Made by a program: the position numbers and the translations under genes. Below are positions 1 to 64,000 of a stretch of DNA of 64,000 nt, piece by piece (position 1 is the stretch's first letter; every line of letters starts with the position of its first letter). Below the pieces are notes generated by a model. It had not been told where the DNA came from and searched no databases. It saw only the letters and a list, made by a program, of their open reading frames with translations. Origin of the DNA: Halobacteriales archaeon (GTDB lineage Archaea; Halobacteriota; Halobacteria; Halobacteriales; SKSH01); the NCBI GenBank assembly GCA_007118145.1, contig SKSD01000010.1, positions 1 to 64,000 of the forward strand. Direction: 5' to 3'.

Positions 1-24
1 GCGGGTAGATGACCAAGCCATGGC

Positions 25-723
25 ATGGATATCGACCTCCTTGATGGACTTGACGAGCAGGTGGCACTCGTCACGGGTGCCACCCGTGGCATCGGCGAGC
101 AAATCGCACTCGGTCTCGCCGACCTCGGTGCCACCGTGTATGGTGGTGCCCGTGAAACCGGGGATATCTCACATGATAGCCTCATCCCGATACAACTCGA
201 CGTGACTGCAGATCGCGACATAGCGACCACGATCGAGACCATCGACGATGCACATGGACACCTCGATATCCTCGTGAACAACGCCGGCATCGGTGGCCCA
301 CGAGCACCGCTGCATCGTAACGAGATGGCCGATATCGATGATACCCTCGATGTCAACCTTCGAGGGCCGATCCACCTCACCAGGTCCGCACTCCCACTGT
401 TGTTGCGCAACGATGGGGGTCGTGTGGTCAACGTCTCCTCTGGGATGGGTGCACTCGGCGAGGGTATGAGTGGCCACTACCCGGCATATCGCATCTCGAA
501 GGCCGGGCTGAATGGCCTGACCGTCTACCTTCACGGTGAGTATGCCGAGGAAGGTCTCATCGCCAATACCGCCTGCCCAGGCTGGGTACGTACCGAGCTT
601 GGTGCACCAGAGGCACCCAAGAGCCCGGCTGAGGGTGCTGAGACGCCCATCTGGCTCGCGCGATTCACACCTGGGAGTCCAGGTGGGACGTTCTGGCGTG
701 ATCTATCTCCGATCGACTGGTGA
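25..723 (+). CDS. Short-chain dehydrogenase/reductase (SDR)
   Basis: A 232-residue classical SDR, an NAD(P)-dependent oxidoreductase with a Rossmann fold, probably cytosolic. The cofactor-binding glycine motif TGATRGIG is at residues 17-24, the NNAG motif follows near residue 86, and the catalytic Ser (NVSSG) and YxxxK (YRISK) come later in the usual order. The length fits the family (about 230-260). The C-terminus, ending in a PGGTFWRD-type stretch, resembles carbonyl-reductase-like SDRs. The substrate cannot be deduced. The ATG at 25 is the first start; the bases before it contain a stop codon (tga at 10) that may end an upstream gene outside the window. It stands apart from the ABC genes downstream, which run the other way. 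Confidence 0.9.
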   Translation: MDIDLLDGLDEQVALVTGATRGIGEQIALGLADLGATVYGGARETGDISHDSLIPIQLDVTADRDIATTIETIDDAHGHLDILVNNAGIGGPRAPLHRNEMADIDDTLDVNLRGPIHLTRSALPLLLRNDGGRVVNVSSGMGALGEGMSGHYPAYRISKAGLNGLTVYLHGEYAEEGLIANTACPGWVRTELGAPEAPKSPAEGAETPIWLARFTPGSPGGTFWRDLSPIDW

Positions 724-804
724 ATACTATGTACGTTACCTTCGGTGTAGATCCTACCCGTTCGGTCGGTGATGTTGCATAGCCACACAGCTCAGCGATT
801 GTGA

Positions 805-1082
805 TAAGTGGAGAGGCACAGAGACCAGCCGAACCCGGACTGGAGCCGTTTTCCCCACCTCCATTACGACCGTGCCGACGATAGTCGGGTTCCCACAGGC
901 CGGTTACCCGGCGAGCGGTACTTGGTCTTTTCCTGCCCCCTCCGGAAGGGACAGCTCCGGGGTGGTGCGCTTCTCCTTCGGACCGTTCACCTTATGGTTT
1001 CAGTGAGCGACCCCAGATTGTCGCTTTTCGCAGTTGCGATCTTCGACAACCCGTCCAGTTGATCCGGTTGACCTCTGCGCAC
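805..1082 (-). ncRNA. Structured non-coding RNA of about 280 nt, family unidentified
   Basis: This stretch lacks a credible ORF but folds strongly when read on the minus strand. Bases 1063-1080 pair with 816-833 as a closing helix: 17 of 18 pairs, four of them G-U wobbles that would be A/C mismatches on the plus strand. Further helices are 1053-1058 with 835-840, 1044-1051 with 1016-1023 (an inner stem 1036-1039/1028-1031), 1006-1014 with 959-971, 951-958 with 842-849, a GUAA-tetraloop hairpin at 899-912 and a hairpin at 875-888. A TATA-like box at 1103-1112 predicts a 5' end close to 1082. Size and layout resemble SRP or RNase P RNA, but the hallmark motifs of both (SRP helix 8; RNase P GGAAAGUCC and ACAGAA) were not found. 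Confidence 0.6.
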
Positions 1083-1102
1083 CTTCGATGAGCGAGCGGC
1101 CA

Positions 1103-1112
1103 CCTTATACTT
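1103..1112 (-). promoter_or_regulatory. TATA-like promoter for the structured RNA
   Basis: On the minus strand the sequence reads AAGTATAAGG. Its centre is about 26 bases upstream of the 5' end of the closing helix at 1080-1082, the spacing expected for an archaeal TBP/TFB promoter. The 185 bases from here to the ABC permease (1083-1267) show no gene. Confidence 0.5.
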
Positions 1113-1267
1113 ATTCGAGGGTTGGCAGACAGGTCACCTCGGTGATAGTGTGGGCATGCCTGACATGGTCAGGGTGGGGTGGCTCGGTTGTACTACCTGA
1201 ACGTCGCTCTACACCACCTCGAAGGCCACCGTTGTGAGCAACCCAATCCGAGTATATTACGTCGAAC

Positions 1268-2494
1268 TCACTCTCGACCGAGGGCGATCACCGGGTCGAC
1301 ACTGGCAGCTCGCCAAGCTGGATAGACACCGGCGAGCGCACCGACGATGAGACCCATCCCGGTGGCGATGACGACCCACTCAAGGGGATACACCATCGGC
1401 CATTCGAGTGCCATGACGCCGAGGGCTCCAATACCGAAACCGAGGAGGACACCCAGCAGTGCGCCGATCACCCCGAGGATGATCGACTCGACGAGGAACA
1501 ACTGGATGATGTGGCGTCGGGTCGCTCCAACCGACTTCATGATACCGATCTCACGTGTCCGCTCGACCACACTCACGATCATGATGTTCGCGATACCGAT
1601 GGCACCGACGACCAGTGCGATACCGGCAATCCCGGCGATGAAGACGGTGATCTGATCGAGCAGGTCGGTGATCTGCTGGACGAGATCATCGATCGTCTGG
1701 ACGAGGATCGTGTCTCGGTCGGATTTGAGTGCGTTCGCATCCGAGTCTCCATGGAGATAGGCTCGCGCCATATCCTGTGCTGAGCGGAGTGTCTCCAGGC
1801 TGTCCGCACCGATCACGAGCATCGGGTAGGCTCGTTCGTTCGTCCCACGAGGTGTCTCGACGATCTGCTGGTAGTGTGGGTCAACCGGGACGTAGATCGT
1901 CGGTGGCTGATTCGGGATATCCTCGTCGATGATCCCTCGTACAGTCACCGTCGTGACGACGCCACCCTCCCTGGTGAACGAGATGGTATCACCCACCTCG
2001 ACACCGTCGAAGCGATCGCTCACCTGCCGGTTGATCACCGCCTCGTTCGTCCCCATGTCGAACGCCTCACCGTCGAGGAAGGTGTCGAACGTGAATCCTG
2101 CTGGCGTCGTGGCCGATACACTCACCCCACCGGTCACCTGTTGGCCACCAACTCGTGTCTGCGTCACAGCTATCTGGCCGAGAGGTGCCACAAACGAGAC
2201 ATCCTCCATCGCCTCGATGGTCGCGATATCATGCTCGGTATAGATCGGCGTCATCGAGAAGATCAACCCGAAACCATCATCGAGTGGTGTCTGCGTCTGC
2301 ACGAGTAACAGTGGTTGGTCCCCGTAGAGTTCATCGAAGTTGCCGAGGACGTTCTCCGAGAAGGCACCGCCGAGTACCATGAATGTGATGATCGCACCCA
2401 CACCGATGATGACACCGAGTGTCGTCAATGTCGAGCGTAACTTATGCCCACGGATGGCTCGCCAGCTGAATGAGAACGTGTCGCGTGCTCTCAT
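1268..2494 (-). CDS. ABC transporter permease, MacB/FtsX type
   Basis: A 408-residue membrane permease of the MacB/FtsX (DUF214) family, which acts in ATP-driven export or in moving lipids and proteins at the membrane. One N-terminal membrane span (about residues 20-45, [14 protein letters not shown]) is followed by a large extracytoplasmic MacB-PCD domain (about 45-275) and a C-terminal FtsX domain with three spans (about 280-400), the usual layout. The FtsX core '[16 protein letters not shown]' is present. The ATG overlaps the stop of the ATPase gene by four bases, so the two are translationally coupled. The exported substrate is unknown; no membrane-fusion partner is visible nearby. Confidence 0.9.
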
Positions 2495-3192
2495 CGTCCA
2501 ACCTCGCCGAGTGGCTCTATCTCGGTGATCCGTCCATCGACCATGTGGACGACCTGCTCTGCATATTCAGCGATATACCGCTCGTGCGTGACCAGCACGA
2601 CAGACGTCCCCTCAACATGCAACTCGGTGAACAGCTCCATGATTGACGCACCGGTCTTGGTATCGAGGTTACCCGTGGGCTCGTCGGCGAGTAACAACCG
2701 TGGCTCGTTCACGAGTGCCCGTGCGATGGCGACACGCTGGCGCTGGCCACCTGAGAGTTCGTTCGGTAGGTGGTCGATCCGATCACCAACACCGACGCGA
2801 TCGAGCATCCGCTCAGCCCGTGCCCGTCGCCCGTCGGTCGGTGCCTCACCAAACAGGAGCGGGAGACTGACGTTCTCCCAGGCACGTAACCGTGGCATCA
2901 GATAAAACGCCTGGAAGACGAATCCGAGTTCGGTCGAGCGAAACATGGCACGCTCCCGCTCGGACATGTCACCGACGTCCCGACCGTGTATCGTCAACGT
3001 TCCCTCATCGATGGTATCGAGACAGCCGAGCATGTTCAACAGTGTACTCTTTCCCGAACCACTCGGTCCCATGACGGCCGTGAACGAACCTGCCGGGAGC
3101 TCGAGTGTGACACCGTCGAGCGCATGGACAGGTTCACCGACATAGTAGGTGCGACTGATCGAGTCTGCGATGACTGAATGTTCCGTACTCAT
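2491..3192 (-). CDS. ABC transporter ATP-binding protein, MacB/LolD type
   Basis: A 233-residue ATPase that powers the adjacent FtsX-type permease. The Walker A motif GPSGSGKST is at residues 42-50, the Q-loop lies in VFQAF, the signature is LSGGQRQR and Walker B is [12 protein letters not shown] followed by the H-loop in VTHE. The DEPTGNLD form is typical of the LolD/MacB/SalX clade. It is first in a two-gene operon with the permease (4-base overlap). A small open frame ends inside its start codon (TGATG at 3190-3194), which may couple translation or be a relic. Confidence 0.92.
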
Positions 3193-3302
3193 CAGTCCGA
3201 CCCTTCCTGCAGCGGGCGGCGATGGTAGCCGACCACCGAGACGGTGACGGCTGTCATCCCGAGTGTCTCATACTGTCTGTTGTATCGAGATGTAAGCAAC
3301 AT
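3192..3302 (-). CDS. Possible 36-residue leader ORF before the ABC genes
   Basis: An open frame starts at an ATG (3300-3302) in AT-rich sequence and stops in a TGA that overlaps the ABC ATPase ATG (TGATG). The predicted peptide, containing [13 protein letters not shown], matches nothing I recognise. The tight junction is the only support. It could be a coupled leader peptide, the worn C-terminus of a lost operon gene, or chance. Confidence 0.2.
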
Positions 3303-3412
3303 ATACACAGTAATTTGTCACATATCGCCATATACTGCTCAGTGATTCCCAACCCCGAATAATCCAGCAGAGATCGAGAGGGTAGGCACACACGGAGCTT
3401 CCAGTATCGGAC

Positions 3413-4942
3413 CTAGATGTCGAACGACGATCGTTCGTCTGCATCGAGGCGCTCGCCATGATCTCTCACCGCCTCGAACGAGATATCGATATCCTCGGGT
3501 GTCGTCCTGTGACTACAGATCGAGAACCGGATGACGGTCTTCCCATCGACGATCGTCGTGGTGATGTAGGCGAGACCGGTAAATCGCAGGTCATCAGCGA
3601 TACGCTGGTTCAACCAGTCGGCATACGCATCGATCGCCTCGTGACGTTCTGGGTCGTCCAACCCCTGCTGGAGATCGGATGGGAGGTATCTGAAGGAGTA
3701 GATGAACAGGTTCGGGTCTTGTAGGACCTCGAAATCATCCGCCTCAACGACGCGGTCGTGCAGGTGTTCTGCACACAGACACCCCTGTGATAGGAGCTTG
3801 CGATAGCCCTCAAGACCGCGGTCTTTGATGCTCATCCAGAGCTTCAACCCACGAAACGGCCGTGACATCTCAGGTCCGAGGAAGCCGAAGTTCGTCCCCT
3901 GATACTCCTCGCGCTCTGAGACGTCGAGATACGAGGCATGCATCGAGAAGGCTCGTGCCTGCACTGCTGGCTCTTTGAACAGCACACACCCACACCCATA
4001 CGGTGTCGAGAGCCACTTGTGTGGGTCGAGCGTGACCGAATCCGCCCGGTCTATCCCCTCATACAGGTGTGCCTTGTCGGGTAAGATCGCCCCGACAGCG
4101 CCACAGGCACCGTCGGCATGCATCCAGAGGTCGAAGTCCTCGCAGATATCGGCAATCTCCTCGAGCGGGTCGATCGCAGACACGTTGATCGAGCCAACCT
4201 GAGCGACCACCGCGAACGGTGTATACCCAGCCTCGATATCCGATTCGATCATCGAGACGAGTGCGTCAGGATCCATACGATAGTGCTCATCATCGGGGAC
4301 CGAGCGGATGGCCGACGACCCGATACCGATCATCTCGGCGACACGCTCGACCGATGAGTGACCCTCGTGTGCAGACTCATACAGCGTGAACCCCTCGGTA
4401 TCGCCCAAACCGACCAGCCCCGCAGCCTGTGTCTCGAAGTCATTAGTCGCCTGTAAGGCGGCGAAGAGTGCCGAGTGATTCGCCATGGTACCACCACTGG
4501 TGAGGACACCACCGCAGTCAGTGGGATAACCGATCATCTCCGCCAGCCAGGTGATGCATTGGCGCTCGATCTCGGTGGCTGAGGGGCCACCGACCCAACC
4601 ACCGGCGTTCATGTTGACCGATGCGGCGAGTGCACTTGCCAGTGCGCCGACAGGCGTCCCAGAGCCCATGACATAGCCATACCACCGTGGTGAGCCCTCG
4701 TGGGCTGCATAGGGGTAGACACGTTCGTCCCATTCGTCGATCACCTGCATGAGGTCACTGCCGGTCTCGGGGAGTGGTTCCTCGAAGACTTTCTCAACAG
4801 CGGCGGGCGTTGCATCAGGGAGGACCGGTACCTCATCGATCTGCGCGAAATGCTCGGCCATCATATCGACCGCTCGATAGCCCGCCTCGCGAAACTCCTC
4901 TGGGGTGGGGTCGAGGGAGTCGAATATTCGCTCCTGTGTCAT
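3413..4942 (-). CDS. Group II PLP-dependent amino-acid decarboxylase
   Basis: A 509-residue pyridoxal-phosphate enzyme of the aromatic-L-amino-acid / tyrosine / glutamate decarboxylase superfamily. The PLP Schiff-base lysine is Lys309 in DPHKW, the PLP-stacking histidine lies in ESAHEGH (residues 189-195), and the aspartate that contacts the pyridine ring is Asp277 in HADGA. An N-terminal PYAAHEGSPRWYGY segment fits the family's substrate-entry region. The full length (about 480-515 expected) argues it is intact. The substrate is not settled; aromatic amino acids, 2,4-diaminobutyrate or glutamate are all possible. It is monocistronic, with no partner transporter nearby. Confidence 0.85.
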   Translation of the reverse strand: MTQERIFDSLDPTPEEFREAGYRAVDMMAEHFAQIDEVPVLPDATPAAVEKVFEEPLPETGSDLMQVIDEWDERVYPYAAHEGSPRWYGYVMGSGTPVGALASALAASVNMNAGGWVGGPSATEIERQCITWLAEMIGYPTDCGGVLTSGGTMANHSALFAALQATNDFETQAAGLVGLGDTEGFTLYESAHEGHSSVERVAEMIGIGSSAIRSVPDDEHYRMDPDALVSMIESDIEAGYTPFAVVAQVGSINVSAIDPLEEIADICEDFDLWMHADGACGAVGAILPDKAHLYEGIDRADSVTLDPHKWLSTPYGCGCVLFKEPAVQARAFSMHASYLDVSEREEYQGTNFGFLGPEMSRPFRGLKLWMSIKDRGLEGYRKLLSQGCLCAEHLHDRVVEADDFEVLQDPNLFIYSFRYLPSDLQQGLDDPERHEAIDAYADWLNQRIADDLRFTGLAYITTTIVDGKTVIRFSICSHRTTPEDIDISFEAVRDHGERLDADERSSFDI

Positions 4943-5241
4943 ACACCCACTGCGACCACGAGAGTGATATACTTACGTATCAAATAACCAATATATACGT
5001 TGCCCGATGCCCGTGGTGCGCACACCGGATTGCATAGCCAGATGAACTCTCCACTTGGCGATACCTGCCGTTTTGCTTATCTCAGCTATTCCCGCAGTAG
5101 ATGGCTTGTATGCGGTTGTTGGCTATATCGATATGGTAAGCGATATGTTATCGCTGTATCACCTCAATCGTTACCGGCGAACGTGGAACGTGAATCATAT
5201 ACCATATCCTATCAGTTTAGCAACACTCATACGGTGTGACC
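4943..5241. other. Intergenic region without a recognisable gene
   Basis: About 300 AT-richer bases between the 5' end of the decarboxylase gene and the IS-like element. A minus-strand promoter for the decarboxylase should lie near 4960-4995, where the sequence turns AT-rich (ATATATACG and neighbouring tracts). The overlapping open frames here lack codon character of real genes. Confidence 0.4.
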
Positions 5242-5296
5242 TTCACATCCACCCAGGGCAGAAGTCGTGGGCTTTCGCTCGTAGAATATCAGTCAC
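5242..5296 (+). repeat. Decayed IS200/IS605-like terminal element (copy 1)
   Basis: This 55-base segment aligns base for base with the sharper copy at 21961-22015, sharing the frames ACATCC..CCC, GAAG.CGTGGG and TCGCTCGTAG. The hairpin has lost several pairs (CCCAGGGC against GTCGTGGG). No transposase is attached. Its last bases overlap the stop codon of the DUF4129-type gene at 5289, so insertion may have reset that protein's C-terminus. Confidence 0.5.
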
Positions 5297-7532
5297 CAGA
5301 GCCCGATATGGTGAGCTCATCGACACGTTCGAGCGCCATCCGGGCCTGTGTCTCACTGAGATTCGACGGTGCAAAGGCAGCTGTCTCGAAGGCATCAGTC
5401 ACCTCGGTGAGTTGACTGGATACCCCGTTGTCGCCCTGTCCCTCATAGAAGGCGAGGAATTCAGTATGTGTGAGCGATCGCGTCGATGCCTCTGCGGTCA
5501 AGGCATCTCGGGCGACTGCATACCCGAGCATCACACCCTCATCGGTCATCCCGTCCTCGATCAACTCCTCGGCATACGCACGCAATGAGCGTGGATCTCG
5601 GTCAATACTGTGCGCGTCGATGACCTCCTCGACCGCCTCGAGGGAGCCATCGTCAGGGGTGGCTGGTGCAGGCTCCGAAACATCATGCCGACCCCCAGGG
5701 GCAACCATCGAGGCGAGGTAAGCCCGCCAGCCAAGCTGAGGTACCGCAGGCAGTCCAACAGCCACGTCCCCATCTCGATACCACTGCAGCGCCAGCCAGC
5801 CGATGGCGAGCACGACCAAGACTATCAGCCCGAGGGCGACCCAGATGACCGCAGACTCGGTGCCGAACGTCTCTGCGAGAGAATCGATCCACTCCGAGAT
5901 TGTCAACGGTATCGACCCGATGGTGGCGAGCACGCCCTCATCCTCACCGGTCAGCGTGGCCGGGATGTACAACCGTGTCTCGGCGAGAGCCGTGGCGAGG
6001 TTGGTCCCCTCACCATCGAAATATGCAGCGATGGTCTCCTCACCTGCGCTGACCTGGTCGGGGACGGCCACCGTCTCCTGGTAGTAACCGTCACCATCGG
6101 TCGTCGTCGAACCCGCACGGTGTCCAGCGACGAAGATATCTATCTCCTGTGCTGCGATCCCCGCTCCATCGTCAGTGGTGAGACGCCCTGAGACCGTGAC
6201 GCCATCATCGTCCGCCTCTGCATCGATGCTCAACTCGGTATGCGTCATGCCCACCTCGAGGTGAGCGGTCTCGGTTACCCCCGCAAGCGCCTGCCCTGAA
6301 AACGGCAAGATCACCTCAATTTCGTGTAGCCCGGTCGGGACCTCCACACCGATAGACTGTGTTCCACTGAACGACCCATCAGCCGCAGACACCAGCTCCA
6401 TCTCGAGTGGTGAGGCAGCTACCTCGAGGGGGACATCCCCGACGGGGATATCGTCGACGAGCAACTCTCCGGTAACCGTTACTGACTCCCCGAAGTAGGC
6501 CGTCGTCGGCTCGATATCGATATTGGCCAACGTCGGCTCGACCTGCCCGATCTCGACACGTACGCTATCGTCACTCGGGAGGTGGTCCGTCTCAGGTGCG
6601 GGTCGATAGGTGGCCACCATGTCGGTCTGTCCGATCGGGTCGACCACCGGTCGGTAGGTGAACGAGAAGTTACCTGCCGCATCTGTGGCTGTGGTGATGG
6701 TTCCCGAGGCGAGCTCGAGTTGAATCGTCTGAGAGGCAACCGGTTCACCGTCGGCCGTCTGGAGGTGACCGGTCGCCTCCAGAGGGTCGGTGAAGCTGAT
6801 CACGGTATCGTCTGTCTCGATCGTGAGTACAGTCTCGGTCAGTTGAACCTCGGCGATCGTCGACGACCGCTCGATCACCTGGAGGATGAGCGCCTCGATC
6901 GTCTCGATACCCTCGCTTAAATCGGCATACCCGGCCTCGTCGATCAGCGCATACAGGTCGATCAGTGTCAGACCGGTTGCCTCGATGGCATCGGCGAGTT
7001 CGACCATCTCACGGGCTGCCTCGTTGGCCGCAGTCGCATCATCAGCTGCGAGGGCGTCCTCATAGCGCTGTTCGGCATCGTCAAATGCCTCGGATAGATC
7101 GGCCAGTCGCTCCTGTTCGTCGCGTGCGTCCTCGAACGCATCATCCGGTCCGTCACGGTCAGTATCGCGATTTACCTCGACGTACTGACTGAAGCGCTGG
7201 AGGTACTCCTCTCCGAGCAGTGACCGTGCGAGTTCGTACTCCTCCTCAGAGATGGCGAACACACTCCCCTCGAGCTCGGCCGCAAGGAAGCCGCCCAACC
7301 ATCCCTGTAACCCGTGGAGGTCGCCATCCTCGAGGTACTCATCGGGATGGCGATGTGGTGGTGTCTCGTTCTCATCGTTCGATACCTCGAAGACGGCCTG
7401 CTCAGTCGTTCGTTCACCGGTGTCAGCACCTGCGATGGTGACCGTCGCCGCGGCTACACCGAGGGTGATGAGCACGATGGCGATGATGACGACCGAGCGG
7501 TGCACGCTCGTAAGATTGCCAAACAGTACCAA
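5289..7532 (-). CDS. Large membrane protein with Ig-like repeats and C-terminal DUF4129-type domain
   Basis: A 747-residue protein with an N-terminal membrane anchor (about residues 14-35), a charged helical region rich in Asp/Glu (about 60-230), then about three Ig-like or carboxypeptidase-regulatory-like beta modules (about 240-550). A membrane span (about 565-590, VIWVALGLIVLVVLAIGW) precedes a cytoplasmic C-terminal domain with the pattern AVEEVIDAH..LRAYAEELIEDGM..SRSLTHTEFL, which resembles DUF4129. DUF4129 proteins usually sit beside transglutaminase, DUF58 and MoxR genes in cell-surface maintenance clusters; here the MoxR/DUF58 genes are 25 kb away. The biochemical role is unknown. 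The stop codon lies within an IS-like element. Confidence 0.8.
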   Translation of the reverse strand: MVLFGNLTSVHRSVVIIAIVLITLGVAAATVTIAGADTGERTTEQAVFEVSNDENETPPHRHPDEYLEDGDLHGLQGWLGGFLAAELEGSVFAISEEEYELARSLLGEEYLQRFSQYVEVNRDTDRDGPDDAFEDARDEQERLADLSEAFDDAEQRYEDALAADDATAANEAAREMVELADAIEATGLTLIDLYALIDEAGYADLSEGIETIEALILQVIERSSTIAEVQLTETVLTIETDDTVISFTDPLEATGHLQTADGEPVASQTIQLELASGTITTATDAAGNFSFTYRPVVDPIGQTDMVATYRPAPETDHLPSDDSVRVEIGQVEPTLANIDIEPTTAYFGESVTVTGELLVDDIPVGDVPLEVAASPLEMELVSAADGSFSGTQSIGVEVPTGLHEIEVILPFSGQALAGVTETAHLEVGMTHTELSIDAEADDDGVTVSGRLTTDDGAGIAAQEIDIFVAGHRAGSTTTDGDGYYQETVAVPDQVSAGEETIAAYFDGEGTNLATALAETRLYIPATLTGEDEGVLATIGSIPLTISEWIDSLAETFGTESAVIWVALGLIVLVVLAIGWLALQWYRDGDVAVGLPAVPQLGWRAYLASMVAPGGRHDVSEPAPATPDDGSLEAVEEVIDAHSIDRDPRSLRAYAEELIEDGMTDEGVMLGYAVARDALTAEASTRSLTHTEFLAFYEGQGDNGVSSQLTEVTDAFETAAFAPSNLSETQARMALERVDELTISGSGD

Positions 7533-7668
7533 AAACGTGTCCGTTACCTGCGAATTTGTGTGCGAGGTGCCTCACATATTTCGAGATATACGAAATGGTC
7601 ACCAAGCTGTGCAACGATAGACCGCCTGGCACCAATGGAACAAGATTGTGAGTACCGAGAGGCGAACC

Positions 7669-8169
7669 TCACCGCTCAGCCGTGGCGACCGTGCCGTCGT
7701 CGTACATGTCCTTATGGATCACCTCGACCGTCGCGGGCAGTCCACCCTCGAAGGTGGCAATCACCTGATAGCCGTTATCGGTGATCACGTCCGTGCACAT
7801 CTCATCTGGCTCTGAGGGATCCTCACTCTTGACCGTCACCGTGAAGGCGTCACCATCGAGGCTTGCCTCCTCGAGCTTCGGTCGGTGACAACCGTTGTTA
7901 CCCGTCACACACCCGACCACCTCGACGGTATCGTCACCGAAGCTCACCTCGACATCGACGCAATCGTACTCGTTGAGTTCCGTATCGAGTAACGTTGGAT
8001 CACCCTCAGGTGTCCCTTCATTGTCCGAGTCGTTGTCGTCGACACCTCCATCGCCACTGGCGAAGGGGTCGTCCTCAGGTTGAGCCTCATCCTCGATACA
8101 GCCTGCAAGGGCGATGACCCCGAGTGACCCAGTGGCACCGAGGGATCGAAGCACGTCTCGTCGTCTCAT
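7669..8169 (-). CDS. Tat-exported lipoprotein of unknown function
   Basis: A 166-residue protein with a twin-arginine signal (MRRRDVLRSLGATG) and a lipobox (IALAGC, Cys at about residue 24), so it should be exported folded and lipid-anchored on the outer face of the membrane. An Asp/Glu/Gly-rich linker (about 25-60) leads to a small domain with four cysteines (EYDCVDVEV, VVGCVTG, GCHRPK, EMCTDV), possibly two disulphides. No family is recognised. It has its own start and lies 136 bases upstream of, and in the same direction as, the DUF4129-type gene. Confidence 0.8.
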   Translation of the reverse strand: MRRRDVLRSLGATGSLGVIALAGCIEDEAQPEDDPFASGDGGVDDNDSDNEGTPEGDPTLLDTELNEYDCVDVEVSFGDDTVEVVGCVTGNNGCHRPKLEEASLDGDAFTVTVKSEDPSEPDEMCTDVITDNGYQVIATFEGGLPATVEVIHKDMYDDGTVATAER

Positions 8170-8487
8170 ATTGAGGTAGTAATGGTCGCCCCCCTTTAGA
8201 TACTCAGGATACTCACCTCGCTTTTCCGCGAGTTACACCGGATTCATCGTGATTCGACACTGCTTAATCAAAGCAGGCGGGACGGTCACCCCTGGATACG
8301 CCGACCGGTAGCAGACGCTCAATCACGAATCGCGAGGTGCGCACCACAGGCGAACCGTGTCAACGCTGGCTAGGCAGGCCACCAACTCATCTACGTTCAT
8401 GGGTTGCTGCCTCGCGAAACAGGAGATGCACACTCTCGACTGTTGGTACGTGTGTAACAATACCAAGCGGAATCCTGGCCGGACGAC
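8170..8487. other. Intergenic region, no clear gene
   Basis: About 320 bases between the lipoprotein start and the pair of micro-genes. It contains the lipoprotein promoter region and a 25-codon minus-strand frame at 8323-8400 (starting MNVDELVACLAS) that I cannot tell from chance. Longer plus-strand frames here are antisense to the micro-genes. Confidence 0.3.
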
Positions 8488-8589
8488 TCAGACCGTAACG
8501 GAGATCCCCCACGCCAGTGCGAGGAGGACGATGATCCCCATGCCAAGTACGATGTGGTTGGGGATGGGTGGTTCGTCAATCTGGTGCAT
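8488..8589 (-). CDS. 33-residue single-span membrane microprotein
   Basis: Reads from ATG at 8587-8589 to TGA at 8488-8490. The peptide begins MHQIDEPPIPNHI and continues into a hydrophobic span, VLGMGIIVLLALAWGIS, ending in VTV. A short polar N-terminus and one hydrophobic helix match the small accessory subunits of membrane oxidase or transport complexes, though no family can be named. The start is three bases after the stop of the 38-residue gene, so the two form a micro-operon behind a TATA-like box at 8735-8744. It is too short for ordinary ORF length cut-offs. Confidence 0.55.
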   Translation of the reverse strand: MHQIDEPPIPNHIVLGMGIIVLLALAWGISVTV

Positions 8590-8591
8590 CT

Positions 8592-8708
8592 TCAGTCACC
8601 GGACTGGTTCTCTCCGGGCTTCAACGTGGAGGTGATCCACGTGAATCTATTCTCATTCAACTCGTTCGGATCGATTGTATCAACCGGTGATTCTTCACGG
8701 TCACTCAT
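8592..8708 (-). CDS. 38-residue acidic microprotein, first gene of micro-operon
   Basis: Reads from ATG at 8706-8708 to TGA at 8592-8594. The peptide is polar and acidic (MSDREESPVDTIDPNEL..) with a conserved-looking RFTWITSTLKPGE segment, typical haloarchaeal composition. A TATA-like box on the minus strand (ATTTATATAC, 8735-8744) centred 31 bases upstream of the ATG predicts a nearly leaderless transcript. The next gene, a single-span microprotein, follows after three bases. The pair may be partners in one small membrane complex; that is inference. Confidence 0.5.
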   Translation of the reverse strand: MSDREESPVDTIDPNELNENRFTWITSTLKPGENQSGD

Positions 8709-8734
8709 GCCAATTGCACCATCACCAAGGTAGA

Positions 8735-8744
8735 GTATATAAAT
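8735..8744 (-). promoter_or_regulatory. TATA-like box for the micro-operon
   Basis: GTATATAAAT on the plus strand (ATTTATATAC on the minus strand) is centred about 31 bases before the ATG of the 38-residue gene. Being nearly symmetrical, it could also drive plus-strand transcription towards the DUF5694 gene, giving a leader of about 100 bases. Confidence 0.5.
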
Positions 8745-8871
8745 GGGCGATGATATCGCCCGATTTTCCCCGATTTTACGCGATTTTCAGGTAATCTTTC
8801 TTACTTATCGGCATTCTCAAGTCGTGCATACCGACCGGACCGGTTTTCAGCCAGAGGGTGACACTGAGGGT

Positions 8872-9702
8872 ATGAGCGACGACAGGCACACCACCGGACA
8901 GGTCGAGGTGATGCTACTTGGGACGTATCACATGGCCAACCCAGGTCATGACCTTATCAATGTCGACGCCGACTCACCACTCGATCCAACCCGACAGACT
9001 CAGCTCGAAACCTGCACAGACCGACTAGCCGACTGGGAGCCTGACCGCATCGCAGTCGAATATCCACACGACAAACAGATACCGCTTAACGACCTCTACG
9101 ATCGATTCAACGCGGGTTCACTCAAACTGGATGGTTCGACGCCACTCCCCGACCCATTCGCTGACGGGTTCATCGAGAACGAGATCATCCAACTCGGATT
9201 CCGCCTGGCGATCCGTTGTGGACATACACACGTACTCGCCATCGATCACGAGGCACATACACCAGCATGGACTGATGATGGTGCCATCGCAACGATGCTG
9301 ACCAGGTTACCAGCTCCAGACGATGTGCCGTATCATCTACCTGATCCGACCGAGATACAAGAGACACAACAGACGAATCTCGAGGAACACTCCATCGGCA
9401 CCTTCATCGCATGGTGCAACACGACCGATCAGCTTCGGATCAATCATGACCTCATGTTCGCCAGCTGCTTCGAATCCGACGACATCGACCCGGCCGTGGG
9501 TATGCTCACGAGATGGTACGAGCGCAACCTCCGCATGCTGTATACGACGCTCACAGAATCGAAGGAGGACGACCACCGCATCCTGGTGATTGTCGGATCC
9601 GGACACGTGAGGGTCCTTGCACATCTCATCGAGGAGGCACCGAACGCCAGACTCGTCACGCCAGAGCCGTACCTCCCCGACGTGTCGTCACGATCGCACT
9701 GA
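8872..9702 (+). CDS. DUF5694 family protein (TraB/GumN-like fold)
   Basis: A 276-residue soluble protein. The N-terminus VEVMLLGTYHMANPGHD, then DRIAVEYP, and the C-terminal VIVGSGHVRVLAHLIEE are hallmarks of DUF5694, a family distantly related to the TraB/GumN (Tiki/EreA-like) fold with a putative metal-dependent hydrolase site (GTYHM, GSGH). The start at 8872 is preferred because the family similarity begins there and GAGGG lies just before it; an in-frame ATG at 8743 falls in the AT-rich promoter and would add 43 unconserved residues. It converges with the membrane-protein gene at 9703, end to end with no spacer. Confidence 0.8.
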   Translation: MSDDRHTTGQVEVMLLGTYHMANPGHDLINVDADSPLDPTRQTQLETCTDRLADWEPDRIAVEYPHDKQIPLNDLYDRFNAGSLKLDGSTPLPDPFADGFIENEIIQLGFRLAIRCGHTHVLAIDHEAHTPAWTDDGAIATMLTRLPAPDDVPYHLPDPTEIQETQQTNLEEHSIGTFIAWCNTTDQLRINHDLMFASCFESDDIDPAVGMLTRWYERNLRMLYTTLTESKEDDHRILVIVGSGHVRVLAHLIEEAPNARLVTPEPYLPDVSSRSH

Positions 9703-10227
9703 TTATGCCGAAGGCTGCGCCATCTCTCCGTGCATCGCGGTGAGGATGAGGAACGCGATCGCAGCAGGCCCGAGCGAGATGAACAAGAGGGTGGCCATCC
9801 CAACCGGATGAGCGATCAGGAGGAAGAAGGTGTAGGTTCCGAGTGCACCGATGAGGATCGACCACATGGCGAATGATCCGATGACACCGATGACTGCTAT
9901 CATGAGGTGGCCGATGGTCACGAGTCGGTGATGCAAGAATCGAACCGGGTCGATGAAGCCCCATCGCCATCTGACGAGCAACACCCCGGCGATGAATCCT
10001 AATAGGCCGGTGATGAACCCGGTACCGGCATCGATCAAGGTCGACAGCGTGATAAACACGACCACACCGAGGACGATCCCGATGACGCCAGCGCGGAATG
10101 AGTAACGAAACGCGAGCAACACGGCCGAGAGAGCGAAGAAGACGAGTGTGGCGAAGATCGCCAGGAGGAACAGCCAGGTGGTGGCGACCACCTCACCGAG
10201 TGTAATGACTGTCTGTGTCACTATCAT
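9703..10227 (-). CDS. Multi-span membrane protein of unknown function
   Basis: A 174-residue hydrophobic protein with about five to six predicted membrane spans (for example WLFLLAIFATLVFFALSAVL near residue 20, GVIGIVLGVVVFITL near 50, LLFISLGPAAIAFLIL near 150). There are few charged residues apart from a short loop around RWRWGFIDPVRFLHHR. No family is recognised. It is transcribed alone, convergent with and directly abutting the DUF5694 gene (stop codons adjacent at 9702/9703). Confidence 0.65.
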   Translation of the reverse strand: MIVTQTVITLGEVVATTWLFLLAIFATLVFFALSAVLLAFRYSFRAGVIGIVLGVVVFITLSTLIDAGTGFITGLLGFIAGVLLVRWRWGFIDPVRFLHHRLVTIGHLMIAVIGVIGSFAMWSILIGALGTYTFFLLIAHPVGMATLLFISLGPAAIAFLILTAMHGEMAQPSA

Positions 10228-10349
10228 ACACTCAGCAGGTTGAGCGATGTATTGGCTGTATCGCCGATTCGATGCCGGTGTTCTCTATCCCTGAGAATTG
10301 TTGCGGTGATATTCCACACTCCCTGGCGAACGTGTTGACGAGGTAGCCC

Positions 10350-10937
10350 ATGGCAAGATCCGCCAATCGAACACAAGCCGCTCCATCAGATGGGGTCCGA
10401 CTGTGGTTCCCCGGCTACGGCCCAATCGCAGGTATCATCGGATATGTCGTGTTCTTCCTCGTCATCGACGCGATCAAGCCGGCCATCGTGACCACCGTCA
10501 CCGATCTCTTCACCTCGGTCTCACCGAGTCAGGTCGGTACGATCCTTGCGGTGTTCCTCTGGTTCATCTTTGGCCTGACCGTGTTCGGTATCACGCACGA
10601 TCAACTGCGAAAGAACCCCTACGAGTTCACCAATCGCTATGAGTTGCAGGTCTTCATCGAGGAACACCGGCTCCCTCCGCTCGGCTACGTGTTGTATACG
10701 ACACTGGCCGTCCTTGGTGGGATCATCTCCCTCGCGTTATGGCCTTCATTCATCGAGGTATTCAGTGAGTTCGTACTCATACTGAGCGGTGAGGCATCTG
10801 GCCTTGCGGACACTGTGACCGCTCGGAAAACATTGACATTCGTGGGATTCTTCCTCGCCTTCGGTGCGTGTTCACACGGGCTCGACCGACTCCTCATCGG
10901 CGGTATCCGCGAACTCATCGTGCGACGCTCCATGTAG
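10350..10937 (+). CDS. Four-span membrane protein of unknown function
   Basis: A 195-residue protein with spans near residues 25-45 (IAGIIGYVVFFLVI), 65-85 (VGTILAVFLWFIFGLTVFGI), 110-130 (YVLYTTLAVLGGIISLAL) and 155-180. A cytoplasmic-looking loop RKNPYEFTNRYELQVF separates the pairs. No family is recognised. It has its own ATG with an upstream gap of 122 bases shared with the divergent membrane-protein gene at 10227. Confidence 0.65.
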   Translation: MARSANRTQAAPSDGVRLWFPGYGPIAGIIGYVVFFLVIDAIKPAIVTTVTDLFTSVSPSQVGTILAVFLWFIFGLTVFGITHDQLRKNPYEFTNRYELQVFIEEHRLPPLGYVLYTTLAVLGGIISLALWPSFIEVFSEFVLILSGEASGLADTVTARKTLTFVGFFLAFGACSHGLDRLLIGGIRELIVRRSM

Positions 10938-11013
10938 AAAGCGCGTTCAGCGAGAGACGGTCATCGCAGCGAGCGTTTCAGAGGGTCTCTCCAGAGATCA
11001 GACTCACCCAGAC

Positions 11014-11346
11014 TTACCAGACACTTGACAAGACACGCAATCTGACACCGGCGTGATTGCCATTCCACCCGTTCCAGATAGAGTTACAGCGGATGAACGT
11101 CGTCCCGAATGGGCTGGCATCAGTATCGACTCGGAAACCATTTCCACCACATGACCACGCCTCACAATCATACCATCGACTCCCGTAACTCCCTCGATCA
11201 TCGGTGGCCGTTGTCGTGATGTGTACGCAGTGAGTGTTCGTCTTGAACAGCTTCAGATGACTGAACGATGCGTTCGGTGCTCCAATGACCTGAAGGCCGA
11301 CGTTCTTCAGGTTCTTCACGAGTGATGTGTTTCGAAAGTCCCTGAT
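11014..11346 (-). pseudogene. Fragment of a right-handed beta-helix protein
   Basis: The open minus-strand frame encodes about 110 residues with the short repeated rungs of a pectate-lyase-like parallel beta-helix (VKNLKNVGLQVIGAPNASF, THCVHITTT, YDCEAWSCGGNGFRVDT, TTFIRCNSIWNGWNG). Intact haloarchaeal members are several hundred residues long and usually start with a signal. Here there is no ATG in the relevant part (first start GTG at 11319), a stop closes the upstream side at 11347-11349, and the similarity ends abruptly near 11040. It lies in a 514-base gap of lower GC between a membrane protein and pckA. Most likely it is a gene relic, perhaps from a secreted polysaccharide-binding or lyase protein. 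Confidence 0.5.
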
Positions 11347-11451
11347 TCACAGATATTTACAAAACACCCACGCACCAAACAGGTGTGAAAATAATTAATA
11401 GACTGTCATAACCCCGTGAGGTGAGCGAGACGAATCGGTCGGTCTAGGTAG

Positions 11452-12948
11452 CTAGTAGACAGCGTCGAGAATTGCTGGCGCAAGACCGTCGAACTGACGA
11501 AGATATGCCCGTCGATCATCACGCTGATACCTCACCTTGTCCTCCAGGTCATCGACATGTGCGGCGACATCGAACAGAGTGCTGTCCACACCAGGGACGG
11601 CGCGAGGTACCTCGAGACTGAGGGTCTCATCATACCGCCATTCGACCTGATCCTGGGCGATCGCCTTGAGGATATTGGCTGAATCCTCGACGCTGATATC
11701 TCGTGCCTGCTGGCCGAGGTGGCCTGTGTTCAACAGGTAACTGTCGATGTCGAGATGGTCGACGAGGCCACGCAGCAGATTCCCCTCCTCAGCACGTGAA
11801 CCGATGGTGAACGGGTTCGTGCCGACGACCCGAATCGACTCGCCAGCGCGGTCTGGGTCGCCTGCACTCGTCTCGACCGATTCACCGAGCATGAACGCAA
11901 CGGCTGCCTGATCGGGTGTCAACCTGGCAACCGGTGGGCAGATGGGGTTGCGCGTGATGAAAAAGAGCTGGTCGACGCCGTCGAGATCGATCGTACCCGG
12001 AGCGATCGAGACATGTTCACGCAGGACGACCGCCCGACCATTGGCGGTATAGGTATCATCGTCGAAGTCGACCCTGCCATCCTCGTCGATATACACATTC
12101 TCAAAGACGGCCGACTCGTGGGTCACTCCGTTGTACAGTTCAGCCTGCTCATCGGGATCGAGACCGGCCGTCTTGACGTACATCCCATATCCCTCTGATC
12201 CAACCGCACTACCATCAGGTAACAGCCCACAGACATCGTCTTGCATGACACGGACGCTGCCATCTTGCAGCCCGTAGCCATGGGTGGTCAGTGTTGTCTT
12301 CCCTGTCGCAGACAACCCCATGAACAGCTGGCCCACCTCGTCACCACCGACTGTTACCTGCTTCGACCCGGCATGTAGGCCGATGCCACCGTCGCGTTTT
12401 ACCTCATACATAAACTGTCTGAGGAAGGATTTCTTCGCCTCACCGGTATAATCGCTGCCGATGACAGCGGTGAACCGCTCATCAGGAAAGACCCTGATGG
12501 CAGTGATATCGTGATCGGGTACCTGTAATGTCCGGAAATCTGGAGGGGCACCCTCCTCAGTAGGTTCGAGCAACTTCGCCCATGCATGTGCGATACGAGC
12601 GTACCCGGTCGGGACGTAGTATCGGCACACATAGGTGTGGTCTGGGTGGCTCCCCAGTTTCCGGTCCAGACAGAGCATATCTGCATCGTGAGCGAGCTCG
12701 ATCGCCTGTGCGACCAGGTCGATATCTTCCTCAGTGAACTCGTGATCGATGGTATTGGCGGTTTGATCGGCGCTTCGCGAGGTGAACTCACTGTAGTATC
12801 CTGCCGACCCATACTCGGTGGTCCGTTCCTCTGCGCGTGCCAACTCGCGCAGTCGCGAAATCGACGGATTATACGTCACATTGGACGCTGTGTGCGGATC
12901 TGGGAGGTCAATCACATCCGCAGGTGACCAACTTCGGGGCAGTGACAT
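11452..12948 (-). CDS. pckA: Phosphoenolpyruvate carboxykinase (ATP)
   Basis: A 498-residue enzyme converting oxaloacetate and ATP into phosphoenolpyruvate, CO2 and ADP, the entry to gluconeogenesis. The ATP-type kinase P-loop GLSATGKTT is at about residues 211-219, the metal-binding QDDVCG follows about 20 residues later, and the substrate-binding GSDYTGEAKKS region is near 164. The length fits bacterial-type ATP-PEPCK (about 500-540). The ATG at 12948 is preferred over the in-frame TTG at 12969 because a TATA-like box (TTTTATGG, 12973-12980) sits 28 bases before it, predicting a leaderless mRNA. It is monocistronic. Confidence 0.93.
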   Translation of the reverse strand: MSLPRSWSPADVIDLPDPHTASNVTYNPSISRLRELARAEERTTEYGSAGYYSEFTSRSADQTANTIDHEFTEEDIDLVAQAIELAHDADMLCLDRKLGSHPDHTYVCRYYVPTGYARIAHAWAKLLEPTEEGAPPDFRTLQVPDHDITAIRVFPDERFTAVIGSDYTGEAKKSFLRQFMYEVKRDGGIGLHAGSKQVTVGGDEVGQLFMGLSATGKTTLTTHGYGLQDGSVRVMQDDVCGLLPDGSAVGSEGYGMYVKTAGLDPDEQAELYNGVTHESAVFENVYIDEDGRVDFDDDTYTANGRAVVLREHVSIAPGTIDLDGVDQLFFITRNPICPPVARLTPDQAAVAFMLGESVETSAGDPDRAGESIRVVGTNPFTIGSRAEEGNLLRGLVDHLDIDSYLLNTGHLGQQARDISVEDSANILKAIAQDQVEWRYDETLSLEVPRAVPGVDSTLFDVAAHVDDLEDKVRYQRDDRRAYLRQFDGLAPAILDAVY

Positions 12949-12972
12949 TATGTGAAACTTCAACTCCAATTA

Positions 12973-12980
12973 CCATAAAA
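12973..12980 (-). promoter_or_regulatory. TATA-like box of pckA
   Basis: On the minus strand TTTTATGG is centred about 28 bases from the pckA ATG at 12948. The same octamer serves as the predicted phaR box (63019-63026). This spacing supports a leaderless transcript and decides the pckA start. Confidence 0.5.
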
Positions 12981-13028
12981 CCGGTTCGATTGCGACGTAG
13001 TTATGGTGTGATGAAAATCACGCCTGGC

Positions 13029-16000
13029 TCAGTCGAGTATCCTGACACCGGTGATCGCGAACCGCGTCCCTCCACCCTCAGCCTCTGATACCTCGATACT
13101 CCAGTCGTGTGCATTGACGATCTCTCTGACGATCGACAGCCCAAAGCCCGTACCCTCCGGGCGTGTACTGTAGCCGAGGTCGAACAGCCGTTCGGTATCG
13201 ATACCGTTCAGACCGACACCGTCATCCTCCACAAAATAGCCATCATCGAGCTGACCGATCCGGACTGTCACGGACCGACCACCATGATCGACGGCGTTGT
13301 GGAACAGGTTCTCAAGGATATGTCGCAAGGGGTCGGGGTCAGCCTCGATCGTCACGTCATCGATCACCTCCAACGTCGCCTCACCACTTGAGACAGTCGC
13401 CCATGATTGATGTGCGACCTGGCTGAGTGAGACAGGTTCCATCCTCGTGAGCATCTCACCCCTCCGTGCCAGTGAGAGCGTCCCATCGATGATATCATCC
13501 ATCCGATTCAATGCATTGGCGATCATCTCGACGGCATCATCATCACGGTCGCCACGCAACAGTTCGAGATGGCCTGCGGCGACGTTGAGTGGGTTCCTGA
13601 GGTCATGTGAGAGTACGTTCGAGAACTGCTCCAGCCGTTCGTTCTGACGGCGAAGCTCACGTTCTCGCTGCAGACGTGATATCGCGTTCTCGGTATGACG
13701 GATGAGCAACTCACTCAGAGCCAAATCTCGTTCGTCGAACGCCTCAGGCTGTTCAGATATCACCTGAAAGACACCGATATCGCCGATCGGTATGCTGATC
13801 GCAGAGCCGATCTCCATCTGCGGTACCGCCATCTCGAACTCGGTGATATCACTGACGAGATACGACTCCCCATGCTGGTAGGTTAGCCCAGCGACCCCCT
13901 CGTCCACCTCCATGGTCGGCGGTGCGTCGAAATCGAGCTGCTCGGACATGGCGGTGACGAGGAGTTTGCCTTGCTCCTCGATGGCGATACCAGAGCGGTC
14001 GAAGTCCAACAACGAAGAAGCTACCTCGATGGTGAGTTCGAACACGTCATTTTCTGTCTCGCAGTGTGCGAGTTCCGTCGCGACATGGTGCAACTCGGTG
14101 ATGACCTGCTCGCGATGGATACGGTCATAGATATGCGATATCCACCGACACACAAGTTCGACGAAGACCTTGTGCTCAGGTGAGAACCCCTCTGGTCTCG
14201 CTGCCTCATCGACGAAACACACGGTCCCGAACTGGTCATCATCGACGATGAGTCGACCACCGATATAACATCCAAAGCCGTGTTTGGTGTAAGCCGGGTG
14301 GTCTTCAAGCCCCTCTTCTTCAGCAGAGGCGATCGCCACGATGGTATCATCATCGAGTGTATATTGGCAGTAGGTATCGGCGAGGTCAGTCTGTAGTCCC
14401 TCCTCAACACCGTGACCGGCCACCCTGAGCACCTCATACGTCGACTGTGATGGGTCGATACGGGTGACGTACCCACACGAGAGATTCAAACTCGTACAGC
14501 CGAGTTCGAGGAGTCTACCGATCGTCTCGTGTGGATCGATACTGGGATCAGACGTGATCTGATAGAGTTGCTGTCGATAGTGTTCATTTTGGTCTCGCTG
14601 TTCCTCCCGTCGTTTTCGATCTGAGATATCTCGTCCATTGATGACGTATGAGGCATCATCCTGCTCAGAGACGCTCGCCTCGATCCAGAGCCAGTCATCA
14701 TCCGCGGTTGAGACACGGAACTCACCTCGGGTATGTCCCGCCTCCCCATGTTCGAACAGGTAGTGTATGACCTCTCGATCGTCGGGGTGAACGACCGAAT
14801 CCAGGTGTCTGTCGGTCAACTCATCTGGGTCCCATCCAGTCATTCGCTCAACCGCCGGGCTGATGTATGAGATCGTTCGGTTTTCGTCGATGACGGCGAT
14901 GACATCACTGGCGTGTTCGATATATGCCTGATAGCGTTGCTTGAGCTCGGTAAGGTCTTCCTCACGACGCTTTTGCTCGGAGATATCGATGTAGATGACA
15001 AAGCAATCGAGGTGCCCATCGTTGTTGGTCCCGACCGGCACCGACCTGAGCAGGAAGTCACGGATACCATCGACAGTCTGTCGGCGCACCTCCCTGACAA
15101 CACTCTCACCCTCAAGGATGCGTTGGTCGATCAGTCGAGCCTCCTCGAGTAATCCCTCCGGGACGACGAACTCGTTATTCGAGTGACCGATCGCATCCCG
15201 CTCATCTACCCCGAAGGTCGTCTCGTAGGCATGATTCACTGCCTGGATGATCGGCTCACCATCACGCATCTCCAGTTGAGCGACCGGCTCAGGGATCGTA
15301 CCGATCAGACCAGAGAGACGGTCTCGCTCGTCCTCGATCACCTGCTCACGTGCTTTTTGCTCGGGGATATCCCGAGCCACACCGATCATCAGCTGCCGCC
15401 CATCCGAGCGCTCAAGCGGTTCGCCGTAATCCTCGACCCACCTGGTCGAACCACCCACCTCGGTTCGGAACTCGACCTCGAACGGTTCACTGGCATCAAT
15501 CGCCCGTTCGAATGCCCGTGCTACCCGGTCACGATCTTCAGGATGTATCCGTTCGAAGTAGTCGGACGACTCCTCGATTCGTGTCTGGAATACCGGGTGG
15601 AACTCGGGATGGTAGGTCACCGTGTCAGCTTCAATATCATACTCCCAGATGGCCGCTGTCGTGACATCGAGGGCCATCTCCATCCGCTTTGATGCCTGCT
15701 CATGTTCATGCTCGTTGAGCTTGCGTTCGGTGATATCTCGGATGGCAGCCATCACACGCTCATCCCCATCGATCGTGGTCTTGGTGAGGTGTACCTCGAC
15801 CGGGACGAACGACCCATCGCTCTTCCTGATCAGCCATTCGAATGTCAACGGTTCGTCATCGGCCGCCTGTCTGATCAGCATCTGTGCCCGTTCGGTGGTG
15901 AAGGGAGCCACCTCAGCATGGAGCTCATCAAAGCCACACTCGAGCATATCATCACGTGAATAGCCAAAGAGTGAGCAACATTGCTGATTGGCATCGAGGA

Positions 16001-16478
16001 TGGTCCCCTCAGGTACCTTGTGTAGGATGATACCATCGGGTATCTTGTCAAACATCTCCTGGTAGTTCAACCGGGCACGGTGTCGATCGACGGCGTTGGT
16101 GATGCGGTTGGCGAGGATTTCGAACTGCTCGCTCCCAGACCGCTTTTGCAGGTAATCGGTCACGCCAGCCGATATCGCGCGGCTGGCGATCTCCTCGCTG
16201 CCCTTGCCGGTGAAGAGGATGAACGGGAGATCTGCATATCGCTCGCGAATCTGTTCGAGTAACTTGATGCCCGACCCACCAGGCATCTCGAAGTCGGAGA
16301 CGATACAATCGACCCCGTCATCGAGGTGCTCAAGAGCGGCCTGCATCGAGTGTGTTGAGTCGACGGCAATATCCGCAGATACCGATTGCAGGTACTCAGC
16401 CGATATCGCAGCGAATTCGGGGTCATCATCGACATGTAACACCCGAATGGATCTCCCCATTATGAGCGGTGAAGCCAT
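13029..16478 (-). CDS. Hybrid sensor histidine kinase: receiver, four PAS, two GAF, kinase core
   Basis: An 1149-residue soluble signalling protein. The N-terminal receiver (about residues 10-130) has the phospho-acceptor Asp62 in IVSDFEMPG. Four PAS domains follow (about 145-260, 265-380, 390-505, 515-635), then two GAF domains (about 650-785 and 800-935), a HisKA helix with His958 in SHDLRNP and an ATPase domain with ILENLFHNAVDHG (N box), DDGVGL (G1) and GTGFGL (G2). No membrane span is seen, so it senses an internal cue such as redox state or a small ligand. Having the receiver at the N-terminus is common in haloarchaeal kinases. A second start at 16460 (MGRSIRV) is equally plausible. Confidence 0.9.
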   Translation of the reverse strand: MASPLIMGRSIRVLHVDDDPEFAAISAEYLQSVSADIAVDSTHSMQAALEHLDDGVDCIVSDFEMPGGSGIKLLEQIRERYADLPFILFTGKGSEEIASRAISAGVTDYLQKRSGSEQFEILANRITNAVDRHRARLNYQEMFDKIPDGIILHKVPEGTILDANQQCCSLFGYSRDDMLECGFDELHAEVAPFTTERAQMLIRQAADDEPLTFEWLIRKSDGSFVPVEVHLTKTTIDGDERVMAAIRDITERKLNEHEHEQASKRMEMALDVTTAAIWEYDIEADTVTYHPEFHPVFQTRIEESSDYFERIHPEDRDRVARAFERAIDASEPFEVEFRTEVGGSTRWVEDYGEPLERSDGRQLMIGVARDIPEQKAREQVIEDERDRLSGLIGTIPEPVAQLEMRDGEPIIQAVNHAYETTFGVDERDAIGHSNNEFVVPEGLLEEARLIDQRILEGESVVREVRRQTVDGIRDFLLRSVPVGTNNDGHLDCFVIYIDISEQKRREEDLTELKQRYQAYIEHASDVIAVIDENRTISYISPAVERMTGWDPDELTDRHLDSVVHPDDREVIHYLFEHGEAGHTRGEFRVSTADDDWLWIEASVSEQDDASYVINGRDISDRKRREEQRDQNEHYRQQLYQITSDPSIDPHETIGRLLELGCTSLNLSCGYVTRIDPSQSTYEVLRVAGHGVEEGLQTDLADTYCQYTLDDDTIVAIASAEEEGLEDHPAYTKHGFGCYIGGRLIVDDDQFGTVCFVDEAARPEGFSPEHKVFVELVCRWISHIYDRIHREQVITELHHVATELAHCETENDVFELTIEVASSLLDFDRSGIAIEEQGKLLVTAMSEQLDFDAPPTMEVDEGVAGLTYQHGESYLVSDITEFEMAVPQMEIGSAISIPIGDIGVFQVISEQPEAFDERDLALSELLIRHTENAISRLQRERELRRQNERLEQFSNVLSHDLRNPLNVAAGHLELLRGDRDDDAVEMIANALNRMDDIIDGTLSLARRGEMLTRMEPVSLSQVAHQSWATVSSGEATLEVIDDVTIEADPDPLRHILENLFHNAVDHGGRSVTVRIGQLDDGYFVEDDGVGLNGIDTERLFDLGYSTRPEGTGFGLSIVREIVNAHDWSIEVSEAEGGGTRFAITGVRILD

Positions 16479-16670
16479 CCCCCTTCTTACGATTTCCGGA
16501 GTGATTATCAGAAAAGATGAATACTAAACCTGTCTGTCGGAGTTGTAGTCGCCAAATGACGATCCATTCGACACAGTTTCTCTCACCAGTGATAACCGAA
16601 ATCCAGTGTTCTCCCTGGCAGGGAAACCTTTGATAACCCTTCACGTGTTGAGACTGGTGAATCAGTCCGT

Positions 16671-17129
16671 ATGTTCAAGACGATACTGCTCCCAACCGAT
16701 GGTAGCCCGAATGCTCGGGCAGCGACTGAGATGGCGTTCGATCTCGCCAAGGCGACAGATGCATCGGTGTTCGTGAGTTATATTGTCGAGTTTCTACCAG
16801 CATACGGGCGTGCAGGCGCACCGTGGATACTCGGTCAGGGGGTCAAACGCGAGGAGATGATCGCTCGTGGTGAGAGCGTGGTCGAGGCGGTGACCAGACT
16901 CGCCGATGAACGAGGGATCGAGTGCAAGACAAAGGTGACCAGCGGTGTACCGCAGCAACTCATCGTCGAACAGGCAAAGCGGGTCGATGCCGACGTGATC
17001 GTGATGGGGAAGACCGATCGCCGAGGTGTCAGTGAACGTCTCTGGGGGAGTACCGCCGACCGAGTCGTCATGCGAGCGACCGTGCCAGTACTGCTTGTGA
17101 GTGAGGCAGATCTCGCGTCTACAGGGTGA
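16671..17129 (+). CDS. Universal stress protein, UspA family
   Basis: A 152-residue single-domain Usp, the usual size. The N-terminal strand FKTILLPTDGS and the C-terminal VIVMGKTDRRGVSERLWGSTADRVV segment with PVLLV form the Usp fold. The ATP-binding pattern GxxG-9x-G(S/T) is recognisable only in altered form (GKTDRRG..WGST), so nucleotide binding is likely but not certain. The stop overlaps the start of a small membrane-protein gene (TGATG at 17127-17131), so the two are probably co-translated. Confidence 0.88.
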   Translation: MFKTILLPTDGSPNARAATEMAFDLAKATDASVFVSYIVEFLPAYGRAGAPWILGQGVKREEMIARGESVVEAVTRLADERGIECKTKVTSGVPQQLIVEQAKRVDADVIVMGKTDRRGVSERLWGSTADRVVMRATVPVLLVSEADLASTG

Positions 17130-17329
17130 TGGCCGGCGATGGCCAGGCTACTCGGAAGCGCATCATCCAGATCATCGTGCTGGGAGGGGTCCCACTGCTC
17201 ACGCTGATCGGGATGGTGTGGTTAATCACAGAAGATGTGGCCTATCCGACGAACGTGGCGATCGGTGTTGGTCTGTTCGGGCTGTTATGGTTCTGGTTCC
17301 GTTCACTCGGTCGGCTCACCGGTGATTGA
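17129..17329 (+). CDS. Two-span small membrane protein coupled to UspA
   Basis: A 66-residue protein with a basic N-terminal stretch (ATRKR) and two spans: IIQIIVLGGVPLLTLIGMVWLI and VAIGVGLFGLLWFWF. The ATG at 17129 overlaps the uspA stop; an alternative GTG is at 17126. Pairing of a Usp gene with a small membrane protein suggests a membrane platform or partner for the stress protein, but this is inference and no family is recognised. Confidence 0.65.
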   Translation: MAGDGQATRKRIIQIIVLGGVPLLTLIGMVWLITEDVAYPTNVAIGVGLFGLLWFWFRSLGRLTGD

Positions 17330-17552
17330 CATTCGTTCCCTCCTGATGAACGTGCAGATAGCCTTGATACATTAATAGGAGGTCATCTGTCACCGACTGA
17401 GCATCCAGCACGACTCGCTTAATCGCCCGACGCGAGCGTCATGTGTGGTGTTATCAATGTTTATTCTCAAGACCATCACCCTTTAATAGCAGACTGCAAA
17501 CTCACCGTATCGTGCAGACGCACGCGGTAACGCGACATGGAGATGATCGCTG

Positions 17553-18671
17553 ATGTGCTCGGCCATCCCCAAGTCGGAAGCCTCGCTTGTCGGCCTGGTG
17601 AGTGGCGACCTTCTCGGCATCGATATCGTGGTGACGATCGCCATCATCGTCTTCGCCCTTCTCGTGAGCACGTTCACACTCACGATGGGACTCTCGGTGG
17701 TAGGGCATCGTCGTGATACTGAGCAAGCTGCAGTGGTCGCCGAGGTCCGTGATGGCCTACTCGAACGACTCAGCCGTGACCGGCCAGGGTGGGAAGAGTG
17801 GGTCGACACCCTCGACGAACCGAGGGAGGAGGTACTCCTCGATCACCTGGAGACCTATCTTGATATGTTGGTTGGTCGAGATCACGAGCGATTGCTCGAG
17901 TTGGCAGAGACTCTCGATCTGTACGAACGTGCTCGGCTATCGATCGAGACCGGTGATACCTTCGACCGGTGCCGTGCGCTTCGCTGGCTCGATATCATGG
18001 ACATGTCGATCGACCCGGGCTGGTTGCTCCCTCGGATATCCACTGCGAGGATCGAGCGCGAGGCAGCAGCACCGGTACTGCGTCGACATCCCGATGGACA
18101 CCAACTCGCTCTCTCGTTACTCCTTGAAGGCGAGTATCTGACGGGTCATGGCATGGAGACACTCTATCAGCTCATCGCCGATGACCCGACGCCGACTGTC
18201 GAACATCTCCACGAGATCGAGTCCACCGAACTCCTCTCACAGGTGTTACTCGTACTCGCCGCCCGTCCGTCGTCCGATGAGGAACCACCGATCGAGCCAC
18301 TGACCGAGCTTTACGGACATGCTGATGAACGTATTCGAGCCCGTACCTGCCTCGTACTAGGCACCTTCGCCTGGCACGAAGACCTCAAGGAGTCGATCGA
18401 TATCGATGCGTTACTCGATGATAGCCCAGAGGTACGTATCGCCACGTATCGAATGCTTGCCAGGTGGCGTGACGAGATCGCCAGACACCATCTCCGGACA
18501 GCACTCGATGAGGAGACGGATCGTCGGGCAAAGATTGTACTCGTACGGTCGCTCTTGCAACATGGCCGACGCGGTGATCGCTTCGCCCTCGCCGGCCTTG
18601 TCGATGAGAACCTCCTCACATGGGCAAGGCTCGAAGGCGTTGCCAGTGAGCGGAGGGACCCACTGCTATGA
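17553..18671 (+). CDS. Membrane-anchored HEAT-repeat protein
   Basis: A 372-residue protein with one N-terminal membrane span (about residues 22-50, GIDIVVTIAIIVFALLVST) and a long alpha-helical cytoplasmic region. The region after about residue 90 shows HEAT-like pairs of helices, clearest at about 275-350 (DERIRARTCLVLGTFAW, SPEVRIATYRMLARWRD, DRRAKIVLVRSLLQHG). HEAT repeats are scaffolds for protein contacts. The stop overlaps the glycosyltransferase ATG by four bases, so the two very likely act together, perhaps with the HEAT protein assembling or regulating the synthase. Confidence 0.75.
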   Translation: MCSAIPKSEASLVGLVSGDLLGIDIVVTIAIIVFALLVSTFTLTMGLSVVGHRRDTEQAAVVAEVRDGLLERLSRDRPGWEEWVDTLDEPREEVLLDHLETYLDMLVGRDHERLLELAETLDLYERARLSIETGDTFDRCRALRWLDIMDMSIDPGWLLPRISTARIEREAAAPVLRRHPDGHQLALSLLLEGEYLTGHGMETLYQLIADDPTPTVEHLHEIESTELLSQVLLVLAARPSSDEEPPIEPLTELYGHADERIRARTCLVLGTFAWHEDLKESIDIDALLDDSPEVRIATYRMLARWRDEIARHHLRTALDEETDRRAKIVLVRSLLQHGRRGDRFALAGLVDENLLTWARLEGVASERRDPLL

Positions 18672-20110
18672 TTCGAGAGCTGCTCATGTGGGTGATCGTC
18701 ACATCAGCCATCATCGTGCTGATTCTGTATGCGGTCATCAACGCGTTCTACCTGTTCATCCATATCATCGGGCTTGTCGAACTTCGTGACCAGATGCGAG
18801 ATCAGGAGGTCGACCCAGCGTACTCCTCCTTCGATAGCAACTTCCTCCCCGGTGTGGCGATGATCGTCCCTGCATACAACGAGGCGAACACGATCGTCGA
18901 TTGCGTCCGCTCACTCGTCGAGATCGAGTACCCCGAGGTGACGGTCATCGCCGTGAACGATGGCTCGACGGATGACACACTCGAGCGGCTCACGGAGACG
19001 TTTGGCCTCGAGCTTGTCAATGATACACCACCGTGGCAGCTCTCCGATACCGAGGTGCACGGGATATACCGATCGACGACGGCAGAGCGGTTGTACGTGA
19101 TCGACAAGGAAAACGGTGGTAAGAGTGATGCACTGAACGCAGGGATCAACTTCACCGAACAACCGCTGTTCTGTTCGATCGATGCTGACTCTATCATCGA
19201 CCGATCTGGCCTCAGACGGGTGGTCGCCCCGTTTATCGCTAATCCAAAGGAGGTGGTCGCATCGGGTGGGACGGTCCGACTTGCCAATGGCTGCGTGATC
19301 GAGGATGGGCATCTGGTCGATGCGAACATGTCTGACTCGCTGCTCGTGCAGATGCAAGAGGCGGAGTATCTCAGATCGTTCTACTCCGGCCGTCTCGGCC
19401 TGAGTCGTCTGCGAAACCTGCTGGTCATCTCGGGGACGTTCGGCATGTTCAGGACCGATGTGATACGTGAGATCGGTGGGTACAATCCCGAGACGGTGAC
19501 TGAAGACCTTGACCTCGTGGTCAGATTACACCGTCACTTTCACGAGCACGACCTTCCGTATCGCGTAGAGTTCGTCTCCGAACCGATCGTCTGGACCCAG
19601 GCACCAGAACGCCTGGGCGACCTGGGCAGACAGCGACGTCGATGGTATCGAGGGCTCCTTGAGGTCATCTCCACCAACCGCGACATGATCGCCAACCCAC
19701 GATACGGCACCATCGGAATGTTCGCCATCCCGATCCATATCATCGCTGAGGTGTTCGGACCGCTGCTTGAGGCGTATGGCTATCTCGTCGTGATCACGGC
19801 GATTATCCTCGGTATCTTGCACGTCGAGTTCTTCGTGTTGTTCTTGTTGGTGATCATCGGGATCGGGATCTTCCTGTCCACCTTCGGTGTCTTCAGTGAG
19901 GTATGGGGCTACCGTCGGTACGACGACCCTGGAGAGATAGCCGTCCTCCTCGGAGCATCGATCGTCGAGAACATCGGCTACCGCCAGCTCCGTGCGGTCT
20001 GGGCCGTCCACGGTCTCGTCGAGTTCCTCAGAAGGGACACGAGCTGGGGCCGCATCCGCCGGCAGACCTTCAACGATACCGCTGTCGGTGAAATGTCGTC
20101 GAATGAGTGA
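18668..20110 (+). CDS. Membrane-embedded family 2 glycosyltransferase
   Basis: A 480-residue processive-type GT2 of the cellulose / hyaluronan / poly-N-acetylglucosamine synthase group. An N-terminal span (about residues 8-35) is followed by the GT-A domain with MIVPAYNEANTI, VNDGSTDDTLERL, the metal-binding DAD in SIDADSI, the catalytic acid region TEDLDLV and the acceptor-side QRRRWYRG (Q/RxxRW). Three or four C-terminal spans (about 345-450) would form the export channel. It should add sugars from a nucleotide donor to a growing chain while moving it across the membrane. It is coupled to the HEAT-protein gene by a four-base overlap. Confidence 0.87.
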   Translation: MIRELLMWVIVTSAIIVLILYAVINAFYLFIHIIGLVELRDQMRDQEVDPAYSSFDSNFLPGVAMIVPAYNEANTIVDCVRSLVEIEYPEVTVIAVNDGSTDDTLERLTETFGLELVNDTPPWQLSDTEVHGIYRSTTAERLYVIDKENGGKSDALNAGINFTEQPLFCSIDADSIIDRSGLRRVVAPFIANPKEVVASGGTVRLANGCVIEDGHLVDANMSDSLLVQMQEAEYLRSFYSGRLGLSRLRNLLVISGTFGMFRTDVIREIGGYNPETVTEDLDLVVRLHRHFHEHDLPYRVEFVSEPIVWTQAPERLGDLGRQRRRWYRGLLEVISTNRDMIANPRYGTIGMFAIPIHIIAEVFGPLLEAYGYLVVITAIILGILHVEFFVLFLLVIIGIGIFLSTFGVFSEVWGYRRYDDPGEIAVLLGASIVENIGYRQLRAVWAVHGLVEFLRRDTSWGRIRRQTFNDTAVGEMSSNE

Positions 20111-20202
20111 GAAGCAAGGTGGTCACAAATCGCAACACGATATCAGTGGTAATGATTAGTGTTGAACAATGTTAATATATCCTGATAACAAATGAGAGTG
20201 TC

Positions 20203-20526
20203 ATGAACGGGGTACTCCAGGTCGACCTCAGCCTCCTGCAACCGCAGGAAGTGGTCGTCCTCATCGTCGCCGTCGGTGGACTTCTCCCGATCATCCTCTA
20301 CTATCGGTGGGCGACGAGGTGGGTGCTCATCGCGTATGCATTCTTACTGATCGGTGCGCTCGCCACCAATATCGAAAACCTCTTTTGGCACGATCAGATC
20401 AACCGTATCGAGCACTTCGTTGGCAACCTTGGGGCCGGTATCGCCTTTGCGGTCGCCGCGTACGCCTATCGCGCCTCGTTGACCGACGAGTTTGGTCCCG
20501 ATGGAGGTCAAGGCGATGACGATTGA
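20203..20526 (+). CDS. Three-span membrane protein preceding a sensor kinase
   Basis: A 107-residue protein with three hydrophobic segments (VVVLIVAVGGLLPIILYY, VLIAYAFLLIGALATNI and LGAGIAFAVAAYAY) and an acidic tail DGGQGDDD. Its last 11 bases overlap the start of the downstream kinase, so they are co-translated. It may be a sensor input unit for the kinase, similar to membrane proteins paired with haloarchaeal histidine kinases; no family is named with confidence. Confidence 0.7.
   Translation: MNGVLQVDLSLLQPQEVVVLIVAVGGLLPIILYYRWATRWVLIAYAFLLIGALATNIENLFWHDQINRIEHFVGNLGAGIAFAVAAYAYRASLTDEFGPDGGQGDDD
20503..20508 (+). promoter_or_regulatory. Shine-Dalgarno GGAGGT deciding the kinase start
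   Basis: A perfect GGAGGT lies seven bases before the ATG at 20516, inside the coding region of the upstream 107-residue gene. Strong Shine-Dalgarno sites are rare in this window, where most genes appear leaderless, so this marks an internal operon start and selects 20516 over the in-frame TTG at 20492 or ATG at 20501. Confidence 0.6.
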
Positions 20527-21898
20527 CAGTCTCATCCCAGCCGCAGATATCATTGGGGCTGGTGGCTTTCTGACCGCTGCCTACCTCGGGTTGCTCAACT
20601 ACCGAGATACCCACGCAGAAAGGGTCTTCTGGCTCGTCTTCGTCTTTACCTCGCTTCTTGGGGCACTCTGGCTCTCACTGGTAGCGCTGGAATGGCTGAA
20701 CGTCACACCAGAACTGCTTGATGCACTGAGTACGTCATTACAGGCCGTGGTCATCGGTTTGTTCGCCGTCGGGACGATCGGTGCGAGGAGCCTCGTCGAG
20801 GATCTCAAGGCATCCAATCGGCGAGCAGCGAAGCAGCGCATGGAGGCGATCGATGCACGTGAGCAGGCTGAACAACGCAAGCAAGAGCTCGAACGGATGC
20901 GAGATCTGATGCGAAACACCGAGCGACTGGCTGATGTTGGTTCGTGGGAACTCGATACCACGAACGATATCATCGAGTGGACGAATGGGACACGCGAGAT
21001 ATTCGAGGTGGACGCTGGCTTCTCAGCAGATGCTCATATCGCACTTCGTTTCTATCACGATGATGATCGAAAGAAACTCGATCGACTACTCGATGAGTGT
21101 CTGGCATCAGGGACCTCATTTCAAGAGACGCTCCGGATACGGACTGCCAAGGGGAGCGAGCGATGGGTCGAGATGTTCGGTGAACGGACGACCGACACAG
21201 ACGGTACACATCATATCCGAGGGTGTGTACAGGACATCACCGAGTTACAAGAGCGAGAGGAGCAAATCGCCATCCTCGACCGTGTTCTCAGACACAACAT
21301 CAGAAACGATGTGAACAAGATCATCGGCAATGCCCAGCTCATAAAGGAACGGACCGAGGTCGAGCTCACCGAATTCATCGAGAGTATCGTCGAAAACGCG
21401 AACGGACTCGTCGAGATGGCGAACAAACAGCGAACCGTCACCGCATTGCTCAAGCGGGCACGGGGTCGTGAGGAGATCGCCATCGAATCGCTGATCAATC
21501 CACCGGTGAGGCGACTTCGCGAGCGGTACCCACAGGCAGATATTGTGATCACGCAAGTAGACGAATTGACATTCCTGACGATTCCCGAACTTGAGGTGGT
21601 CATCGAGGAAATCATGGAGAATGCCATCGTGCACTCAGATAGAGAGACACCATCTGTCGAGATAGCCACCAATACGACCCGCTCGAGCCTGCAGATCACC
21701 ATCGCTGATGACGGGCCTGGGATACCTCAGCACGAACGGCGTGTCATCAACGAGGAGGTCGAAGTCGATCCCCTGAAACACGGGAGTGGGATGGGTCTGT
21801 GGATGGTCAAGCGCATCATCCACCGCACCGGTGGTACCCTCGAGTTCGAACCGAGACACCCTCGAGGGAGTCTCGTACACCTGCAATTCACGATCTGA
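20516..21898 (+). CDS. Membrane PAS sensor histidine kinase
   Basis: A 460-residue kinase with three N-terminal membrane spans (about residues 8-25, 35-58, 70-92), a coiled-coil linker (about 95-135, RMEAIDAREQAEQRKQELERM), a PAS domain (about 138-250) and a kinase core. The phospho-acceptor is His260 in LRHNIRND, typical of haloarchaeal HisKA-like boxes, and the ATPase part shows VIEEIMENAIVHS (N box), DDGPGIP (G1) and GSGMGLWMV (G2). It is translated from the operon with the three-span protein. No response regulator lies nearby, so output probably goes through a stand-alone partner. Confidence 0.88.
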   Translation: MTIDSLIPAADIIGAGGFLTAAYLGLLNYRDTHAERVFWLVFVFTSLLGALWLSLVALEWLNVTPELLDALSTSLQAVVIGLFAVGTIGARSLVEDLKASNRRAAKQRMEAIDAREQAEQRKQELERMRDLMRNTERLADVGSWELDTTNDIIEWTNGTREIFEVDAGFSADAHIALRFYHDDDRKKLDRLLDECLASGTSFQETLRIRTAKGSERWVEMFGERTTDTDGTHHIRGCVQDITELQEREEQIAILDRVLRHNIRNDVNKIIGNAQLIKERTEVELTEFIESIVENANGLVEMANKQRTVTALLKRARGREEIAIESLINPPVRRLRERYPQADIVITQVDELTFLTIPELEVVIEEIMENAIVHSDRETPSVEIATNTTRSSLQITIADDGPGIPQHERRVINEEVEVDPLKHGSGMGLWMVKRIIHRTGGTLEFEPRHPRGSLVHLQFTI

Positions 21899-21960
21899 CC
21901 TTGTGTGGGCGCCCAATTGCCAACGGAATCACTTTACCCAGGTACCAAGATGGCTCCTTA

Positions 21961-22015
21961 TTGACATCCTCCCACGGCTGAAGCCGTGGGTTTCCGCTCG
22001 TAGTATGTCATGCAC
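21961..22015 (+). repeat. IS200/IS605-like terminal hairpin element (copy 2)
   Basis: The segment begins TTGACATCCTCCCACGGC, continues with TGAA and GCCGTGGG to close a perfect 8-bp hairpin (21971-21978 with 21983-21990), and ends TTTCCGCTCGTAG. This pattern is the conserved right end seen downstream of tnpB in haloarchaeal IS200/IS605 and IS1341-type elements, where it belongs to the guide-RNA/terminator region. No tnpB or tnpA remnant precedes it; the kinase gene ends at 21898. It is therefore a solo end or a miniature element. A decayed copy lies at 5242-5296. Confidence 0.65.
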
Positions 22016-22052
22016 ATACCGCGATGTCCAACGAGTTCCCGATTGGTCTCAC

Positions 22053-22268
22053 TCACCGCTCGAGTTCGATGGCGTCCTCTACTTGATGGACTAGATCGAG
22101 TGCGGGTGCACGCAAGGTAGCAGACACCTCGACTGAGGCATCGGGATCGAGGTCCCCAGCATCGACCGCGTCGTGGATGGCCATCTCAAGCTCGCGCTGT
22201 GAGGTCACACCGAACTGTTTCAGGAAGCTCCGAATCTCGAGGTTGACGGTATCCTCATCCATACTCAT
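22053..22268 (-). CDS. DUF6494 family small protein
   Basis: A 71-residue protein matching the DUF6494 pattern: MDEDTVNLEIRSFLKQFGV, then TSQRELEMAIHDAV, then a short beta stretch SVEVSATL. The family occurs in bacteria and archaea with no known function; the compact helical N-terminal half resembles small regulatory or chaperone-like proteins. The frame is open upstream to 22355 but the similarity starts at the ATG at 22268 or 22262, and the longer version would run into the lipoprotein gene. It is probably read together with that lipoprotein gene. Confidence 0.75.
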   Translation of the reverse strand: MSMDEDTVNLEIRSFLKQFGVTSQRELEMAIHDAVDAGDLDPDASVEVSATLRAPALDLVHQVEDAIELER

Positions 22269-22329
22269 GATTCTCATCACAAATCGATAAATCCCGAGGT
22301 CGGTCCAAACTCGAACAGAGCGAGCACGC

Positions 22330-22860
22330 TCAATAGTACTCAAGCACCAGCGCAAGCACCGTATTCGGATGGGTTGGTTCGTCGAGTGTACTCGCTATAC
22401 TGTATCGTTCGGTCGCTGTCTCGATACCGCGAAGTGTCGCGGCTGAGATGTAAAACTCCTCACAGACACCAGCATGCTCGCGAGCCCACGTAGCCGCCTC
22501 GAGACTTGGTAGATTGAATGCCGGTGTCTCACTCAGATACAGGGCTGCCATGAACTCATCGTGTAACTCCGAGAACGTCTCCGCGAGTGATTGAGCCCAT
22601 TGTTCGGTCGCAAACGCCTCCGACCCGGAGATATCACCGGGTGCATCGGTGACGATCGGTTCGAGCTGCTCGGTGAAATCGTCAATCGCCTGCTGGGCGG
22701 CGTCGTATGCCTGTTCGTATCGGCTCATCCCATCCTCGTCATACGTTGAGAGGTCGTCTCGAGTGGGCTCGTCGTCTGCGTCATCGTCATCGCCAAGACA
22801 GCCTGCGACGGTGACGGGTGGGAGACACGCGACACCGATGAGGAACCGTCTACGATACAT
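22330..22860 (-). CDS. Lipoprotein of unknown function
   Basis: A 176-residue exported lipoprotein. The N-terminus MYRRRFLIGVACLPPVTVAGCLGD contains paired arginines and a lipobox (VAGC, Cys near residue 21) followed by an Asp-rich linker, the usual haloarchaeal arrangement for Tat export and lipid anchoring. The mature part is mainly alpha-helical (AYDAAQQAIDDFTEQLE, AQSLAETFSELHDEF). No family is recognised. The DUF6494 gene lies downstream in the same direction. Confidence 0.75.
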   Translation of the reverse strand: MYRRRFLIGVACLPPVTVAGCLGDDDDADDEPTRDDLSTYDEDGMSRYEQAYDAAQQAIDDFTEQLEPIVTDAPGDISGSEAFATEQWAQSLAETFSELHDEFMAALYLSETPAFNLPSLEAATWAREHAGVCEEFYISAATLRGIETATERYSIASTLDEPTHPNTVLALVLEYY

Positions 22861-23050
22861 GCCTCAGGAACACCGAGTGGCCACTGATAAGGGTTTCAGC
22901 CTGAGAATCACAGATGAAAATTGTGCATCACATCAGCCAGCCAAGGGTACCTGTTCACCTGCGAATCATCCTCTAGCTGAAACAATCCAATCAAATAGCA
23001 CGACATCCTATACGAACCAGATCAACACACCCCGAGGGGTCGAACCCAAC

Positions 23051-25219
23051 ATGACTCATGAGCGCCGACACATCGCATCAAGCCGATCGAGTGCCGACGT
23101 ACGCGCTCAGCCCCGTATGCGTGAGGCCTGCGTCGTGCTCGTCACTTGTTGTGTGATTTTCTTCCTGAGCGTCACCCTCGTGGGCCTACCATCGATCGTC
23201 ACCGCTGAGAACCCTGAGGCGAACGGGGCCGACCGCATCCTATCGAATGATGTGGTCGCTCCTGGTGGTGAGATCACGGTTGAGACGACCGTCGCGTTCG
23301 AAGATCCTACCTCAGGGGTTCTGACCGAATCGGTCGATCCAGCGGTTGATGGTATCGTGATCGACGATGATGATGGTGCAGATGAGGTGACTGTCGATGA
23401 TGACCACGTATCGTTCACCTTCACCGATCGTACATCTGTCACCGTCACCTATACCCTCGAGTTCGACCAATCGGTCGATGATGGTGATACCTTCGAGATC
23501 GAAGGTGTGTGGGACAACGGTGACACTGTCGAACTCCCAGAGTCAACCGTGACCGTCTCCGACGGTCCAATATTCGAGGTCGAACAACTAGAGATCCCTG
23601 AACGCGTCCCACCTGGGCAGGGGTTCGATGTTGCGTTGGTCATCAACAACACCGGATCGGAGACCGATACGCAGACGGTCGAACTATCCCTCGACAGTTC
23701 CACACTTCGTGAGAGCGACCCCATCACACTCGGTCCCGGGGAACAGCAATCGCTCGTCTTCGAGGATGTGACGATCGACGATCCGGGGGTGTACGCACTT
23801 GCGATCGAGACCGAACAGCACCTACGGTCGCACAATATCACCGTTGAGTCATTCGCACGCTTCGACGTGGAGATGATCGATGCTCCACAGACGGTCGCCG
23901 ATGTCGACGAGTTCGTCGTCACGGCGGTGGTGTCGAACACGGGCGACCTCTCGGCCACCCAAGACATTCGATTGCAGGTCAACGATGATACCATCACCGT
24001 TCGAGAGGACGTGACGATCGAACCGGGGCAATCACAGCTCATCTCGTTCGACCCGATCCGGATCGACGAGACTGGTATCCACACACTCAGGGTTATGACA
24101 GACGATAGCGACCTGACACGGACTATCTCCGTAGTTGAGGCCGAGGTATCTGCACGATTTGAAGATCAGCTCATCGGCACCGATACCGGTGGGAACACCG
24201 CCGTCTATATCGAGGAGGTCACTGCAGACCAAGGCTGGTCGATCGTCCTCACCTACGAGAACGAGACCGGTGTATCGATCGTTGCCGGGATGTATACCTT
24301 CGATGAACCGGTCGAAGACGGTTTTGTGTCCGTCCCGATCGAAGACAGTCACGCCTATCCAGGTACCATGGAGGCTCACGTCGCCATCGATACTGATGAC
24401 GTGACGATCGGAGAGCCACTACCGGAGACGGTCGAACGCTTACTCACAGATAGTGCCTCCGTCTTTGAGATATCGATCGACCTCTATGACCAGTCGTTCG
24501 ATGATGCGACCTCGACGATCACCGTCTCAGCCGCAGCGTTGTTTGATGCACCAGATTCTGGGGCTACACCGTACATCATCGCCCTGTATCGAGACGCTGG
24601 TGATGGTCTCGAAATCGTCGGTCAGAGCAACCCGATCTGGGGTGCTGAGCAGGATATCGAGATCGCGTTAGACCGATCTCTCGATATCGAGGGAGACCAC
24701 GAGATGATCGCCCGAGTGCACTACGCTGTGGTTGGCCAACGTGGTGAGCCAATCCATATGCTCGATGGTTCATCACCATCGACGGTCGATGAACCGGTGA
24801 CCGTCCGAATCGTCAACACGCCGTCGTTTACGATACAAGGGGTAAATCGAGATGCATCTGTGACGGCGGGTGAGACGCTCAACATAGAGATCACGGTGAT
24901 GAACGAGGGCGTCGCAGCTGGCTCGAAATCGCTGTGGGTGTCAGCAGGAGCTTGGGTCGAACTGGTCGATATCACGCTCGATCCAGGTGAGACGAAGACG
25001 GTCTCCGTCTCCTGGCCGACGACATCTGACGATATCGGTGAGGTGACACTGCTGGTTGACTCCGGTGATGACCAGGAGTTATCCACCCTCTCTATCGAGA
25101 CACCAAGTGAGACAGAGACACCAAGTGACGGTGATCCCATACCTGGCTTCGGCCTGGCCATCGGTGTGTTATCACTCGTGATTCTCTCGTATGCCCTCAG
25201 CCGCCGATATCGACCATAG
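23051..25219 (+). CDS. Large surface protein with CARDB-like domains and PGF-CTERM tail
   Basis: A 722-residue secreted protein. A hydrophobic signal segment lies at about residues 26-50 (VVLVTCCVIFFLSVTLVGLP). The first module (about 55-170) resembles a cohesin/DUF-type beta domain, and at least three CARDB-like modules follow, each with the pattern of intermittent NTG..TQTVEL..L.PGE..S (about 180-270, 275-360 and 610-690). A Thr/Glu/Ser linker leads to PIPGFGLAIGVL plus a span and RRYRP, an archaeosortase-type PGF-CTERM signal for lipid-linked surface attachment. The start at 23051 (or 23117) is preferred over longer frames that overlap the divergent lipoprotein gene. Confidence 0.78.
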   Translation: MTHERRHIASSRSSADVRAQPRMREACVVLVTCCVIFFLSVTLVGLPSIVTAENPEANGADRILSNDVVAPGGEITVETTVAFEDPTSGVLTESVDPAVDGIVIDDDDGADEVTVDDDHVSFTFTDRTSVTVTYTLEFDQSVDDGDTFEIEGVWDNGDTVELPESTVTVSDGPIFEVEQLEIPERVPPGQGFDVALVINNTGSETDTQTVELSLDSSTLRESDPITLGPGEQQSLVFEDVTIDDPGVYALAIETEQHLRSHNITVESFARFDVEMIDAPQTVADVDEFVVTAVVSNTGDLSATQDIRLQVNDDTITVREDVTIEPGQSQLISFDPIRIDETGIHTLRVMTDDSDLTRTISVVEAEVSARFEDQLIGTDTGGNTAVYIEEVTADQGWSIVLTYENETGVSIVAGMYTFDEPVEDGFVSVPIEDSHAYPGTMEAHVAIDTDDVTIGEPLPETVERLLTDSASVFEISIDLYDQSFDDATSTITVSAAALFDAPDSGATPYIIALYRDAGDGLEIVGQSNPIWGAEQDIEIALDRSLDIEGDHEMIARVHYAVVGQRGEPIHMLDGSSPSTVDEPVTVRIVNTPSFTIQGVNRDASVTAGETLNIEITVMNEGVAAGSKSLWVSAGAWVELVDITLDPGETKTVSVSWPTTSDDIGEVTLLVDSGDDQELSTLSIETPSETETPSDGDPIPGFGLAIGVLSLVILSYALSRRYRP

Positions 25220-25368
25220 AGGCGCCTCGGTATCGATATTCTGGGATTGCTCCACTGTCACGAACAGTTATCAGGAGTAAGGATGTATATCAATCGATGA
25301 ACACATGATGGAACCGATCTGTTCGTCGGGTGGAATACACATTTGTTCCCTCAAGTGGGTGATTCACC

Positions 25369-25551
25369 GTGGCCATTAGTTTCTGGTTCTTGACATCAGC
25401 TGCGTTCTTCATCGCCGGGATGGTCTTGGTTCTCTCGTCGATCATCGCTGCACAGAGTGTATTTGTTGGCTACTTCGGCATCGGGTTGCTCATGATCGGG
25501 TACGTGATGGTCTTATTCGGCAACTATTTTCGTTATATCGACTGGACGTGA
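25369..25551 (+). CDS. Small two-span membrane protein
   Basis: A 60-residue hydrophobic protein with spans ISFWFLTSAAFFIAGMVLVLS and GYFGIGLLMIGYVMVLFG and a short tail NYFRYIDWT. The start is GTG at 25369; an in-frame stop lies three codons upstream. No family is recognised. The two helices with a tight loop resemble small membrane proteins common in haloarchaea. It stands alone between the PGF-CTERM protein and a convergent kinase. Confidence 0.5.
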   Translation: MAISFWFLTSAAFFIAGMVLVLSSIIAAQSVFVGYFGIGLLMIGYVMVLFGNYFRYIDWT

Positions 25552-25630
25552 CCGGCAATATGATTCATCCATAGCAATTGTACACACCAATCTTCAGTAC
25601 GTGGTCAACTGCGACTTGCGGTATATCGTT

Positions 25631-26536
25631 TCAGCTACGCCGACCCAGGACTGGTAAGGTGATACTGATCACGGTCCCCCGAGGAGAGTTATCGGTAATG
25701 AGGAAGTGGCCACCATTGTGTGAGACGATCGTTCGACTGATCCACAATCCGAGACCTTGTGAATGGAACATAGGCGTCTCATACCCTGCCTGGAGCACAC
25801 TGCGTTCAATATCGGGCATCCCCGGGCCGTTATCGGCGATGATGATCTCGATATTGCCTAACTCAGCAGGTTTGATACTGATCGATACAGAGGGCTCGAG
25901 CCGGTCGTTATGCTCGATAGCATTGACAAGGAGCTCTCGAATCGCCCGTTCTAATCGTCGGTCGAAATCTACCCAGATCGCATCAGGGAGATTCAATGTG
26001 ATCTCCGCCCAGGGATAGGATTCACGCACATGCGCAGCCTCTGCCTCGAGCAAGGCAACGAGATCGAATCGCTCTGATCGGTCGAAATCATCCATCACCA
26101 CACTCCTGAGATATCGGGTTTTGTCCGAGAGATCGATCAGGTGGTCTGCCTGCTCATCGATGCTGTGGAGGTGTTGTTCCCCGGCTTCGGTACCGTCCTC
26201 CATGAGGATCTCAACGTTGCCCTTGATGACGTTACAGATATTGCGAAGGTTGTGGCGAAGGATGCGATGCAAAATACTAGTTTGTTGGATCGAGCGATCG
26301 AGACGGCGAGCCGTCTCCTCGTGTGAGCGGTAGCCATACCATACGAGCGTGTAGATGAGAGAGGTAGAGAGAACCACAAAGACACCACCCTTGAGGATTT
26401 GTAATTGTGTTAGTACAATTTCTTCACCGATGGTGACATGAAGCAGGTAATCAGTGATCGCAATCCACAACAGTCCGAAAATGAGATAGACACCTGCGAT
26501 GACTGCTGGTGATTCAAGATAAGTTCGCTTACTCAT
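25631..26536 (-). CDS. Membrane sensor histidine kinase without PAS domain
   Basis: A 301-residue kinase with two membrane spans (about residues 12-30 and 48-67) joined by a short external loop, and then directly a kinase core. His95 in ILRHNLRN is the phospho-acceptor; the ATPase domain shows IRELLVNAIEHN, DNGPGMP and GLGLWISRTI. Lack of any sensory domain suggests the signal comes from the membrane itself or from a partner. It is oriented against the small membrane-protein gene upstream in coordinates. Confidence 0.87.
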   Translation of the reverse strand: MSKRTYLESPAVIAGVYLIFGLLWIAITDYLLHVTIGEEIVLTQLQILKGGVFVVLSTSLIYTLVWYGYRSHEETARRLDRSIQQTSILHRILRHNLRNICNVIKGNVEILMEDGTEAGEQHLHSIDEQADHLIDLSDKTRYLRSVVMDDFDRSERFDLVALLEAEAAHVRESYPWAEITLNLPDAIWVDFDRRLERAIRELLVNAIEHNDRLEPSVSISIKPAELGNIEIIIADNGPGMPDIERSVLQAGYETPMFHSQGLGLWISRTIVSHNGGHFLITDNSPRGTVISITLPVLGRRS

Positions 26537-26774
26537 CGCTATCGCCCCTCAGCTGATGGCTGATCTCGCGAATCAACCGTACTGGCATCGACACATCGAT
26601 AGTACGCGACGCAACCATACTCGACGATATGCAATCGTTGTAAACACAACCAATAAGCCATGTGGTTTTAATTGTCAATATTTGATAATGGTTAACTTCA
26701 CAGCATCGTGTAAAGAATCTGTAATAGTGGTGGTGTCATGCTACGATTATCTAGGCATACAAGCAGGAACGTAA

Positions 26775-26785
26775 CATATATAGGC
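26775..26785 (+). promoter_or_regulatory. TATA-like box before the PGF-CTERM lipoprotein
   Basis: ACATATATAGG lies about 48 bases before the ATG at 26828, which would give a short leader of some 20 bases. It is followed by the inverted repeat TAGGCAAACCTA (26783-26794), a possible operator. The 291-base gap 26537-26827 is otherwise AT-rich and without a recognisable gene. Confidence 0.4.
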
Positions 26786-26827
26786 AAACCTAGATGAAAG
26801 GAAATTAACGCTTAATATCCCAAAAAC

Positions 26828-27523
26828 ATGAAACGAACGAACCGAAAACTCGCGTTGATCGGCATGATCGCCGTGCTCGTACTGACCGCAGGATGTATGG
26901 ATGTTACCATGGAGGTGACTGTCGATGAGGAGGGAGCTCTCGACCTCGAGGCAGAGATGATTCTCGACTCGTTCCTCGCGTCGATGATGGAGGAGGAGGC
27001 TGAGGGTGAAGGTATCGATGCGATCGCCGAAGATTTCGCACAGGATCTTGAGGACGATGGATGGAACGTGGTCGATTACGATGCAGAGGAGCTCGACGAT
27101 GGTGATGTCCGCATCTGGGTACTGGCGGAGGACACCGATGCTGATGACATCGAGACGATCTCAGTCTCCGTCGAGGACGACCAGGTGACGTACCTCGAGA
27201 CCGATGGATTCGAGAATGGATTCGGTGACGATTTCGGTGACGACGAATTCATCGACGACGATGAACTCGATGAGTTCTTTGACTCGATACAGTTCGTCTA
27301 TATCCTCAATATGCCCGGTGAGATAACCGATACGAACGGTGAACAGATCGATGACTCAACCGTGCAGTGGTCGATGCAAGACCACATGGGGGTCGGCGAG
27401 TTCGAGGCAACGAGCGACATCGATGATGATGCCGCATCACCGATCCCTGGCTTCTCGCTGGCGATTGGGATCCTCGCCCTGCTCTCGGTGACCTTCGCCT
27501 ATCTACGCCTCAGAGATCACTGA
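26828..27523 (+). CDS. Acidic lipoprotein with both lipobox and PGF-CTERM tail
   Basis: A 231-residue exported protein. The signal sequence ends in a lipobox (LTAGCMD, Cys at about residue 22), then a beta-rich N-terminal part with DVTMEVTVDEEGALDLE, reminiscent of LppM-like domains, and a strongly acidic middle (FGDDFGDDEFIDDDELDEF). The C-terminus PIPGFSLAIGILALLSVTFAYLRL is a PGF-CTERM anchor almost identical in form to that of the 722-residue surface protein at 23051-25219. Two membrane-attachment signals in one protein are unusual. Function unknown. Confidence 0.78.
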   Translation: MKRTNRKLALIGMIAVLVLTAGCMDVTMEVTVDEEGALDLEAEMILDSFLASMMEEEAEGEGIDAIAEDFAQDLEDDGWNVVDYDAEELDDGDVRIWVLAEDTDADDIETISVSVEDDQVTYLETDGFENGFGDDFGDDEFIDDDELDEFFDSIQFVYILNMPGEITDTNGEQIDDSTVQWSMQDHMGVGEFEATSDIDDDAASPIPGFSLAIGILALLSVTFAYLRLRDH

Positions 27524-27648
27524 ATCAACTGCTAACTGATGTATTCTCACCATTGGCAACAGCATACGGCGATTAGTATACCTCAATTATCATACAGTAA
27601 TAGCCGACAACAAAGATATTAATACTCGATCAGGTTCCTGTCGGTACG

Positions 27649-28773
27649 ATGCGTGGTACGCTGTTGGGTCGGATTGATGGTGCAGAAATGGTTGCGTTAC
27701 TGGGTCTTGTGTTCGTCACCTCGGGAGTGATCCTCTGGTGGCAGGAGATTGTATCGACGACCGATGCCATCTACGATGCACTGTATCAACTCACCGTTCA
27801 CGTCCTCTTCGGCGGGGTCATCCTGGCAGTCGGTATCCATCTCGAGCGTAGTGAGTTGCCTACGAGTGCCCGTCGCGAGGTCATGGTCTGGTGTTTCGCG
27901 GGCTTTCTCTTCCTTATCGGCCTCGTGATCTGGGGTTGGATCGAGCTGCTCGCACAACTCGAACTTACCCTCGGCTTTGCCAGTGATGTGATCACCTTCG
28001 GAAGTCTCGGAGGTGCGTTCGGTGCGATTGCCGGTGTCAACGCAGGAAGGGCGAGTCGGAACGCTCGACTCGCAGCTGAGAACGAAAAACAACGAGAGAC
28101 GCTTGTCTTGTTGACGCGCTTGCTCAGGCATGATATCCGCAATGATATCGCTATCATCAATGGGCATGCAGAGATCCTCGAAGAACACATCGAGGAAGAC
28201 GGCCTGAACTCGTTGCATGTGATCCAGGAACGCAGTCACACCATCGGAAGACTCCTGAACGATACCGAGACACTCGTCAAGACCCTCGGAAACGAACGCG
28301 AGTACAAAGAGCTCGATATTTCGGATGTTATCCTCCAGGAGGTGGCCAAGATCCGATCGAATCACCCAACGGTCGAGGTGCAGACGAGGGTACCGCATGA
28401 GCTGATCACCGTCGCTGATGGGTTGATCCATCAGCTATTCTCAAACCTCCTTCAAAATGCCGTCTTTCACAATGACGAGTCGAACCTCCGTATCAGTGTG
28501 ACTGCAGAACAAGCTGACAATGGTGACATCAGTATCCTTGTGAGTGACAACGGTCGGGGCATCCCAGAGGAGGTACGAGACACTTGCTTCGAACTCGGTG
28601 AGCGAAGTATAGACAGCGACGGTGATGGGATCGGGCTGTATCTCGTCTCACGACTCGCAGGGGTCTACGGTGGCTCGGTCGAGGTCGGTGAATCACGCGA
28701 AGGTGGCGCAGAGTTCGATATCAGGCTGCCTGCTGTGAGTAAGCACACGGAAGATATCTCGACCGCTGCATAA
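27649..28773 (+). CDS. Four-span membrane sensor histidine kinase
   Basis: A 374-residue kinase. Four membrane spans (about residues 12-32, 48-65, 80-100, 112-132) form a membrane input module; a short coiled linker with NARLAAENEKQRETL leads to the kinase core. The phospho-acceptor is His161 in LLRHDIRND. The ATPase part has LFSNLLQNAVFHN, DNGRGIP and GDGIGLYLVSRL. The architecture matches 4-span haloarchaeal kinases with no extra sensor domain. A long antisense frame (27697-28431) is a shadow of the codon pattern. Confidence 0.88.
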   Translation: MRGTLLGRIDGAEMVALLGLVFVTSGVILWWQEIVSTTDAIYDALYQLTVHVLFGGVILAVGIHLERSELPTSARREVMVWCFAGFLFLIGLVIWGWIELLAQLELTLGFASDVITFGSLGGAFGAIAGVNAGRASRNARLAAENEKQRETLVLLTRLLRHDIRNDIAIINGHAEILEEHIEEDGLNSLHVIQERSHTIGRLLNDTETLVKTLGNEREYKELDISDVILQEVAKIRSNHPTVEVQTRVPHELITVADGLIHQLFSNLLQNAVFHNDESNLRISVTAEQADNGDISILVSDNGRGIPEEVRDTCFELGERSIDSDGDGIGLYLVSRLAGVYGGSVEVGESREGGAEFDIRLPAVSKHTEDISTAA

Positions 28774-28854
28774 GACGGATACATACTTCTGATGGGGCCA
28801 AGGTGTCCGGGATACGCCGATCCTCACTAGACCGGATACAACGATATGCGGTCG

Positions 28855-30339
28855 TCAGGTGTACACGTGGGGTTCGAATTCTATCCCGGAAATGACGAAG
28901 CGGGCACCCCCATCACGTCCCTCACCGACATCGATATCCCAGCCATGGCCGAGGGCGATCTGTTTGACGATCACCAGCCCATAGCCCAGACCATTACCGG
29001 TGCTATAACCTGGCTCGAACACCGCATCATAGGCATCCGGATCGATACCAGGACCGTCATCCTCGAAGATGATAGCATCGTTATCGATAGAGACCGAGAT
29101 GGTGGTGTCCTGGCCAGCATGCTCGATCGCGTTTTGGATCAGGTGCTCAAAGAGCTGTTGCGTCCACCCTGGATCGGCATCGAACACCTTCGAGTCGATG
29201 ACCTGTAACTGTGCATTTCCCGTCTCGGTCATATCCCACGCAGCTTTGACGAGCTCCTCGAGCTTTATCTTGGTTGTATCTGAGATAGACTCATCAAATT
29301 CGGATAGCTCGGCCATCTGATCGATGATCTGATTGATGCGAGCGAGTGACTGCTTGATCTTTTCGATATGTTCCTCATCACCCGTCTCTCGATACAGGGT
29401 TAGCGTACTGAAGGCGATGGTGAGCGGCGTCTTCAGATCCTGGGTAAGACTCTTGCGTAGGTTCTCGAGTTGGTTGCGCTGATGTCTGAGTGCTGCCTCT
29501 CGTTCGACCGTTGAGGTGACATCGCGTGTGTTGATGACGAACCCGTTGACGATATCATCCTCCAAGAGGTTCTTTGCCCGGGCCTCGAGTACCGGCCACT
29601 CGCCAGCAGGATCTTTGAACCGATACTCGATCTTCGCCTGCTCTTCGGGATGCTCGAGCAGGTGATAGAACGTCAACATGGCATGTTCGCGATCATCTGG
29701 GTGGATGTACTCGAACGCGTCCTCACCGAGGAGCTCCTTCGGTTCATATCCGAGGACGTGCTTGGATGATGGTGAGAGGAACGAGCCGGTACCGGTCTCA
29801 TCGACAACACAGATGACGTCAGAAGAGTTCTCTACGAGCTTGGCGTATCGTTTCCCAGACATCGCGAGAGCGGTCTGTACACGGTATCGTTGGATGGCAT
29901 TGTGTAACCGGTTGGCGAGGACTGAGAACTGCGAAGGGTCGGTCTCCTTTCTGAGGTAGTCCGTGACACCTTCCTTGATCGCACGACTCGCCAACTGTTC
30001 GCTCCCCTCGCCCGTGAATAACAGGAAAGGCAAGTTCGGATCGTTGGCGCGAACGTGCTTGAGGAACTCGAGGCCGTTCGTCCCGGGGAGCAGGTAATCG
30101 CTGACGACGGCGTCGACATCGGCGTTATCCTCGAGGAACTCGATAGCCGTCGAGACACTCGTGAATGGGTGAGTGGTAAACTCGGGGCGTTCCCTGGTGA
30201 GATACATCTCGGTGATATCGAGGAAATCTGGATCATCATCGACGAGTACCACGTCGATGGGGTCGTCATCGACATGCTCGTCGACCACCCTGTCGATATC
30301 CTCCAATTGAGTCCGTCGAGATGTGAGTGTCGAGCTCAT
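28855..30339 (-). CDS. Receiver-PAS histidine-kinase-like protein lacking the phospho-acceptor His
   Basis: A 494-residue protein with an N-terminal receiver (about residues 28-145; acceptor Asp in VVSDYLLPG), a PAS domain (about 160-275), a helical dimerisation segment and an ATPase domain (LFEHLIQNAIEHA, DDGPGIDP, GLGYGLVIV). In the H-box the usual SHDL(R/K)xP reads TQDLKTP: residue 300 is Gln (CAG at 29442-29440, minus strand) rather than His. The ATP-binding motifs look intact. It may be a pseudokinase that signals through its receiver or binds partner kinases. The frame is uninterrupted over its full length, arguing against a decayed gene. Confidence 0.85.
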   Translation of the reverse strand: MSSTLTSRRTQLEDIDRVVDEHVDDDPIDVVLVDDDPDFLDITEMYLTRERPEFTTHPFTSVSTAIEFLEDNADVDAVVSDYLLPGTNGLEFLKHVRANDPNLPFLLFTGEGSEQLASRAIKEGVTDYLRKETDPSQFSVLANRLHNAIQRYRVQTALAMSGKRYAKLVENSSDVICVVDETGTGSFLSPSSKHVLGYEPKELLGEDAFEYIHPDDREHAMLTFYHLLEHPEEQAKIEYRFKDPAGEWPVLEARAKNLLEDDIVNGFVINTRDVTSTVEREAALRHQRNQLENLRKSLTQDLKTPLTIAFSTLTLYRETGDEEHIEKIKQSLARINQIIDQMAELSEFDESISDTTKIKLEELVKAAWDMTETGNAQLQVIDSKVFDADPGWTQQLFEHLIQNAIEHAGQDTTISVSIDNDAIIFEDDGPGIDPDAYDAVFEPGYSTGNGLGYGLVIVKQIALGHGWDIDVGEGRDGGARFVISGIEFEPHVYT

Positions 30340-30673
30340 GTCAGGGCGTCAATGGCCGCTCACCACCACGTGCACCGTTGGAGGTACCCCTCTGGATGGT
30401 CGCTTGCGCTACAGCCAGGTCTCCTGCCGGTTACCATTAATCATTCGGAATATTTTGCAAATGATAATAATGTGGCCACGGAGCACACCCATGATACGGG
30501 TTCTAACCGCTGATTTGTAGGTATATTGTTCATCAATGTGAATAGTTTGCAATTATTGCAACGTATCATGATCCGAAGGTATCCCCAGTGTGATGAGCCA
30601 CCTGTTGTCTTGCATATGTCTGACTGAATATTATATACAATTGGTAGAAACTCTTCACGGGGTATCCACCACT
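30340..30673. other. AT-rich intergenic region
   Basis: About 330 bases, markedly richer in A and T than the flanks. It carries related TTGCAA words (TTTGCAAATG near 30455; TTTGCAATTATTGCAA at 30546-30561) that could be operator half-sites of an Lrp-like regulator. No ORF longer than a few tens of codons looks coding. Confidence 0.35.
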
Positions 30674-30739
30674 ATGATCATCGAGCTGCTTGCCATATAC
30701 ACGCTGGTCGTGATATCAGCGGTACTCATCCTGGCATAG
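30674..30739 (+). CDS. Possible 21-residue hydrophobic micropeptide
   Basis: ATG at 30674 to TAG at 30737-30739 encodes MIIELLAIY followed by TLVVISAVLILA, a single short membrane helix. It is preceded by an AT-rich sequence (TATTATATAC near 30630), compatible with a promoter some 40 bases upstream. With only 22 codons, chance is a real alternative. Confidence 0.3.
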   Translation: MIIELLAIYTLVVISAVLILA

Positions 30740-30816
30740 CCACCAGTAGCTGTACGTGAGCCACACCGCCTAGTGAAACCAGTAGCTTCAATTCCATCCC
30801 GGCAATTACCGGAGGT

Positions 30817-32262
30817 ATGTGGCCATCGCACCGTGCAGTGGTGCTCGTCGCTCTTTGCACCATCCTTGTCGGCTACGGTGCGCTGGTCGACTCACCAATC
30901 ATCGCCATCGGGGGTGGTCTGGTTGGGCTCTGGTTGGTCACCCGAGGCATCGCGTTCAGTAACGACCTCTCGACGATTTACCGTGAGATCGATGTTTCAC
31001 AAGCCATCGAGCGGTCCACGCTGCGACCTGGTGAATCGACAACCGTCTCACTCACGACTCGACTCCGATCGGGCCAACAGGCAGAGGTACACGTCGATGG
31101 CGGCCTCCCGGCAGTGACCACGACATCCCAGCCACTTACGTTGCATATGGACACGAACGAGACGATCGCCCAGATAGACATCTCGACACGGTGGCCGATA
31201 GCTGGGAGATATCAGCTGTCACCGGCAACAGTCACGGTGTCAAACGGGTTGTTCCAGACGAGTTTCGATGCCGGAAGTACCCCAGACATCATGGTCGAAC
31301 CAGCTTCGACACATAACCTGCATATTGGTATGGGTGGTCAGCGGCTGTCATTGGCGTTTGGCGAGCATAAATCCGATCGGGCTGGCGCAGGTATCGAACC
31401 GGCCTCGATCAGGCCGTATCAAACGACCGACCCAGCCAGCCGGATCGACTGGAAGGTGACTGCTCGCCTCGCCGAGGTGTACGTCCGCGAGTTCGATGTC
31501 GAGACCGATCGAAAGACCGTCTTCTTGTTCGACAGGCGACACACGTTACAGGCTGGCGATTCCGGCAACACAAAACTCGATCTGTTGAGGGCCGTCGGGT
31601 TGACTGTCCTCGAGGTGGCACGCCGCCAACATGACCCGATTGGCCTGGCAACCGTCGATGAATCCGGTCTATCTGAGCATATCCAGGCGAATACCACACT
31701 TGAGACATATCGGACGGTCCGCTCGATACTCCTTGATGATGCAGGAACCCGAGCGAATCACCAGCTGACACATACTCACATGCGCCAACCGATCACGGGC
31801 GAGCAGGCACGAGAGCGGTTGTCTCATCTCTTCGGTGAGACTGATACCTTCGCAAAACAGCTCACACCCTTTTATGAGAACTCAGCGGCCTACTACGGCC
31901 GTCTTGCTGAGAGGCCGTTATTTGATGCGATCAGAAGCGTCACCACAAGTGAACGTGGTGTCGTCATGTGTGTCATCCTCACCGATGATCACCACCGGGC
32001 TGAGTTACGAGCGGCTGTCCAATATGCGTCTCGTGGGAGTAACACGGCGATGGTCTTTCTCGCTCCATCGGTCCTCTACCGTGAGCCATCAATCTCGTCG
32101 TTGGATGACGCCTTCGACGAGTACGTCACGTTCGAGACACTCCGTCGATCGCTCGCTCACATCGAGGGTGTCACCGCGTTCGAGGTCGGACCTCGGGATC
32201 GGCTCGGTACAGTGCTCGATTCTGGACAGACAAGGCGGCACGCCGAGGGTATCAACACATGA
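30817..32262 (+). CDS. DUF58 domain protein
   Basis: A 481-residue membrane protein with two N-terminal spans (about residues 5-40), a beta-rich extracellular or cytoplasmic domain (about 45-180) and the DUF58 signature (SIRPYQTTDPASRIDWKVTARL) leading to a vWA-like fold that runs to the C-terminus (KTVFLFDRRHTL, GVVMCVILTDDH). DUF58 proteins act with MoxR AAA ATPases, whose genes are normally adjacent, in assembling or maturing membrane or surface complexes. Here moxR lies 2 kb beyond the end of this operon on the other strand. The stop overlaps the next gene by four bases. Confidence 0.85.
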   Translation: MWPSHRAVVLVALCTILVGYGALVDSPIIAIGGGLVGLWLVTRGIAFSNDLSTIYREIDVSQAIERSTLRPGESTTVSLTTRLRSGQQAEVHVDGGLPAVTTTSQPLTLHMDTNETIAQIDISTRWPIAGRYQLSPATVTVSNGLFQTSFDAGSTPDIMVEPASTHNLHIGMGGQRLSLAFGEHKSDRAGAGIEPASIRPYQTTDPASRIDWKVTARLAEVYVREFDVETDRKTVFLFDRRHTLQAGDSGNTKLDLLRAVGLTVLEVARRQHDPIGLATVDESGLSEHIQANTTLETYRTVRSILLDDAGTRANHQLTHTHMRQPITGEQARERLSHLFGETDTFAKQLTPFYENSAAYYGRLAERPLFDAIRSVTTSERGVVMCVILTDDHHRAELRAAVQYASRGSNTAMVFLAPSVLYREPSISSLDDAFDEYVTFETLRRSLAHIEGVTAFEVGPRDRLGTVLDSGQTRRHAEGINT

Positions 32263-32777
32263 GTACCAGGTTCGAACACAGAATGCATGATCTTCGAGTG
32301 AATCAACCACTCCTAGATCAGCCTAGAACGCAGACCGTCATCGAACTCGGAGGTAACGCCATCATCATCGCCTGTCTGACCTACCTCGAGTCCGTGCTGG
32401 GATTGCTCATCGGTGTCCTCGTTGCGGTGAGTTGGTTCGCCCTTGGCGTGCCGTATGCGATCGCAATCGGTCACGTGCTCTTCGCCGGTTTCGTCACAGG
32501 TCCGATCTCCATCGAACGACTCCTCGTCATCGAGGTAGGATTTCTCGTCCTCATCATGGCAGCACTCATCGAATCGTCACGAACGTACTCCTCGGTGGGC
32601 ATAGCCATCCTCATCGGGGGTATGAGTGCAGGCCTCGGGTGGTATGGTTGGGCAATCCACCACCCTGTCGTGGGGATATCTCTTGTCTTGCTCACCCTCA
32701 CCTGTGCAGGCTATCTCGTCCATCGACTGTCCTTGCTCACGACTGGCCAACTACGTGAGGTGCGCAACGATGAATGA
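32259..32777 (+). CDS. Multi-span membrane protein of the DUF58 operon
   Basis: A 172-residue protein with about five hydrophobic segments (for example LGLLIGVLVAVSWFALGVPYAIAI near residue 48 and GISLVLLTLTCAGYLV near 140). It begins four bases inside the DUF58 gene and overlaps the next gene by eight bases, so all three are co-translated. Small membrane proteins of this kind commonly accompany MoxR/DUF58 genes in haloarchaea; their role is unknown. Confidence 0.75.
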   Translation: MSTRFEHRMHDLRVNQPLLDQPRTQTVIELGGNAIIIACLTYLESVLGLLIGVLVAVSWFALGVPYAIAIGHVLFAGFVTGPISIERLLVIEVGFLVLIMAALIESSRTYSSVGIAILIGGMSAGLGWYGWAIHHPVVGISLVLLTLTCAGYLVHRLSLLTTGQLREVRNDE

Positions 32778-33603
32778 GGTGATACCCGATGAGGAGACAG
32801 TCTCTGCGACCGACGAAACCCTCAAAGCCCAGGTAGCACTGCTCAATGAAGAAAACAGACAGCTTCGGCTGGAGTTTGCCCATGCCCATCAAGCCCGTTA
32901 TCGCTCGGTGGCGATCGGCTTGGTGGCTCTCGGCGTGGTCGCGACGTTCGGAGGTATCCTCTTTCCCGACGTTCGAGCGGTTCTGTTCACACTCGGGGCG
33001 ATCGGTGCGTTCAGCGGGTTGCTGGTCTACTTTCTGACACCAGAGCATGTGATCCCGGCCAGCGTTGGCGAACGTGTGTATCGGGCGATGGCGCGAAATG
33101 AGGCATCGATCGCCGATCATCTCGGGCTGCGTGATGAGTACATCTATCGATCCGTCGATGGCACCCATCAGCTCTACATCCCACAGATACCCAACTGGTC
33201 ACTCCCCGATACAGAGTTCGGTCCGATCGTCACACAACATCGATATCGGGGATTACTCCTCAAGGCCACTGGTGGCCCGCTGTTCGATGCATTTGTGCAG
33301 TCGACGACCACACCACTTGGCACCTCACCCACCATTCTCGCTGAGCAACTCTGCGATGGTGTCGTCGAGCAGTTCGAGCTCGCTGACTCGATAGCATACG
33401 ACGTAGATGAAGAGCTGTCTCACGTGACGTTCAAGGTGCAAGGGTCAGGTTTCGGTGAGCTCGACCGGTTCGATCACCCCGTCGTGTCATTCCTTGCGAT
33501 CGGGCTATCGTCAGGTACCGGTCGACCCATCAAGATCGATATCATCCAGCCAGAACGAGATATCTGGCAGCTACAGTGCGAGCTGCTCGATGAGGGACCA
33601 TAG
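32770..33603 (+). CDS. Membrane protein of the DUF58 operon, coiled-coil plus two spans
   Basis: A 277-residue protein. An N-terminal coiled coil (about residues 12-45, DETLKAQVALLNEENRQL) precedes two spans (about 50-68 and 75-95), a hairpin that places both termini on one side, and a soluble alpha/beta domain (about 110-277; GEYIY-like DEYIYRS, YIPQIPNWSLP, HVTFKVQGSGFG). The start at 32770 is chosen because it overlaps the preceding stop and the coiled coil begins there; the frame is open further upstream only as a shadow. It belongs to a family seen with haloarchaeal MoxR/DUF58 clusters, function unknown. Confidence 0.75.
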   Translation: MNEVIPDEETVSATDETLKAQVALLNEENRQLRLEFAHAHQARYRSVAIGLVALGVVATFGGILFPDVRAVLFTLGAIGAFSGLLVYFLTPEHVIPASVGERVYRAMARNEASIADHLGLRDEYIYRSVDGTHQLYIPQIPNWSLPDTEFGPIVTQHRYRGLLLKATGGPLFDAFVQSTTTPLGTSPTILAEQLCDGVVEQFELADSIAYDVDEELSHVTFKVQGSGFGELDRFDHPVVSFLAIGLSSGTGRPIKIDIIQPERDIWQLQCELLDEGP

Positions 33604-33642
33604 TCCGTTCGCTGTGACGAAGCCACAAAGACCCGTCCTGGC

Positions 33643-35424
33643 TCACGTATCGGCGAGTCGCATCCCGGTTATCTCGAACCGTGCACCACCTGCTTCACCC
33701 GCTGTCACCGCGATATCCCACCCATGAGCATCGATAATCTCCTTGACGATGGCGAGACCGAATCCAGTTCCCGAGCCACTCGTTGAGTATCCGGGTTCGA
33801 ACACCTCCTCACGTTTGTCTGGATCGATACCAGGCCCATCATCCTCGATGAATATTCCGTGGCTGCCGATCGAACCGACGGTGACAGTCACCTCATCGTC
33901 ACCATGTTGAATCGCATTGCGAAAGAGGTTCTCAAAGACGTGTGCAAGTGCGTCTGGATCACCCTCGAATGCGACGTCATCGACACAGTCGATCGTTGCA
34001 TCACCCGTGTTCACCATCGACCAACAACGGCCGGCAAGCGTCGACAGACGCACCGGTTCGAACTCGACGATGCGCTGACCCTGCCTGGCGAGGGCGAGGG
34101 TATCCTCGATCAGGTCATCCATCCGCTCGTGTGCCTCACCGACCATCTCGAGTGCCTCATCTGGATCCTCTGCCTCGCGGGCGATCTCGAGGTACCCCTT
34201 TGCGACGGTCAGCGGATTCCTGAGATCGTGTGAGATGACACGAGAGACACGCTCGAGGCGCTCGTTCTGTCGCTCGAGTTCACGCTCGCGTTTCTTCCGG
34301 TCCGTGATATCGATATAGATCGCGTGTGCACGTGCCTCATCATCAACCCGGAATGGGACGGTTCGAAGGAGGAAGGTGCGACGTCCATCATCTGTCATAC
34401 GTTCGACCTCACGCTCTGAGACGTTGCCTGAACCGACGTCTTCGTTGATGAGCATCGCCGATTCGATGCTCTCTTCGGGAACGATATGCGCATCAAGCGC
34501 CTCACCAACGGCTGACTCGTCGAGACCGAAGGTGTCCTTGAAGGTATCGTTCATCCGTTTGATATACGGTGATGCCTCCTCGAACACCACCTCGACGACC
34601 GGCTCACCCAGCCTTGAGAACAGGGCATTCGCTCGGTCGCGTTCGTTTTTCAGGGCACGTTCGTGTTCCTTACGCTGGCTGATATCACGGACATCGACCA
34701 TGATGCCGTCGATGTACGGGTCGTCGAGGTAGTTCCTCCCACGTACCTCGACCCATACCCAACCACCGTCTGCATGGCTCGAGCGATACTCGACGGTGAT
34801 GACCTCATCGGGGTGTGTGACCGTCCGACTCAGTGCATCGACAGCCTCCTCGAGATCGTCTGGATGGATGTAATCGAACGAGTTCGTCCCGATCACCTCG
34901 CCCTGGCTGTACCCGAGCATCGGCTCGACCGCCGGAGAGATGTACTCCACCTTGAGGTTGCCATCGACGATGATCGTCATATCCGATGAGTGACTCAGGA
35001 TGGTCTCATATCGGCGAAGCTCACGGAGACGTTGCTTACGTTCGGTGATATCACGCGAGGTGATGACGAACCCCTCGATATCTGTCGCGATTTGCGTCCT
35101 CCCAATCGCCTCAAGCCAGAGATACGATCCATCAGCTGCCTTGAATCGAAACTCCGCTGACTCGACCGTCTCTCCCTCTTGATCGATAGCCTCCAAGAAC
35201 CGTTCGAACGTACCATCCAGGTCATCTGGATGGATGAACTCGAAGACGTTCTCACCGATGTGTTCGTCCTGAGCATATCCAAGGACAGACTCGATAGATG
35301 GACTGACATAGAGGACCTTACCGGTCATGTCGATGACACTCACGATATCAGATACGTGCTCGATATACGTCTGAAACCGCGTTCCGATGAGTGGTGGGTC
35401 AGGTCTGGCGTTTTGATCAGTCAC
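33643..35424 (-). CDS. Soluble PAS-rich sensor histidine kinase
   Basis: A 593-residue kinase with no membrane span and three or four PAS domains (about residues 15-130, 135-255, 265-385), each followed by the PAC motif RDITERK, RDISQRK or IDITDRK. The kinase core has His399 in ISHDLRNP, HVFENLFRNAIQHG, DDGPGIDP and GTGFGLAIVKEI. Its C-terminal half closely resembles that of the 1149-residue kinase at 13029-16478, pointing to paralogy. It sits, in opposite orientation to one side, between the two halves of the MoxR/DUF58 system. Confidence 0.9.
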   Translation of the reverse strand: MTDQNARPDPPLIGTRFQTYIEHVSDIVSVIDMTGKVLYVSPSIESVLGYAQDEHIGENVFEFIHPDDLDGTFERFLEAIDQEGETVESAEFRFKAADGSYLWLEAIGRTQIATDIEGFVITSRDITERKQRLRELRRYETILSHSSDMTIIVDGNLKVEYISPAVEPMLGYSQGEVIGTNSFDYIHPDDLEEAVDALSRTVTHPDEVITVEYRSSHADGGWVWVEVRGRNYLDDPYIDGIMVDVRDISQRKEHERALKNERDRANALFSRLGEPVVEVVFEEASPYIKRMNDTFKDTFGLDESAVGEALDAHIVPEESIESAMLINEDVGSGNVSEREVERMTDDGRRTFLLRTVPFRVDDEARAHAIYIDITDRKKRERELERQNERLERVSRVISHDLRNPLTVAKGYLEIAREAEDPDEALEMVGEAHERMDDLIEDTLALARQGQRIVEFEPVRLSTLAGRCWSMVNTGDATIDCVDDVAFEGDPDALAHVFENLFRNAIQHGDDEVTVTVGSIGSHGIFIEDDGPGIDPDKREEVFEPGYSTSGSGTGFGLAIVKEIIDAHGWDIAVTAGEAGGARFEITGMRLADT

Positions 35425-35531
35425 AACAGTAGTCTACGGTGAAACAAGGGTGGTGATAAACATATACATTCGCTGGAACTATCACACTTGATAACACTTG
35501 AGCCGGTGATGATCCGGTGGTGGGGAGATAC

Positions 35532-36521
35532 TCACCGCTCAGCCCCTGCCAGTTGCTCGGGATCTGCACCGGGTGTCTCCACCGCTGAGAGGATATCGTC
35601 GATGATCTCATCAGGCGCCACACCGCTGAGCTCTGCATCTGTCGTCAACACCAGCCGGTGACGGAGTGCGACATTGGCGAGTGCCTTCAGATCATCTGGG
35701 ATGACGTACTCTCGGCCGATGATCGCGGCACGAGCCTTCGAGACGTTCTGGAACGCGATAGTAGCCCGTGGTGATGCGCCATGTTCGACATCAGGATGTG
35801 TGCGAGTGGCCTCGACCAGGTCCAACAGGTACTCCGATATCGGTTCGGCGACGTGGACAGCAGTGACAATCTCACGTGCATCGTGGATGTCAGCCGGTGA
35901 GACCATCTGTTCGACATCAGACGGGCTGAGTGTCGGATTCTCATCGAACCGGGCGAGCAGCTCTCGCTCGAACCGACGCTCTGGGATGCCCATACTCAAC
36001 TTGAGCTGAAACCGATCGCGCTGTGCCTCGGGTAGCTCGAACACACCCTCGAACTCGAGTGGGTTCTGTGTGGCGATCACCATGAACGGTTTGGGGAGAT
36101 CGAGTGTCTCACCCTCGATCGTCACCTGCTGCTCTTGCATGGCCTCAAGCAGTGCAGACTGCGTCTTCGGTGTGGCACGATTGATCTCATCTGCGACCAC
36201 CACGTTCGCAAAGATTGGCCCTCGGCGAAGGTTGAAATCGCCCGTCGGTTCGTGATAAACGGTCGAACCGGTGATGTCTGCCGGGAGGATGTCTGGTGTC
36301 ATCTGAATCCGACTGTACTCAAGGCCGATCACTCCAGCGAAGAGGTTGGCTAGCGTGGTCTTCGCCACCCCAGGGACCCCCTCGAGCAACACATGTCCAC
36401 GCGTCAACATGGCGATGGTCAGATGCGTGACCACCGTCTCATCACCGACGAAGACTCGCCTCACCTCGTCGAGTATCGACGCATGTATCGCGGATGGATC
36501 GGCCGATGATCCGTCACTCAT
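35532..36521 (-). CDS. MoxR family AAA+ ATPase
   Basis: A 329-residue ATPase of the MoxR/RavA group. Walker A is GVPGVAKT (residues 48-55), Walker B is VVADEINRA, sensor 1 lies in MVIATQNP, and the lid helix with EYVIPDDLKALA follows, giving the full AAA_3 plus lid layout. MoxR proteins are chaperone-like and mature partner complexes together with DUF58 and vWA proteins. Its start overlaps the DUF4350 gene by eight bases. The DUF58 partner gene runs convergently on the other side of a kinase gene. Confidence 0.93.
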   Translation of the reverse strand: MSDGSSADPSAIHASILDEVRRVFVGDETVVTHLTIAMLTRGHVLLEGVPGVAKTTLANLFAGVIGLEYSRIQMTPDILPADITGSTVYHEPTGDFNLRRGPIFANVVVADEINRATPKTQSALLEAMQEQQVTIEGETLDLPKPFMVIATQNPLEFEGVFELPEAQRDRFQLKLSMGIPERRFERELLARFDENPTLSPSDVEQMVSPADIHDAREIVTAVHVAEPISEYLLDLVEATRTHPDVEHGASPRATIAFQNVSKARAAIIGREYVIPDDLKALANVALRHRLVLTTDAELSGVAPDEIIDDILSAVETPGADPEQLAGAER

Positions 36522-37623
36522 CGTTGTCTACCTCAGGTTCATCCCAGCCTGGGTTAATACCTGCTACTATCCGCTGCAGACGTGATACATCCCACTCGGG
36601 ATGGTGCCTCGATAGGTGAGCCACACGGGCAGCATCGATATCTCGAGCTTCCGACGATGGCATCGGGATGTCGGTCGAATCATCGTCTGTGAATCGTCTC
36701 CCGAGATGGCCAGCGAGCCAGCCACTCAGCACCACGATGGCAAGCACGGCTGTGAGACCGACCCCAATCTGAGCGATGGTATTCGATCGCAGCCAAAGGA
36801 CGAGCGATCGCAGCGGTGGGATCTGTGAACTGTGTGAGACATCGATCACCACCGTGTCCATATCGGCTGTCAGTGTCTCGATGAAGATGCGGTTGTCAGG
36901 CTGGTCGAGCATCTCATTGATCGTGATGCTCGGGTCGCCGACGGCGACCAACTCACCTGCACCGATAGACTCCACGGTCACGACGGGATAGGCCGCAAGC
37001 TCATCGCCATCACCGATATCGTCATCCTCAGCCCCGAGGTACGCATACTCGCTACTTCGAACCAATACCGTCGCATCGTGTGGCTCGATAGCTGTGGCGT
37101 AATTGAGTGTGAGTTGTGAGACACCGTGCGTCAAGCGGTGTCCTTCGACACCGCTCGCGATCGGCATGGTCGGCCCGCGGAAGTGCTCGCGCTCGTCACG
37201 GATCACCTGACCATCGAAGGTCGCACTGCCACCGACCGACGCCATCAGTTCGTTGGCATATGGTCCGAAATTATCGAGCACGACGACCCGTCCACCAGCC
37301 TCGATGAATGACTGGATGGACGCACTTGCCTCAGCTGAATATGTCTCCTCAGGTGCGATGATGAACACCGTGGTGTTCGTTACATCGAGGGTCTCATACG
37401 CCGACGTAGACTGCACGATACGCAGCTCTTGTTGTGGGTGAGCATCCACCGACGACCTGAACTCGGAGGTGCCCTCCCATGTCGGATTGTACGGGTTGAA
37501 CACCGCCAACGAGATCGCGGCTCCGACAATCAGGGAAATGGCGATGACCACACCGAGCGATACGAGTAACACCCGAGGCCAGTCAATCTTTTGACCGGAC
37601 CGGAACCACCCCAGACGACTCAT
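36514..37623 (-). CDS. DUF4350 domain protein
   Basis: A 369-residue membrane protein. An N-terminal span (about residues 18-42) is followed by a DUF4350 domain (about 55-235), related to the GATase/ABC-type periplasmic fold, with FIIAPEETYS, FIEAGGRVVVLDNFG and AGELVAVGDPSITINEML, and by a second span (about 288-310, IGVGLTAVLAIVVLSGWL). DUF4350 genes typically sit between MoxR and DUF58 genes. It overlaps both neighbours (4 and 8 bases), so the three form one transcription unit. Confidence 0.88.
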   Translation of the reverse strand: MSRLGWFRSGQKIDWPRVLLVSLGVVIAISLIVGAAISLAVFNPYNPTWEGTSEFRSSVDAHPQQELRIVQSTSAYETLDVTNTTVFIIAPEETYSAEASASIQSFIEAGGRVVVLDNFGPYANELMASVGGSATFDGQVIRDEREHFRGPTMPIASGVEGHRLTHGVSQLTLNYATAIEPHDATVLVRSSEYAYLGAEDDDIGDGDELAAYPVVTVESIGAGELVAVGDPSITINEMLDQPDNRIFIETLTADMDTVVIDVSHSSQIPPLRSLVLWLRSNTIAQIGVGLTAVLAIVVLSGWLAGHLGRRFTDDDSTDIPMPSSEARDIDAARVAHLSRHHPEWDVSRLQRIVAGINPGWDEPEVDNDE

Positions 37624-37901
37624 GGGAGCACCTCAGGTGGTAGTATCTCCAGGATGCGACGGATCACGATGTACCCAAAGACGAGGAGTCCCGCTGCGAG
37701 CACCCAGCGCAGTCGTCGACGCCAAGCTGGAGTGACGTTCATCGGTGCGGTCAACTCCGTGACGATGAGCACACCGATGAGCGAGATGACGAAGAAGAGT
37801 TCATAGGAGACCGCATCGACCAGCGTCAACACGAGCAATGACCCGAGGAGCCAGGCGACCACCCCGTGGATGAACCGCATCCTTCGTCGAGTCCCCATCA
37901 T
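37620..37901 (-). CDS. Small three-span membrane protein, first gene of the MoxR operon
   Basis: A 93-residue protein with three hydrophobic segments (VVAWLLGSLLVLTLVDAV, FFVISLIGVLIVTEL and WVLAAGLLVFGYIVI) separated by short loops, one with APAWRRRLR-like basic residues (TPAWRRRLRW). Its stop overlaps the DUF4350 ATG. It heads the minus-strand half of the MoxR system and likely belongs to the same membrane complex. Several Met codons (37901, 37898, 37880) are possible starts. Confidence 0.7.
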   Translation of the reverse strand: MMGTRRRMRFIHGVVAWLLGSLLVLTLVDAVSYELFFVISLIGVLIVTELTAPMNVTPAWRRRLRWVLAAGLLVFGYIVIRRILEILPPEVLP

Positions 37902-38119
37902 CTCTATCGTTCGTGTTCAGTGACCTAAATGCAGTGGCCTGGATGTGCATATGACGGGCGGTCGTTGCCAATGGGTGTGAGTTGAGCCTCACGGATGGTG
38001 CTAGCTTGATTTGGCTATCACCGAGGTAGTATACACTGGATACACGGCAGCCACTCACCATCCACTGCGGGCAATCTCGATGACTGGATTGTCATATCGA
38101 TACACGTGTGCAACATCCA

Positions 38120-38608
38120 CTAGGTGAGCAGATCATCGATGACGGGATAGCTCCCGCCGAGGAGTGCGCCAAAGACCAAGAGTGCGAGGAGTGCAGGGAG
38201 GTTAAGATACGGGAGGTCCATATCGGCCCCGAGATAAAAGCCAGCCCACACGGGTACGGCTATCACCAGGAAGATCCACAGCACCAGACCGAAGAGTGCC
38301 CCGATGAGGCCTGCTGTCGGTATCGGTCCAATCAGCTCCTCACTCTGAGCCACGATATCCCGATAGGTGCCAACGATGGGGAGGACGATCCCGACGAATA
38401 CCACACCGGCGAACATACCATGGACGAGTACTAACACCCATCCCATCACCTCCCCACTCAGATTGTAAAGGGTGGCAACCGCCCCAATCCAGCCCGTCAG
38501 GTGCAACACGATCCCCGCGAGGATCGATGCAGCAAGGGCCGCGATGAGCCCGGTGATATACATCCGAGGCTCGATTGACCCGGTCGATTGAGGTTCGTTT
38601 ACTGACAT
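38120..38608 (-). CDS. Four-span membrane protein of unknown function
   Basis: A 162-residue protein with four predicted spans (about residues 17-37, 55-80, 100-122, 138-155) and a polar N-terminus (SVNEPQSTGSIEPR). Loops are short, as in small membrane-embedded enzymes or channel-like proteins. No family can be named. It shares a short upstream region with the LEA14-repeat gene read in the other direction. Confidence 0.65.
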   Translation of the reverse strand: MSVNEPQSTGSIEPRMYITGLIAALAASILAGIVLHLTGWIGAVATLYNLSGEVMGWVLVLVHGMFAGVVFVGIVLPIVGTYRDIVAQSEELIGPIPTAGLIGALFGLVLWIFLVIAVPVWAGFYLGADMDLPYLNLPALLALLVFGALLGGSYPVIDDLLT

Positions 38609-38730
38609 ATGTGGAACTTGACCAACTGTCTAATAAAGATATCCACCATCGAGCTACCGCTTCGTTGGAAACTATCAACTACCGCATATCGACCCCACTA
38701 TTGTTATGTCTCTCAAATATAATACCAGAT

Positions 38731-40563
38731 ATGCTCGAACAGCGGTCTCATCGCATTGGCGTCGCCATCGTGGCGGGGATGTTGCTCATCCTCGCGCTGG
38801 TGGGTGTCATTTTGGTCGTGACGTTCGATGACCCGCAGGTGCAGTCGTTCGAGAGCGGATTCGGCGAGATCGATGAGGATGCCATCATGGTCGATACAAC
38901 CGTGGTGGTCGAGAATCCAAACTCGTGGTCGATCCCGATCGGCCTTGGGATCTCATATGAGGTGACATTGAACGACGTCAAGGTTATCGCAGGCTCTGAA
39001 TCCGGGATACGCATCAGTGCAGGTGAGAACACCATCCATACCTCAGCTGCATTTAACAACTCACAGGTACCAGCCTGGTGGGTGACTCATATCAACAATG
39101 ATGAGTCTACAGTCATGCACACGTCGTCGAGTGTGTCATTGGGGTGGATTCCGTTCAGCATGTCGATGCCCGATCAGACCGAAGAGTTCGAGACAGACCT
39201 ACTCGGTGAGCTTGCGGATGATGAAGATATGACCATCGTGGTCGGTGAGCATGCACTGTTGACGGTGGGCGAGCAGGATGCGAGGTGGGGAACTGCCGAT
39301 GAGGAGATCACCCCGCTCACTATCACGTCCGAACTTGAGAACATCCACGAACGTCCGATCGATATCACCGGGACTGAATACACGATCACGATGAACAACC
39401 TCACCGTGGGCGAAGGGGTCACTGATGACAGTATCCACCTTGAACCTGGCGAGACATCGACCTTCACGATGGAGGCCACACTCGACTCGCAGACCATGGA
39501 GGCGTGGTGGGTGAGTCATATCCAACGTGGTGAGTCGACCGAGTTGGCCGTCGAGATCTACGGGCTTGCAGATCGCGGTGGTGAGCAACTCCGCATCCCG
39601 ATCGCCATGTACCAACAGCGCTCACGCTTTACTACCGATATCCTCGGTACAGGTGCATCTGATGTCGAACTCATCGAGACAGACCCCGATGCGGAGTTCG
39701 TCGAACCAGAGATCAAAGAGGGTGTGAGTGAGTGGGGTGAGGTGAGCGATACGACAACCGAGATCGTGACCGATGTCGCCATACGCAACGAGAATCCACC
39801 AGCGTTCAACGAACTACTACTGCTCGATGTTCAGCAACGTACCACCTTCAGCGATGTCGTCGTGATCGAGGAAACAACGCAAATCGATGAGTTACCAGTC
39901 GGCGAGGGGAGCCTCACGGTATCGACCTTCAAGGAACATTCGATCGTCCCTACCTGGTGGGCAGCACACCTCAACAACGACGAACGATCATCAGCCAGGA
40001 CCGAGTTGACAGCCGAGGCCGATCTCGCGGTGACGTCCATCCCGGTAGAGATCGAAGATCAAGCTGTCCCCATCGAGACCGACCTCCTCGAAGACCTCAA
40101 CAGTGACGAGACCCAGTTCATCCAGCATGAGGCAACAGGTGCCACGCTGTTGGTCATCCACGAAACGACCGGTGAGTGGGGTGAGGCAACCCCCGAGGAG
40201 GGACCCATCCAGGTGTCGGTCGATATCGAGAATAACCATATTAATCCGGTGACCATCAAGGACATCGATTACCTCATCGAGATCAACGAGGTCGTGCTCG
40301 CCGATACACGGATCGATGATGAATTCGAACTACAACCAGGTGAGCGACGTACGATCGAACTTGAGCTACTCCTTGATAACAGTAAGATGGAGGACTGGTG
40401 GCCCACACATATCCGGAACGGTGAGGTGTCAGAGATGTCACGTCATGTCGAGGCGACCATCGAGGCAAACGGGCAAAGCGACAGGGTCGAGCTCGACTTT
40501 CTCAGTGAAAACGTCACCATCGAGACCGACCTCCTCGGTGCTGAATTTGGTGCTTCTGCGTGA
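38731..40563 (+). CDS. Membrane-anchored protein with four LEA14/WHy-type repeats
   Basis: A 610-residue protein with one N-terminal span (about residues 9-31, IGVAIVAGMLLILALVGVILVV) and four consecutive beta-rich modules of about 148 residues. Each carries a conserved tryptophan pair (PAWWVTHI, EAWWVSHI, PTWWAAHL, EDWWPTHI) and ends in a (I/F)xTD(L/I)L motif. The pattern VENPNSWSIPI followed by GENTI matches the LEA14/WHy fold (water-stress and hypersensitive response), common in halophilic archaea. The modules should lie outside the cell. The ATG at 38731 is chosen since upstream frame overlaps the divergent gene. Function, perhaps desiccation or surface stability, is inferred. Confidence 0.8.
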   Translation: MLEQRSHRIGVAIVAGMLLILALVGVILVVTFDDPQVQSFESGFGEIDEDAIMVDTTVVVENPNSWSIPIGLGISYEVTLNDVKVIAGSESGIRISAGENTIHTSAAFNNSQVPAWWVTHINNDESTVMHTSSSVSLGWIPFSMSMPDQTEEFETDLLGELADDEDMTIVVGEHALLTVGEQDARWGTADEEITPLTITSELENIHERPIDITGTEYTITMNNLTVGEGVTDDSIHLEPGETSTFTMEATLDSQTMEAWWVSHIQRGESTELAVEIYGLADRGGEQLRIPIAMYQQRSRFTTDILGTGASDVELIETDPDAEFVEPEIKEGVSEWGEVSDTTTEIVTDVAIRNENPPAFNELLLLDVQQRTTFSDVVVIEETTQIDELPVGEGSLTVSTFKEHSIVPTWWAAHLNNDERSSARTELTAEADLAVTSIPVEIEDQAVPIETDLLEDLNSDETQFIQHEATGATLLVIHETTGEWGEATPEEGPIQVSVDIENNHINPVTIKDIDYLIEINEVVLADTRIDDEFELQPGERRTIELELLLDNSKMEDWWPTHIRNGEVSEMSRHVEATIEANGQSDRVELDFLSENVTIETDLLGAEFGASA

Positions 40564-40605
40564 ACGACCCGAGGTAGTGTCTCGAAAACCCGTGGTAGTC
40601 CATCG

Positions 40606-40615
40606 ATTACTTAAT
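40606..40615 (+). promoter_or_regulatory. TATA-like box of the nucleotide-sugar operon
   Basis: ATTACTTAAT is centred 27 bases before the ATG at 40638, which predicts a leaderless message and supports that ATG over the TTG at 40632. The three genes downstream (to 44842) are spaced by 6 and 2 bases and appear to be one unit. Confidence 0.5.
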
Positions 40616-40637
40616 CACTCCACCTGAGAACTTGACC

Positions 40638-41849
40638 ATGGATGGGGTCATCCTGGCAGCCGGTGCAGGTACCCGGATGGGGCCGCTGACCGATCACCGA
40701 CCGAAGCCACTGCTGCCCGTCGCTGGCCGGCCACTCATCGAGCACGTACTCGATACTGCGGTCGCGTATGTCGATCGCTTCGTCATCGTGGTTGGCTTTC
40801 ACGGAGCACAGGTGGAAGCTGCGATCGGTGACAGTTATCGAGATACCCCGGTCACCTACGTTGTACAGTCCACTCAGGTCGGTACCGCAGATGCGTTGGT
40901 ATCGGCTACCGGGCAGGTAGATCCACCATGTCTCGTGCTCAATGGCGACATCATCATCGAGGCCTCGGTGATCGGCGAACTCGTCTCGAGTGAGCCACCA
41001 GGCCTGGTCGGGACGCGTGTCGGTAACCCCGAGGAGTACGGTGTGCTCTCTGTCGATGGGACACGTCTGACGGGTATCATCGAGAAGCCGACGGAGCCGC
41101 CCTCAGATCTGATCAATGCCGGTGCCTATCTCGTCGATGAAGCCCTCCTAGAGAGGATGCGTGAGGTCGACGAGAGTGAACGAGGTGAATACGAGCTGAC
41201 CGATGCGATCGAACGTGGTGTCTCAGAGGGTGTTACGGTGACCGTCGTCGCCTATGATGGCTTCTGGCTCGATGTCGGCTATCCTTGGGATCTCCTCACC
41301 GCGACCGAACACCACCTCGAGCAGCTCGGACACTCAATCTCGGGGTCGGTCGCCGAATCAGTCTCCATCGATGGACCTGTCGTCATCGAAGAGGGGGCAT
41401 CGGTCCTCCCAGAGACCGTTCTCAGCGGTCCAGTCCTCATCAAATCGGGTGCGACGGTCGGACCACACGCCTACGTCCGCGATGGCGCTGTCATCGGAAC
41501 CGATGCCCGCGTCGGTCATGCCGTGGAGGTGAAACACAGCCTCCTGATGGAGGGTGCCACCGCATCACACCTGAGCTATCTCGGTGATTCGATCATCGGT
41601 ATGGATGTGAACCTCGGGGCTGGGACGACGACGGCCAACCTCCGCCACGATGGTGAACACGTCCGTGTACCGATCAAGGGTGCACTTCGCGATACCGGCC
41701 GGCGAAAGTTCGGTGTCATCCTCGGAGACGGGGTGAAGACCGGTATCAACACGAGTCTCAATGCCGGCGTCATCCTCGCCAGTGAGTCGATGACGAAACC
41801 CGGTGCCGTTGTCCTCAAAGGTGATGACACCGGCGGTGCGTTCAAGTAG
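40638..41849 (+). CDS. Bifunctional sugar-1-phosphate nucleotidyltransferase/acyltransferase-type protein (GlmU-like)
   Basis: A 403-residue enzyme with an N-terminal nucleotidyltransferase domain (GVILAAGAGTRMGPLT and RPKPLLPV at residues 4-32, LNGDII near 100) and a C-terminal left-handed beta-helix (about 240-400; hexapeptide rungs such as VIEEGASVLPETVLSG). It should form a UDP- or dTDP-sugar from sugar-1-phosphate, with possible acetyltransferase activity in the tail. Together with GlmS and a close relative it fits UDP-GlcNAc supply for surface glycans. The exact sugar cannot be set from sequence. Confidence 0.85.
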   Translation: MDGVILAAGAGTRMGPLTDHRPKPLLPVAGRPLIEHVLDTAVAYVDRFVIVVGFHGAQVEAAIGDSYRDTPVTYVVQSTQVGTADALVSATGQVDPPCLVLNGDIIIEASVIGELVSSEPPGLVGTRVGNPEEYGVLSVDGTRLTGIIEKPTEPPSDLINAGAYLVDEALLERMREVDESERGEYELTDAIERGVSEGVTVTVVAYDGFWLDVGYPWDLLTATEHHLEQLGHSISGSVAESVSIDGPVVIEEGASVLPETVLSGPVLIKSGATVGPHAYVRDGAVIGTDARVGHAVEVKHSLLMEGATASHLSYLGDSIIGMDVNLGAGTTTANLRHDGEHVRVPIKGALRDTGRRKFGVILGDGVKTGINTSLNAGVILASESMTKPGAVVLKGDDTGGAFK

Positions 41850-41855
41850 TCACCA

Positions 41856-43040
41856 ATGGAAATGATGTCAATGACGAGCGGTGTGACGGCAGTGATTCTC
41901 GCCGCAGGGGAGGGTCGGCGGTTGGCGCCATTGACGAATACGCGACCCAAACCGATGCTGCCGGTCGCGAACCGACCGATCCTCGAATACGTCATCGATG
42001 GGGTGGTCGAAGCGGGTATCGAACACGTCGTCCTCGTCGTCGGGTACAAGCAAGAGCGCATTCGTAACCACTTCCAGGATGGCGATACGTGGGGTATCGA
42101 TATCGACTACGTCGAGCAACGTACACAGCTCGGGACAGGCCATGCCGTATTACAGACACAGGACGTCATCGAGGGGCCATTCATCGTACTGAATGGTGAC
42201 CGTATCGTCGACGCGAGTATCGTCCAGGCTGTGGTCGATGCGATGCAATCAGAGGATGGGCCAGTCGTGTCCATCACCTCGGTGGAGCACCCAAGCACGT
42301 TCGGCGTCGTCGAGTTACGCGGGAATCGAATCATGTCGATCGAGGAGAAACCCCTCGATCCGGCACCGACCGCACTCATCAACGCTGGTGTGTACGGGTT
42401 CGACCCGACGATATTCGAACATATCCAGACGACAGAGACCGTCGACGGCGAGCTCTCACTCCCAGAGACACTCGATGACATCGCACAGGACCACCCACTC
42501 CGGTCGGTCCATTACGATGGTACCTGGCTCGACGTGACCAACCTCTGGGACCTCCCCATCGTCAACGCCATCCAACTCCACCGTGAACGCCCGCGGGTCG
42601 ATTCTGAAGACGATGACCCCACAGGCCGTGATGACGATACGGTACTCGGCCGGAACGTGCATATCGACCCCTCTGCCTCGATCCGAGGTGGTGTCTCCGT
42701 GGGAGACAACGCTGTGATCGGTGCGAACGTCGTCCTCGAAGATACCGTCATCCTCCCAGATGCACAGGTCGATGCAGGGTCGGTCATCCGTCATGCGGTC
42801 ATCGGTGCCAATGCATCGGTCGGAGCAAACACAACCATCCAGGGTGGTGCCGCGACGGTCATCGTCGAGGGGAACGTCTACAACGAGGTCAAACTCGGTG
42901 GGGTCATCGGCGATAACTCACACATCGGTGGGGCGACGGTCTTCAACCCGGGGGCGATCGTCGGGGATGATGCGAGTGTCGAGCCCGGTGTCGTGCTCAA
43001 TGGGTGGTTCGAGTCTGGGGCGATCGTCCGGAGAGGATAG
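41856..43040 (+). CDS. Second sugar-1-phosphate nucleotidyltransferase with beta-helix tail
   Basis: A 394-residue paralogue of the upstream gene. The catalytic N-terminus has VILAAGEGRRLAPLT and RPKPMLPV, LNGDRIVD, EEKP and the C-terminal hexapeptide rungs (SASIRGGVSVGDNAVIGA; NYNEVKL-like VYNEVKLGGVIGD). Archaeal pairs of this kind include glucose-1-phosphate uridylyl/thymidylyltransferases and GlmU proteins; whether this one uses another sugar is open. It starts six bases after its neighbour and ends two bases before glmS, so the trio is an operon. Confidence 0.83.
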   Translation: MEMMSMTSGVTAVILAAGEGRRLAPLTNTRPKPMLPVANRPILEYVIDGVVEAGIEHVVLVVGYKQERIRNHFQDGDTWGIDIDYVEQRTQLGTGHAVLQTQDVIEGPFIVLNGDRIVDASIVQAVVDAMQSEDGPVVSITSVEHPSTFGVVELRGNRIMSIEEKPLDPAPTALINAGVYGFDPTIFEHIQTTETVDGELSLPETLDDIAQDHPLRSVHYDGTWLDVTNLWDLPIVNAIQLHRERPRVDSEDDDPTGRDDDTVLGRNVHIDPSASIRGGVSVGDNAVIGANVVLEDTVILPDAQVDAGSVIRHAVIGANASVGANTTIQGGAATVIVEGNVYNEVKLGGVIGDNSHIGGATVFNPGAIVGDDASVEPGVVLNGWFESGAIVRRG

Positions 43041-43042
43041 CC

Positions 43043-44842
43043 ATGTGTGGTATCATCGGCTACGTCGGAGCGCGATCTGCCGGCGAGATCATCTATCGTG
43101 GCCTTGAGAACCTCGAGTACCGTGGGTACGATTCCGCTGGTGTCGCACTCGTCGGGGAACAACTCGCGATCCATAAGCGAGCCGGTGAGGTCGCCGATTT
43201 GACCGTCCCTGCGGATGAGACAGCCACCTGTGGTATCGGCCATACGCGGTGGAGCACGCACGGGCCACCGACGGATATCAATGCACATCCACATGTCGAC
43301 TGTGCCGGAGAGGTCGCCGTGGTGCACAACGGTATCATCGAAAATCACGAGGCCTTACGAGATGCTCTCGATGGCTGTGAGTTCGTCAGTGAGACCGATA
43401 CCGAGGTGATCCCACACCTGCTCGAACAGGAAGTACATGATGGTGCCTCACTGACCGATGCCGTCGCGAGTGTCGCACAGGCCATCGAAGGCAGCTATGC
43501 GTTCGCGGTCGTCCATGCAGGTGAGAACGCCATCGTCGCCACCAGAGAGCAAAGCCCACTCGTTCTCGGCAGAGGTGAAGACGGGATGTTCCTCGCGAGC
43601 GATATCCCGGCTTTCCTCGAACACACGAGGGAGGTGGCCTACCTCGAGGATGGCCAGGTGGCCACGATCACGGCGGACGATATCAGACTCGGTGGGAACG
43701 CTTCGAGCACGAGCCCGACGTACGAGACCGTCGAGTGGGATGCCGATTCGGCTGAGAAGGGTGGGTACGAACACTACATGCGAAAGGAGATCCACGAGCA
43801 ACCCCAGGCGTTACGCCAGACGCTATCAGAACGGATCGATCTCAACCGCGGTACCGTCGCGGTCGATCTCGACTTTCCCACGGGCTATCTGGATTCCGTC
43901 GAGGAGGTACAGTTCGTGGCAGCGGGGACCTCATACTACGCCTCGCGTTACGGGGCACGCTTGCTCGAGGAGTTGGCCGATGTGCGAACATCGGTCACCA
44001 TCGCAAGCGAGTACGAGTTCGGTGGCGGTCGCGATCCGTGGCGGACACTCACCGTGGCAGTCACACAAAGTGGTGAGACGACCGATACCCTCGAGGCGAT
44101 CAACTCGGCAGGCCAGGCAGGTGCGAGGACGCTCGCCGTGACGAATGTGATCGGAAGTTCTGTCACCAGATCGGTCGATGATACGTTGTTCATCAAGGCA
44201 GGACCTGAGATCGGCGTTGCCGCGAGCAAGACCTTCTCATCGCAGGTGACCACCCTCGGGTTGCTCGCCGTGGCCATCGCGCATGAACGAGACACACTGC
44301 CACGGTCACAAATTCGACGTCTCCTCGGCGATCTCAATGGCCTCCCCGGTGCGATCCAACAGGTTCTCGACGAGGAGGATGCCGTCCGTGCGGTGGCAAG
44401 TGAGTACCTCGATATGGACGCGTTCTTCTTCATCGGTCGAGAGCTGGGCTACCCGGTCGCGCTTGAGGGTGCACTCAAGCTCAAGGAGATAGCGTACGTC
44501 CACGCCGAGGGATTCGCCGCTGGTGAGTTGAAGCATGGGCCACTCGCACTTGTCACCGGACGGACACCGGTCATCGCCCTGTTGACCAACGGTGCACAGC
44601 CCGCTGCCACCACACATAACGTCGCCGAGGCACAGACCCGCGGTGCACCGGCGATCGGGATCGTCGCTGAGGGGAGGGATGTCGAGCACCTCGATGTGGA
44701 GTTCACCGTCCCGTCATCCGGGCTGTTCGAGCCGCTCGTTGGGAACGTCTACCTGCAACTGCTCGCATATCACATCGCCAATCAGCTCGGCCGTTCGATC
44801 GACAAACCAAGAAATCTCGCCAAGAGCGTCACCGTCCGGTAG
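43043..44842 (+). CDS. glmS: Glutamine-fructose-6-phosphate aminotransferase (isomerising)
   Basis: A 599-residue enzyme making glucosamine-6-phosphate from fructose-6-phosphate and glutamine, the first committed step to UDP-GlcNAc. Cys2 (MCGIIG) is the N-terminal glutaminase nucleophile, the glutamine-site motifs TRWSTHG and NGIIEN follow, and two SIS sugar-isomerase domains (about residues 290-420 and 450-590) contain GTSYYAS, TQSGETTDTL and the C-terminal KSVTV. Length matches the family. The ATG at 43043 is fixed by the catalytic Cys; the frame extends upstream only as a shadow of the preceding gene. Confidence 0.95.
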   Translation: MCGIIGYVGARSAGEIIYRGLENLEYRGYDSAGVALVGEQLAIHKRAGEVADLTVPADETATCGIGHTRWSTHGPPTDINAHPHVDCAGEVAVVHNGIIENHEALRDALDGCEFVSETDTEVIPHLLEQEVHDGASLTDAVASVAQAIEGSYAFAVVHAGENAIVATREQSPLVLGRGEDGMFLASDIPAFLEHTREVAYLEDGQVATITADDIRLGGNASSTSPTYETVEWDADSAEKGGYEHYMRKEIHEQPQALRQTLSERIDLNRGTVAVDLDFPTGYLDSVEEVQFVAAGTSYYASRYGARLLEELADVRTSVTIASEYEFGGGRDPWRTLTVAVTQSGETTDTLEAINSAGQAGARTLAVTNVIGSSVTRSVDDTLFIKAGPEIGVAASKTFSSQVTTLGLLAVAIAHERDTLPRSQIRRLLGDLNGLPGAIQQVLDEEDAVRAVASEYLDMDAFFFIGRELGYPVALEGALKLKEIAYVHAEGFAAGELKHGPLALVTGRTPVIALLTNGAQPAATTHNVAEAQTRGAPAIGIVAEGRDVEHLDVEFTVPSSGLFEPLVGNVYLQLLAYHIANQLGRSIDKPRNLAKSVTVR

Positions 44843-44877
44843 GCATCACTGGAGAGAGTGCCTCGGACAGACCGGCA

Positions 44878-45087
44878 CTAAGCGTCGCTGCCGCGGTCTT
44901 TCACGTCGTCGATATAAGAGCTCACAACGAGGCGCTTCTCACCAACCGAGGCACCGACCAGGGCGCCGAGTGCGGCACCTGAGCTGGCGAATTTTCGGTT
45001 GATGAGGCCACCGAGGAAGGCACCGATGGCTGCACCGATCGCGGCATGCTTGGCCCGGTTCAGGGCGGTTTCAAGTCGCTTTGGCAT
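44878..45087 (-). CDS. Small glycine-zipper protein
   Basis: A 69-residue protein with a glycine-zipper hydrophobic core (AAIGAAIGAFLGGLI and SGAALGALVGASVG), which usually forms membrane-inserting hairpins. Charged ends (MPKRLETALNRAKH and YIDDVKDRGSDA) flank it. It is oriented towards glmS and lies 36 bases past its stop. No specific function is known; such proteins are common in archaea and phages. Confidence 0.6.
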   Translation of the reverse strand: MPKRLETALNRAKHAAIGAAIGAFLGGLINRKFASSGAALGALVGASVGEKRLVVSSYIDDVKDRGSDA

Positions 45088-45284
45088 ATTCGTATATTGG
45101 TACGCTGGGCGTTTAAACGTACGTAGTGGGAATCTCTCTCGAGCTGATCGCTTTGGTCAGCATCGTCAATCGAAGCATACCGAACGGTGCGAGATAGACA
45201 GAACGTTCCAATCAGTCACGGCCACCACCCACACCATGGTAAACGACCAAGCTATGTGTCTCCGGTTACCATGAACCGCTACCG

Positions 45285-46631
45285 ATGGGATTACTCGATC
45301 GGCTTCGACGTGATGACCCTCGGGTGGTCGTCCTTGGCATCGATGGCGTACCGTACACCCTCATCGATGACCATCCCGAGGTGTTCCCGAATCTACACCG
45401 TATCCGGGACAGGGGCACCGGATCGGCCATCTCGAGCATCGTCCCACCCGAATCGAGTGCGTGCTGGCCGGTGTTGACGACCGGTGTCAATCCCGGTAAG
45501 ACCGGTGTGTATGGCTTTCAAGACCGACGACAGGGCTCGTACGAAACGTACATCCCGATGGGCGATCACGTCCAGGCACGACGCGTCTGGTCTTACGTGA
45601 CCGAGTCAGGCAGACACGCGAGTGTCTTCAACGTCCCGGTGACCTTCCCACCCGATGAGCAGCTCCAACGGATGGTCACCGGCTTTCTGTCACCCGATGT
45701 CGACGCAGCCACACATCCGGCGAGCTTGCGCGACTCACTCAAGGAGCACGGGTATCGGATCGATGTGGATGCCAAACTCGGCCATGATGAGGATAAGACG
45801 GCATTCATCGACGATGCGATGGAGGTGCTCAAGCGGCGGTTCGAGGTATTCGAGACGTACTTGAGGCGAGACGATTGGGACCTCTTCTTCGGCGTGTTCA
45901 TGACCACCGATCGCGTCAATCACTTCCTCTTCGATGCGTACGAACGCGACGGGCACTATCGAGATACCTTCCTCGAGTTCTATGCCACACTCGATGACTA
46001 CCTCGGCAGGTTGTCCGATACCCTCGGCGAAGACACCACGTTGCTCGTCGTGTCTGATCACGGGTTTACCACACTCGATTACGAGGTACACGTTAACCGA
46101 TGGCTTGAGGATCATGGCTGGCTCTCCTTCGCAGATGGCGACCCGGAGGGGCTCGAAGATATCAGTGATGAGACGACCGCCTACAGTCTCATCCCCGGAC
46201 GGTTTTACATCAACCTTGAGGGGCGTGAACCCAGAGGTGGCGTACCCGCTGCGGAGCTGAATTCGGTTAAGTCCACACTCAGAGAGCAGCTCACAGAGCT
46301 CGAGGGTCCAGACGGGAGACCGGTCTGTCGAGACATCGTCGATGGTGCCGATGTGTTCACCAGTGCGTTCACCGAGATCGCCCCCGATCTCGTTGTCTTA
46401 CCCAATGACGGCTATGACCTCAAGGCGGGGTTCTCTGATGGTGGACCCGTGTTCGATACTGGGCCACGCACCGGCATGCATACCTTCGATAACGCCACCC
46501 TCATCAGCGATGCGCCGTCGATCGATGCATCCAGAGCCGACCTCCTCGATATCACACCCACGATCCTCGATCTCATGTCGATCGAGTACGACCCATCCGA
46601 CTTCGACGGTCGGACCTTAAACGTGGGATAA
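45285..46631 (+). CDS. Alkaline-phosphatase-superfamily phosphodiesterase/pyrophosphatase
   Basis: A 448-residue metalloenzyme of the type I phosphodiesterase/nucleotide pyrophosphatase group. The first metal aspartate is in GIDG (residue 20), the nucleophile region is PPESSACWPVLTTG, the second site has TTDRVNHF and SDHGFTT, and the last histidine is in GMHTFDNA. Members hydrolyse phosphodiesters or nucleotide-sugar pyrophosphates and are frequent in archaeal N-glycan loci. In this setting (between the GlmS operon and the glycosyltransferases) a role in trimming or modifying glycan lipids is plausible but inferred. Confidence 0.82.
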   Translation: MGLLDRLRRDDPRVVVLGIDGVPYTLIDDHPEVFPNLHRIRDRGTGSAISSIVPPESSACWPVLTTGVNPGKTGVYGFQDRRQGSYETYIPMGDHVQARRVWSYVTESGRHASVFNVPVTFPPDEQLQRMVTGFLSPDVDAATHPASLRDSLKEHGYRIDVDAKLGHDEDKTAFIDDAMEVLKRRFEVFETYLRRDDWDLFFGVFMTTDRVNHFLFDAYERDGHYRDTFLEFYATLDDYLGRLSDTLGEDTTLLVVSDHGFTTLDYEVHVNRWLEDHGWLSFADGDPEGLEDISDETTAYSLIPGRFYINLEGREPRGGVPAAELNSVKSTLREQLTELEGPDGRPVCRDIVDGADVFTSAFTEIAPDLVVLPNDGYDLKAGFSDGGPVFDTGPRTGMHTFDNATLISDAPSIDASRADLLDITPTILDLMSIEYDPSDFDGRTLNVG

Positions 46632-46686
46632 GGTAGGTTAAGGGGATAATGCTCTTTGAACCCCCGTGCCTACGGAGAGGGTGACG

Positions 46687-47655
46687 ATGACAGAACCGCC
46701 GATCTACGCCGGTGTCGATTACGACCTTGGTGCCGAGGAAACACCTGAGACGTATCCGACCATCCAGGCGAAGTTGAGACAGGGTCTTGAGGTACTCGCA
46801 ACGGCGCTTGATGCCTATCGACACCCGGCAATCATGTGGACCGGTGGGAAGGATTCAACGCTCGCGCTGTATCTCGTCAAGGAGTTATGTGACGACCTGG
46901 GCATGACACCACCTCCAGCCATCTTCATCGACCATTACCAGCACTTCGATGTCGTGCATGAGTTCGTCGAGCGGTGGAGTGACCGGTGGGCTGTTGAGCT
47001 CATCTATGCTCGAAATGAGGATATCGGCCGGTACGTCGAGACGCACGGACTCGAACCGGGCGATGACATCCAGGTCGATGCTCTCGGCGATGTCAACCGA
47101 CATCATATCGAGCATCTCCTGGAGTACGAGGAGGACACCTTCCGGTTCTTGTTGGACACCTATGTCGGCAACCACCTGCTCAAGACCGTCGCTCTTAACG
47201 AGACTCTTGAGTCGCACGGATTCGATGCAATCATCTCCGGTGTCCGGTGGGACGAGCAGGAGGCGAGAGCTGAGGAGACATTTTTCTCACCGAGACACGA
47301 CCCGGAGATCTACCCACCACACGACCGTGTGCATCCCATCTTGCAGTTCACCGAACGCGATGTCTGGGATGCAACCTGGGACTTCATGGTACCTGACGTG
47401 GTCGAGGGCTATCCAGAGGGGCACCATCGCCCGACCGCGGCCGATGATCTGCCCGAGGGCATCACGCCTGATGCACTGCCGATCTCGCCGAAGTACTTCG
47501 ATGGCTTTCGCTCGCTTGGGAGTGAGGTGTCGACAAAGCGAACCTCAGACGAGCCAGCGTGGCTTCAAGATCTTGAGGGTTCGACCGAACGAGCAGGTCG
47601 GGCACAGGACAAGGAGAATCTCATGAAGCGATTGCGCGAACTCGGGTACATGTGA
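46687..47655 (+). CDS. PAPS reductase-family (adenosine nucleotide alpha-hydrolase) protein
   Basis: A 322-residue protein with the PP-loop TGGKDS (residues 52-57) preceded by IMW, then HYQHFDVVHEFVERW and the C-terminal RVHPILQFTERDVWD typical of the PAPS reductase / sulfate adenylyltransferase subunit CysD superfamily. An N-terminal extension of about 45 residues and a C-terminal tail with cysteine-free composition make a sulfite-forming reductase unlikely: no catalytic ECGLH motif is seen. Presence in a glycan cluster suggests activation or transfer of sulfate for glycan sulfation. The ATG at 46687, after GGAG, is preferred over GTG at 46666. Confidence 0.75.
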   Translation: MTEPPIYAGVDYDLGAEETPETYPTIQAKLRQGLEVLATALDAYRHPAIMWTGGKDSTLALYLVKELCDDLGMTPPPAIFIDHYQHFDVVHEFVERWSDRWAVELIYARNEDIGRYVETHGLEPGDDIQVDALGDVNRHHIEHLLEYEEDTFRFLLDTYVGNHLLKTVALNETLESHGFDAIISGVRWDEQEARAEETFFSPRHDPEIYPPHDRVHPILQFTERDVWDATWDFMVPDVVEGYPEGHHRPTAADDLPEGITPDALPISPKYFDGFRSLGSEVSTKRTSDEPAWLQDLEGSTERAGRAQDKENLMKRLRELGYM

Positions 47656-47668
47656 TGGTCGACAGGCG

Positions 47669-49108
47669 CTAGTGTAACCCTGGGATGGGGTCAGGCAGAT
47701 TATCCGCAATCGTCCGCCGGAACGTGGTCGAGATGAATAACAAGACAGCGAAGTAGACCGCTGCACCGATCCCCACGAGGGTGACGAGGATGATCGCATT
47801 GTGTCGAACCAGCTCACTCATGATGATTGCCTCATGGACTGCAATCACCACACCGGCCATGATGATCGCTGCGAACACCTGTCGTGAGATCTCGTCGACA
47901 GGGACGGTGAAACGAACAAGTTGGCGGAGCATGTGAAATCCCAGTATCAGGACGAGGAGTGCGGAGACCACACTCGCGATGGCAGCACCGACCCAGCCCA
48001 TGTAGTAGATCAAGACGACGTTCAACCCGGCGTTCGTGACGATGAATATCAGATTGATCCGAAAGGCGATATCTGGCCGGTCGATGCCGTTGAGTGCGAT
48101 CGCGAACTGTTTTTGATAGCTGTAAAACAGCGCGGCAAGGATGAGCAATCCGAGTACGGCCGTCCCCTGGACGAACTCATCACCATAGATACGCAACAAT
48201 CGATCGCCGAGGATGATACCCCCGAGCAGACCGGGGATGACGAGCAGGCCACTGTACGTCAGCGAATCGTTGACGAGCGTGGCGACGTACTCCTTTCGAT
48301 CCTGTGCATCCGCCATGCTCATCTCGGGGAACATCGTCTGACCGATGGCATCACCGAACAGCTTGAGAAACTGGGCGATACTCCAGGCGACGGCATAGAT
48401 ACCGACCAGTGCCGGTGCGACGAGTGCACCGAGGATGACGATATCGACATCGTTGAACGTCCGCGATTTCAACGTCCCCAGCCAGCTGTATTTCGCAAAG
48501 TCGAACAGACTGCGAAAGTGTGACCGCTGTGGTCGTGCGATACCCACGGAGACGAACACCAGCCCCGATAACCCGGCCACGATCGCACCGATACCAGCTC
48601 CGAGCACCAACCCCCCGAGGCCGAACCCGAGGAACACGACCGTGATCTGGATGATGCTACGCACACCGGTACGCCCCGCTGAGAGCAAGCCGGTGATATA
48701 GACGAGACGCTGTCCCTTGAGGACAGCCGTGACGAGTGCATAGAACAGGCCGACGAACAACAGGAAGATGACGAACATGGTCGCCTCGACACCGACATAC
48801 GCATCGACCCAGTCGCTGAGGAGATAGACCATTCCGGCGATGACGAGGGCGAATGAGAAGATGGCGAGTGCGGCTGCACCGATGTGCTCAGCCGGTGCTG
48901 TCTGCTCGCTGATGCGTTTGATCAGTGCCGAGGAGATTCCCAGTTTTCCACCCATCTCGAGCCACGCGACGAGGGCGATGATGACGGCGTAAAAACCGAG
49001 GATCTCCGCACCGAGTTCACGGGCGATATACAGCGTGGCGACAAATCCCAGCAGTGACTTGAGGATGTTGGATGAGAAAACAACAAACGACTGTTGACCG
49101 ACACGCAT
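47669..49108 (-). CDS. Polysaccharide/lipid-linked glycan flippase, Wzx/AglR type
   Basis: A 479-residue membrane protein of the MATE/MOP polysaccharide-flippase family with about 12-14 spans spread over its length (for example LAIFSFALVIAGMVYLL near residue 90, LILAALFYSYQKQFAIAL near 310). In Haloferax the comparable AglR contributes to moving dolichol-phosphate-linked sugars across the membrane; here it would flip the lipid-linked glycan assembled by the neighbouring glycosyltransferases. It converges with the PAPS-reductase-family gene (13-base gap). Confidence 0.83.
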   Translation of the reverse strand: MRVGQQSFVVFSSNILKSLLGFVATLYIARELGAEILGFYAVIIALVAWLEMGGKLGISSALIKRISEQTAPAEHIGAAALAIFSFALVIAGMVYLLSDWVDAYVGVEATMFVIFLLFVGLFYALVTAVLKGQRLVYITGLLSAGRTGVRSIIQITVVFLGFGLGGLVLGAGIGAIVAGLSGLVFVSVGIARPQRSHFRSLFDFAKYSWLGTLKSRTFNDVDIVILGALVAPALVGIYAVAWSIAQFLKLFGDAIGQTMFPEMSMADAQDRKEYVATLVNDSLTYSGLLVIPGLLGGIILGDRLLRIYGDEFVQGTAVLGLLILAALFYSYQKQFAIALNGIDRPDIAFRINLIFIVTNAGLNVVLIYYMGWVGAAIASVVSALLVLILGFHMLRQLVRFTVPVDEISRQVFAAIIMAGVVIAVHEAIIMSELVRHNAIILVTLVGIGAAVYFAVLLFISTTFRRTIADNLPDPIPGLH

Positions 49109-49242
49109 GCTCCTACATCACCGTATCAACCTGTTGGGGTATTAATGAGGCAGGTTTGTGAGGTGCAGACGGTACGACGCCGGTCGATTCAACCAGAGAC
49201 AGGCCGGTGTGGATACCCGAATGCCATCACAGTGCTCACACG

Positions 49243-50262
49243 TCACCTCTCCTCGGTGGTGGCGATCGTCTCAAAGATGTGATGGTATGAACTCGCGATA
49301 TCTGCCCAGGTCCGTTGATCGAGCGATTCCGTGAGTGCATCCACATAGGCCTGCCGGGTCGAGTCATCACGCAACGTCTCAAGTGTCTCGCAGATTGCCT
49401 CTGGTGTGGGCGGGGTGAAGACGAGCTCGTTGTCTGCATACCATCGCGAGAGTTCACCTGGTTGGGCGATGACGGGGATACCTGCAGCAGCGTACTCCTT
49501 GAGCTTGAGCGGTTGCTCAGCATCCTTGAAGCAAAAACCCACGTCTGCATGTGCGAGGAAGCCCGGCATGAGTTCGTACGCGAATGCACCAGGATAGTAC
49601 ACATTATCGAGCGATGCAGCACCCTCGCGAACCTCCGCGACGAGCTTTCCCTCACCGACGAAGACGAACTGCCAGTCTGTCGCCTCCCTCGCAGACTCGA
49701 TGATATCCACGATATGGTAGCTGTGAGAAAAGCCGCCGAGGTAGATAGCGACCGGCCTATCAAGTGAGACACCAGCTGCGTTGAGGATGTCGGCGGCCTC
49801 ATCGATCACGTCCTGCTCAGGCCGTGCGAACGCTTCATGATCGACGACGTTCGGCAGTCTGACACCGTCGATACCCCTCTTTTTCGCCTCATCGAATGAG
49901 GATTCATAGACGAAGACCGCTGCATCAGCCCTGGTGAGGAATCGCCACTCCAGCCACTCGAAGATGGGTCGAAGCGGCCACGGAATGTAGTCGATATCCG
50001 AGATAGGGTCGCTCACATCGCCGAGGATGGGTAGCCCACGAAGTCTTGCGATCGGGTAACCGATGAACAACCCCATCCTGACGTTGCCAGCGATGATATC
50101 GTACTCGCCGGTGAGTGCCTCCCATATCGCCCCAGGTGCGTCGAACAAGCTGGCATCACGGATGGTCACCTCATAGCCCTCAGCAATGAGGTATGATGCG
50201 ATTCGCTCGCGACGCACACTGATATGGTCACCTTTCGACGGTCGTAACCAGAGGATCCTCAT
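49243..50262 (-). CDS. GT-B glycosyltransferase (family 4-like)
   Basis: A 339-residue cytosolic glycosyltransferase. The N-terminal Rossmann half begins RILWLRPSKGDHISVRRERI, and the C-terminal nucleotide-sugar binding half includes YLGGFSHSY, FVGEGKLVAEV and the family-4-like EYAAAGIPVIAQPGELS with an acidic residue in PEAICETLE. It transfers a sugar to a lipid or glycan acceptor; donor and linkage are unknown. It precedes the flippase in the same direction with a 134-base gap. Confidence 0.85.
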   Translation of the reverse strand: MRILWLRPSKGDHISVRRERIASYLIAEGYEVTIRDASLFDAPGAIWEALTGEYDIIAGNVRMGLFIGYPIARLRGLPILGDVSDPISDIDYIPWPLRPIFEWLEWRFLTRADAAVFVYESSFDEAKKRGIDGVRLPNVVDHEAFARPEQDVIDEAADILNAAGVSLDRPVAIYLGGFSHSYHIVDIIESAREATDWQFVFVGEGKLVAEVREGAASLDNVYYPGAFAYELMPGFLAHADVGFCFKDAEQPLKLKEYAAAGIPVIAQPGELSRWYADNELVFTPPTPEAICETLETLRDDSTRQAYVDALTESLDQRTWADIASSYHHIFETIATTEER

Positions 50263-50305
50263 CGCTCACCTCCCTGTTTAGAAAGTAGCTTCCAGCGTGT
50301 AGGCA

Positions 50306-51517
50306 TCAGTCGAACGCCTCGCGAAGCTCAGCCTCGGGTTCCCACATGCCATCCGCATCGTACACGACCAATTTCACTCCTGCGACGATGAGCGATACCT
50401 GTGTATCGATGAATGAGTACAGAAATTGTAACGGACCGAGCAGGTCACGTTGACCCACGAGTACGAACACACCGAGTGCAATCGGTACGGCCATGCCAAG
50501 GGCACCGAACTCCAGGAGGCTCACCACCACGGTGGTGAACACAGCCAGCGCGAGTAACCATGGCGAGATCACCATGAACCACCAGTTCAACGGGAGCACC
50601 ACCTTGCCGTACCTCCCATGGTGGCCGATGGCATCGCGGTTGGCACCCAACAACCTGAGCAACCCCATCGCACGGCGGTCCTTCTGTCGTCGCCTGGCGA
50701 GGATTCCTGATCTCGATGCCTCCTCAAACTGCATCGACGGGTCGAATATCACGCGCTTTCCCTGCCTACGGATGTTCACCGCGAACTCGGTATCATCAGC
50801 GAGTGATCGGGGGTCGAGCGGCTCGAGATACGTTGTCCGATACGCCGAGAATGGTCCGTGGAAGATGAATGTCGAGTCGAGGTGTGACTCAAGTGCCTGC
50901 ACCCGGTCGAGCATACCACGATAGCCAGATTCGACGGCACTCCCCCCGATGACCTCGGCGTGACGGCCGGTCACCCCGCCGATATCGTCATCGGCGAAGT
51001 TCGACACCGCCTCGGCGATCCCATCTCTGGCGATCGACGAATCACAGTCGGTACGCACGACGATCTCATGTTCGATGTGTTCGAGGGCAGTGTTGATGGC
51101 ACTCGCCACACCACGGCGTTCGTCCTCACGGATGAGCGTCAGCGTTGGCGAGGAACGCCCTTCGAAAAATGCTTCGACAAGATCCGGTGTGGCGTCATCA
51201 CTCGAGTCAACAATCACCACCTGTAGCTTCTCAGCTGGATACGCAAGATCGACCAGTTCCTGAAGTTTTCGCTCGATGATACGCTCCTCATTGTATGTTG
51301 GGAGGAGGATGCTCACCGATGGCTCGATCGGTGACTTATCAGCCGGTGATCCCTCGGGTCTGATGAGTGCGAGGCCGATGAGAACGAAAAGATATGGGAT
51401 CGAAATGATGGCAAACAACACACCCACCACGACCCAGAGATCGACCATATGCGCAAAGAATAGGTGATTGATGAAAAGCCTCTCTACCTCAGTTACCTCT
51501 GGTCTGAGTGAGACCAT
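50306..51517 (-). CDS. Membrane GT2 glycosyltransferase
   Basis: A 403-residue GT2 enzyme. A membrane span (about residues 27-50, LWVVVGVLFAIISIPYLFVLI) precedes the GT-A domain with ILLPTYNEERII, VDSSDDAT, the metal site DCD in RTDCDSS and the DDTEF catalytic region; two or three C-terminal spans (about 315-360) follow. The Q(Q/R)xRW motif is replaced by RRRQKDRR, so processive synthesis is less certain than for the 480-residue enzyme at 18668. A TATA-like box at 51524-51532 would place transcription near 51504, after the ATG at 51517, so the true start may be the ATG at 51448 (MVDLW). Confidence 0.82.
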   Translation of the reverse strand: MVSLRPEVTEVERLFINHLFFAHMVDLWVVVGVLFAIISIPYLFVLIGLALIRPEGSPADKSPIEPSVSILLPTYNEERIIERKLQELVDLAYPAEKLQVVIVDSSDDATPDLVEAFFEGRSSPTLTLIREDERRGVASAINTALEHIEHEIVVRTDCDSSIARDGIAEAVSNFADDDIGGVTGRHAEVIGGSAVESGYRGMLDRVQALESHLDSTFIFHGPFSAYRTTYLEPLDPRSLADDTEFAVNIRRQGKRVIFDPSMQFEEASRSGILARRRQKDRRAMGLLRLLGANRDAIGHHGRYGKVVLPLNWWFMVISPWLLALAVFTTVVVSLLEFGALGMAVPIALGVFVLVGQRDLLGPLQFLYSFIDTQVSLIVAGVKLVVYDADGMWEPEAELREAFD

Positions 51518-51523
51518 CGGCAG

Positions 51524-51532
51524 TTTTTAAGT
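51524..51532 (+). promoter_or_regulatory. Bidirectional TATA-like element
   Basis: TTTTTAAGT is centred 27 bases before the methyltransferase ATG at 51555. Read on the other strand it is ACTTAAAAA, a TATA-like box that could drive the divergent GT2 gene with a start near 51504. One element may serve both genes. Confidence 0.45.
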
Positions 51533-51554
51533 CACGGGGTGGCATCGCATAGTG

Positions 51555-52292
51555 ATGAGCGAGATGGATACGTGGGACACCGTCTTTCACGAACACGTGT
51601 CCGCTGAGGATATCGAGCGGAGTGCTACACTCCAATCACTCGATGCGATCTACCCTCAGGTTCACAGGCTGGCAGCAGATACAGACAGTATCAATTCGAT
51701 ACTCGATATCGGCTGTCGAAACGGGGCGTTCGCCAGCGCCATCGGAGCTTACCTCGAGGTAGATCAGCTCTATGGGGTCGATATCGATCCATCGATGGTC
51801 GACTTGGCGACTTCAAACGGTATCGAGGCATACGCCCTCGATGTCGAGGACGAGCAGTTCCCACTGGACGATGACTCGATCGACGCCGTCATCTCGTTCG
51901 GGCTACTCGAACACCTGCGCTACTATGATCACCTGTTCGATGAGATCACGCGAGTCTCTCCAGATGGCTGGTTCTGGCTCTCGTCGCCGAATCTCGGGGG
52001 ATGGAACAACCGACTCGCCCTGTTGCTCGGCTACCAACCACGTAACGTCGAGGTGAGCCAACGACGTGCGGTCGGGACGCTATCGATGTATGACCCCGAC
52101 GAGGCACTCGACCACGTCCATGCACCGACATATCGTGCATTGAGAGAGCTCCTCGACCTCTACGGCTACCGTATCGAGCATACAGCAACACTCACGCCAT
52201 ATCGACGGACACGGTTGGTCACCATACTCGATCTGACACTTGGATGGCGGGCATCGTGGGCCAGACGGCTGGCTGTGCTCGCCAAGCGCTAG
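51555..52292 (+). CDS. SAM-dependent methyltransferase, class I
   Basis: A 245-residue protein with a Rossmann-fold methyltransferase core: motif I SILDIGCRNGAF at about residues 48-60, acidic end of strand 2 in GVDID, LDVEDEQF and a motif with ISFGLLEHL. A C-terminal helical part with RRAVGTLSMYDPDEAL may bind the acceptor. Set between glycosyltransferases and AglB it likely methylates a sugar or lipid intermediate, an inference from position. The ATG at 51555 is favoured by the TATA spacing over the GTG at 51552. Confidence 0.82.
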   Translation: MSEMDTWDTVFHEHVSAEDIERSATLQSLDAIYPQVHRLAADTDSINSILDIGCRNGAFASAIGAYLEVDQLYGVDIDPSMVDLATSNGIEAYALDVEDEQFPLDDDSIDAVISFGLLEHLRYYDHLFDEITRVSPDGWFWLSSPNLGGWNNRLALLLGYQPRNVEVSQRRAVGTLSMYDPDEALDHVHAPTYRALRELLDLYGYRIEHTATLTPYRRTRLVTILDLTLGWRASWARRLAVLAKR

Positions 52293-52382
52293 GCAAGGCA
52301 CAGCTTTGAGAACACGCACAGAGGGATGCCCCCGGTACAGTGACTGTCACGGTTCAGGCGGGATCGCCGACTGTATCCAGAA

Positions 52383-52391
52383 GTCTTAATG
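52383..52391 (+). promoter_or_regulatory. TATA-like box of aglB
   Basis: GTCTTAATG is centred about 29 bases before the ATG at 52416. The ATG of the longer reading (52389-52391) lies inside this box and so is unlikely to be in the mRNA. Confidence 0.45.
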
Positions 52392-52415
52392 ACATCTTCC
52401 CCCTTCGGACGGCCA

Positions 52416-55400
52416 ATGAGCGCTGATGCTGACCGCTCCCAGGGTGTCAAGGCGGAGGATGTCGTTGATTCCCTCCGGGAACGGTATCACTACCTGGTCC
52501 TCGCCGCGCTGATGGGGTTCATGCTCGGTGTGCGACTCATGCCTTTCGATCGCTTCTCTGTCGACGGTGGACTGCGCCTCCAGGCAGTCGACTCGTACTA
52601 TCACTGGCGGACGACCGAGTGGACGGTCAACAACTTCCCCTTCACGATGCCGTATGACGTGTTCACCGGCTACCCCACCGGGCGATACGTCGGCCAGTTC
52701 GGGACGCTGTTCGACCAGTTCATCGCCACCCTCGCCATGATCATCGGCCTGGGTTCACCCAGCGAATCCAATATCCTGCTCGCTGTTCTCATCGGTGTAC
52801 CCATTATCGCGACGCTGGTGGCCATCCCGGTCTACCTGATCGGTGCGCGTCTCAGTGGCCGGCTGGGTGGTCTCGTTGGTGTGGCCATCTTGGCATTCGT
52901 CCCCGGACAGTTCCTCACCAGGTCGACGGCCGGTCAGTTCCAACACCACGCGGCTGAGGTGTTGTTCATGGCCATCTCGATATTCGTCATGATGCTCGCG
53001 TTGCGTGTCGCCGAGCGTGAGAAACCGGTATTCGAGTTGGTCGTCGACCGTGACTGGGACGCACTGCGGCGACCGGCTGCATTCAGCGCTGTGGCAGGTA
53101 TTGCCCTTGGCATGTACATGTGGATATGGCCTCCCGGTGTCGTCCTCGTGGGCATCCTGGGCTTTTTCTTCATCGTGGCGATAGCCGTCGATCACGTCAG
53201 GGGTGTCTCACCGGAGCCCATCGCGTTCGTCGGTGCGGTCAGTCTGGCCGTCACCGGTGTGATGACGCTTGTCTTGCTCGAGGTATGGACGGTGACGAGT
53301 GTGACGAGTATGGGTCTGCTCCAACCACTCCTCGCACTGCTCGTCGCCGGGGGGTGTGTCGTCATGGCCGGGCTGTCGAGGGTATGGTATCGCCGAAGGC
53401 TCAACCCACTCGGCTACCCGGCCGCTGTCGCGGGGGCTGCAGTGGTCGGCCTCGCGCTCGTCTATCTGGTGTTACCCGATCTGTACTCCATTTTGATGAA
53501 CAACCTGACCGGGCGACTCCTCCCGTTCGATCCCAGCATCAGGGCAGGGACGATCTCCGAGGCACGCCCGCCTGATGACCCATCGCAGTTCCTCTTCGAC
53601 GAGTTCGGGCTCGCGTTTTTCACCATGCTCGTCGGGCTCGGTGCCCTCCTTGCCCGACCATTCGGTGGCAAGTCGTATCGAGCTGAACACACGCTCATCA
53701 TCATCTGGTCAGTCTTCCTGATCAGTATGACGCTCACTCAGGTGCGATTCGCCTACTATCTCGTCCTCGCGGTGGCCGTCGTCAACGCCTACCTCTTCGG
53801 TGCCGCACTGGACTGGTTCGACCTCAGTTCGTTCGATCACATCCGCGATATCAAGGGCTATCAGGTACTCTCCTTGCTCATCATCTTCATGGTACTTTTC
53901 GTCCCATTGTTGCCGCCTATCGCCTCGACATCGGCAGTCGATGTCGGCCAGGCAGCCGGGCCATCGGACGATGGTATCGTCTGGAACGAGGCGAACGACT
54001 TCCTGCGATCGAGCTCGCCGACTCCGGGTGACTGGGGTGAGCACTCGAACGCTGGAGATCTCGAGTACCTCGGTTGGTACGACCATCCTGGTGGTGATGG
54101 GTACGACTATCCACCGGGAAGTTACGGTGTGATGTCATGGTGGGACTATGGCCACCTGATCACGACACAGGCGAACCGGATCCCACACGCCAACCCGTTC
54201 CAGCAAAACGCAGCCTCAGCAGCATCCTATCTCCTCGCTAACGATGAAGAGCGTGCAGAGTTAATCCTTGATGCGATTGAGGCGAGTGGGGATGGTGTCG
54301 GCCATCTCAACGATGCAGAGTTACAGGCGATCGTCGATGAGCACGACGGTGAGTTGACCACCGACATGCGGTACGTCATGATCGACGACCAGATGGTCGG
54401 TGGCAAGTTCGCCGCGAAAACACAGTGGACGGGTGATGGCTTTGCGCCATACCTCGATGAGGACCAATTCGAATTCCGTGGACAGAACGAGACGCTACTC
54501 ACCGCCGGTCAGGCATACTGGGAGACCATCATGGTGCAGCTGTATCGCAATGATGGCCAGGGCCTCGAGCACTACCGCCTCGTCCATGAGGTCGACCAGT
54601 TCTCGATCGTCGGCGGTATCCTCGCCGGTGGGCAGGTGAACACCCTCGCCTCACTCCGCATCGAGGGTGGCTGGGAACAGGTACAACAGGCCGATTTCGC
54701 CCTTCAACAGAGCAATCAACAGGGGATCATCAACGAGGACCTCATTCCAGGTTTTGGCTTCTATGATGCTGGCGTGTACTCGTCTGTCAAGACGTTCGAG
54801 CGTGTCGAGGGGGCGACCCTCAGTGGGACGGTCAGTGACGTGAACAACTCTGTGCTCGTCCAGGTCGAACTCGAGACGAACACCAACCGTACCTTCACGT
54901 ACGTGAACTTCGCCGAGCCCGATGATGACGGTCACTGGAACCTCACCGTCCCGTATGCGACATCGAACGAGCTCGGTCCGGAAGATGGCTACACCGACAC
55001 GGCCGTAGAGGCACTTGGCTCGTACACCATCTATGAGGCGGAGCACCCACACCTGGTCGACCAGTTCGGCTTCCCACTTGACGGTATCGCCCACGTCAAC
55101 GTCTCCGAGCAGGCTATCTACGATGGTGAAGAGATCGATGTTGAGTTCTCCGAGCCGGCGAACTTCGCGATCGATGAGATGAGTGCACCAATGTCGGTCG
55201 ATATCAACGAGACGTTTCAGGTGAGTACCACCATCACGAACACCGGTGGTGTGAGCGACGAACAGACGGTCTGGTTACAAGTCGGTGGGGACTTCGTCCA
55301 GGACCAATCGATCACCCTTGAGCCGGGTGAGAGTACGACCATCACGTTCGATCACGCGATCGAGGAGGAGGGTCAGTATCAACTCGGAATCGTCACGGAT

Positions 55401-55511
55401 GATGGAAGTCGTAACGTCGGTATCACCGTCGGTGACCCACCGATCGACGACAATGATGACGACGAGAACGCCGATTCGATGTCTGCCGTCCCGATCGGAC
55501 GGGTGATCTGA
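52416..55511 (+). CDS. aglB: Oligosaccharyltransferase AglB (STT3 family)
   Basis: A 1031-residue STT3-type enzyme that transfers the lipid-linked glycan to Asn of N-X-S/T sites outside the cell. About 13 N-terminal spans (to about residue 510) carry the acidic EL1 motif (QAVDSYYHW). The catalytic WWDYG motif is at residues 575-579, followed by a large beta-rich C-terminal region. The final 130 residues look like a CARDB domain (TITNTGG, TLEPGESTTITFD), then an acidic linker. The start at 52416 is set by a TATA-like box at 52383; 52389 would add nine residues. DUF368 follows after 11 bases. Confidence 0.93.
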   Translation: MSADADRSQGVKAEDVVDSLRERYHYLVLAALMGFMLGVRLMPFDRFSVDGGLRLQAVDSYYHWRTTEWTVNNFPFTMPYDVFTGYPTGRYVGQFGTLFDQFIATLAMIIGLGSPSESNILLAVLIGVPIIATLVAIPVYLIGARLSGRLGGLVGVAILAFVPGQFLTRSTAGQFQHHAAEVLFMAISIFVMMLALRVAEREKPVFELVVDRDWDALRRPAAFSAVAGIALGMYMWIWPPGVVLVGILGFFFIVAIAVDHVRGVSPEPIAFVGAVSLAVTGVMTLVLLEVWTVTSVTSMGLLQPLLALLVAGGCVVMAGLSRVWYRRRLNPLGYPAAVAGAAVVGLALVYLVLPDLYSILMNNLTGRLLPFDPSIRAGTISEARPPDDPSQFLFDEFGLAFFTMLVGLGALLARPFGGKSYRAEHTLIIIWSVFLISMTLTQVRFAYYLVLAVAVVNAYLFGAALDWFDLSSFDHIRDIKGYQVLSLLIIFMVLFVPLLPPIASTSAVDVGQAAGPSDDGIVWNEANDFLRSSSPTPGDWGEHSNAGDLEYLGWYDHPGGDGYDYPPGSYGVMSWWDYGHLITTQANRIPHANPFQQNAASAASYLLANDEERAELILDAIEASGDGVGHLNDAELQAIVDEHDGELTTDMRYVMIDDQMVGGKFAAKTQWTGDGFAPYLDEDQFEFRGQNETLLTAGQAYWETIMVQLYRNDGQGLEHYRLVHEVDQFSIVGGILAGGQVNTLASLRIEGGWEQVQQADFALQQSNQQGIINEDLIPGFGFYDAGVYSSVKTFERVEGATLSGTVSDVNNSVLVQVELETNTNRTFTYVNFAEPDDDGHWNLTVPYATSNELGPEDGYTDTAVEALGSYTIYEAEHPHLVDQFGFPLDGIAHVNVSEQAIYDGEEIDVEFSEPANFAIDEMSAPMSVDINETFQVSTTITNTGGVSDEQTVWLQVGGDFVQDQSITLEPGESTTITFDHAIEEEGQYQLGIVTDDGSRNVGITVGDPPIDDNDDDENADSMSAVPIGRVI

Positions 55512-55522
55512 TCAGCGCTGAT

Positions 55523-56449
55523 ATGCGGGCGTTAGCGACCGTCCTGCTCAAGGGTGCGGCCATGGGCGTGGCCGAGATCATCCCTGGTATCTCAGGTGGG
55601 ACGATCGCGTTAATCACCGGCATCTACGACCGTCTGGTCGCCGCTATCGCTGCCTTACACCCCCGACCGCTTGGCCACCTCCCGTATCTCCATCACCGTG
55701 CCCACCGCACAGCCTTCATCGAGGAGCTCCGGTCGATGGATATCGGTTTCCTCATCACCCTCGGCCTCGGGATGGCCGCGATGGTCATCATCCTGGCACG
55801 GGCCATCGAGCGATTGTTCGAGCTCGCCCCTGGTGCCACATACGCATTCTTCGCCGGGTTGATCGGTGCCTCTGCGATCATCCTCTACAAGGAGGTACAA
55901 ATCGACACACCGTTGCGAATCGCCCTGGCCATCGTGGCAGCTGCCCTAGCGTTTATCTTGAGTGGTCTCGCGGCTGACGGACTCGGGCATAGCCTACCAG
56001 TCTTGTTCATCGCCGGGGCGATCGCCATCACGGCACTTGTACTCCCCGGTGTCTCAGGCTCGTTCCTCCTGCTGGCGATGGGGCAGTATGAGTACATGCT
56101 CGGCGTGTTGAACGACTTTGTCGACACCGTCCACGGGCTGTTGACCGGTGGGGCATCGCTCGGTACCCTCGGCGACGCTGGTGTCCCCGTGGGCGTCTTC
56201 CTCACCGGTGCCGTCCTCGGGTTGGTGACGATCGCGCATGTCGTCAATTACGCGCTCAGGCGGGCTCGAGAGTTGACACTCATCGTACTGATCAGTCTCA
56301 TGGTCGGCTCGCTTCGCGTGCCGGGAGAGGAGGTCATCGATACGTATCAGCCGGGATTACGCTGGCTTAGCATCATCATGGTGGCCGGTCTCGTCGGTGT
56401 CGGTGCGATCTTACTGCTTGATTACTATACTGACGACCTCGCCTACTGA
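55523..56449 (+). CDS. DUF368 membrane protein (polyprenyl-phosphate transporter type)
   Basis: A 308-residue protein with about 8-9 spans and the family signature near the start, MGVAEIIPGISGGTIAL (about residues 13-28), repeated in degenerate form as VLPGVSGSFLLL. Bacterial DUF368 proteins (PopT) carry undecaprenyl phosphate back across the membrane. Placed 11 bases after aglB, this one would return dolichyl phosphate released by glycan transfer, which is inference. It is co-transcribed with aglB. Confidence 0.9.
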   Translation: MRALATVLLKGAAMGVAEIIPGISGGTIALITGIYDRLVAAIAALHPRPLGHLPYLHHRAHRTAFIEELRSMDIGFLITLGLGMAAMVIILARAIERLFELAPGATYAFFAGLIGASAIILYKEVQIDTPLRIALAIVAAALAFILSGLAADGLGHSLPVLFIAGAIAITALVLPGVSGSFLLLAMGQYEYMLGVLNDFVDTVHGLLTGGASLGTLGDAGVPVGVFLTGAVLGLVTIAHVVNYALRRARELTLIVLISLMVGSLRVPGEEVIDTYQPGLRWLSIIMVAGLVGVGAILLLDYYTDDLAY

Positions 56450-56467
56450 ACAGGGCTATGGGGGCGA

Positions 56468-57784
56468 TCACCCGGGGACGATACGGACGACACGGTCGTC
56501 GCCATCGCGTGGGAAGCCATCACCGGCACGACCATCGAGATTCGAGGTACACGCATAGAGCGTACCATCCGGTGCGGCTTCGAGATGGCGTATACGACCG
56601 ATCTCGTCATGTAAGACCGTGTGTGCCGTCACTGTGAACGCAGGATCGAGATACGCATCATCGAACGTCTGTCCGCCTGAGGGGGTGGTGCCCTCAGGTG
56701 GGGTCAGTGTCAGGAGATACAGTCGCTGTGAGACGAGGCCTGAAACGAGGAACCGGTGTTGCCATGATGGGATGACATCACCGGTGTACCATGTCGCACC
56801 GGAGGGTGCCCAGGCGCTATCCTCGGTATGGACAAGCGGGGGGACGACCCATGGGTGGTCCTCGTACCTGCCGTACTGTTCGTCCTCGTCTGGATCATCA
56901 TCTGGCCCGCCTCTGACATCGTCCCAGCCGTAGTCACACCCGGCATAGAGCAACGACACCTCGTCACGGAGAAACGGACCGTGCTCTGAGATGATGGGGA
57001 GGTCGTCATCGATCCAGTCGATACCCTGAACGTTCCGGTGACCACCGGTGAAGATACGAGGATCACCGTCGATATCGGGGTTATCAGGGGCTGGCTCACC
57101 CTCCCGGTCGATGCGAAGTACCTTACCGGCGAGGGAATCTGGATCTCGTGCCAACCCCGGTTCGTCGGCATCGCCAGTCGTCACCCAGAGGTACCCCTCG
57201 GGGCCGAAACGGAGTCGTCCACCGTTGTGCACGTTCGCCGCTGGGATACCATCAAGCACGACCTCCGCGCTCTCGCCTGGGTGTGTCGACTCGAGATCAT
57301 ACCTGACGACACGGTTTTCCAGCTCTCCCACGTTCGCGGTATAGTAGACGAACAGCTCGGAGTCATCAGGTGAGACGGCGATGCCGAGGGTGCCACCCTC
57401 ACCACCTTGTACCCACCAGCCATCCTCGGCCGTCTCCGCGTCGATCGCGTCCGCCGGCGTGACAATTTCATCGATATCCGACTCGGCAAAGTGAAGCACC
57501 TGACCGGTGCGTTCGGTCAGGAAGAGATCACCATCGTTCGTGAACGCGATATCCCACGGTATCTCGAGATCGGTGAGCACCGTCTCGACAGAGATGTCTG
57601 CCGTCGGTGTCGCAGTAGGGAGATCGATATCCACACTCGGTGGTCCGACCTCCTCGAACGATACCCATGCCTCAGGCCGAGGACTCGGGTCGAATCCGTT
57701 ATCATCACCGAGACAACCGGCGATCGCGGCTGACCCGATCGCCGCGAGCAAGCCACGTCGGGCGACATGGAACGGGCGGGACAT
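56468..57784 (-). CDS. PQQ-dependent sugar dehydrogenase-type lipoprotein
   Basis: A 438-residue exported enzyme. Tat signal and lipobox (MSRPFHVARRGLLAAIG, AIAGCLGD) anchor it outside the membrane. The beta-propeller has motifs of the glucose/sorbosone (aldose sugar) dehydrogenase family: PWDIAFTNDGDLFLTERTG, HNGGRLRFGPEGYLWVTTGD, FTGGHRNVQGIDW and the HGP catalytic stretch ISEHGPFL with C-terminal PDGTLYACTSN. It should oxidise sugars using pyrroloquinoline quinone or act as an electron-transfer lipoprotein; no PQQ synthesis genes are in the window. It converges with DUF368. Confidence 0.85.
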   Translation of the reverse strand: MSRPFHVARRGLLAAIGSAAIAGCLGDDNGFDPSPRPEAWVSFEEVGPPSVDIDLPTATPTADISVETVLTDLEIPWDIAFTNDGDLFLTERTGQVLHFAESDIDEIVTPADAIDAETAEDGWWVQGGEGGTLGIAVSPDDSELFVYYTANVGELENRVVRYDLESTHPGESAEVVLDGIPAANVHNGGRLRFGPEGYLWVTTGDADEPGLARDPDSLAGKVLRIDREGEPAPDNPDIDGDPRIFTGGHRNVQGIDWIDDDLPIISEHGPFLRDEVSLLYAGCDYGWDDVRGGPDDDPDEDEQYGRYEDHPWVVPPLVHTEDSAWAPSGATWYTGDVIPSWQHRFLVSGLVSQRLYLLTLTPPEGTTPSGGQTFDDAYLDPAFTVTAHTVLHDEIGRIRHLEAAPDGTLYACTSNLDGRAGDGFPRDGDDRVVRIVPG

Positions 57785-57823
57785 GATAGAGACTTCGGGG
57801 AATATCCGGTAAAAGGCCTTGCG

Positions 57824-58195
57824 TTAACGATCGACCACCGGTCGGAAACGGTACCCGTCCCACGACTGACTGGCCGGGTAGCGGATACCTGCCTCGGGGT
57901 CGCGCAACCGTTCGACATGCACCGCTTCGACACTGTCACCGATGGCTATCTCATCCGTCGTCAGGCCACCGATGACCGACACCGGGCCGGCATCGGTCTC
58001 GAACCTGACGATGGCGATCGGGTTCGGTGATCGGACACCTGGTGGGGTGGCCGTCGAGACGGTCCAGGTGATGACCTCACCGATTCGGTCGGTGAGCTCG
58101 ACCGGTGTGTCCACCGTCGACTGGCATACGCGACACCGAGGGTGTCGGGGGTACATCACGTGGCCCTGTTCACACACCCAGGCCTGTAGGGTCAT
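57824..58195 (-). CDS. bktBbeta: Beta-ketothiolase OB-fold subunit (BktB beta)
   Basis: A 123-residue DUF35-type protein: an N-terminal zinc ribbon (WVCEQGHVMYPRHPRCRVC, Cys-x-x-x-His and Cys-x-x-Cys-like) joined to an OB fold (ELTDRIGEVITWTV onwards). Haloarchaeal beta-ketothiolases consist of a catalytic alpha and an OB-fold beta subunit, both needed for activity in making acetoacetyl-CoA or 3-ketovaleryl-CoA for PHA. Its ATG at 58195 overlaps the thiolase stop by four bases (ATGA), which defines the start. It could equally serve a related thiolase such as PhaA. Confidence 0.78.
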   Translation of the reverse strand: MTLQAWVCEQGHVMYPRHPRCRVCQSTVDTPVELTDRIGEVITWTVSTATPPGVRSPNPIAIVRFETDAGPVSVIGGLTTDEIAIGDSVEAVHVERLRDPEAGIRYPASQSWDGYRFRPVVDR

Positions 58196-59346
58196 GTGAC
58201 AGCCTCCATGATCGTCGTCGTCACGCAGTTTCCGAACCCCCCGACGTTGCACGCGAGACCGGCAGCGGCATCCACCTGTCGTGGCCCAGCCCCACCGGTG
58301 AGCTGTCGATACAGCTCATCGACCTGAGCCACGCCGGTCGCACCAAGGGGATGACCCTTCGACTTCAGACCACCAGAGGTGTTGACCGGTAACGAACCAG
58401 TCCGGTCGGTGACTCCCTCATCGACCGCCTCCCAGCCCGAACCGGGTTCGAACCAGCCGATCGCCTCGGTCTGCAATACCTCGAGAATGGTGAACATATC
58501 ATGTAACTCCGCCACCTCGATCGCATCCCTGTCAAGACCCGCCATATCGAAGGCGCGGTCAGCGCTCGATGCGACCGCACCGAGGTGCGTTGGCTCAGCC
58601 CGTTCATGTACCACATGGGTATCGGTCGCCCCAGCGATACCGGAGATCACACAGTACGCATCAGTATACGAAGCAGCGACCGATTCAGGGCATAACAACA
58701 CCGCTGCGGACCCGTCGGTGATCGGGCAAAAGTCATACAGTCGAAGTGGGTCGGCCACGATGGGTGATTCGAGGACCGTCTCGATGTCGACCTCCTTCCT
58801 GAACTGGGCGTGTGGGTTGTCGACACCATGGCGGTGATTCTTCACCGCAACCTTGGCCAGTGCATCACGAGGTGCGTCATATCGGTCGAGATAGCGCCGT
58901 GCGACCATCCCCGCAAAGCTCGGGAGTGTCACGCCGTGTTTGTACTCCACCGGGTGAGTGAGTGAGGCGATGATATCGGTGGACTGGGCGGTCGTGCGGT
59001 GTGTCATCTTCTCAGCACCGACCAGGAGGGTCATCTCACTCGCCCCACTGGCTACAGACTGCCAGGCAGCGAACAGACCAGCCCCTCCGCTCGCACTCGT
59101 CTGATCGATCCTGGCACCGTAGGCTCCGGTGGCACCGATCTCATCCACCAGTGCGTTGACCACACCGGATTGACCCTCGAACTCACCACTCGCCATATTT
59201 GCCAGATAGACATGATCGAGTTCTCCAGCCCCGACGGCCACCTCTTCGAGACAGGCGAGGCCCGCCTGGGTCGCAAGCTCGATCACCCATTCCTCGCGTT
59301 GGCCAAATGCCGTCATCGCCGAGGAGATACAGGCTACCCGTTCCAT
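58192..59346 (-). CDS. bktBalpha: Beta-ketothiolase catalytic subunit (BktB alpha)
   Basis: A 384-residue thiolase-fold protein. The place of the usual nucleophilic Cys (CASG) is taken by Ser84 in QTSASGG, and the catalytic histidine regions are AELHDMF and KSKGHPLGATG. A Ser-His-His triad is the reported hallmark of haloarchaeal PHA beta-ketothiolases, so this is not a damaged gene. It condenses two acyl-CoAs to 3-ketoacyl-CoA, the first step of PHA synthesis. The beta subunit gene overlaps its end. Confidence 0.85.
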   Translation of the reverse strand: MERVACISSAMTAFGQREEWVIELATQAGLACLEEVAVGAGELDHVYLANMASGEFEGQSGVVNALVDEIGATGAYGARIDQTSASGGAGLFAAWQSVASGASEMTLLVGAEKMTHRTTAQSTDIIASLTHPVEYKHGVTLPSFAGMVARRYLDRYDAPRDALAKVAVKNHRHGVDNPHAQFRKEVDIETVLESPIVADPLRLYDFCPITDGSAAVLLCPESVAASYTDAYCVISGIAGATDTHVVHERAEPTHLGAVASSADRAFDMAGLDRDAIEVAELHDMFTILEVLQTEAIGWFEPGSGWEAVDEGVTDRTGSLPVNTSGGLKSKGHPLGATGVAQVDELYRQLTGGAGPRQVDAAAGLACNVGGFGNCVTTTIMEAVT

Positions 59347-59399
59347 GGCGGTGGCCTACTCAGACTGCGAATAAAGGATTGCGGGAAATCAGATCGCCC

Positions 59400-60155
59400 T
59401 CAGATGTTCATCCCGCCGTTGACGCTGATGACCTCACCGGTGATATAAGATGCGTCCGGACCGGCGAGGAACCCGATCACGCCGGCGATATCCTCCACCT
59501 CGGCGAATCGGCCGAGGATGATCTTCCGTTTGATCTTCTCCTGGATCTCCTCATCGACCACCTTGAGCATGTCAGTCATCGTGAACCCCGGTGCAACGCA
59601 GTTGGCCGTCGAGCCGTACCGACCCATCTCGCGTGCGAGCGTACGGGTGAAGCCGATGAGTGCCGACTTGGTGGCTGCATAGTTCGCCTGACCGTAGTTT
59701 CCCTGCTCACCGACGATGCTCGAGATATTGATGAGACGGCCATGGTCAGATCCCACCAGGTCCTCATAGAAGGCACGGGTGCAGTAAAACGTCCCATGGA
59801 GATTCACCTCGATGACGTTATGCCAGTCAGCGTCGGTCATGCGATCGAATCGGGTATCCTTGGTGATCCCGGCGTTGTTGATGAGGACATCCAACGTACC
59901 GAACGCATCGTGAACCTCAGCTGCCATGGCAGCCACTTCCGCCGGATCAGCGACATTCGCCTTGACGGGGATGGCCGACCCCCCAGCTTCGTTGATCTCC
60001 TCGACGGTCCGCTCTGCACTCTCGAGTGATGATTTGTAATTCACCGCTACCTCAGCACCTGCCTCGCCGAGTTCGATCGCCGTCGCCTTGCCGATACCAC
60101 GCGACCCACCGGTCACCAGGCAGGTGCGGTCCTCGAGGGTTGTGTTCGGGCTCAT
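59400..60155 (-). CDS. phaB: 3-oxoacyl reductase (FabG/PhaB type SDR)
   Basis: A 251-residue SDR with TGGSRGIG (about residues 15-22), NNAG near 92, the catalytic Ser in INISSIVG and YxxxK in YAATK, and the C-terminal GEVISVNGGMNI typical of FabG. It reduces 3-ketoacyl-CoA with NADPH to (R)-3-hydroxyacyl-CoA for the synthase. The start is at the ATG 60155, since upstream frame lacks SDR similarity. It is nearer the thiolase than PhaC, 197 bases downstream of the phaC stop. A role in fatty-acyl metabolism is the alternative. Confidence 0.85.
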   Translation of the reverse strand: MSPNTTLEDRTCLVTGGSRGIGKATAIELGEAGAEVAVNYKSSLESAERTVEEINEAGGSAIPVKANVADPAEVAAMAAEVHDAFGTLDVLINNAGITKDTRFDRMTDADWHNVIEVNLHGTFYCTRAFYEDLVGSDHGRLINISSIVGEQGNYGQANYAATKSALIGFTRTLAREMGRYGSTANCVAPGFTMTDMLKVVDEEIQEKIKRKIILGRFAEVEDIAGVIGFLAGPDASYITGEVISVNGGMNI

Positions 60156-60352
60156 GGTCGATATTGTGTTCACACCGCAGCAACCGTCCACCACGATGTT
60201 GTTGACAGGAAAATGATGATGAACGCAGGCATAAGGATTGTCCTCCGAATCGAACACTCAACGCGATGGCACCTCAGTCACGACTAATCAGTTGACCCTC
60301 GTGCAGGTGCTCAGATACCTGCTGTAGGGGGTCAATCAGCTTGTTCGTGAAA

Positions 60353-61633
60353 TCAGGTCAGCTGTCGTGCCTGCTCGATGAGTGGAGTGAGTCGACCCTC
60401 GGGGATATCTGCCGCATCTGCCAGCGAGGCGGCATCTGCTCGGGCGAGTGCGGCGACCGAGTCGATCCCTGCACCACGCAGGCGTTCGGCATAGGTCGGT
60501 CCGATACCCTCGATCGACTCGAGACTGATGCCATTCGAGCGCTCTTCGTACCACTCCATCACCGATGGCCAGAGCTCAGCATGCGACCTGCCTGAGACGG
60601 ACAGGCCGATATGGCCGGTGGAGAACTCCATGATGGCCGTGTCATCGCTCGGGATCACCTCAGTGAAGGGTTTGCTCGAATCTGGTGGGATGAGGTGATC
60701 GTACTCTCCGATGATCTGTAACACCGGCATCTCGATGCGCTCAATATCGACCGCCTCTCCATCGAGTTCGAGCTCATTATGGTAGAGCAGGTTACCCTGA
60801 TAGAGCCACCTGAGAAACTGGACGTAGGCACGTCCTGCCACGTCGATCCCGTCGGAGAGCCAGCGCTCCATCCTCGCGAAGTTCTCAACTAGATCCTCGT
60901 TATCGAGATTATCTGCGAGATGGACGTACTTGGTGACGAAGTTATCGATGGGATCCATGAGGGCGAACCCATAATCCAGGAAATCAGAGGGTACGTTGCC
61001 GAAGGTATCGGTGACGGCCTCGGGGTCGTAGTACGACTCGTCACCCCACAACTCGAGGACCCCACCGGTATCGTCAAAGCACAACCCGGCTGCCATCAGG
61101 CCGAGTGCGTTGACCTTCTCCGGCCGTAATGCGGCGTACATGGCACTCATCGTCCCACCCATACAGTACCCGAGTATGTTCACCGTGTCCACAGAGGCGT
61201 CGTCTTTGACCTGGTCGACGCAGTTATCGATGTAACGCAACACGTAGTCATCGAGGCCAAGGGTGGTATCGAGTCGCGATGGTTCACCCCAGTCGATGAG
61301 GTAGGTGGTAAAACCAGCACGTTGGAGTTGTCTGATGACGCTTCGGTCTGGTTGGAGATCGAGGATATACGGCCGGTTGATCAACGCATAGACGACCAGG
61401 ATGGGGACGTCCTGCTCCGTGTCACCCTCGGGTTCGTACTTATGGAGTGTCAGCTTGTTCTCGCGGTAGATGACCTCACTCGGTGTCTCTCCGACATCGA
61501 CATCCGCCATGACCGAGGCAACCTGTGTTCCCTCACCGACCTGCTCCATCGCCTGTGCGGCTGCTGACCAGATGTCTGCACTCAGCTCGAATGGTGTCTT
61601 GTAACCGGTTGTCGGGATACGATCACTACTCAT
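60353..61633 (-). CDS. phaC: Class III polyhydroxyalkanoate synthase catalytic subunit
   Basis: A 426-residue polymerase joining (R)-3-hydroxyacyl-CoAs into PHA granules. The lipase-like box GYCMGG holds the catalytic Cys157; Asp312 in GEYDH and His341 in STGHIG complete the triad. The synthase ends at about residue 365; residues 371-426 then form a helix-hairpin-helix-like domain ([20 protein letters not shown]) not part of the class III core. The ATG at 61633 overlaps the phaE stop by eight bases, showing coupled expression; the longer frame to 61714 is a phaE shadow. Confidence 0.93.
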
Positions 61634-62159
61634 CGCTCTCGAGTTGAGCCAGGATCTCATCGAGGCGTCGTTCAACGCCATGTTGTCTACGTTCGAGCTC
61701 GACCAATCGCTCACCTACCTCCTCGACGTGGCCGACCGTGGCCATGCCCATCGCCTCGAGCATGTCCTGCATCGCCTCATCAGTCTGGCGCTGGATATCC
61801 AACATCGAACCGACCCCCTCACCGGTCGCCCGTGCGAAAGCCGTGGTCTGCATGATCTCCTGGAGTGAGTCATTCGTCGCGCGGAGCCAGATATCTCTGA
61901 ACTCAGCTGGTTCGAACGACTCCCCCTCAGCCACCTGTGTCGCACGCTGTGCCATGCGAAGTGAGGCGTCCAACCAGACCTCATATGCACGTGCAATCCC
62001 GGTGGCACCAGACTCGAGGAACTCATCATCGGTGGACTGTTCAATGGCATCTCGCCAGGCCTCGATGAACTGTACCTGTGCCTGGACGTTCTGCTCGACA
62101 CCCTCCATCATCCGCTCGTTCACCTGTTCGACGAAATCCATGGGATCCGATTGACTCAT
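61626..62159 (-). CDS. phaE: PHA synthase subunit PhaE
   Basis: A 177-residue alpha-helical protein, the non-catalytic partner that activates class III PhaC. Sequence is rich in Glu/Gln with long amphipathic helices ([61 protein letters not shown] as a C-terminal coiled coil). Length matches haloarchaeal PhaE (about 180). The stop overlaps the phaC start and a 53-base gap separates it from phaP, so the four pha genes on this strand likely form one operon. Confidence 0.88.
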
Positions 62160-62212
62160 TGTATAAGATTACGGCCGTCGAGACCTAATAAGGTGGGTAT
62201 TCGACGAGCGAC

Positions 62213-62689
62213 CTAGCTCTCGTCGATGTCGATGGTCTCGGCGACAGTCTCGGTCGTCGTCTGGAGTTCACCCGTCGCCTCGAGGTATGCCTCGATACCG
62301 GCATCGTACGCCTCGAGGAACGCATCGACGAACTCCTCATACGTCGTCTCTGCCTCGTCGAACGCCGACTCGGTAAACTCGAAGGACTCGTCGGTCGCCT
62401 CCTCGACGAGGTCGAGTTGCTCTTCGAAGGCACGCTGTGCCTCATTGAAACCCTCGAACTCCTCGGGGAGCATGCCCTCGACGTTCGCGATGGAAGCCCG
62501 GGTGAGGGTCCGTGCGAACTCATTGTTCTGTGCCATCAACTTCCTCCAGGCATCAAAGCCCTGCTCGGACGCCTTCATCATGGTCCGCTGTGCCTCAATC
62601 GCATCGTGCATCATCGACTGCTGCTGGTGCACGAGCGTGCGGTGGAAGTCAAACATCGATTCGATCGGTGTGGTGAGTTGTGTGCTCAT
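62213..62689 (-). CDS. phaP: PHA granule phasin PhaP
   Basis: A 158-residue helical, acidic protein with amphipathic heptads (VHQQQSMMHDAIEAQRTMM, FNEAQRAFEEQLDLVEEA), the profile of haloarchaeal PhaP, which coats PHA granules. The start ATG at 62689 follows the phaR stop by five bases; an in-frame GTG at 62698 overlaps it. In Haloferax mediterranei the phaRP pair is co-transcribed, and the gene order is the same here. Confidence 0.85.
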   Translation of the reverse strand: MSTQLTTPIESMFDFHRTLVHQQQSMMHDAIEAQRTMMKASEQGFDAWRKLMAQNNEFARTLTRASIANVEGMLPEEFEGFNEAQRAFEEQLDLVEEATDESFEFTESAFDEAETTYEEFVDAFLEAYDAGIEAYLEATGELQTTTETVAETIDIDES

Positions 62690-62694
62690 TGGTA

Positions 62695-62994
62695 TCACTC
62701 TCTGTTTCGTTTGATAGGGATGACGACCGCCTGCACGATGTCACCGTCCTCGATGTTGAGCGCCTCACGCTCCGCATCTGGGATGGAGATTCTACCGTTC
62801 GACTGTACGCGCGTCTTGAACGTCGCTGTGGCCAACTGCATCGGGCTTGGCCCGAGATTGTCACTTCCCATCCCGGTGAACTCAGCGAACTGTTCGAACC
62901 ACGCACGCTGAGCGGACGCGGCGTCCTTGCTGAACTCTTGCATCTGCTTGGCGAAGAGTGCAGGTGGGAATGCGACGGAGTCGTCTTCGGTCAT
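62695..62994 (-). CDS. phaR: AbrB-like PHA regulator PhaR
   Basis: A 99-residue protein with a helical N-terminal half (about residues 7-45, PPALFAKQMQEFSKDAASAQ) and a C-terminal SpoVT/AbrB swapped-hairpin DNA-binding domain (about 58-98; VQSNGRISIPDAEREALNI, GDIVQAVVI). The haloarchaeal PhaR of this architecture binds granules and controls the phaRP promoter. The ATG at 62994 is preferred to GTG 62997, consistent with a TATA-like box at 63019-63026. Confidence 0.87.
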   Translation of the reverse strand: MTEDDSVAFPPALFAKQMQEFSKDAASAQRAWFEQFAEFTGMGSDNLGPSPMQLATATFKTRVQSNGRISIPDAEREALNIEDGDIVQAVVIPIKRNRE

Positions 62995-63018
62995 CACGTG
63001 GTGATTCGTCCTGAATGA

Positions 63019-63062
63019 CCATAAAACTTCCTTTTGTTACCATTTGTTACCATTCATTGGTA
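63019..63062 (-). promoter_or_regulatory. phaR promoter with tandem 10-bp repeat operator
   Basis: The minus-strand box TTTTATGG (63019-63026) is 28 bases before the phaR ATG. Directly upstream of it, the word TTGTTACCAT is repeated twice without a gap (63034-63043 and 63044-63053) and the inverted half ATTGGTA follows (63056-63062). Tandem and inverted copies beside the promoter suggest a binding site for PhaR or another regulator; this is inference. Confidence 0.55.
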
Positions 63063-63107
63063 TTTAATGTGTTAAGAGGACCATAATCCAACACCGTAGT
63101 GTCGGTA

Positions 63108-63117
63108 GATTAAAATG
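63108..63117 (+). promoter_or_regulatory. TATA-like box of phaJ
   Basis: GATTAAAATG is centred about 27 bases before the ATG at 63140, fitting a leaderless phaJ message. It stands about 55 bases from the phaR operator repeats, so the two divergent promoters share a 145-base region. Confidence 0.45.
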
Positions 63118-63139
63118 TAATTCACAACTACCGGAATTT

Positions 63140-63799
63140 ATGGCAAGCAATGGCGTGGATAACGGGACATCCACACCGATGGCGGTACAAGCCTGGAAAG
63201 CGCTCACGGCATCAGCCTTACAGGGTGTCAGGGCGACCAATCAGGCGATGCTTGCGCCGATCAAGGCCGGCGCCGCAGCCGCTGACACCGTCACCAACGA
63301 CCCGACGGGCCATGAGGAGGCGACCATCCCGTCGATCGCCTATGAGGACGCCTACTGGAGCTTCGAACGAACCGTCGATGAGGTCGACGAGCTCAGTGTG
63401 GGCGACCTAGTCCGGTTCACCAAGCGCGTCACCGCCGAGGACGTGAGTGGGTTCGCGAATATCAGCGGTGACACGAACCGACTGCACCTCGACGAGCGGT
63501 TCGCCCAACGAACCAGATTCGCCACGAGGATCGTTCATGGGACGCTCGTCTCGGGGATGATCTCAGCGGCTCTGGCCAGGTTACCGGGACTCACCATCTA
63601 TCTCAGTCAGGACCTCGAGTTCCTCGGCCCGGTGGAGATCGGTGAGACGCTCACCGCCACAGTCGAGGTCGTCGAAGACCTCGGTAACGGGCGGTACCGA
63701 CTCTCGACGGTCATCGAGAACGACGATGGTGAGCTCGTCATCGACGGTGAGGCGACCGTCCTTGTCGATCCGATCGAAACCGATCAGGGACAGCACTGA
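63140..63799 (+). CDS. phaJ: MaoC-type (R)-specific enoyl-CoA hydratase PhaJ
   Basis: A 219-residue hot-dog-fold hydratase that turns fatty-acid oxidation intermediates into (R)-3-hydroxyacyl-CoA for PhaC. The catalytic Asp and His are in ISGDTNRLHLDE (D-x-N-x-x-H), and IVHGTLVSGMISAAL and LEFLGPVEIGE follow. About 85 N-terminal residues (AVQAWKALTASALQGVRATNQAM and beyond) are phasin-like helical and precede the hydratase domain, so the enzyme may be tethered to PHA granules. It is divergent from the phaR operon. Confidence 0.85.
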   Translation: MASNGVDNGTSTPMAVQAWKALTASALQGVRATNQAMLAPIKAGAAAADTVTNDPTGHEEATIPSIAYEDAYWSFERTVDEVDELSVGDLVRFTKRVTAEDVSGFANISGDTNRLHLDERFAQRTRFATRIVHGTLVSGMISAALARLPGLTIYLSQDLEFLGPVEIGETLTATVEVVEDLGNGRYRLSTVIENDDGELVIDGEATVLVDPIETDQGQH

Positions 63800-64000
63800 A
63801 TCTGAGACGCTCCAGTCGGATTGTTGAGTTCTAACGCACGGACCATATCCTCGAACGAGCAGGTGGTATGACCAGTCGAACACGGTGCCAGTGCACGGGT
63901 CTCACCGCCAGAGGCATCGGTGACCTCGATCGCGAACGTGGGGAACACGATGACCTCCTCCTCGCTGTCGAGCAGGTGGTTCACACGACGATAACGTTCG
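63784..64000 (-). CDS. Partial gene at right edge, unknown function
   Basis: An open frame runs from beyond the right edge to the stop at 63784-63786, overlapping the phaJ end by 16 bases. About 72 residues are visible, acidic with EEEVIVFPTFAIEVTD and four cysteines in ALAPCSTGHTTCSF and IQCCP. No family can be recognised from this C-terminal piece. The GTG at 63984 could be an internal start. Confidence 0.5.
   Translation of the reverse strand, partial: ERYRRVNHLLDSEEEVIVFPTFAIEVTDASGGETRALAPCSTGHTTCSFEDMVRALELNNPTGASQIQCCP

Follow-up and report, generated by a model that had tools for sequence, protein, structure and literature searches.

Near the start of the window, the term used here for the whole 64,000-nucleotide stretch of haloarchaeal DNA under analysis, a short-chain dehydrogenase gene (25-723, plus strand) and a MacB/FtsX-like permease gene (1268-2494, minus strand) converge on an interval that raises the question of what lies between them, and with what it works. 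The source genome (G000) measures 1.72 Mb and is 79% complete. On the minus strand, 805-1082 folds better than its dinucleotide shuffles (z = -2.97, none of 200 shuffles being equal), whereas the plus strand of the same interval has no such advantage (z = -0.99), which bears out the strand chosen in the original prediction. The interval holds a structured RNA of 278 nt, multibranched and closed by a long helix; its limits, which rest on the fold z-score, the family alignment and covariation, are approximate, and the 5' end is predicted near 1080-1082. Two mechanical open reading frames cross the region and neither is supported as a gene, in keeping with the view that no coding sequence fits.

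DNA comparison uncovered two distantly related sequences, both from other families of the order, that share blocks of sequence with the window RNA, and a pattern search matched nine genomes (none with a reversed control pattern). One further pattern match, in Pseudoduganella (L093), had no model match and was put down to chance. Using a covariance model of the core (137 positions, built from six sequences including the window's), matches were found in 114 of 394 haloarchaeal genomes, many of them drafts, and in 44 of 95 genera at a cut-off of E <= 0.01. E-values reached down to 5e-36, although four matches lie above E = 1e-4 and may be false, and copies were likely missed because only the eight best candidates per genome were scored. 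With a model built without the window sequence, the window copy (core, 840-978) was the only match in the 64 kb (90.9 bits, E = 3.7e-19). When 40 RNA-negative genomes were searched permissively with model R2, no copy emerged; absence of the RNA is less certain than its presence, given the inserts in some relatives and the strict pre-filters. Covariance models also located the RNA in three genomes outside the order, two of which are the sole members of a separate order in the collection, one of these bearing the methanogenesis gene mcrA, while the third belongs to another family. Thus the original prediction's "new haloarchaeal RNA class" stands, with a family that extends beyond haloarchaea. 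This strongly conserved family of ~280-nt RNAs is previously uncatalogued and is not in Rfam; an earlier description under another name, for example in subscription journals, is possible.

Among the named organisms that carry the RNA are Halorussus, Haladaptatus, Halorarius, Salinigranum, Halomicrococcus, Halorutilus and Natrinema sp. SYSU A 869, where each of two megaplasmids (L164 and L165) holds one copy, one of them near transposase genes. A mobile-element or viral origin was considered and set aside: the exact pattern, a narrow test, gave 0 matches in 2.9 million viral contigs, and positions are stable within families. A few genomes carry two to four core copies in tandem (L092:6886-7516 in Salinigranum salinum, where the copies lie almost end to end; L115:2562-3156; L136:2515-2811). 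By eye, the copy most like window 840-978 is that of L110 (genome G239, family f4, HARP not detected), and transfer between families is possible. At several loci unlinked to HARP, the nuclease discussed below (L068, L071, L073, L048 and L163), tRNA genes or genes for tRNA or rRNA processing lie near the RNA.

Comparison of the relatives also supports the fold. Among 94 core sequences, in an alignment that was fitted to the model, standard pairs occupy 91% of paired cells, two-sided changes occur in 29 of 31 core pairs, and covariation scores 0.403, compared with 0.05-0.08 in controls with one strand slid; the nested multi-helix core had been anticipated from the window alone. The main helices, with P1 divided into three segments, are likewise borne out by 41 full-length sequences aligned independently with MAFFT (0.393 vs 0.08-0.14 in the controls), for a structure written by hand from one of those 41. 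The covariation that the original prediction proposed to look for is therefore strong in both alignments. The helices follow the order P1 [P2 hairpin] [P3 arm] [P5-P6 {P7 hairpin, P8 (P9 with a GNRA-type loop, P10)}].

In the window copy, all of whose features lie on the minus strand, the closing helix P1 (segments a and b) pairs 1063-1080 with 816-833 much as first described, with standard pairs at 17 of 18 positions, four of them G-U, and a single A.C mismatch at 1068/828; the P1 segments covary among the 41 relatives. It continues as P1c (CUGGAC, 1053-1058, with GUCCGG, 835-840), in which 96.5% of cells are paired and six of seven pairs show two-sided change. The P2 hairpin (1016-1051; 1044-1051 with 1016-1023, and an inner 1036-1039 with 1028-1031) comes from the minimum-energy fold prediction and is variable in relatives. 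P3 (979-1014) covaries in relatives, but pairing in the window copy is unlike that of most of them, making this the least certain helix in the window's own RNA. The conserved core then comprises P5 (GGAG, 973-976, with 842-845; covarying), P6 (959-965 with 855-861; two-sided change in 7/7 pairs, one C.A mismatch in the window copy), the P7 hairpin (933-954; covarying in relatives, helices 10-11), P8 (GACC, 924-927, with GGUC, 868-871), the P9 hairpin (893-918) and the P10 hairpin (875-888; two-sided change in 5/5 pairs). P9 is supported by fold, covariation and conservation, and its GUAA loop (904-907, within the 899-912 hairpin noted at the outset) is real and matches the GNRA-type loop of most relatives.

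The most conserved unpaired letters of the family include AAG..AAGUA and CGUA, which flank P8, GAACCGA opposite GGAAAACG between P5 and P6, and the P3 loops. A kink-turn was sought by eye in P3, whose loops depart from the canonical order. In relatives, the 3' side of P1 (GGGTYCAAATC; A5 columns 409-420) resembles by eye the T arm of tRNA, even though covariation places most of it in P1 pairing. Such a likeness in sequence may possibly amount to tRNA mimicry directed towards a tRNA-binding protein such as HARP.

How is the RNA expressed? A TATA-like box, GTATAAGG, is indeed found on the minus strand at 1103-1110, its centre 27 nt before the start of P1. In the corresponding stretch of relatives, ~38 nt before P1a, an AT-rich box (an 8-mer with at least 7/8 A or T) is present in 73% of 41 sequences compared with 7% for a control stretch; 32% of relatives have at least four consecutive T after P1, compared with 7% in the control. 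Given these promoter-like and terminal signals, the RNA is most probably transcribed on its own. In relatives from many families, the stretch separating the TATA-like box from P1 carries a conserved element, GGTAnCnTAC (A5 columns 33-47), that could be a regulator site overlapping the promoter; a promoter dyad shows a small excess only (5.12 vs 4.88 +/- 0.08). The position of the window RNA, downstream of the permease gene and on its strand, would also suit a cis-acting element (a riboswitch, leader or trailer) of a neighbouring gene. However, no single downstream gene recurs across families, the window RNA lies between convergent genes, and relatives have their own TATA-like box and in some cases the T-run after P1, so that a cis-acting role is very improbable.

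The size and multibranched fold of the RNA are similar to those of archaeal SRP and RNase P RNAs, and a divergent form of either had been offered as one of two explanations. That half of the original inference has not survived. The Rfam check advised at the time was run: neither the archaeal RNase P RNA model (RF00373) within 700-1270 nor the archaeal SRP RNA model (RF01857), helix 8 included, in the window region matched even at E <= 5. Moreover, the same genome encodes both RNAs elsewhere (RNase P RNA at C2:11998-12337, 202 bits; SRP RNA at C59:1254-1566, 194 bits). Because both have their own genes and no model matches the region, the RNA is neither of the two; the "weak RNase P-like stretch" once remarked upon is part of the new family's own conserved sequence. 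No Rfam 15 family reached its gathering cut-off in the window or in 16 loci of relatives, apart from tRNA genes elsewhere in those loci, and no C/D or H/ACA box guide family of Rfam matched in the window. Matches to ASdes (E = 0.44), HgcC, OxyS and CRISPR models were all sub-threshold and were judged to be chance. The probability that the RNA is a divergent SRP or RNase P RNA, or a member of another known family, is negligible.

A functional lead came from gene neighbourhoods. Clusters of neighbouring open reading frames were largely wrong-frame noise, as arises in GC-rich DNA, yet they pointed to one gene, and on Halorussus plasmids the gene annotated next to the RNA encodes an "RNA ligase partner protein" of Pfam PF08745, that is, HARP. 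HARP is a homologue of the Aquifex protein-only RNase P (PMC12153264, PMC10941002), which gives the RNA an unforeseen tie to RNase P of a different kind; its accession is printed as PF09745 in PMC12153264. Bacteria with HARP include Halorhodospira, Thioalkalivibrio and Aquificales. The two genes are arranged in several ways. In Halorussus and Haladaptatus (f17), HARP is divergent from the RNA, ~240-290 bp from the core, and the same orientation recurs in two f5 genera at ~230-250 bp. In f6, in one f4 genus (and Halorarius litoreus) and in f14, HARP is instead convergent with the RNA at ~60-85 bp, and in one f7 genome the gene order is HARP-Rnl3-RNA, Rnl3 being an RNA ligase. In many genomes with both, including the window's, RNA and HARP lie on different contigs or far apart; in G000, HARP (C39:2766-3377) and Rnl3 (C39:1529-2569) are unlinked to the window RNA. 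Since the two co-occur even when unlinked, their shared loss is not merely the loss of one stretch of DNA.

The association holds across the genome set of the RNA survey. HARP is present in 163 of the 394 haloarchaeal genomes, of which 105 have RNA and HARP, 9 have the RNA only, 58 have HARP only and 222 have neither (Fisher p = 9e-42); counted by genus, the figures are 41, 3, 18 and 33 (p = 2.6e-9). Genus membership does not explain the link, because shuffling HARP among species within genera gives 87.1 +/- 2.45 shared genomes and never reached 105 in 20,000 trials. Within the 23 genera in which HARP is variable, the RNA occurs in 50 of 80 species with HARP and in 3 of 102 without it; genus g18, identified as Halorussus by scores equal to those of named records, is a clear example with 5/5 and 0/13, respectively. 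Several of the nine genomes with RNA but no HARP are weak matches or incomplete genomes; three are solid, namely G239 and the congeneric pair G034 and G085. All three RNA-bearing genomes outside the order have HARP, compared with 13 of the 40 tested there overall. Near-identical HARP proteins occur both with and without the RNA, and on a tree of 49 HARP proteins RNA presence requires ten changes, which implies several gains or losses of the RNA, or missed copies.

The third component is the ligase. Seshadri and Gopalan (2025) tied HARP to Rnl3 and asked what explains genomes in which only one of the two is present (PMC12153264). Their association involves the same nuclease (PF08745), the same ligase (TIGR01209) and the same patchy distribution in halophiles, and is reproduced here, since all 116 genomes with Rnl3 have HARP; it concerns proteins only, however, and the main text describes no associated RNA gene (PMC12153264). 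When genomes with HARP are divided by Rnl3, the RNA is found in 59 of the 116 that have the ligase and in 46 of the 47 that lack it, the latter drawn from 15 genera and the one exception (G384) being 85% complete. A HARP genome without either companion is thus almost never seen. Haloferax volcanii, a control in these searches, has HARP and no detected Rnl3, and would on this pattern be predicted to carry the RNA. Rnl3 is present in 57 of the 58 genomes with HARP and no detected RNA, some of which perhaps hold missed copies; HARP and Rnl3 loci of RNA-negative genomes showed no diverged RNA copy beside HARP. Many f8 genomes (such as G289, G232, G387, G145 and G351) have divergent HARP and Rnl3 genes 0.7-1.6 kb apart, and the gaps examined there gave no RNA model match. 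In the sampled haloarchaea, the RNA fills the place of the missing ligase.

A functional pairing of the RNA with HARP is accordingly well supported, and we consider it highly probable. The link could instead be indirect, with the same selective conditions or one accessory pathway retaining both genes and no contact between their products, as might be expected of two genes that are patchy, found mainly in halophiles, and unlinked in most RNA-bearing genomes. Yet repeated adjacency in different orientations and families, together with the near-exclusive pattern in genomes with HARP and no Rnl3, suggests more than a shared habitat and leaves an indirect link rather improbable.

What might such a pairing achieve? 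HARP forms an oligomer that binds tRNA and carries a VapC-like PIN nuclease domain (PIN_5) (PMC10941002, PMC8266387), and an ancestry in toxin-antitoxin systems has been suggested for it (PMC6380272, PMC8266387). Reviews describe its function in archaea as unclear, as knockouts grow normally and the RNP form of RNase P does the tRNA work; the Haloferax volcanii knockout, for which no phenotype is reported (PMC10941002), neither supports nor excludes restraint of HARP by an RNA. The reading favoured here is that a free-standing gene encodes a trans-acting RNA of ~280 nt that is a dedicated partner of HARP, which we infer it binds and restrains or directs; the chances of this are about even. The RNA would bind the HARP oligomer directly, most likely on the tRNA-binding surface, and once bound would restrain or direct its nuclease activity, a need that may be relaxed where Rnl3 is present. 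Either the RNA would keep the nuclease in check or the ligase would mend its cuts, which fits the pattern of HARP with Rnl3 or with the RNA. Stated in full, and put forward only tentatively, halophile HARP would be one half of an RNA-protein system in which the RNA binds the oligomer and controls the nuclease in an antitoxin-like or 6S-like manner, Rnl3 being an alternative companion that repairs the cuts.

Two kinds of known system invite comparison. Type III toxin-antitoxin RNAs are short tandem pseudoknot repeats that lie upstream of the toxin gene and are co-transcribed with it. They too couple an RNA to an endoribonuclease, a likeness that would account for the near-constant presence of the RNA where HARP occurs without Rnl3. 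They differ in that the RNA described here is a single large multibranched molecule with its own promoter-like box, often unlinked to its putative partner, whose nuclease is of the PIN type; rather than short pseudoknot repeats directly upstream of a toxin, most genomes have a single unit and few have it in tandem. 6S RNA and Y RNA are structured RNAs that occupy the nucleic-acid-binding surface of a protein. By analogy, this is the mode of working that the present RNA may share, but their Rfam models do not match it and the partner protein differs.

The main rival to restraint or direction is that the RNA is a substrate of HARP, which would mature its 5' end, with Rnl3 perhaps joining the ends where it is present, before the finished RNA takes on some other task. 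A proposal of this kind has already been made for C/D box RNAs (PMC12153264). Were the RNA useless when unprocessed, its rarity without HARP (9 of 114 genomes, several of them weak or draft) would be expected; its base-paired ends lie close together, suiting end joining, and Rnl3 never occurs without HARP. On the other hand, the TATA-like box of the window puts the predicted start at P1, so that HARP would have no leader to remove, and 46 genomes with both HARP and the RNA have no Rnl3. We therefore regard a substrate role as unlikely, albeit less so than an indirect link.

To our knowledge, few large structured RNA families are known in Archaea, and the present work adds one that spans many haloarchaeal genera and reaches at least one order in which a member encodes MCR. 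For HARP, the RNA offers a direct handle on the role of this protein in archaea. If the proposed partnership is true, the "protein-only RNase P" of halophilic archaea would work with a cognate RNA.
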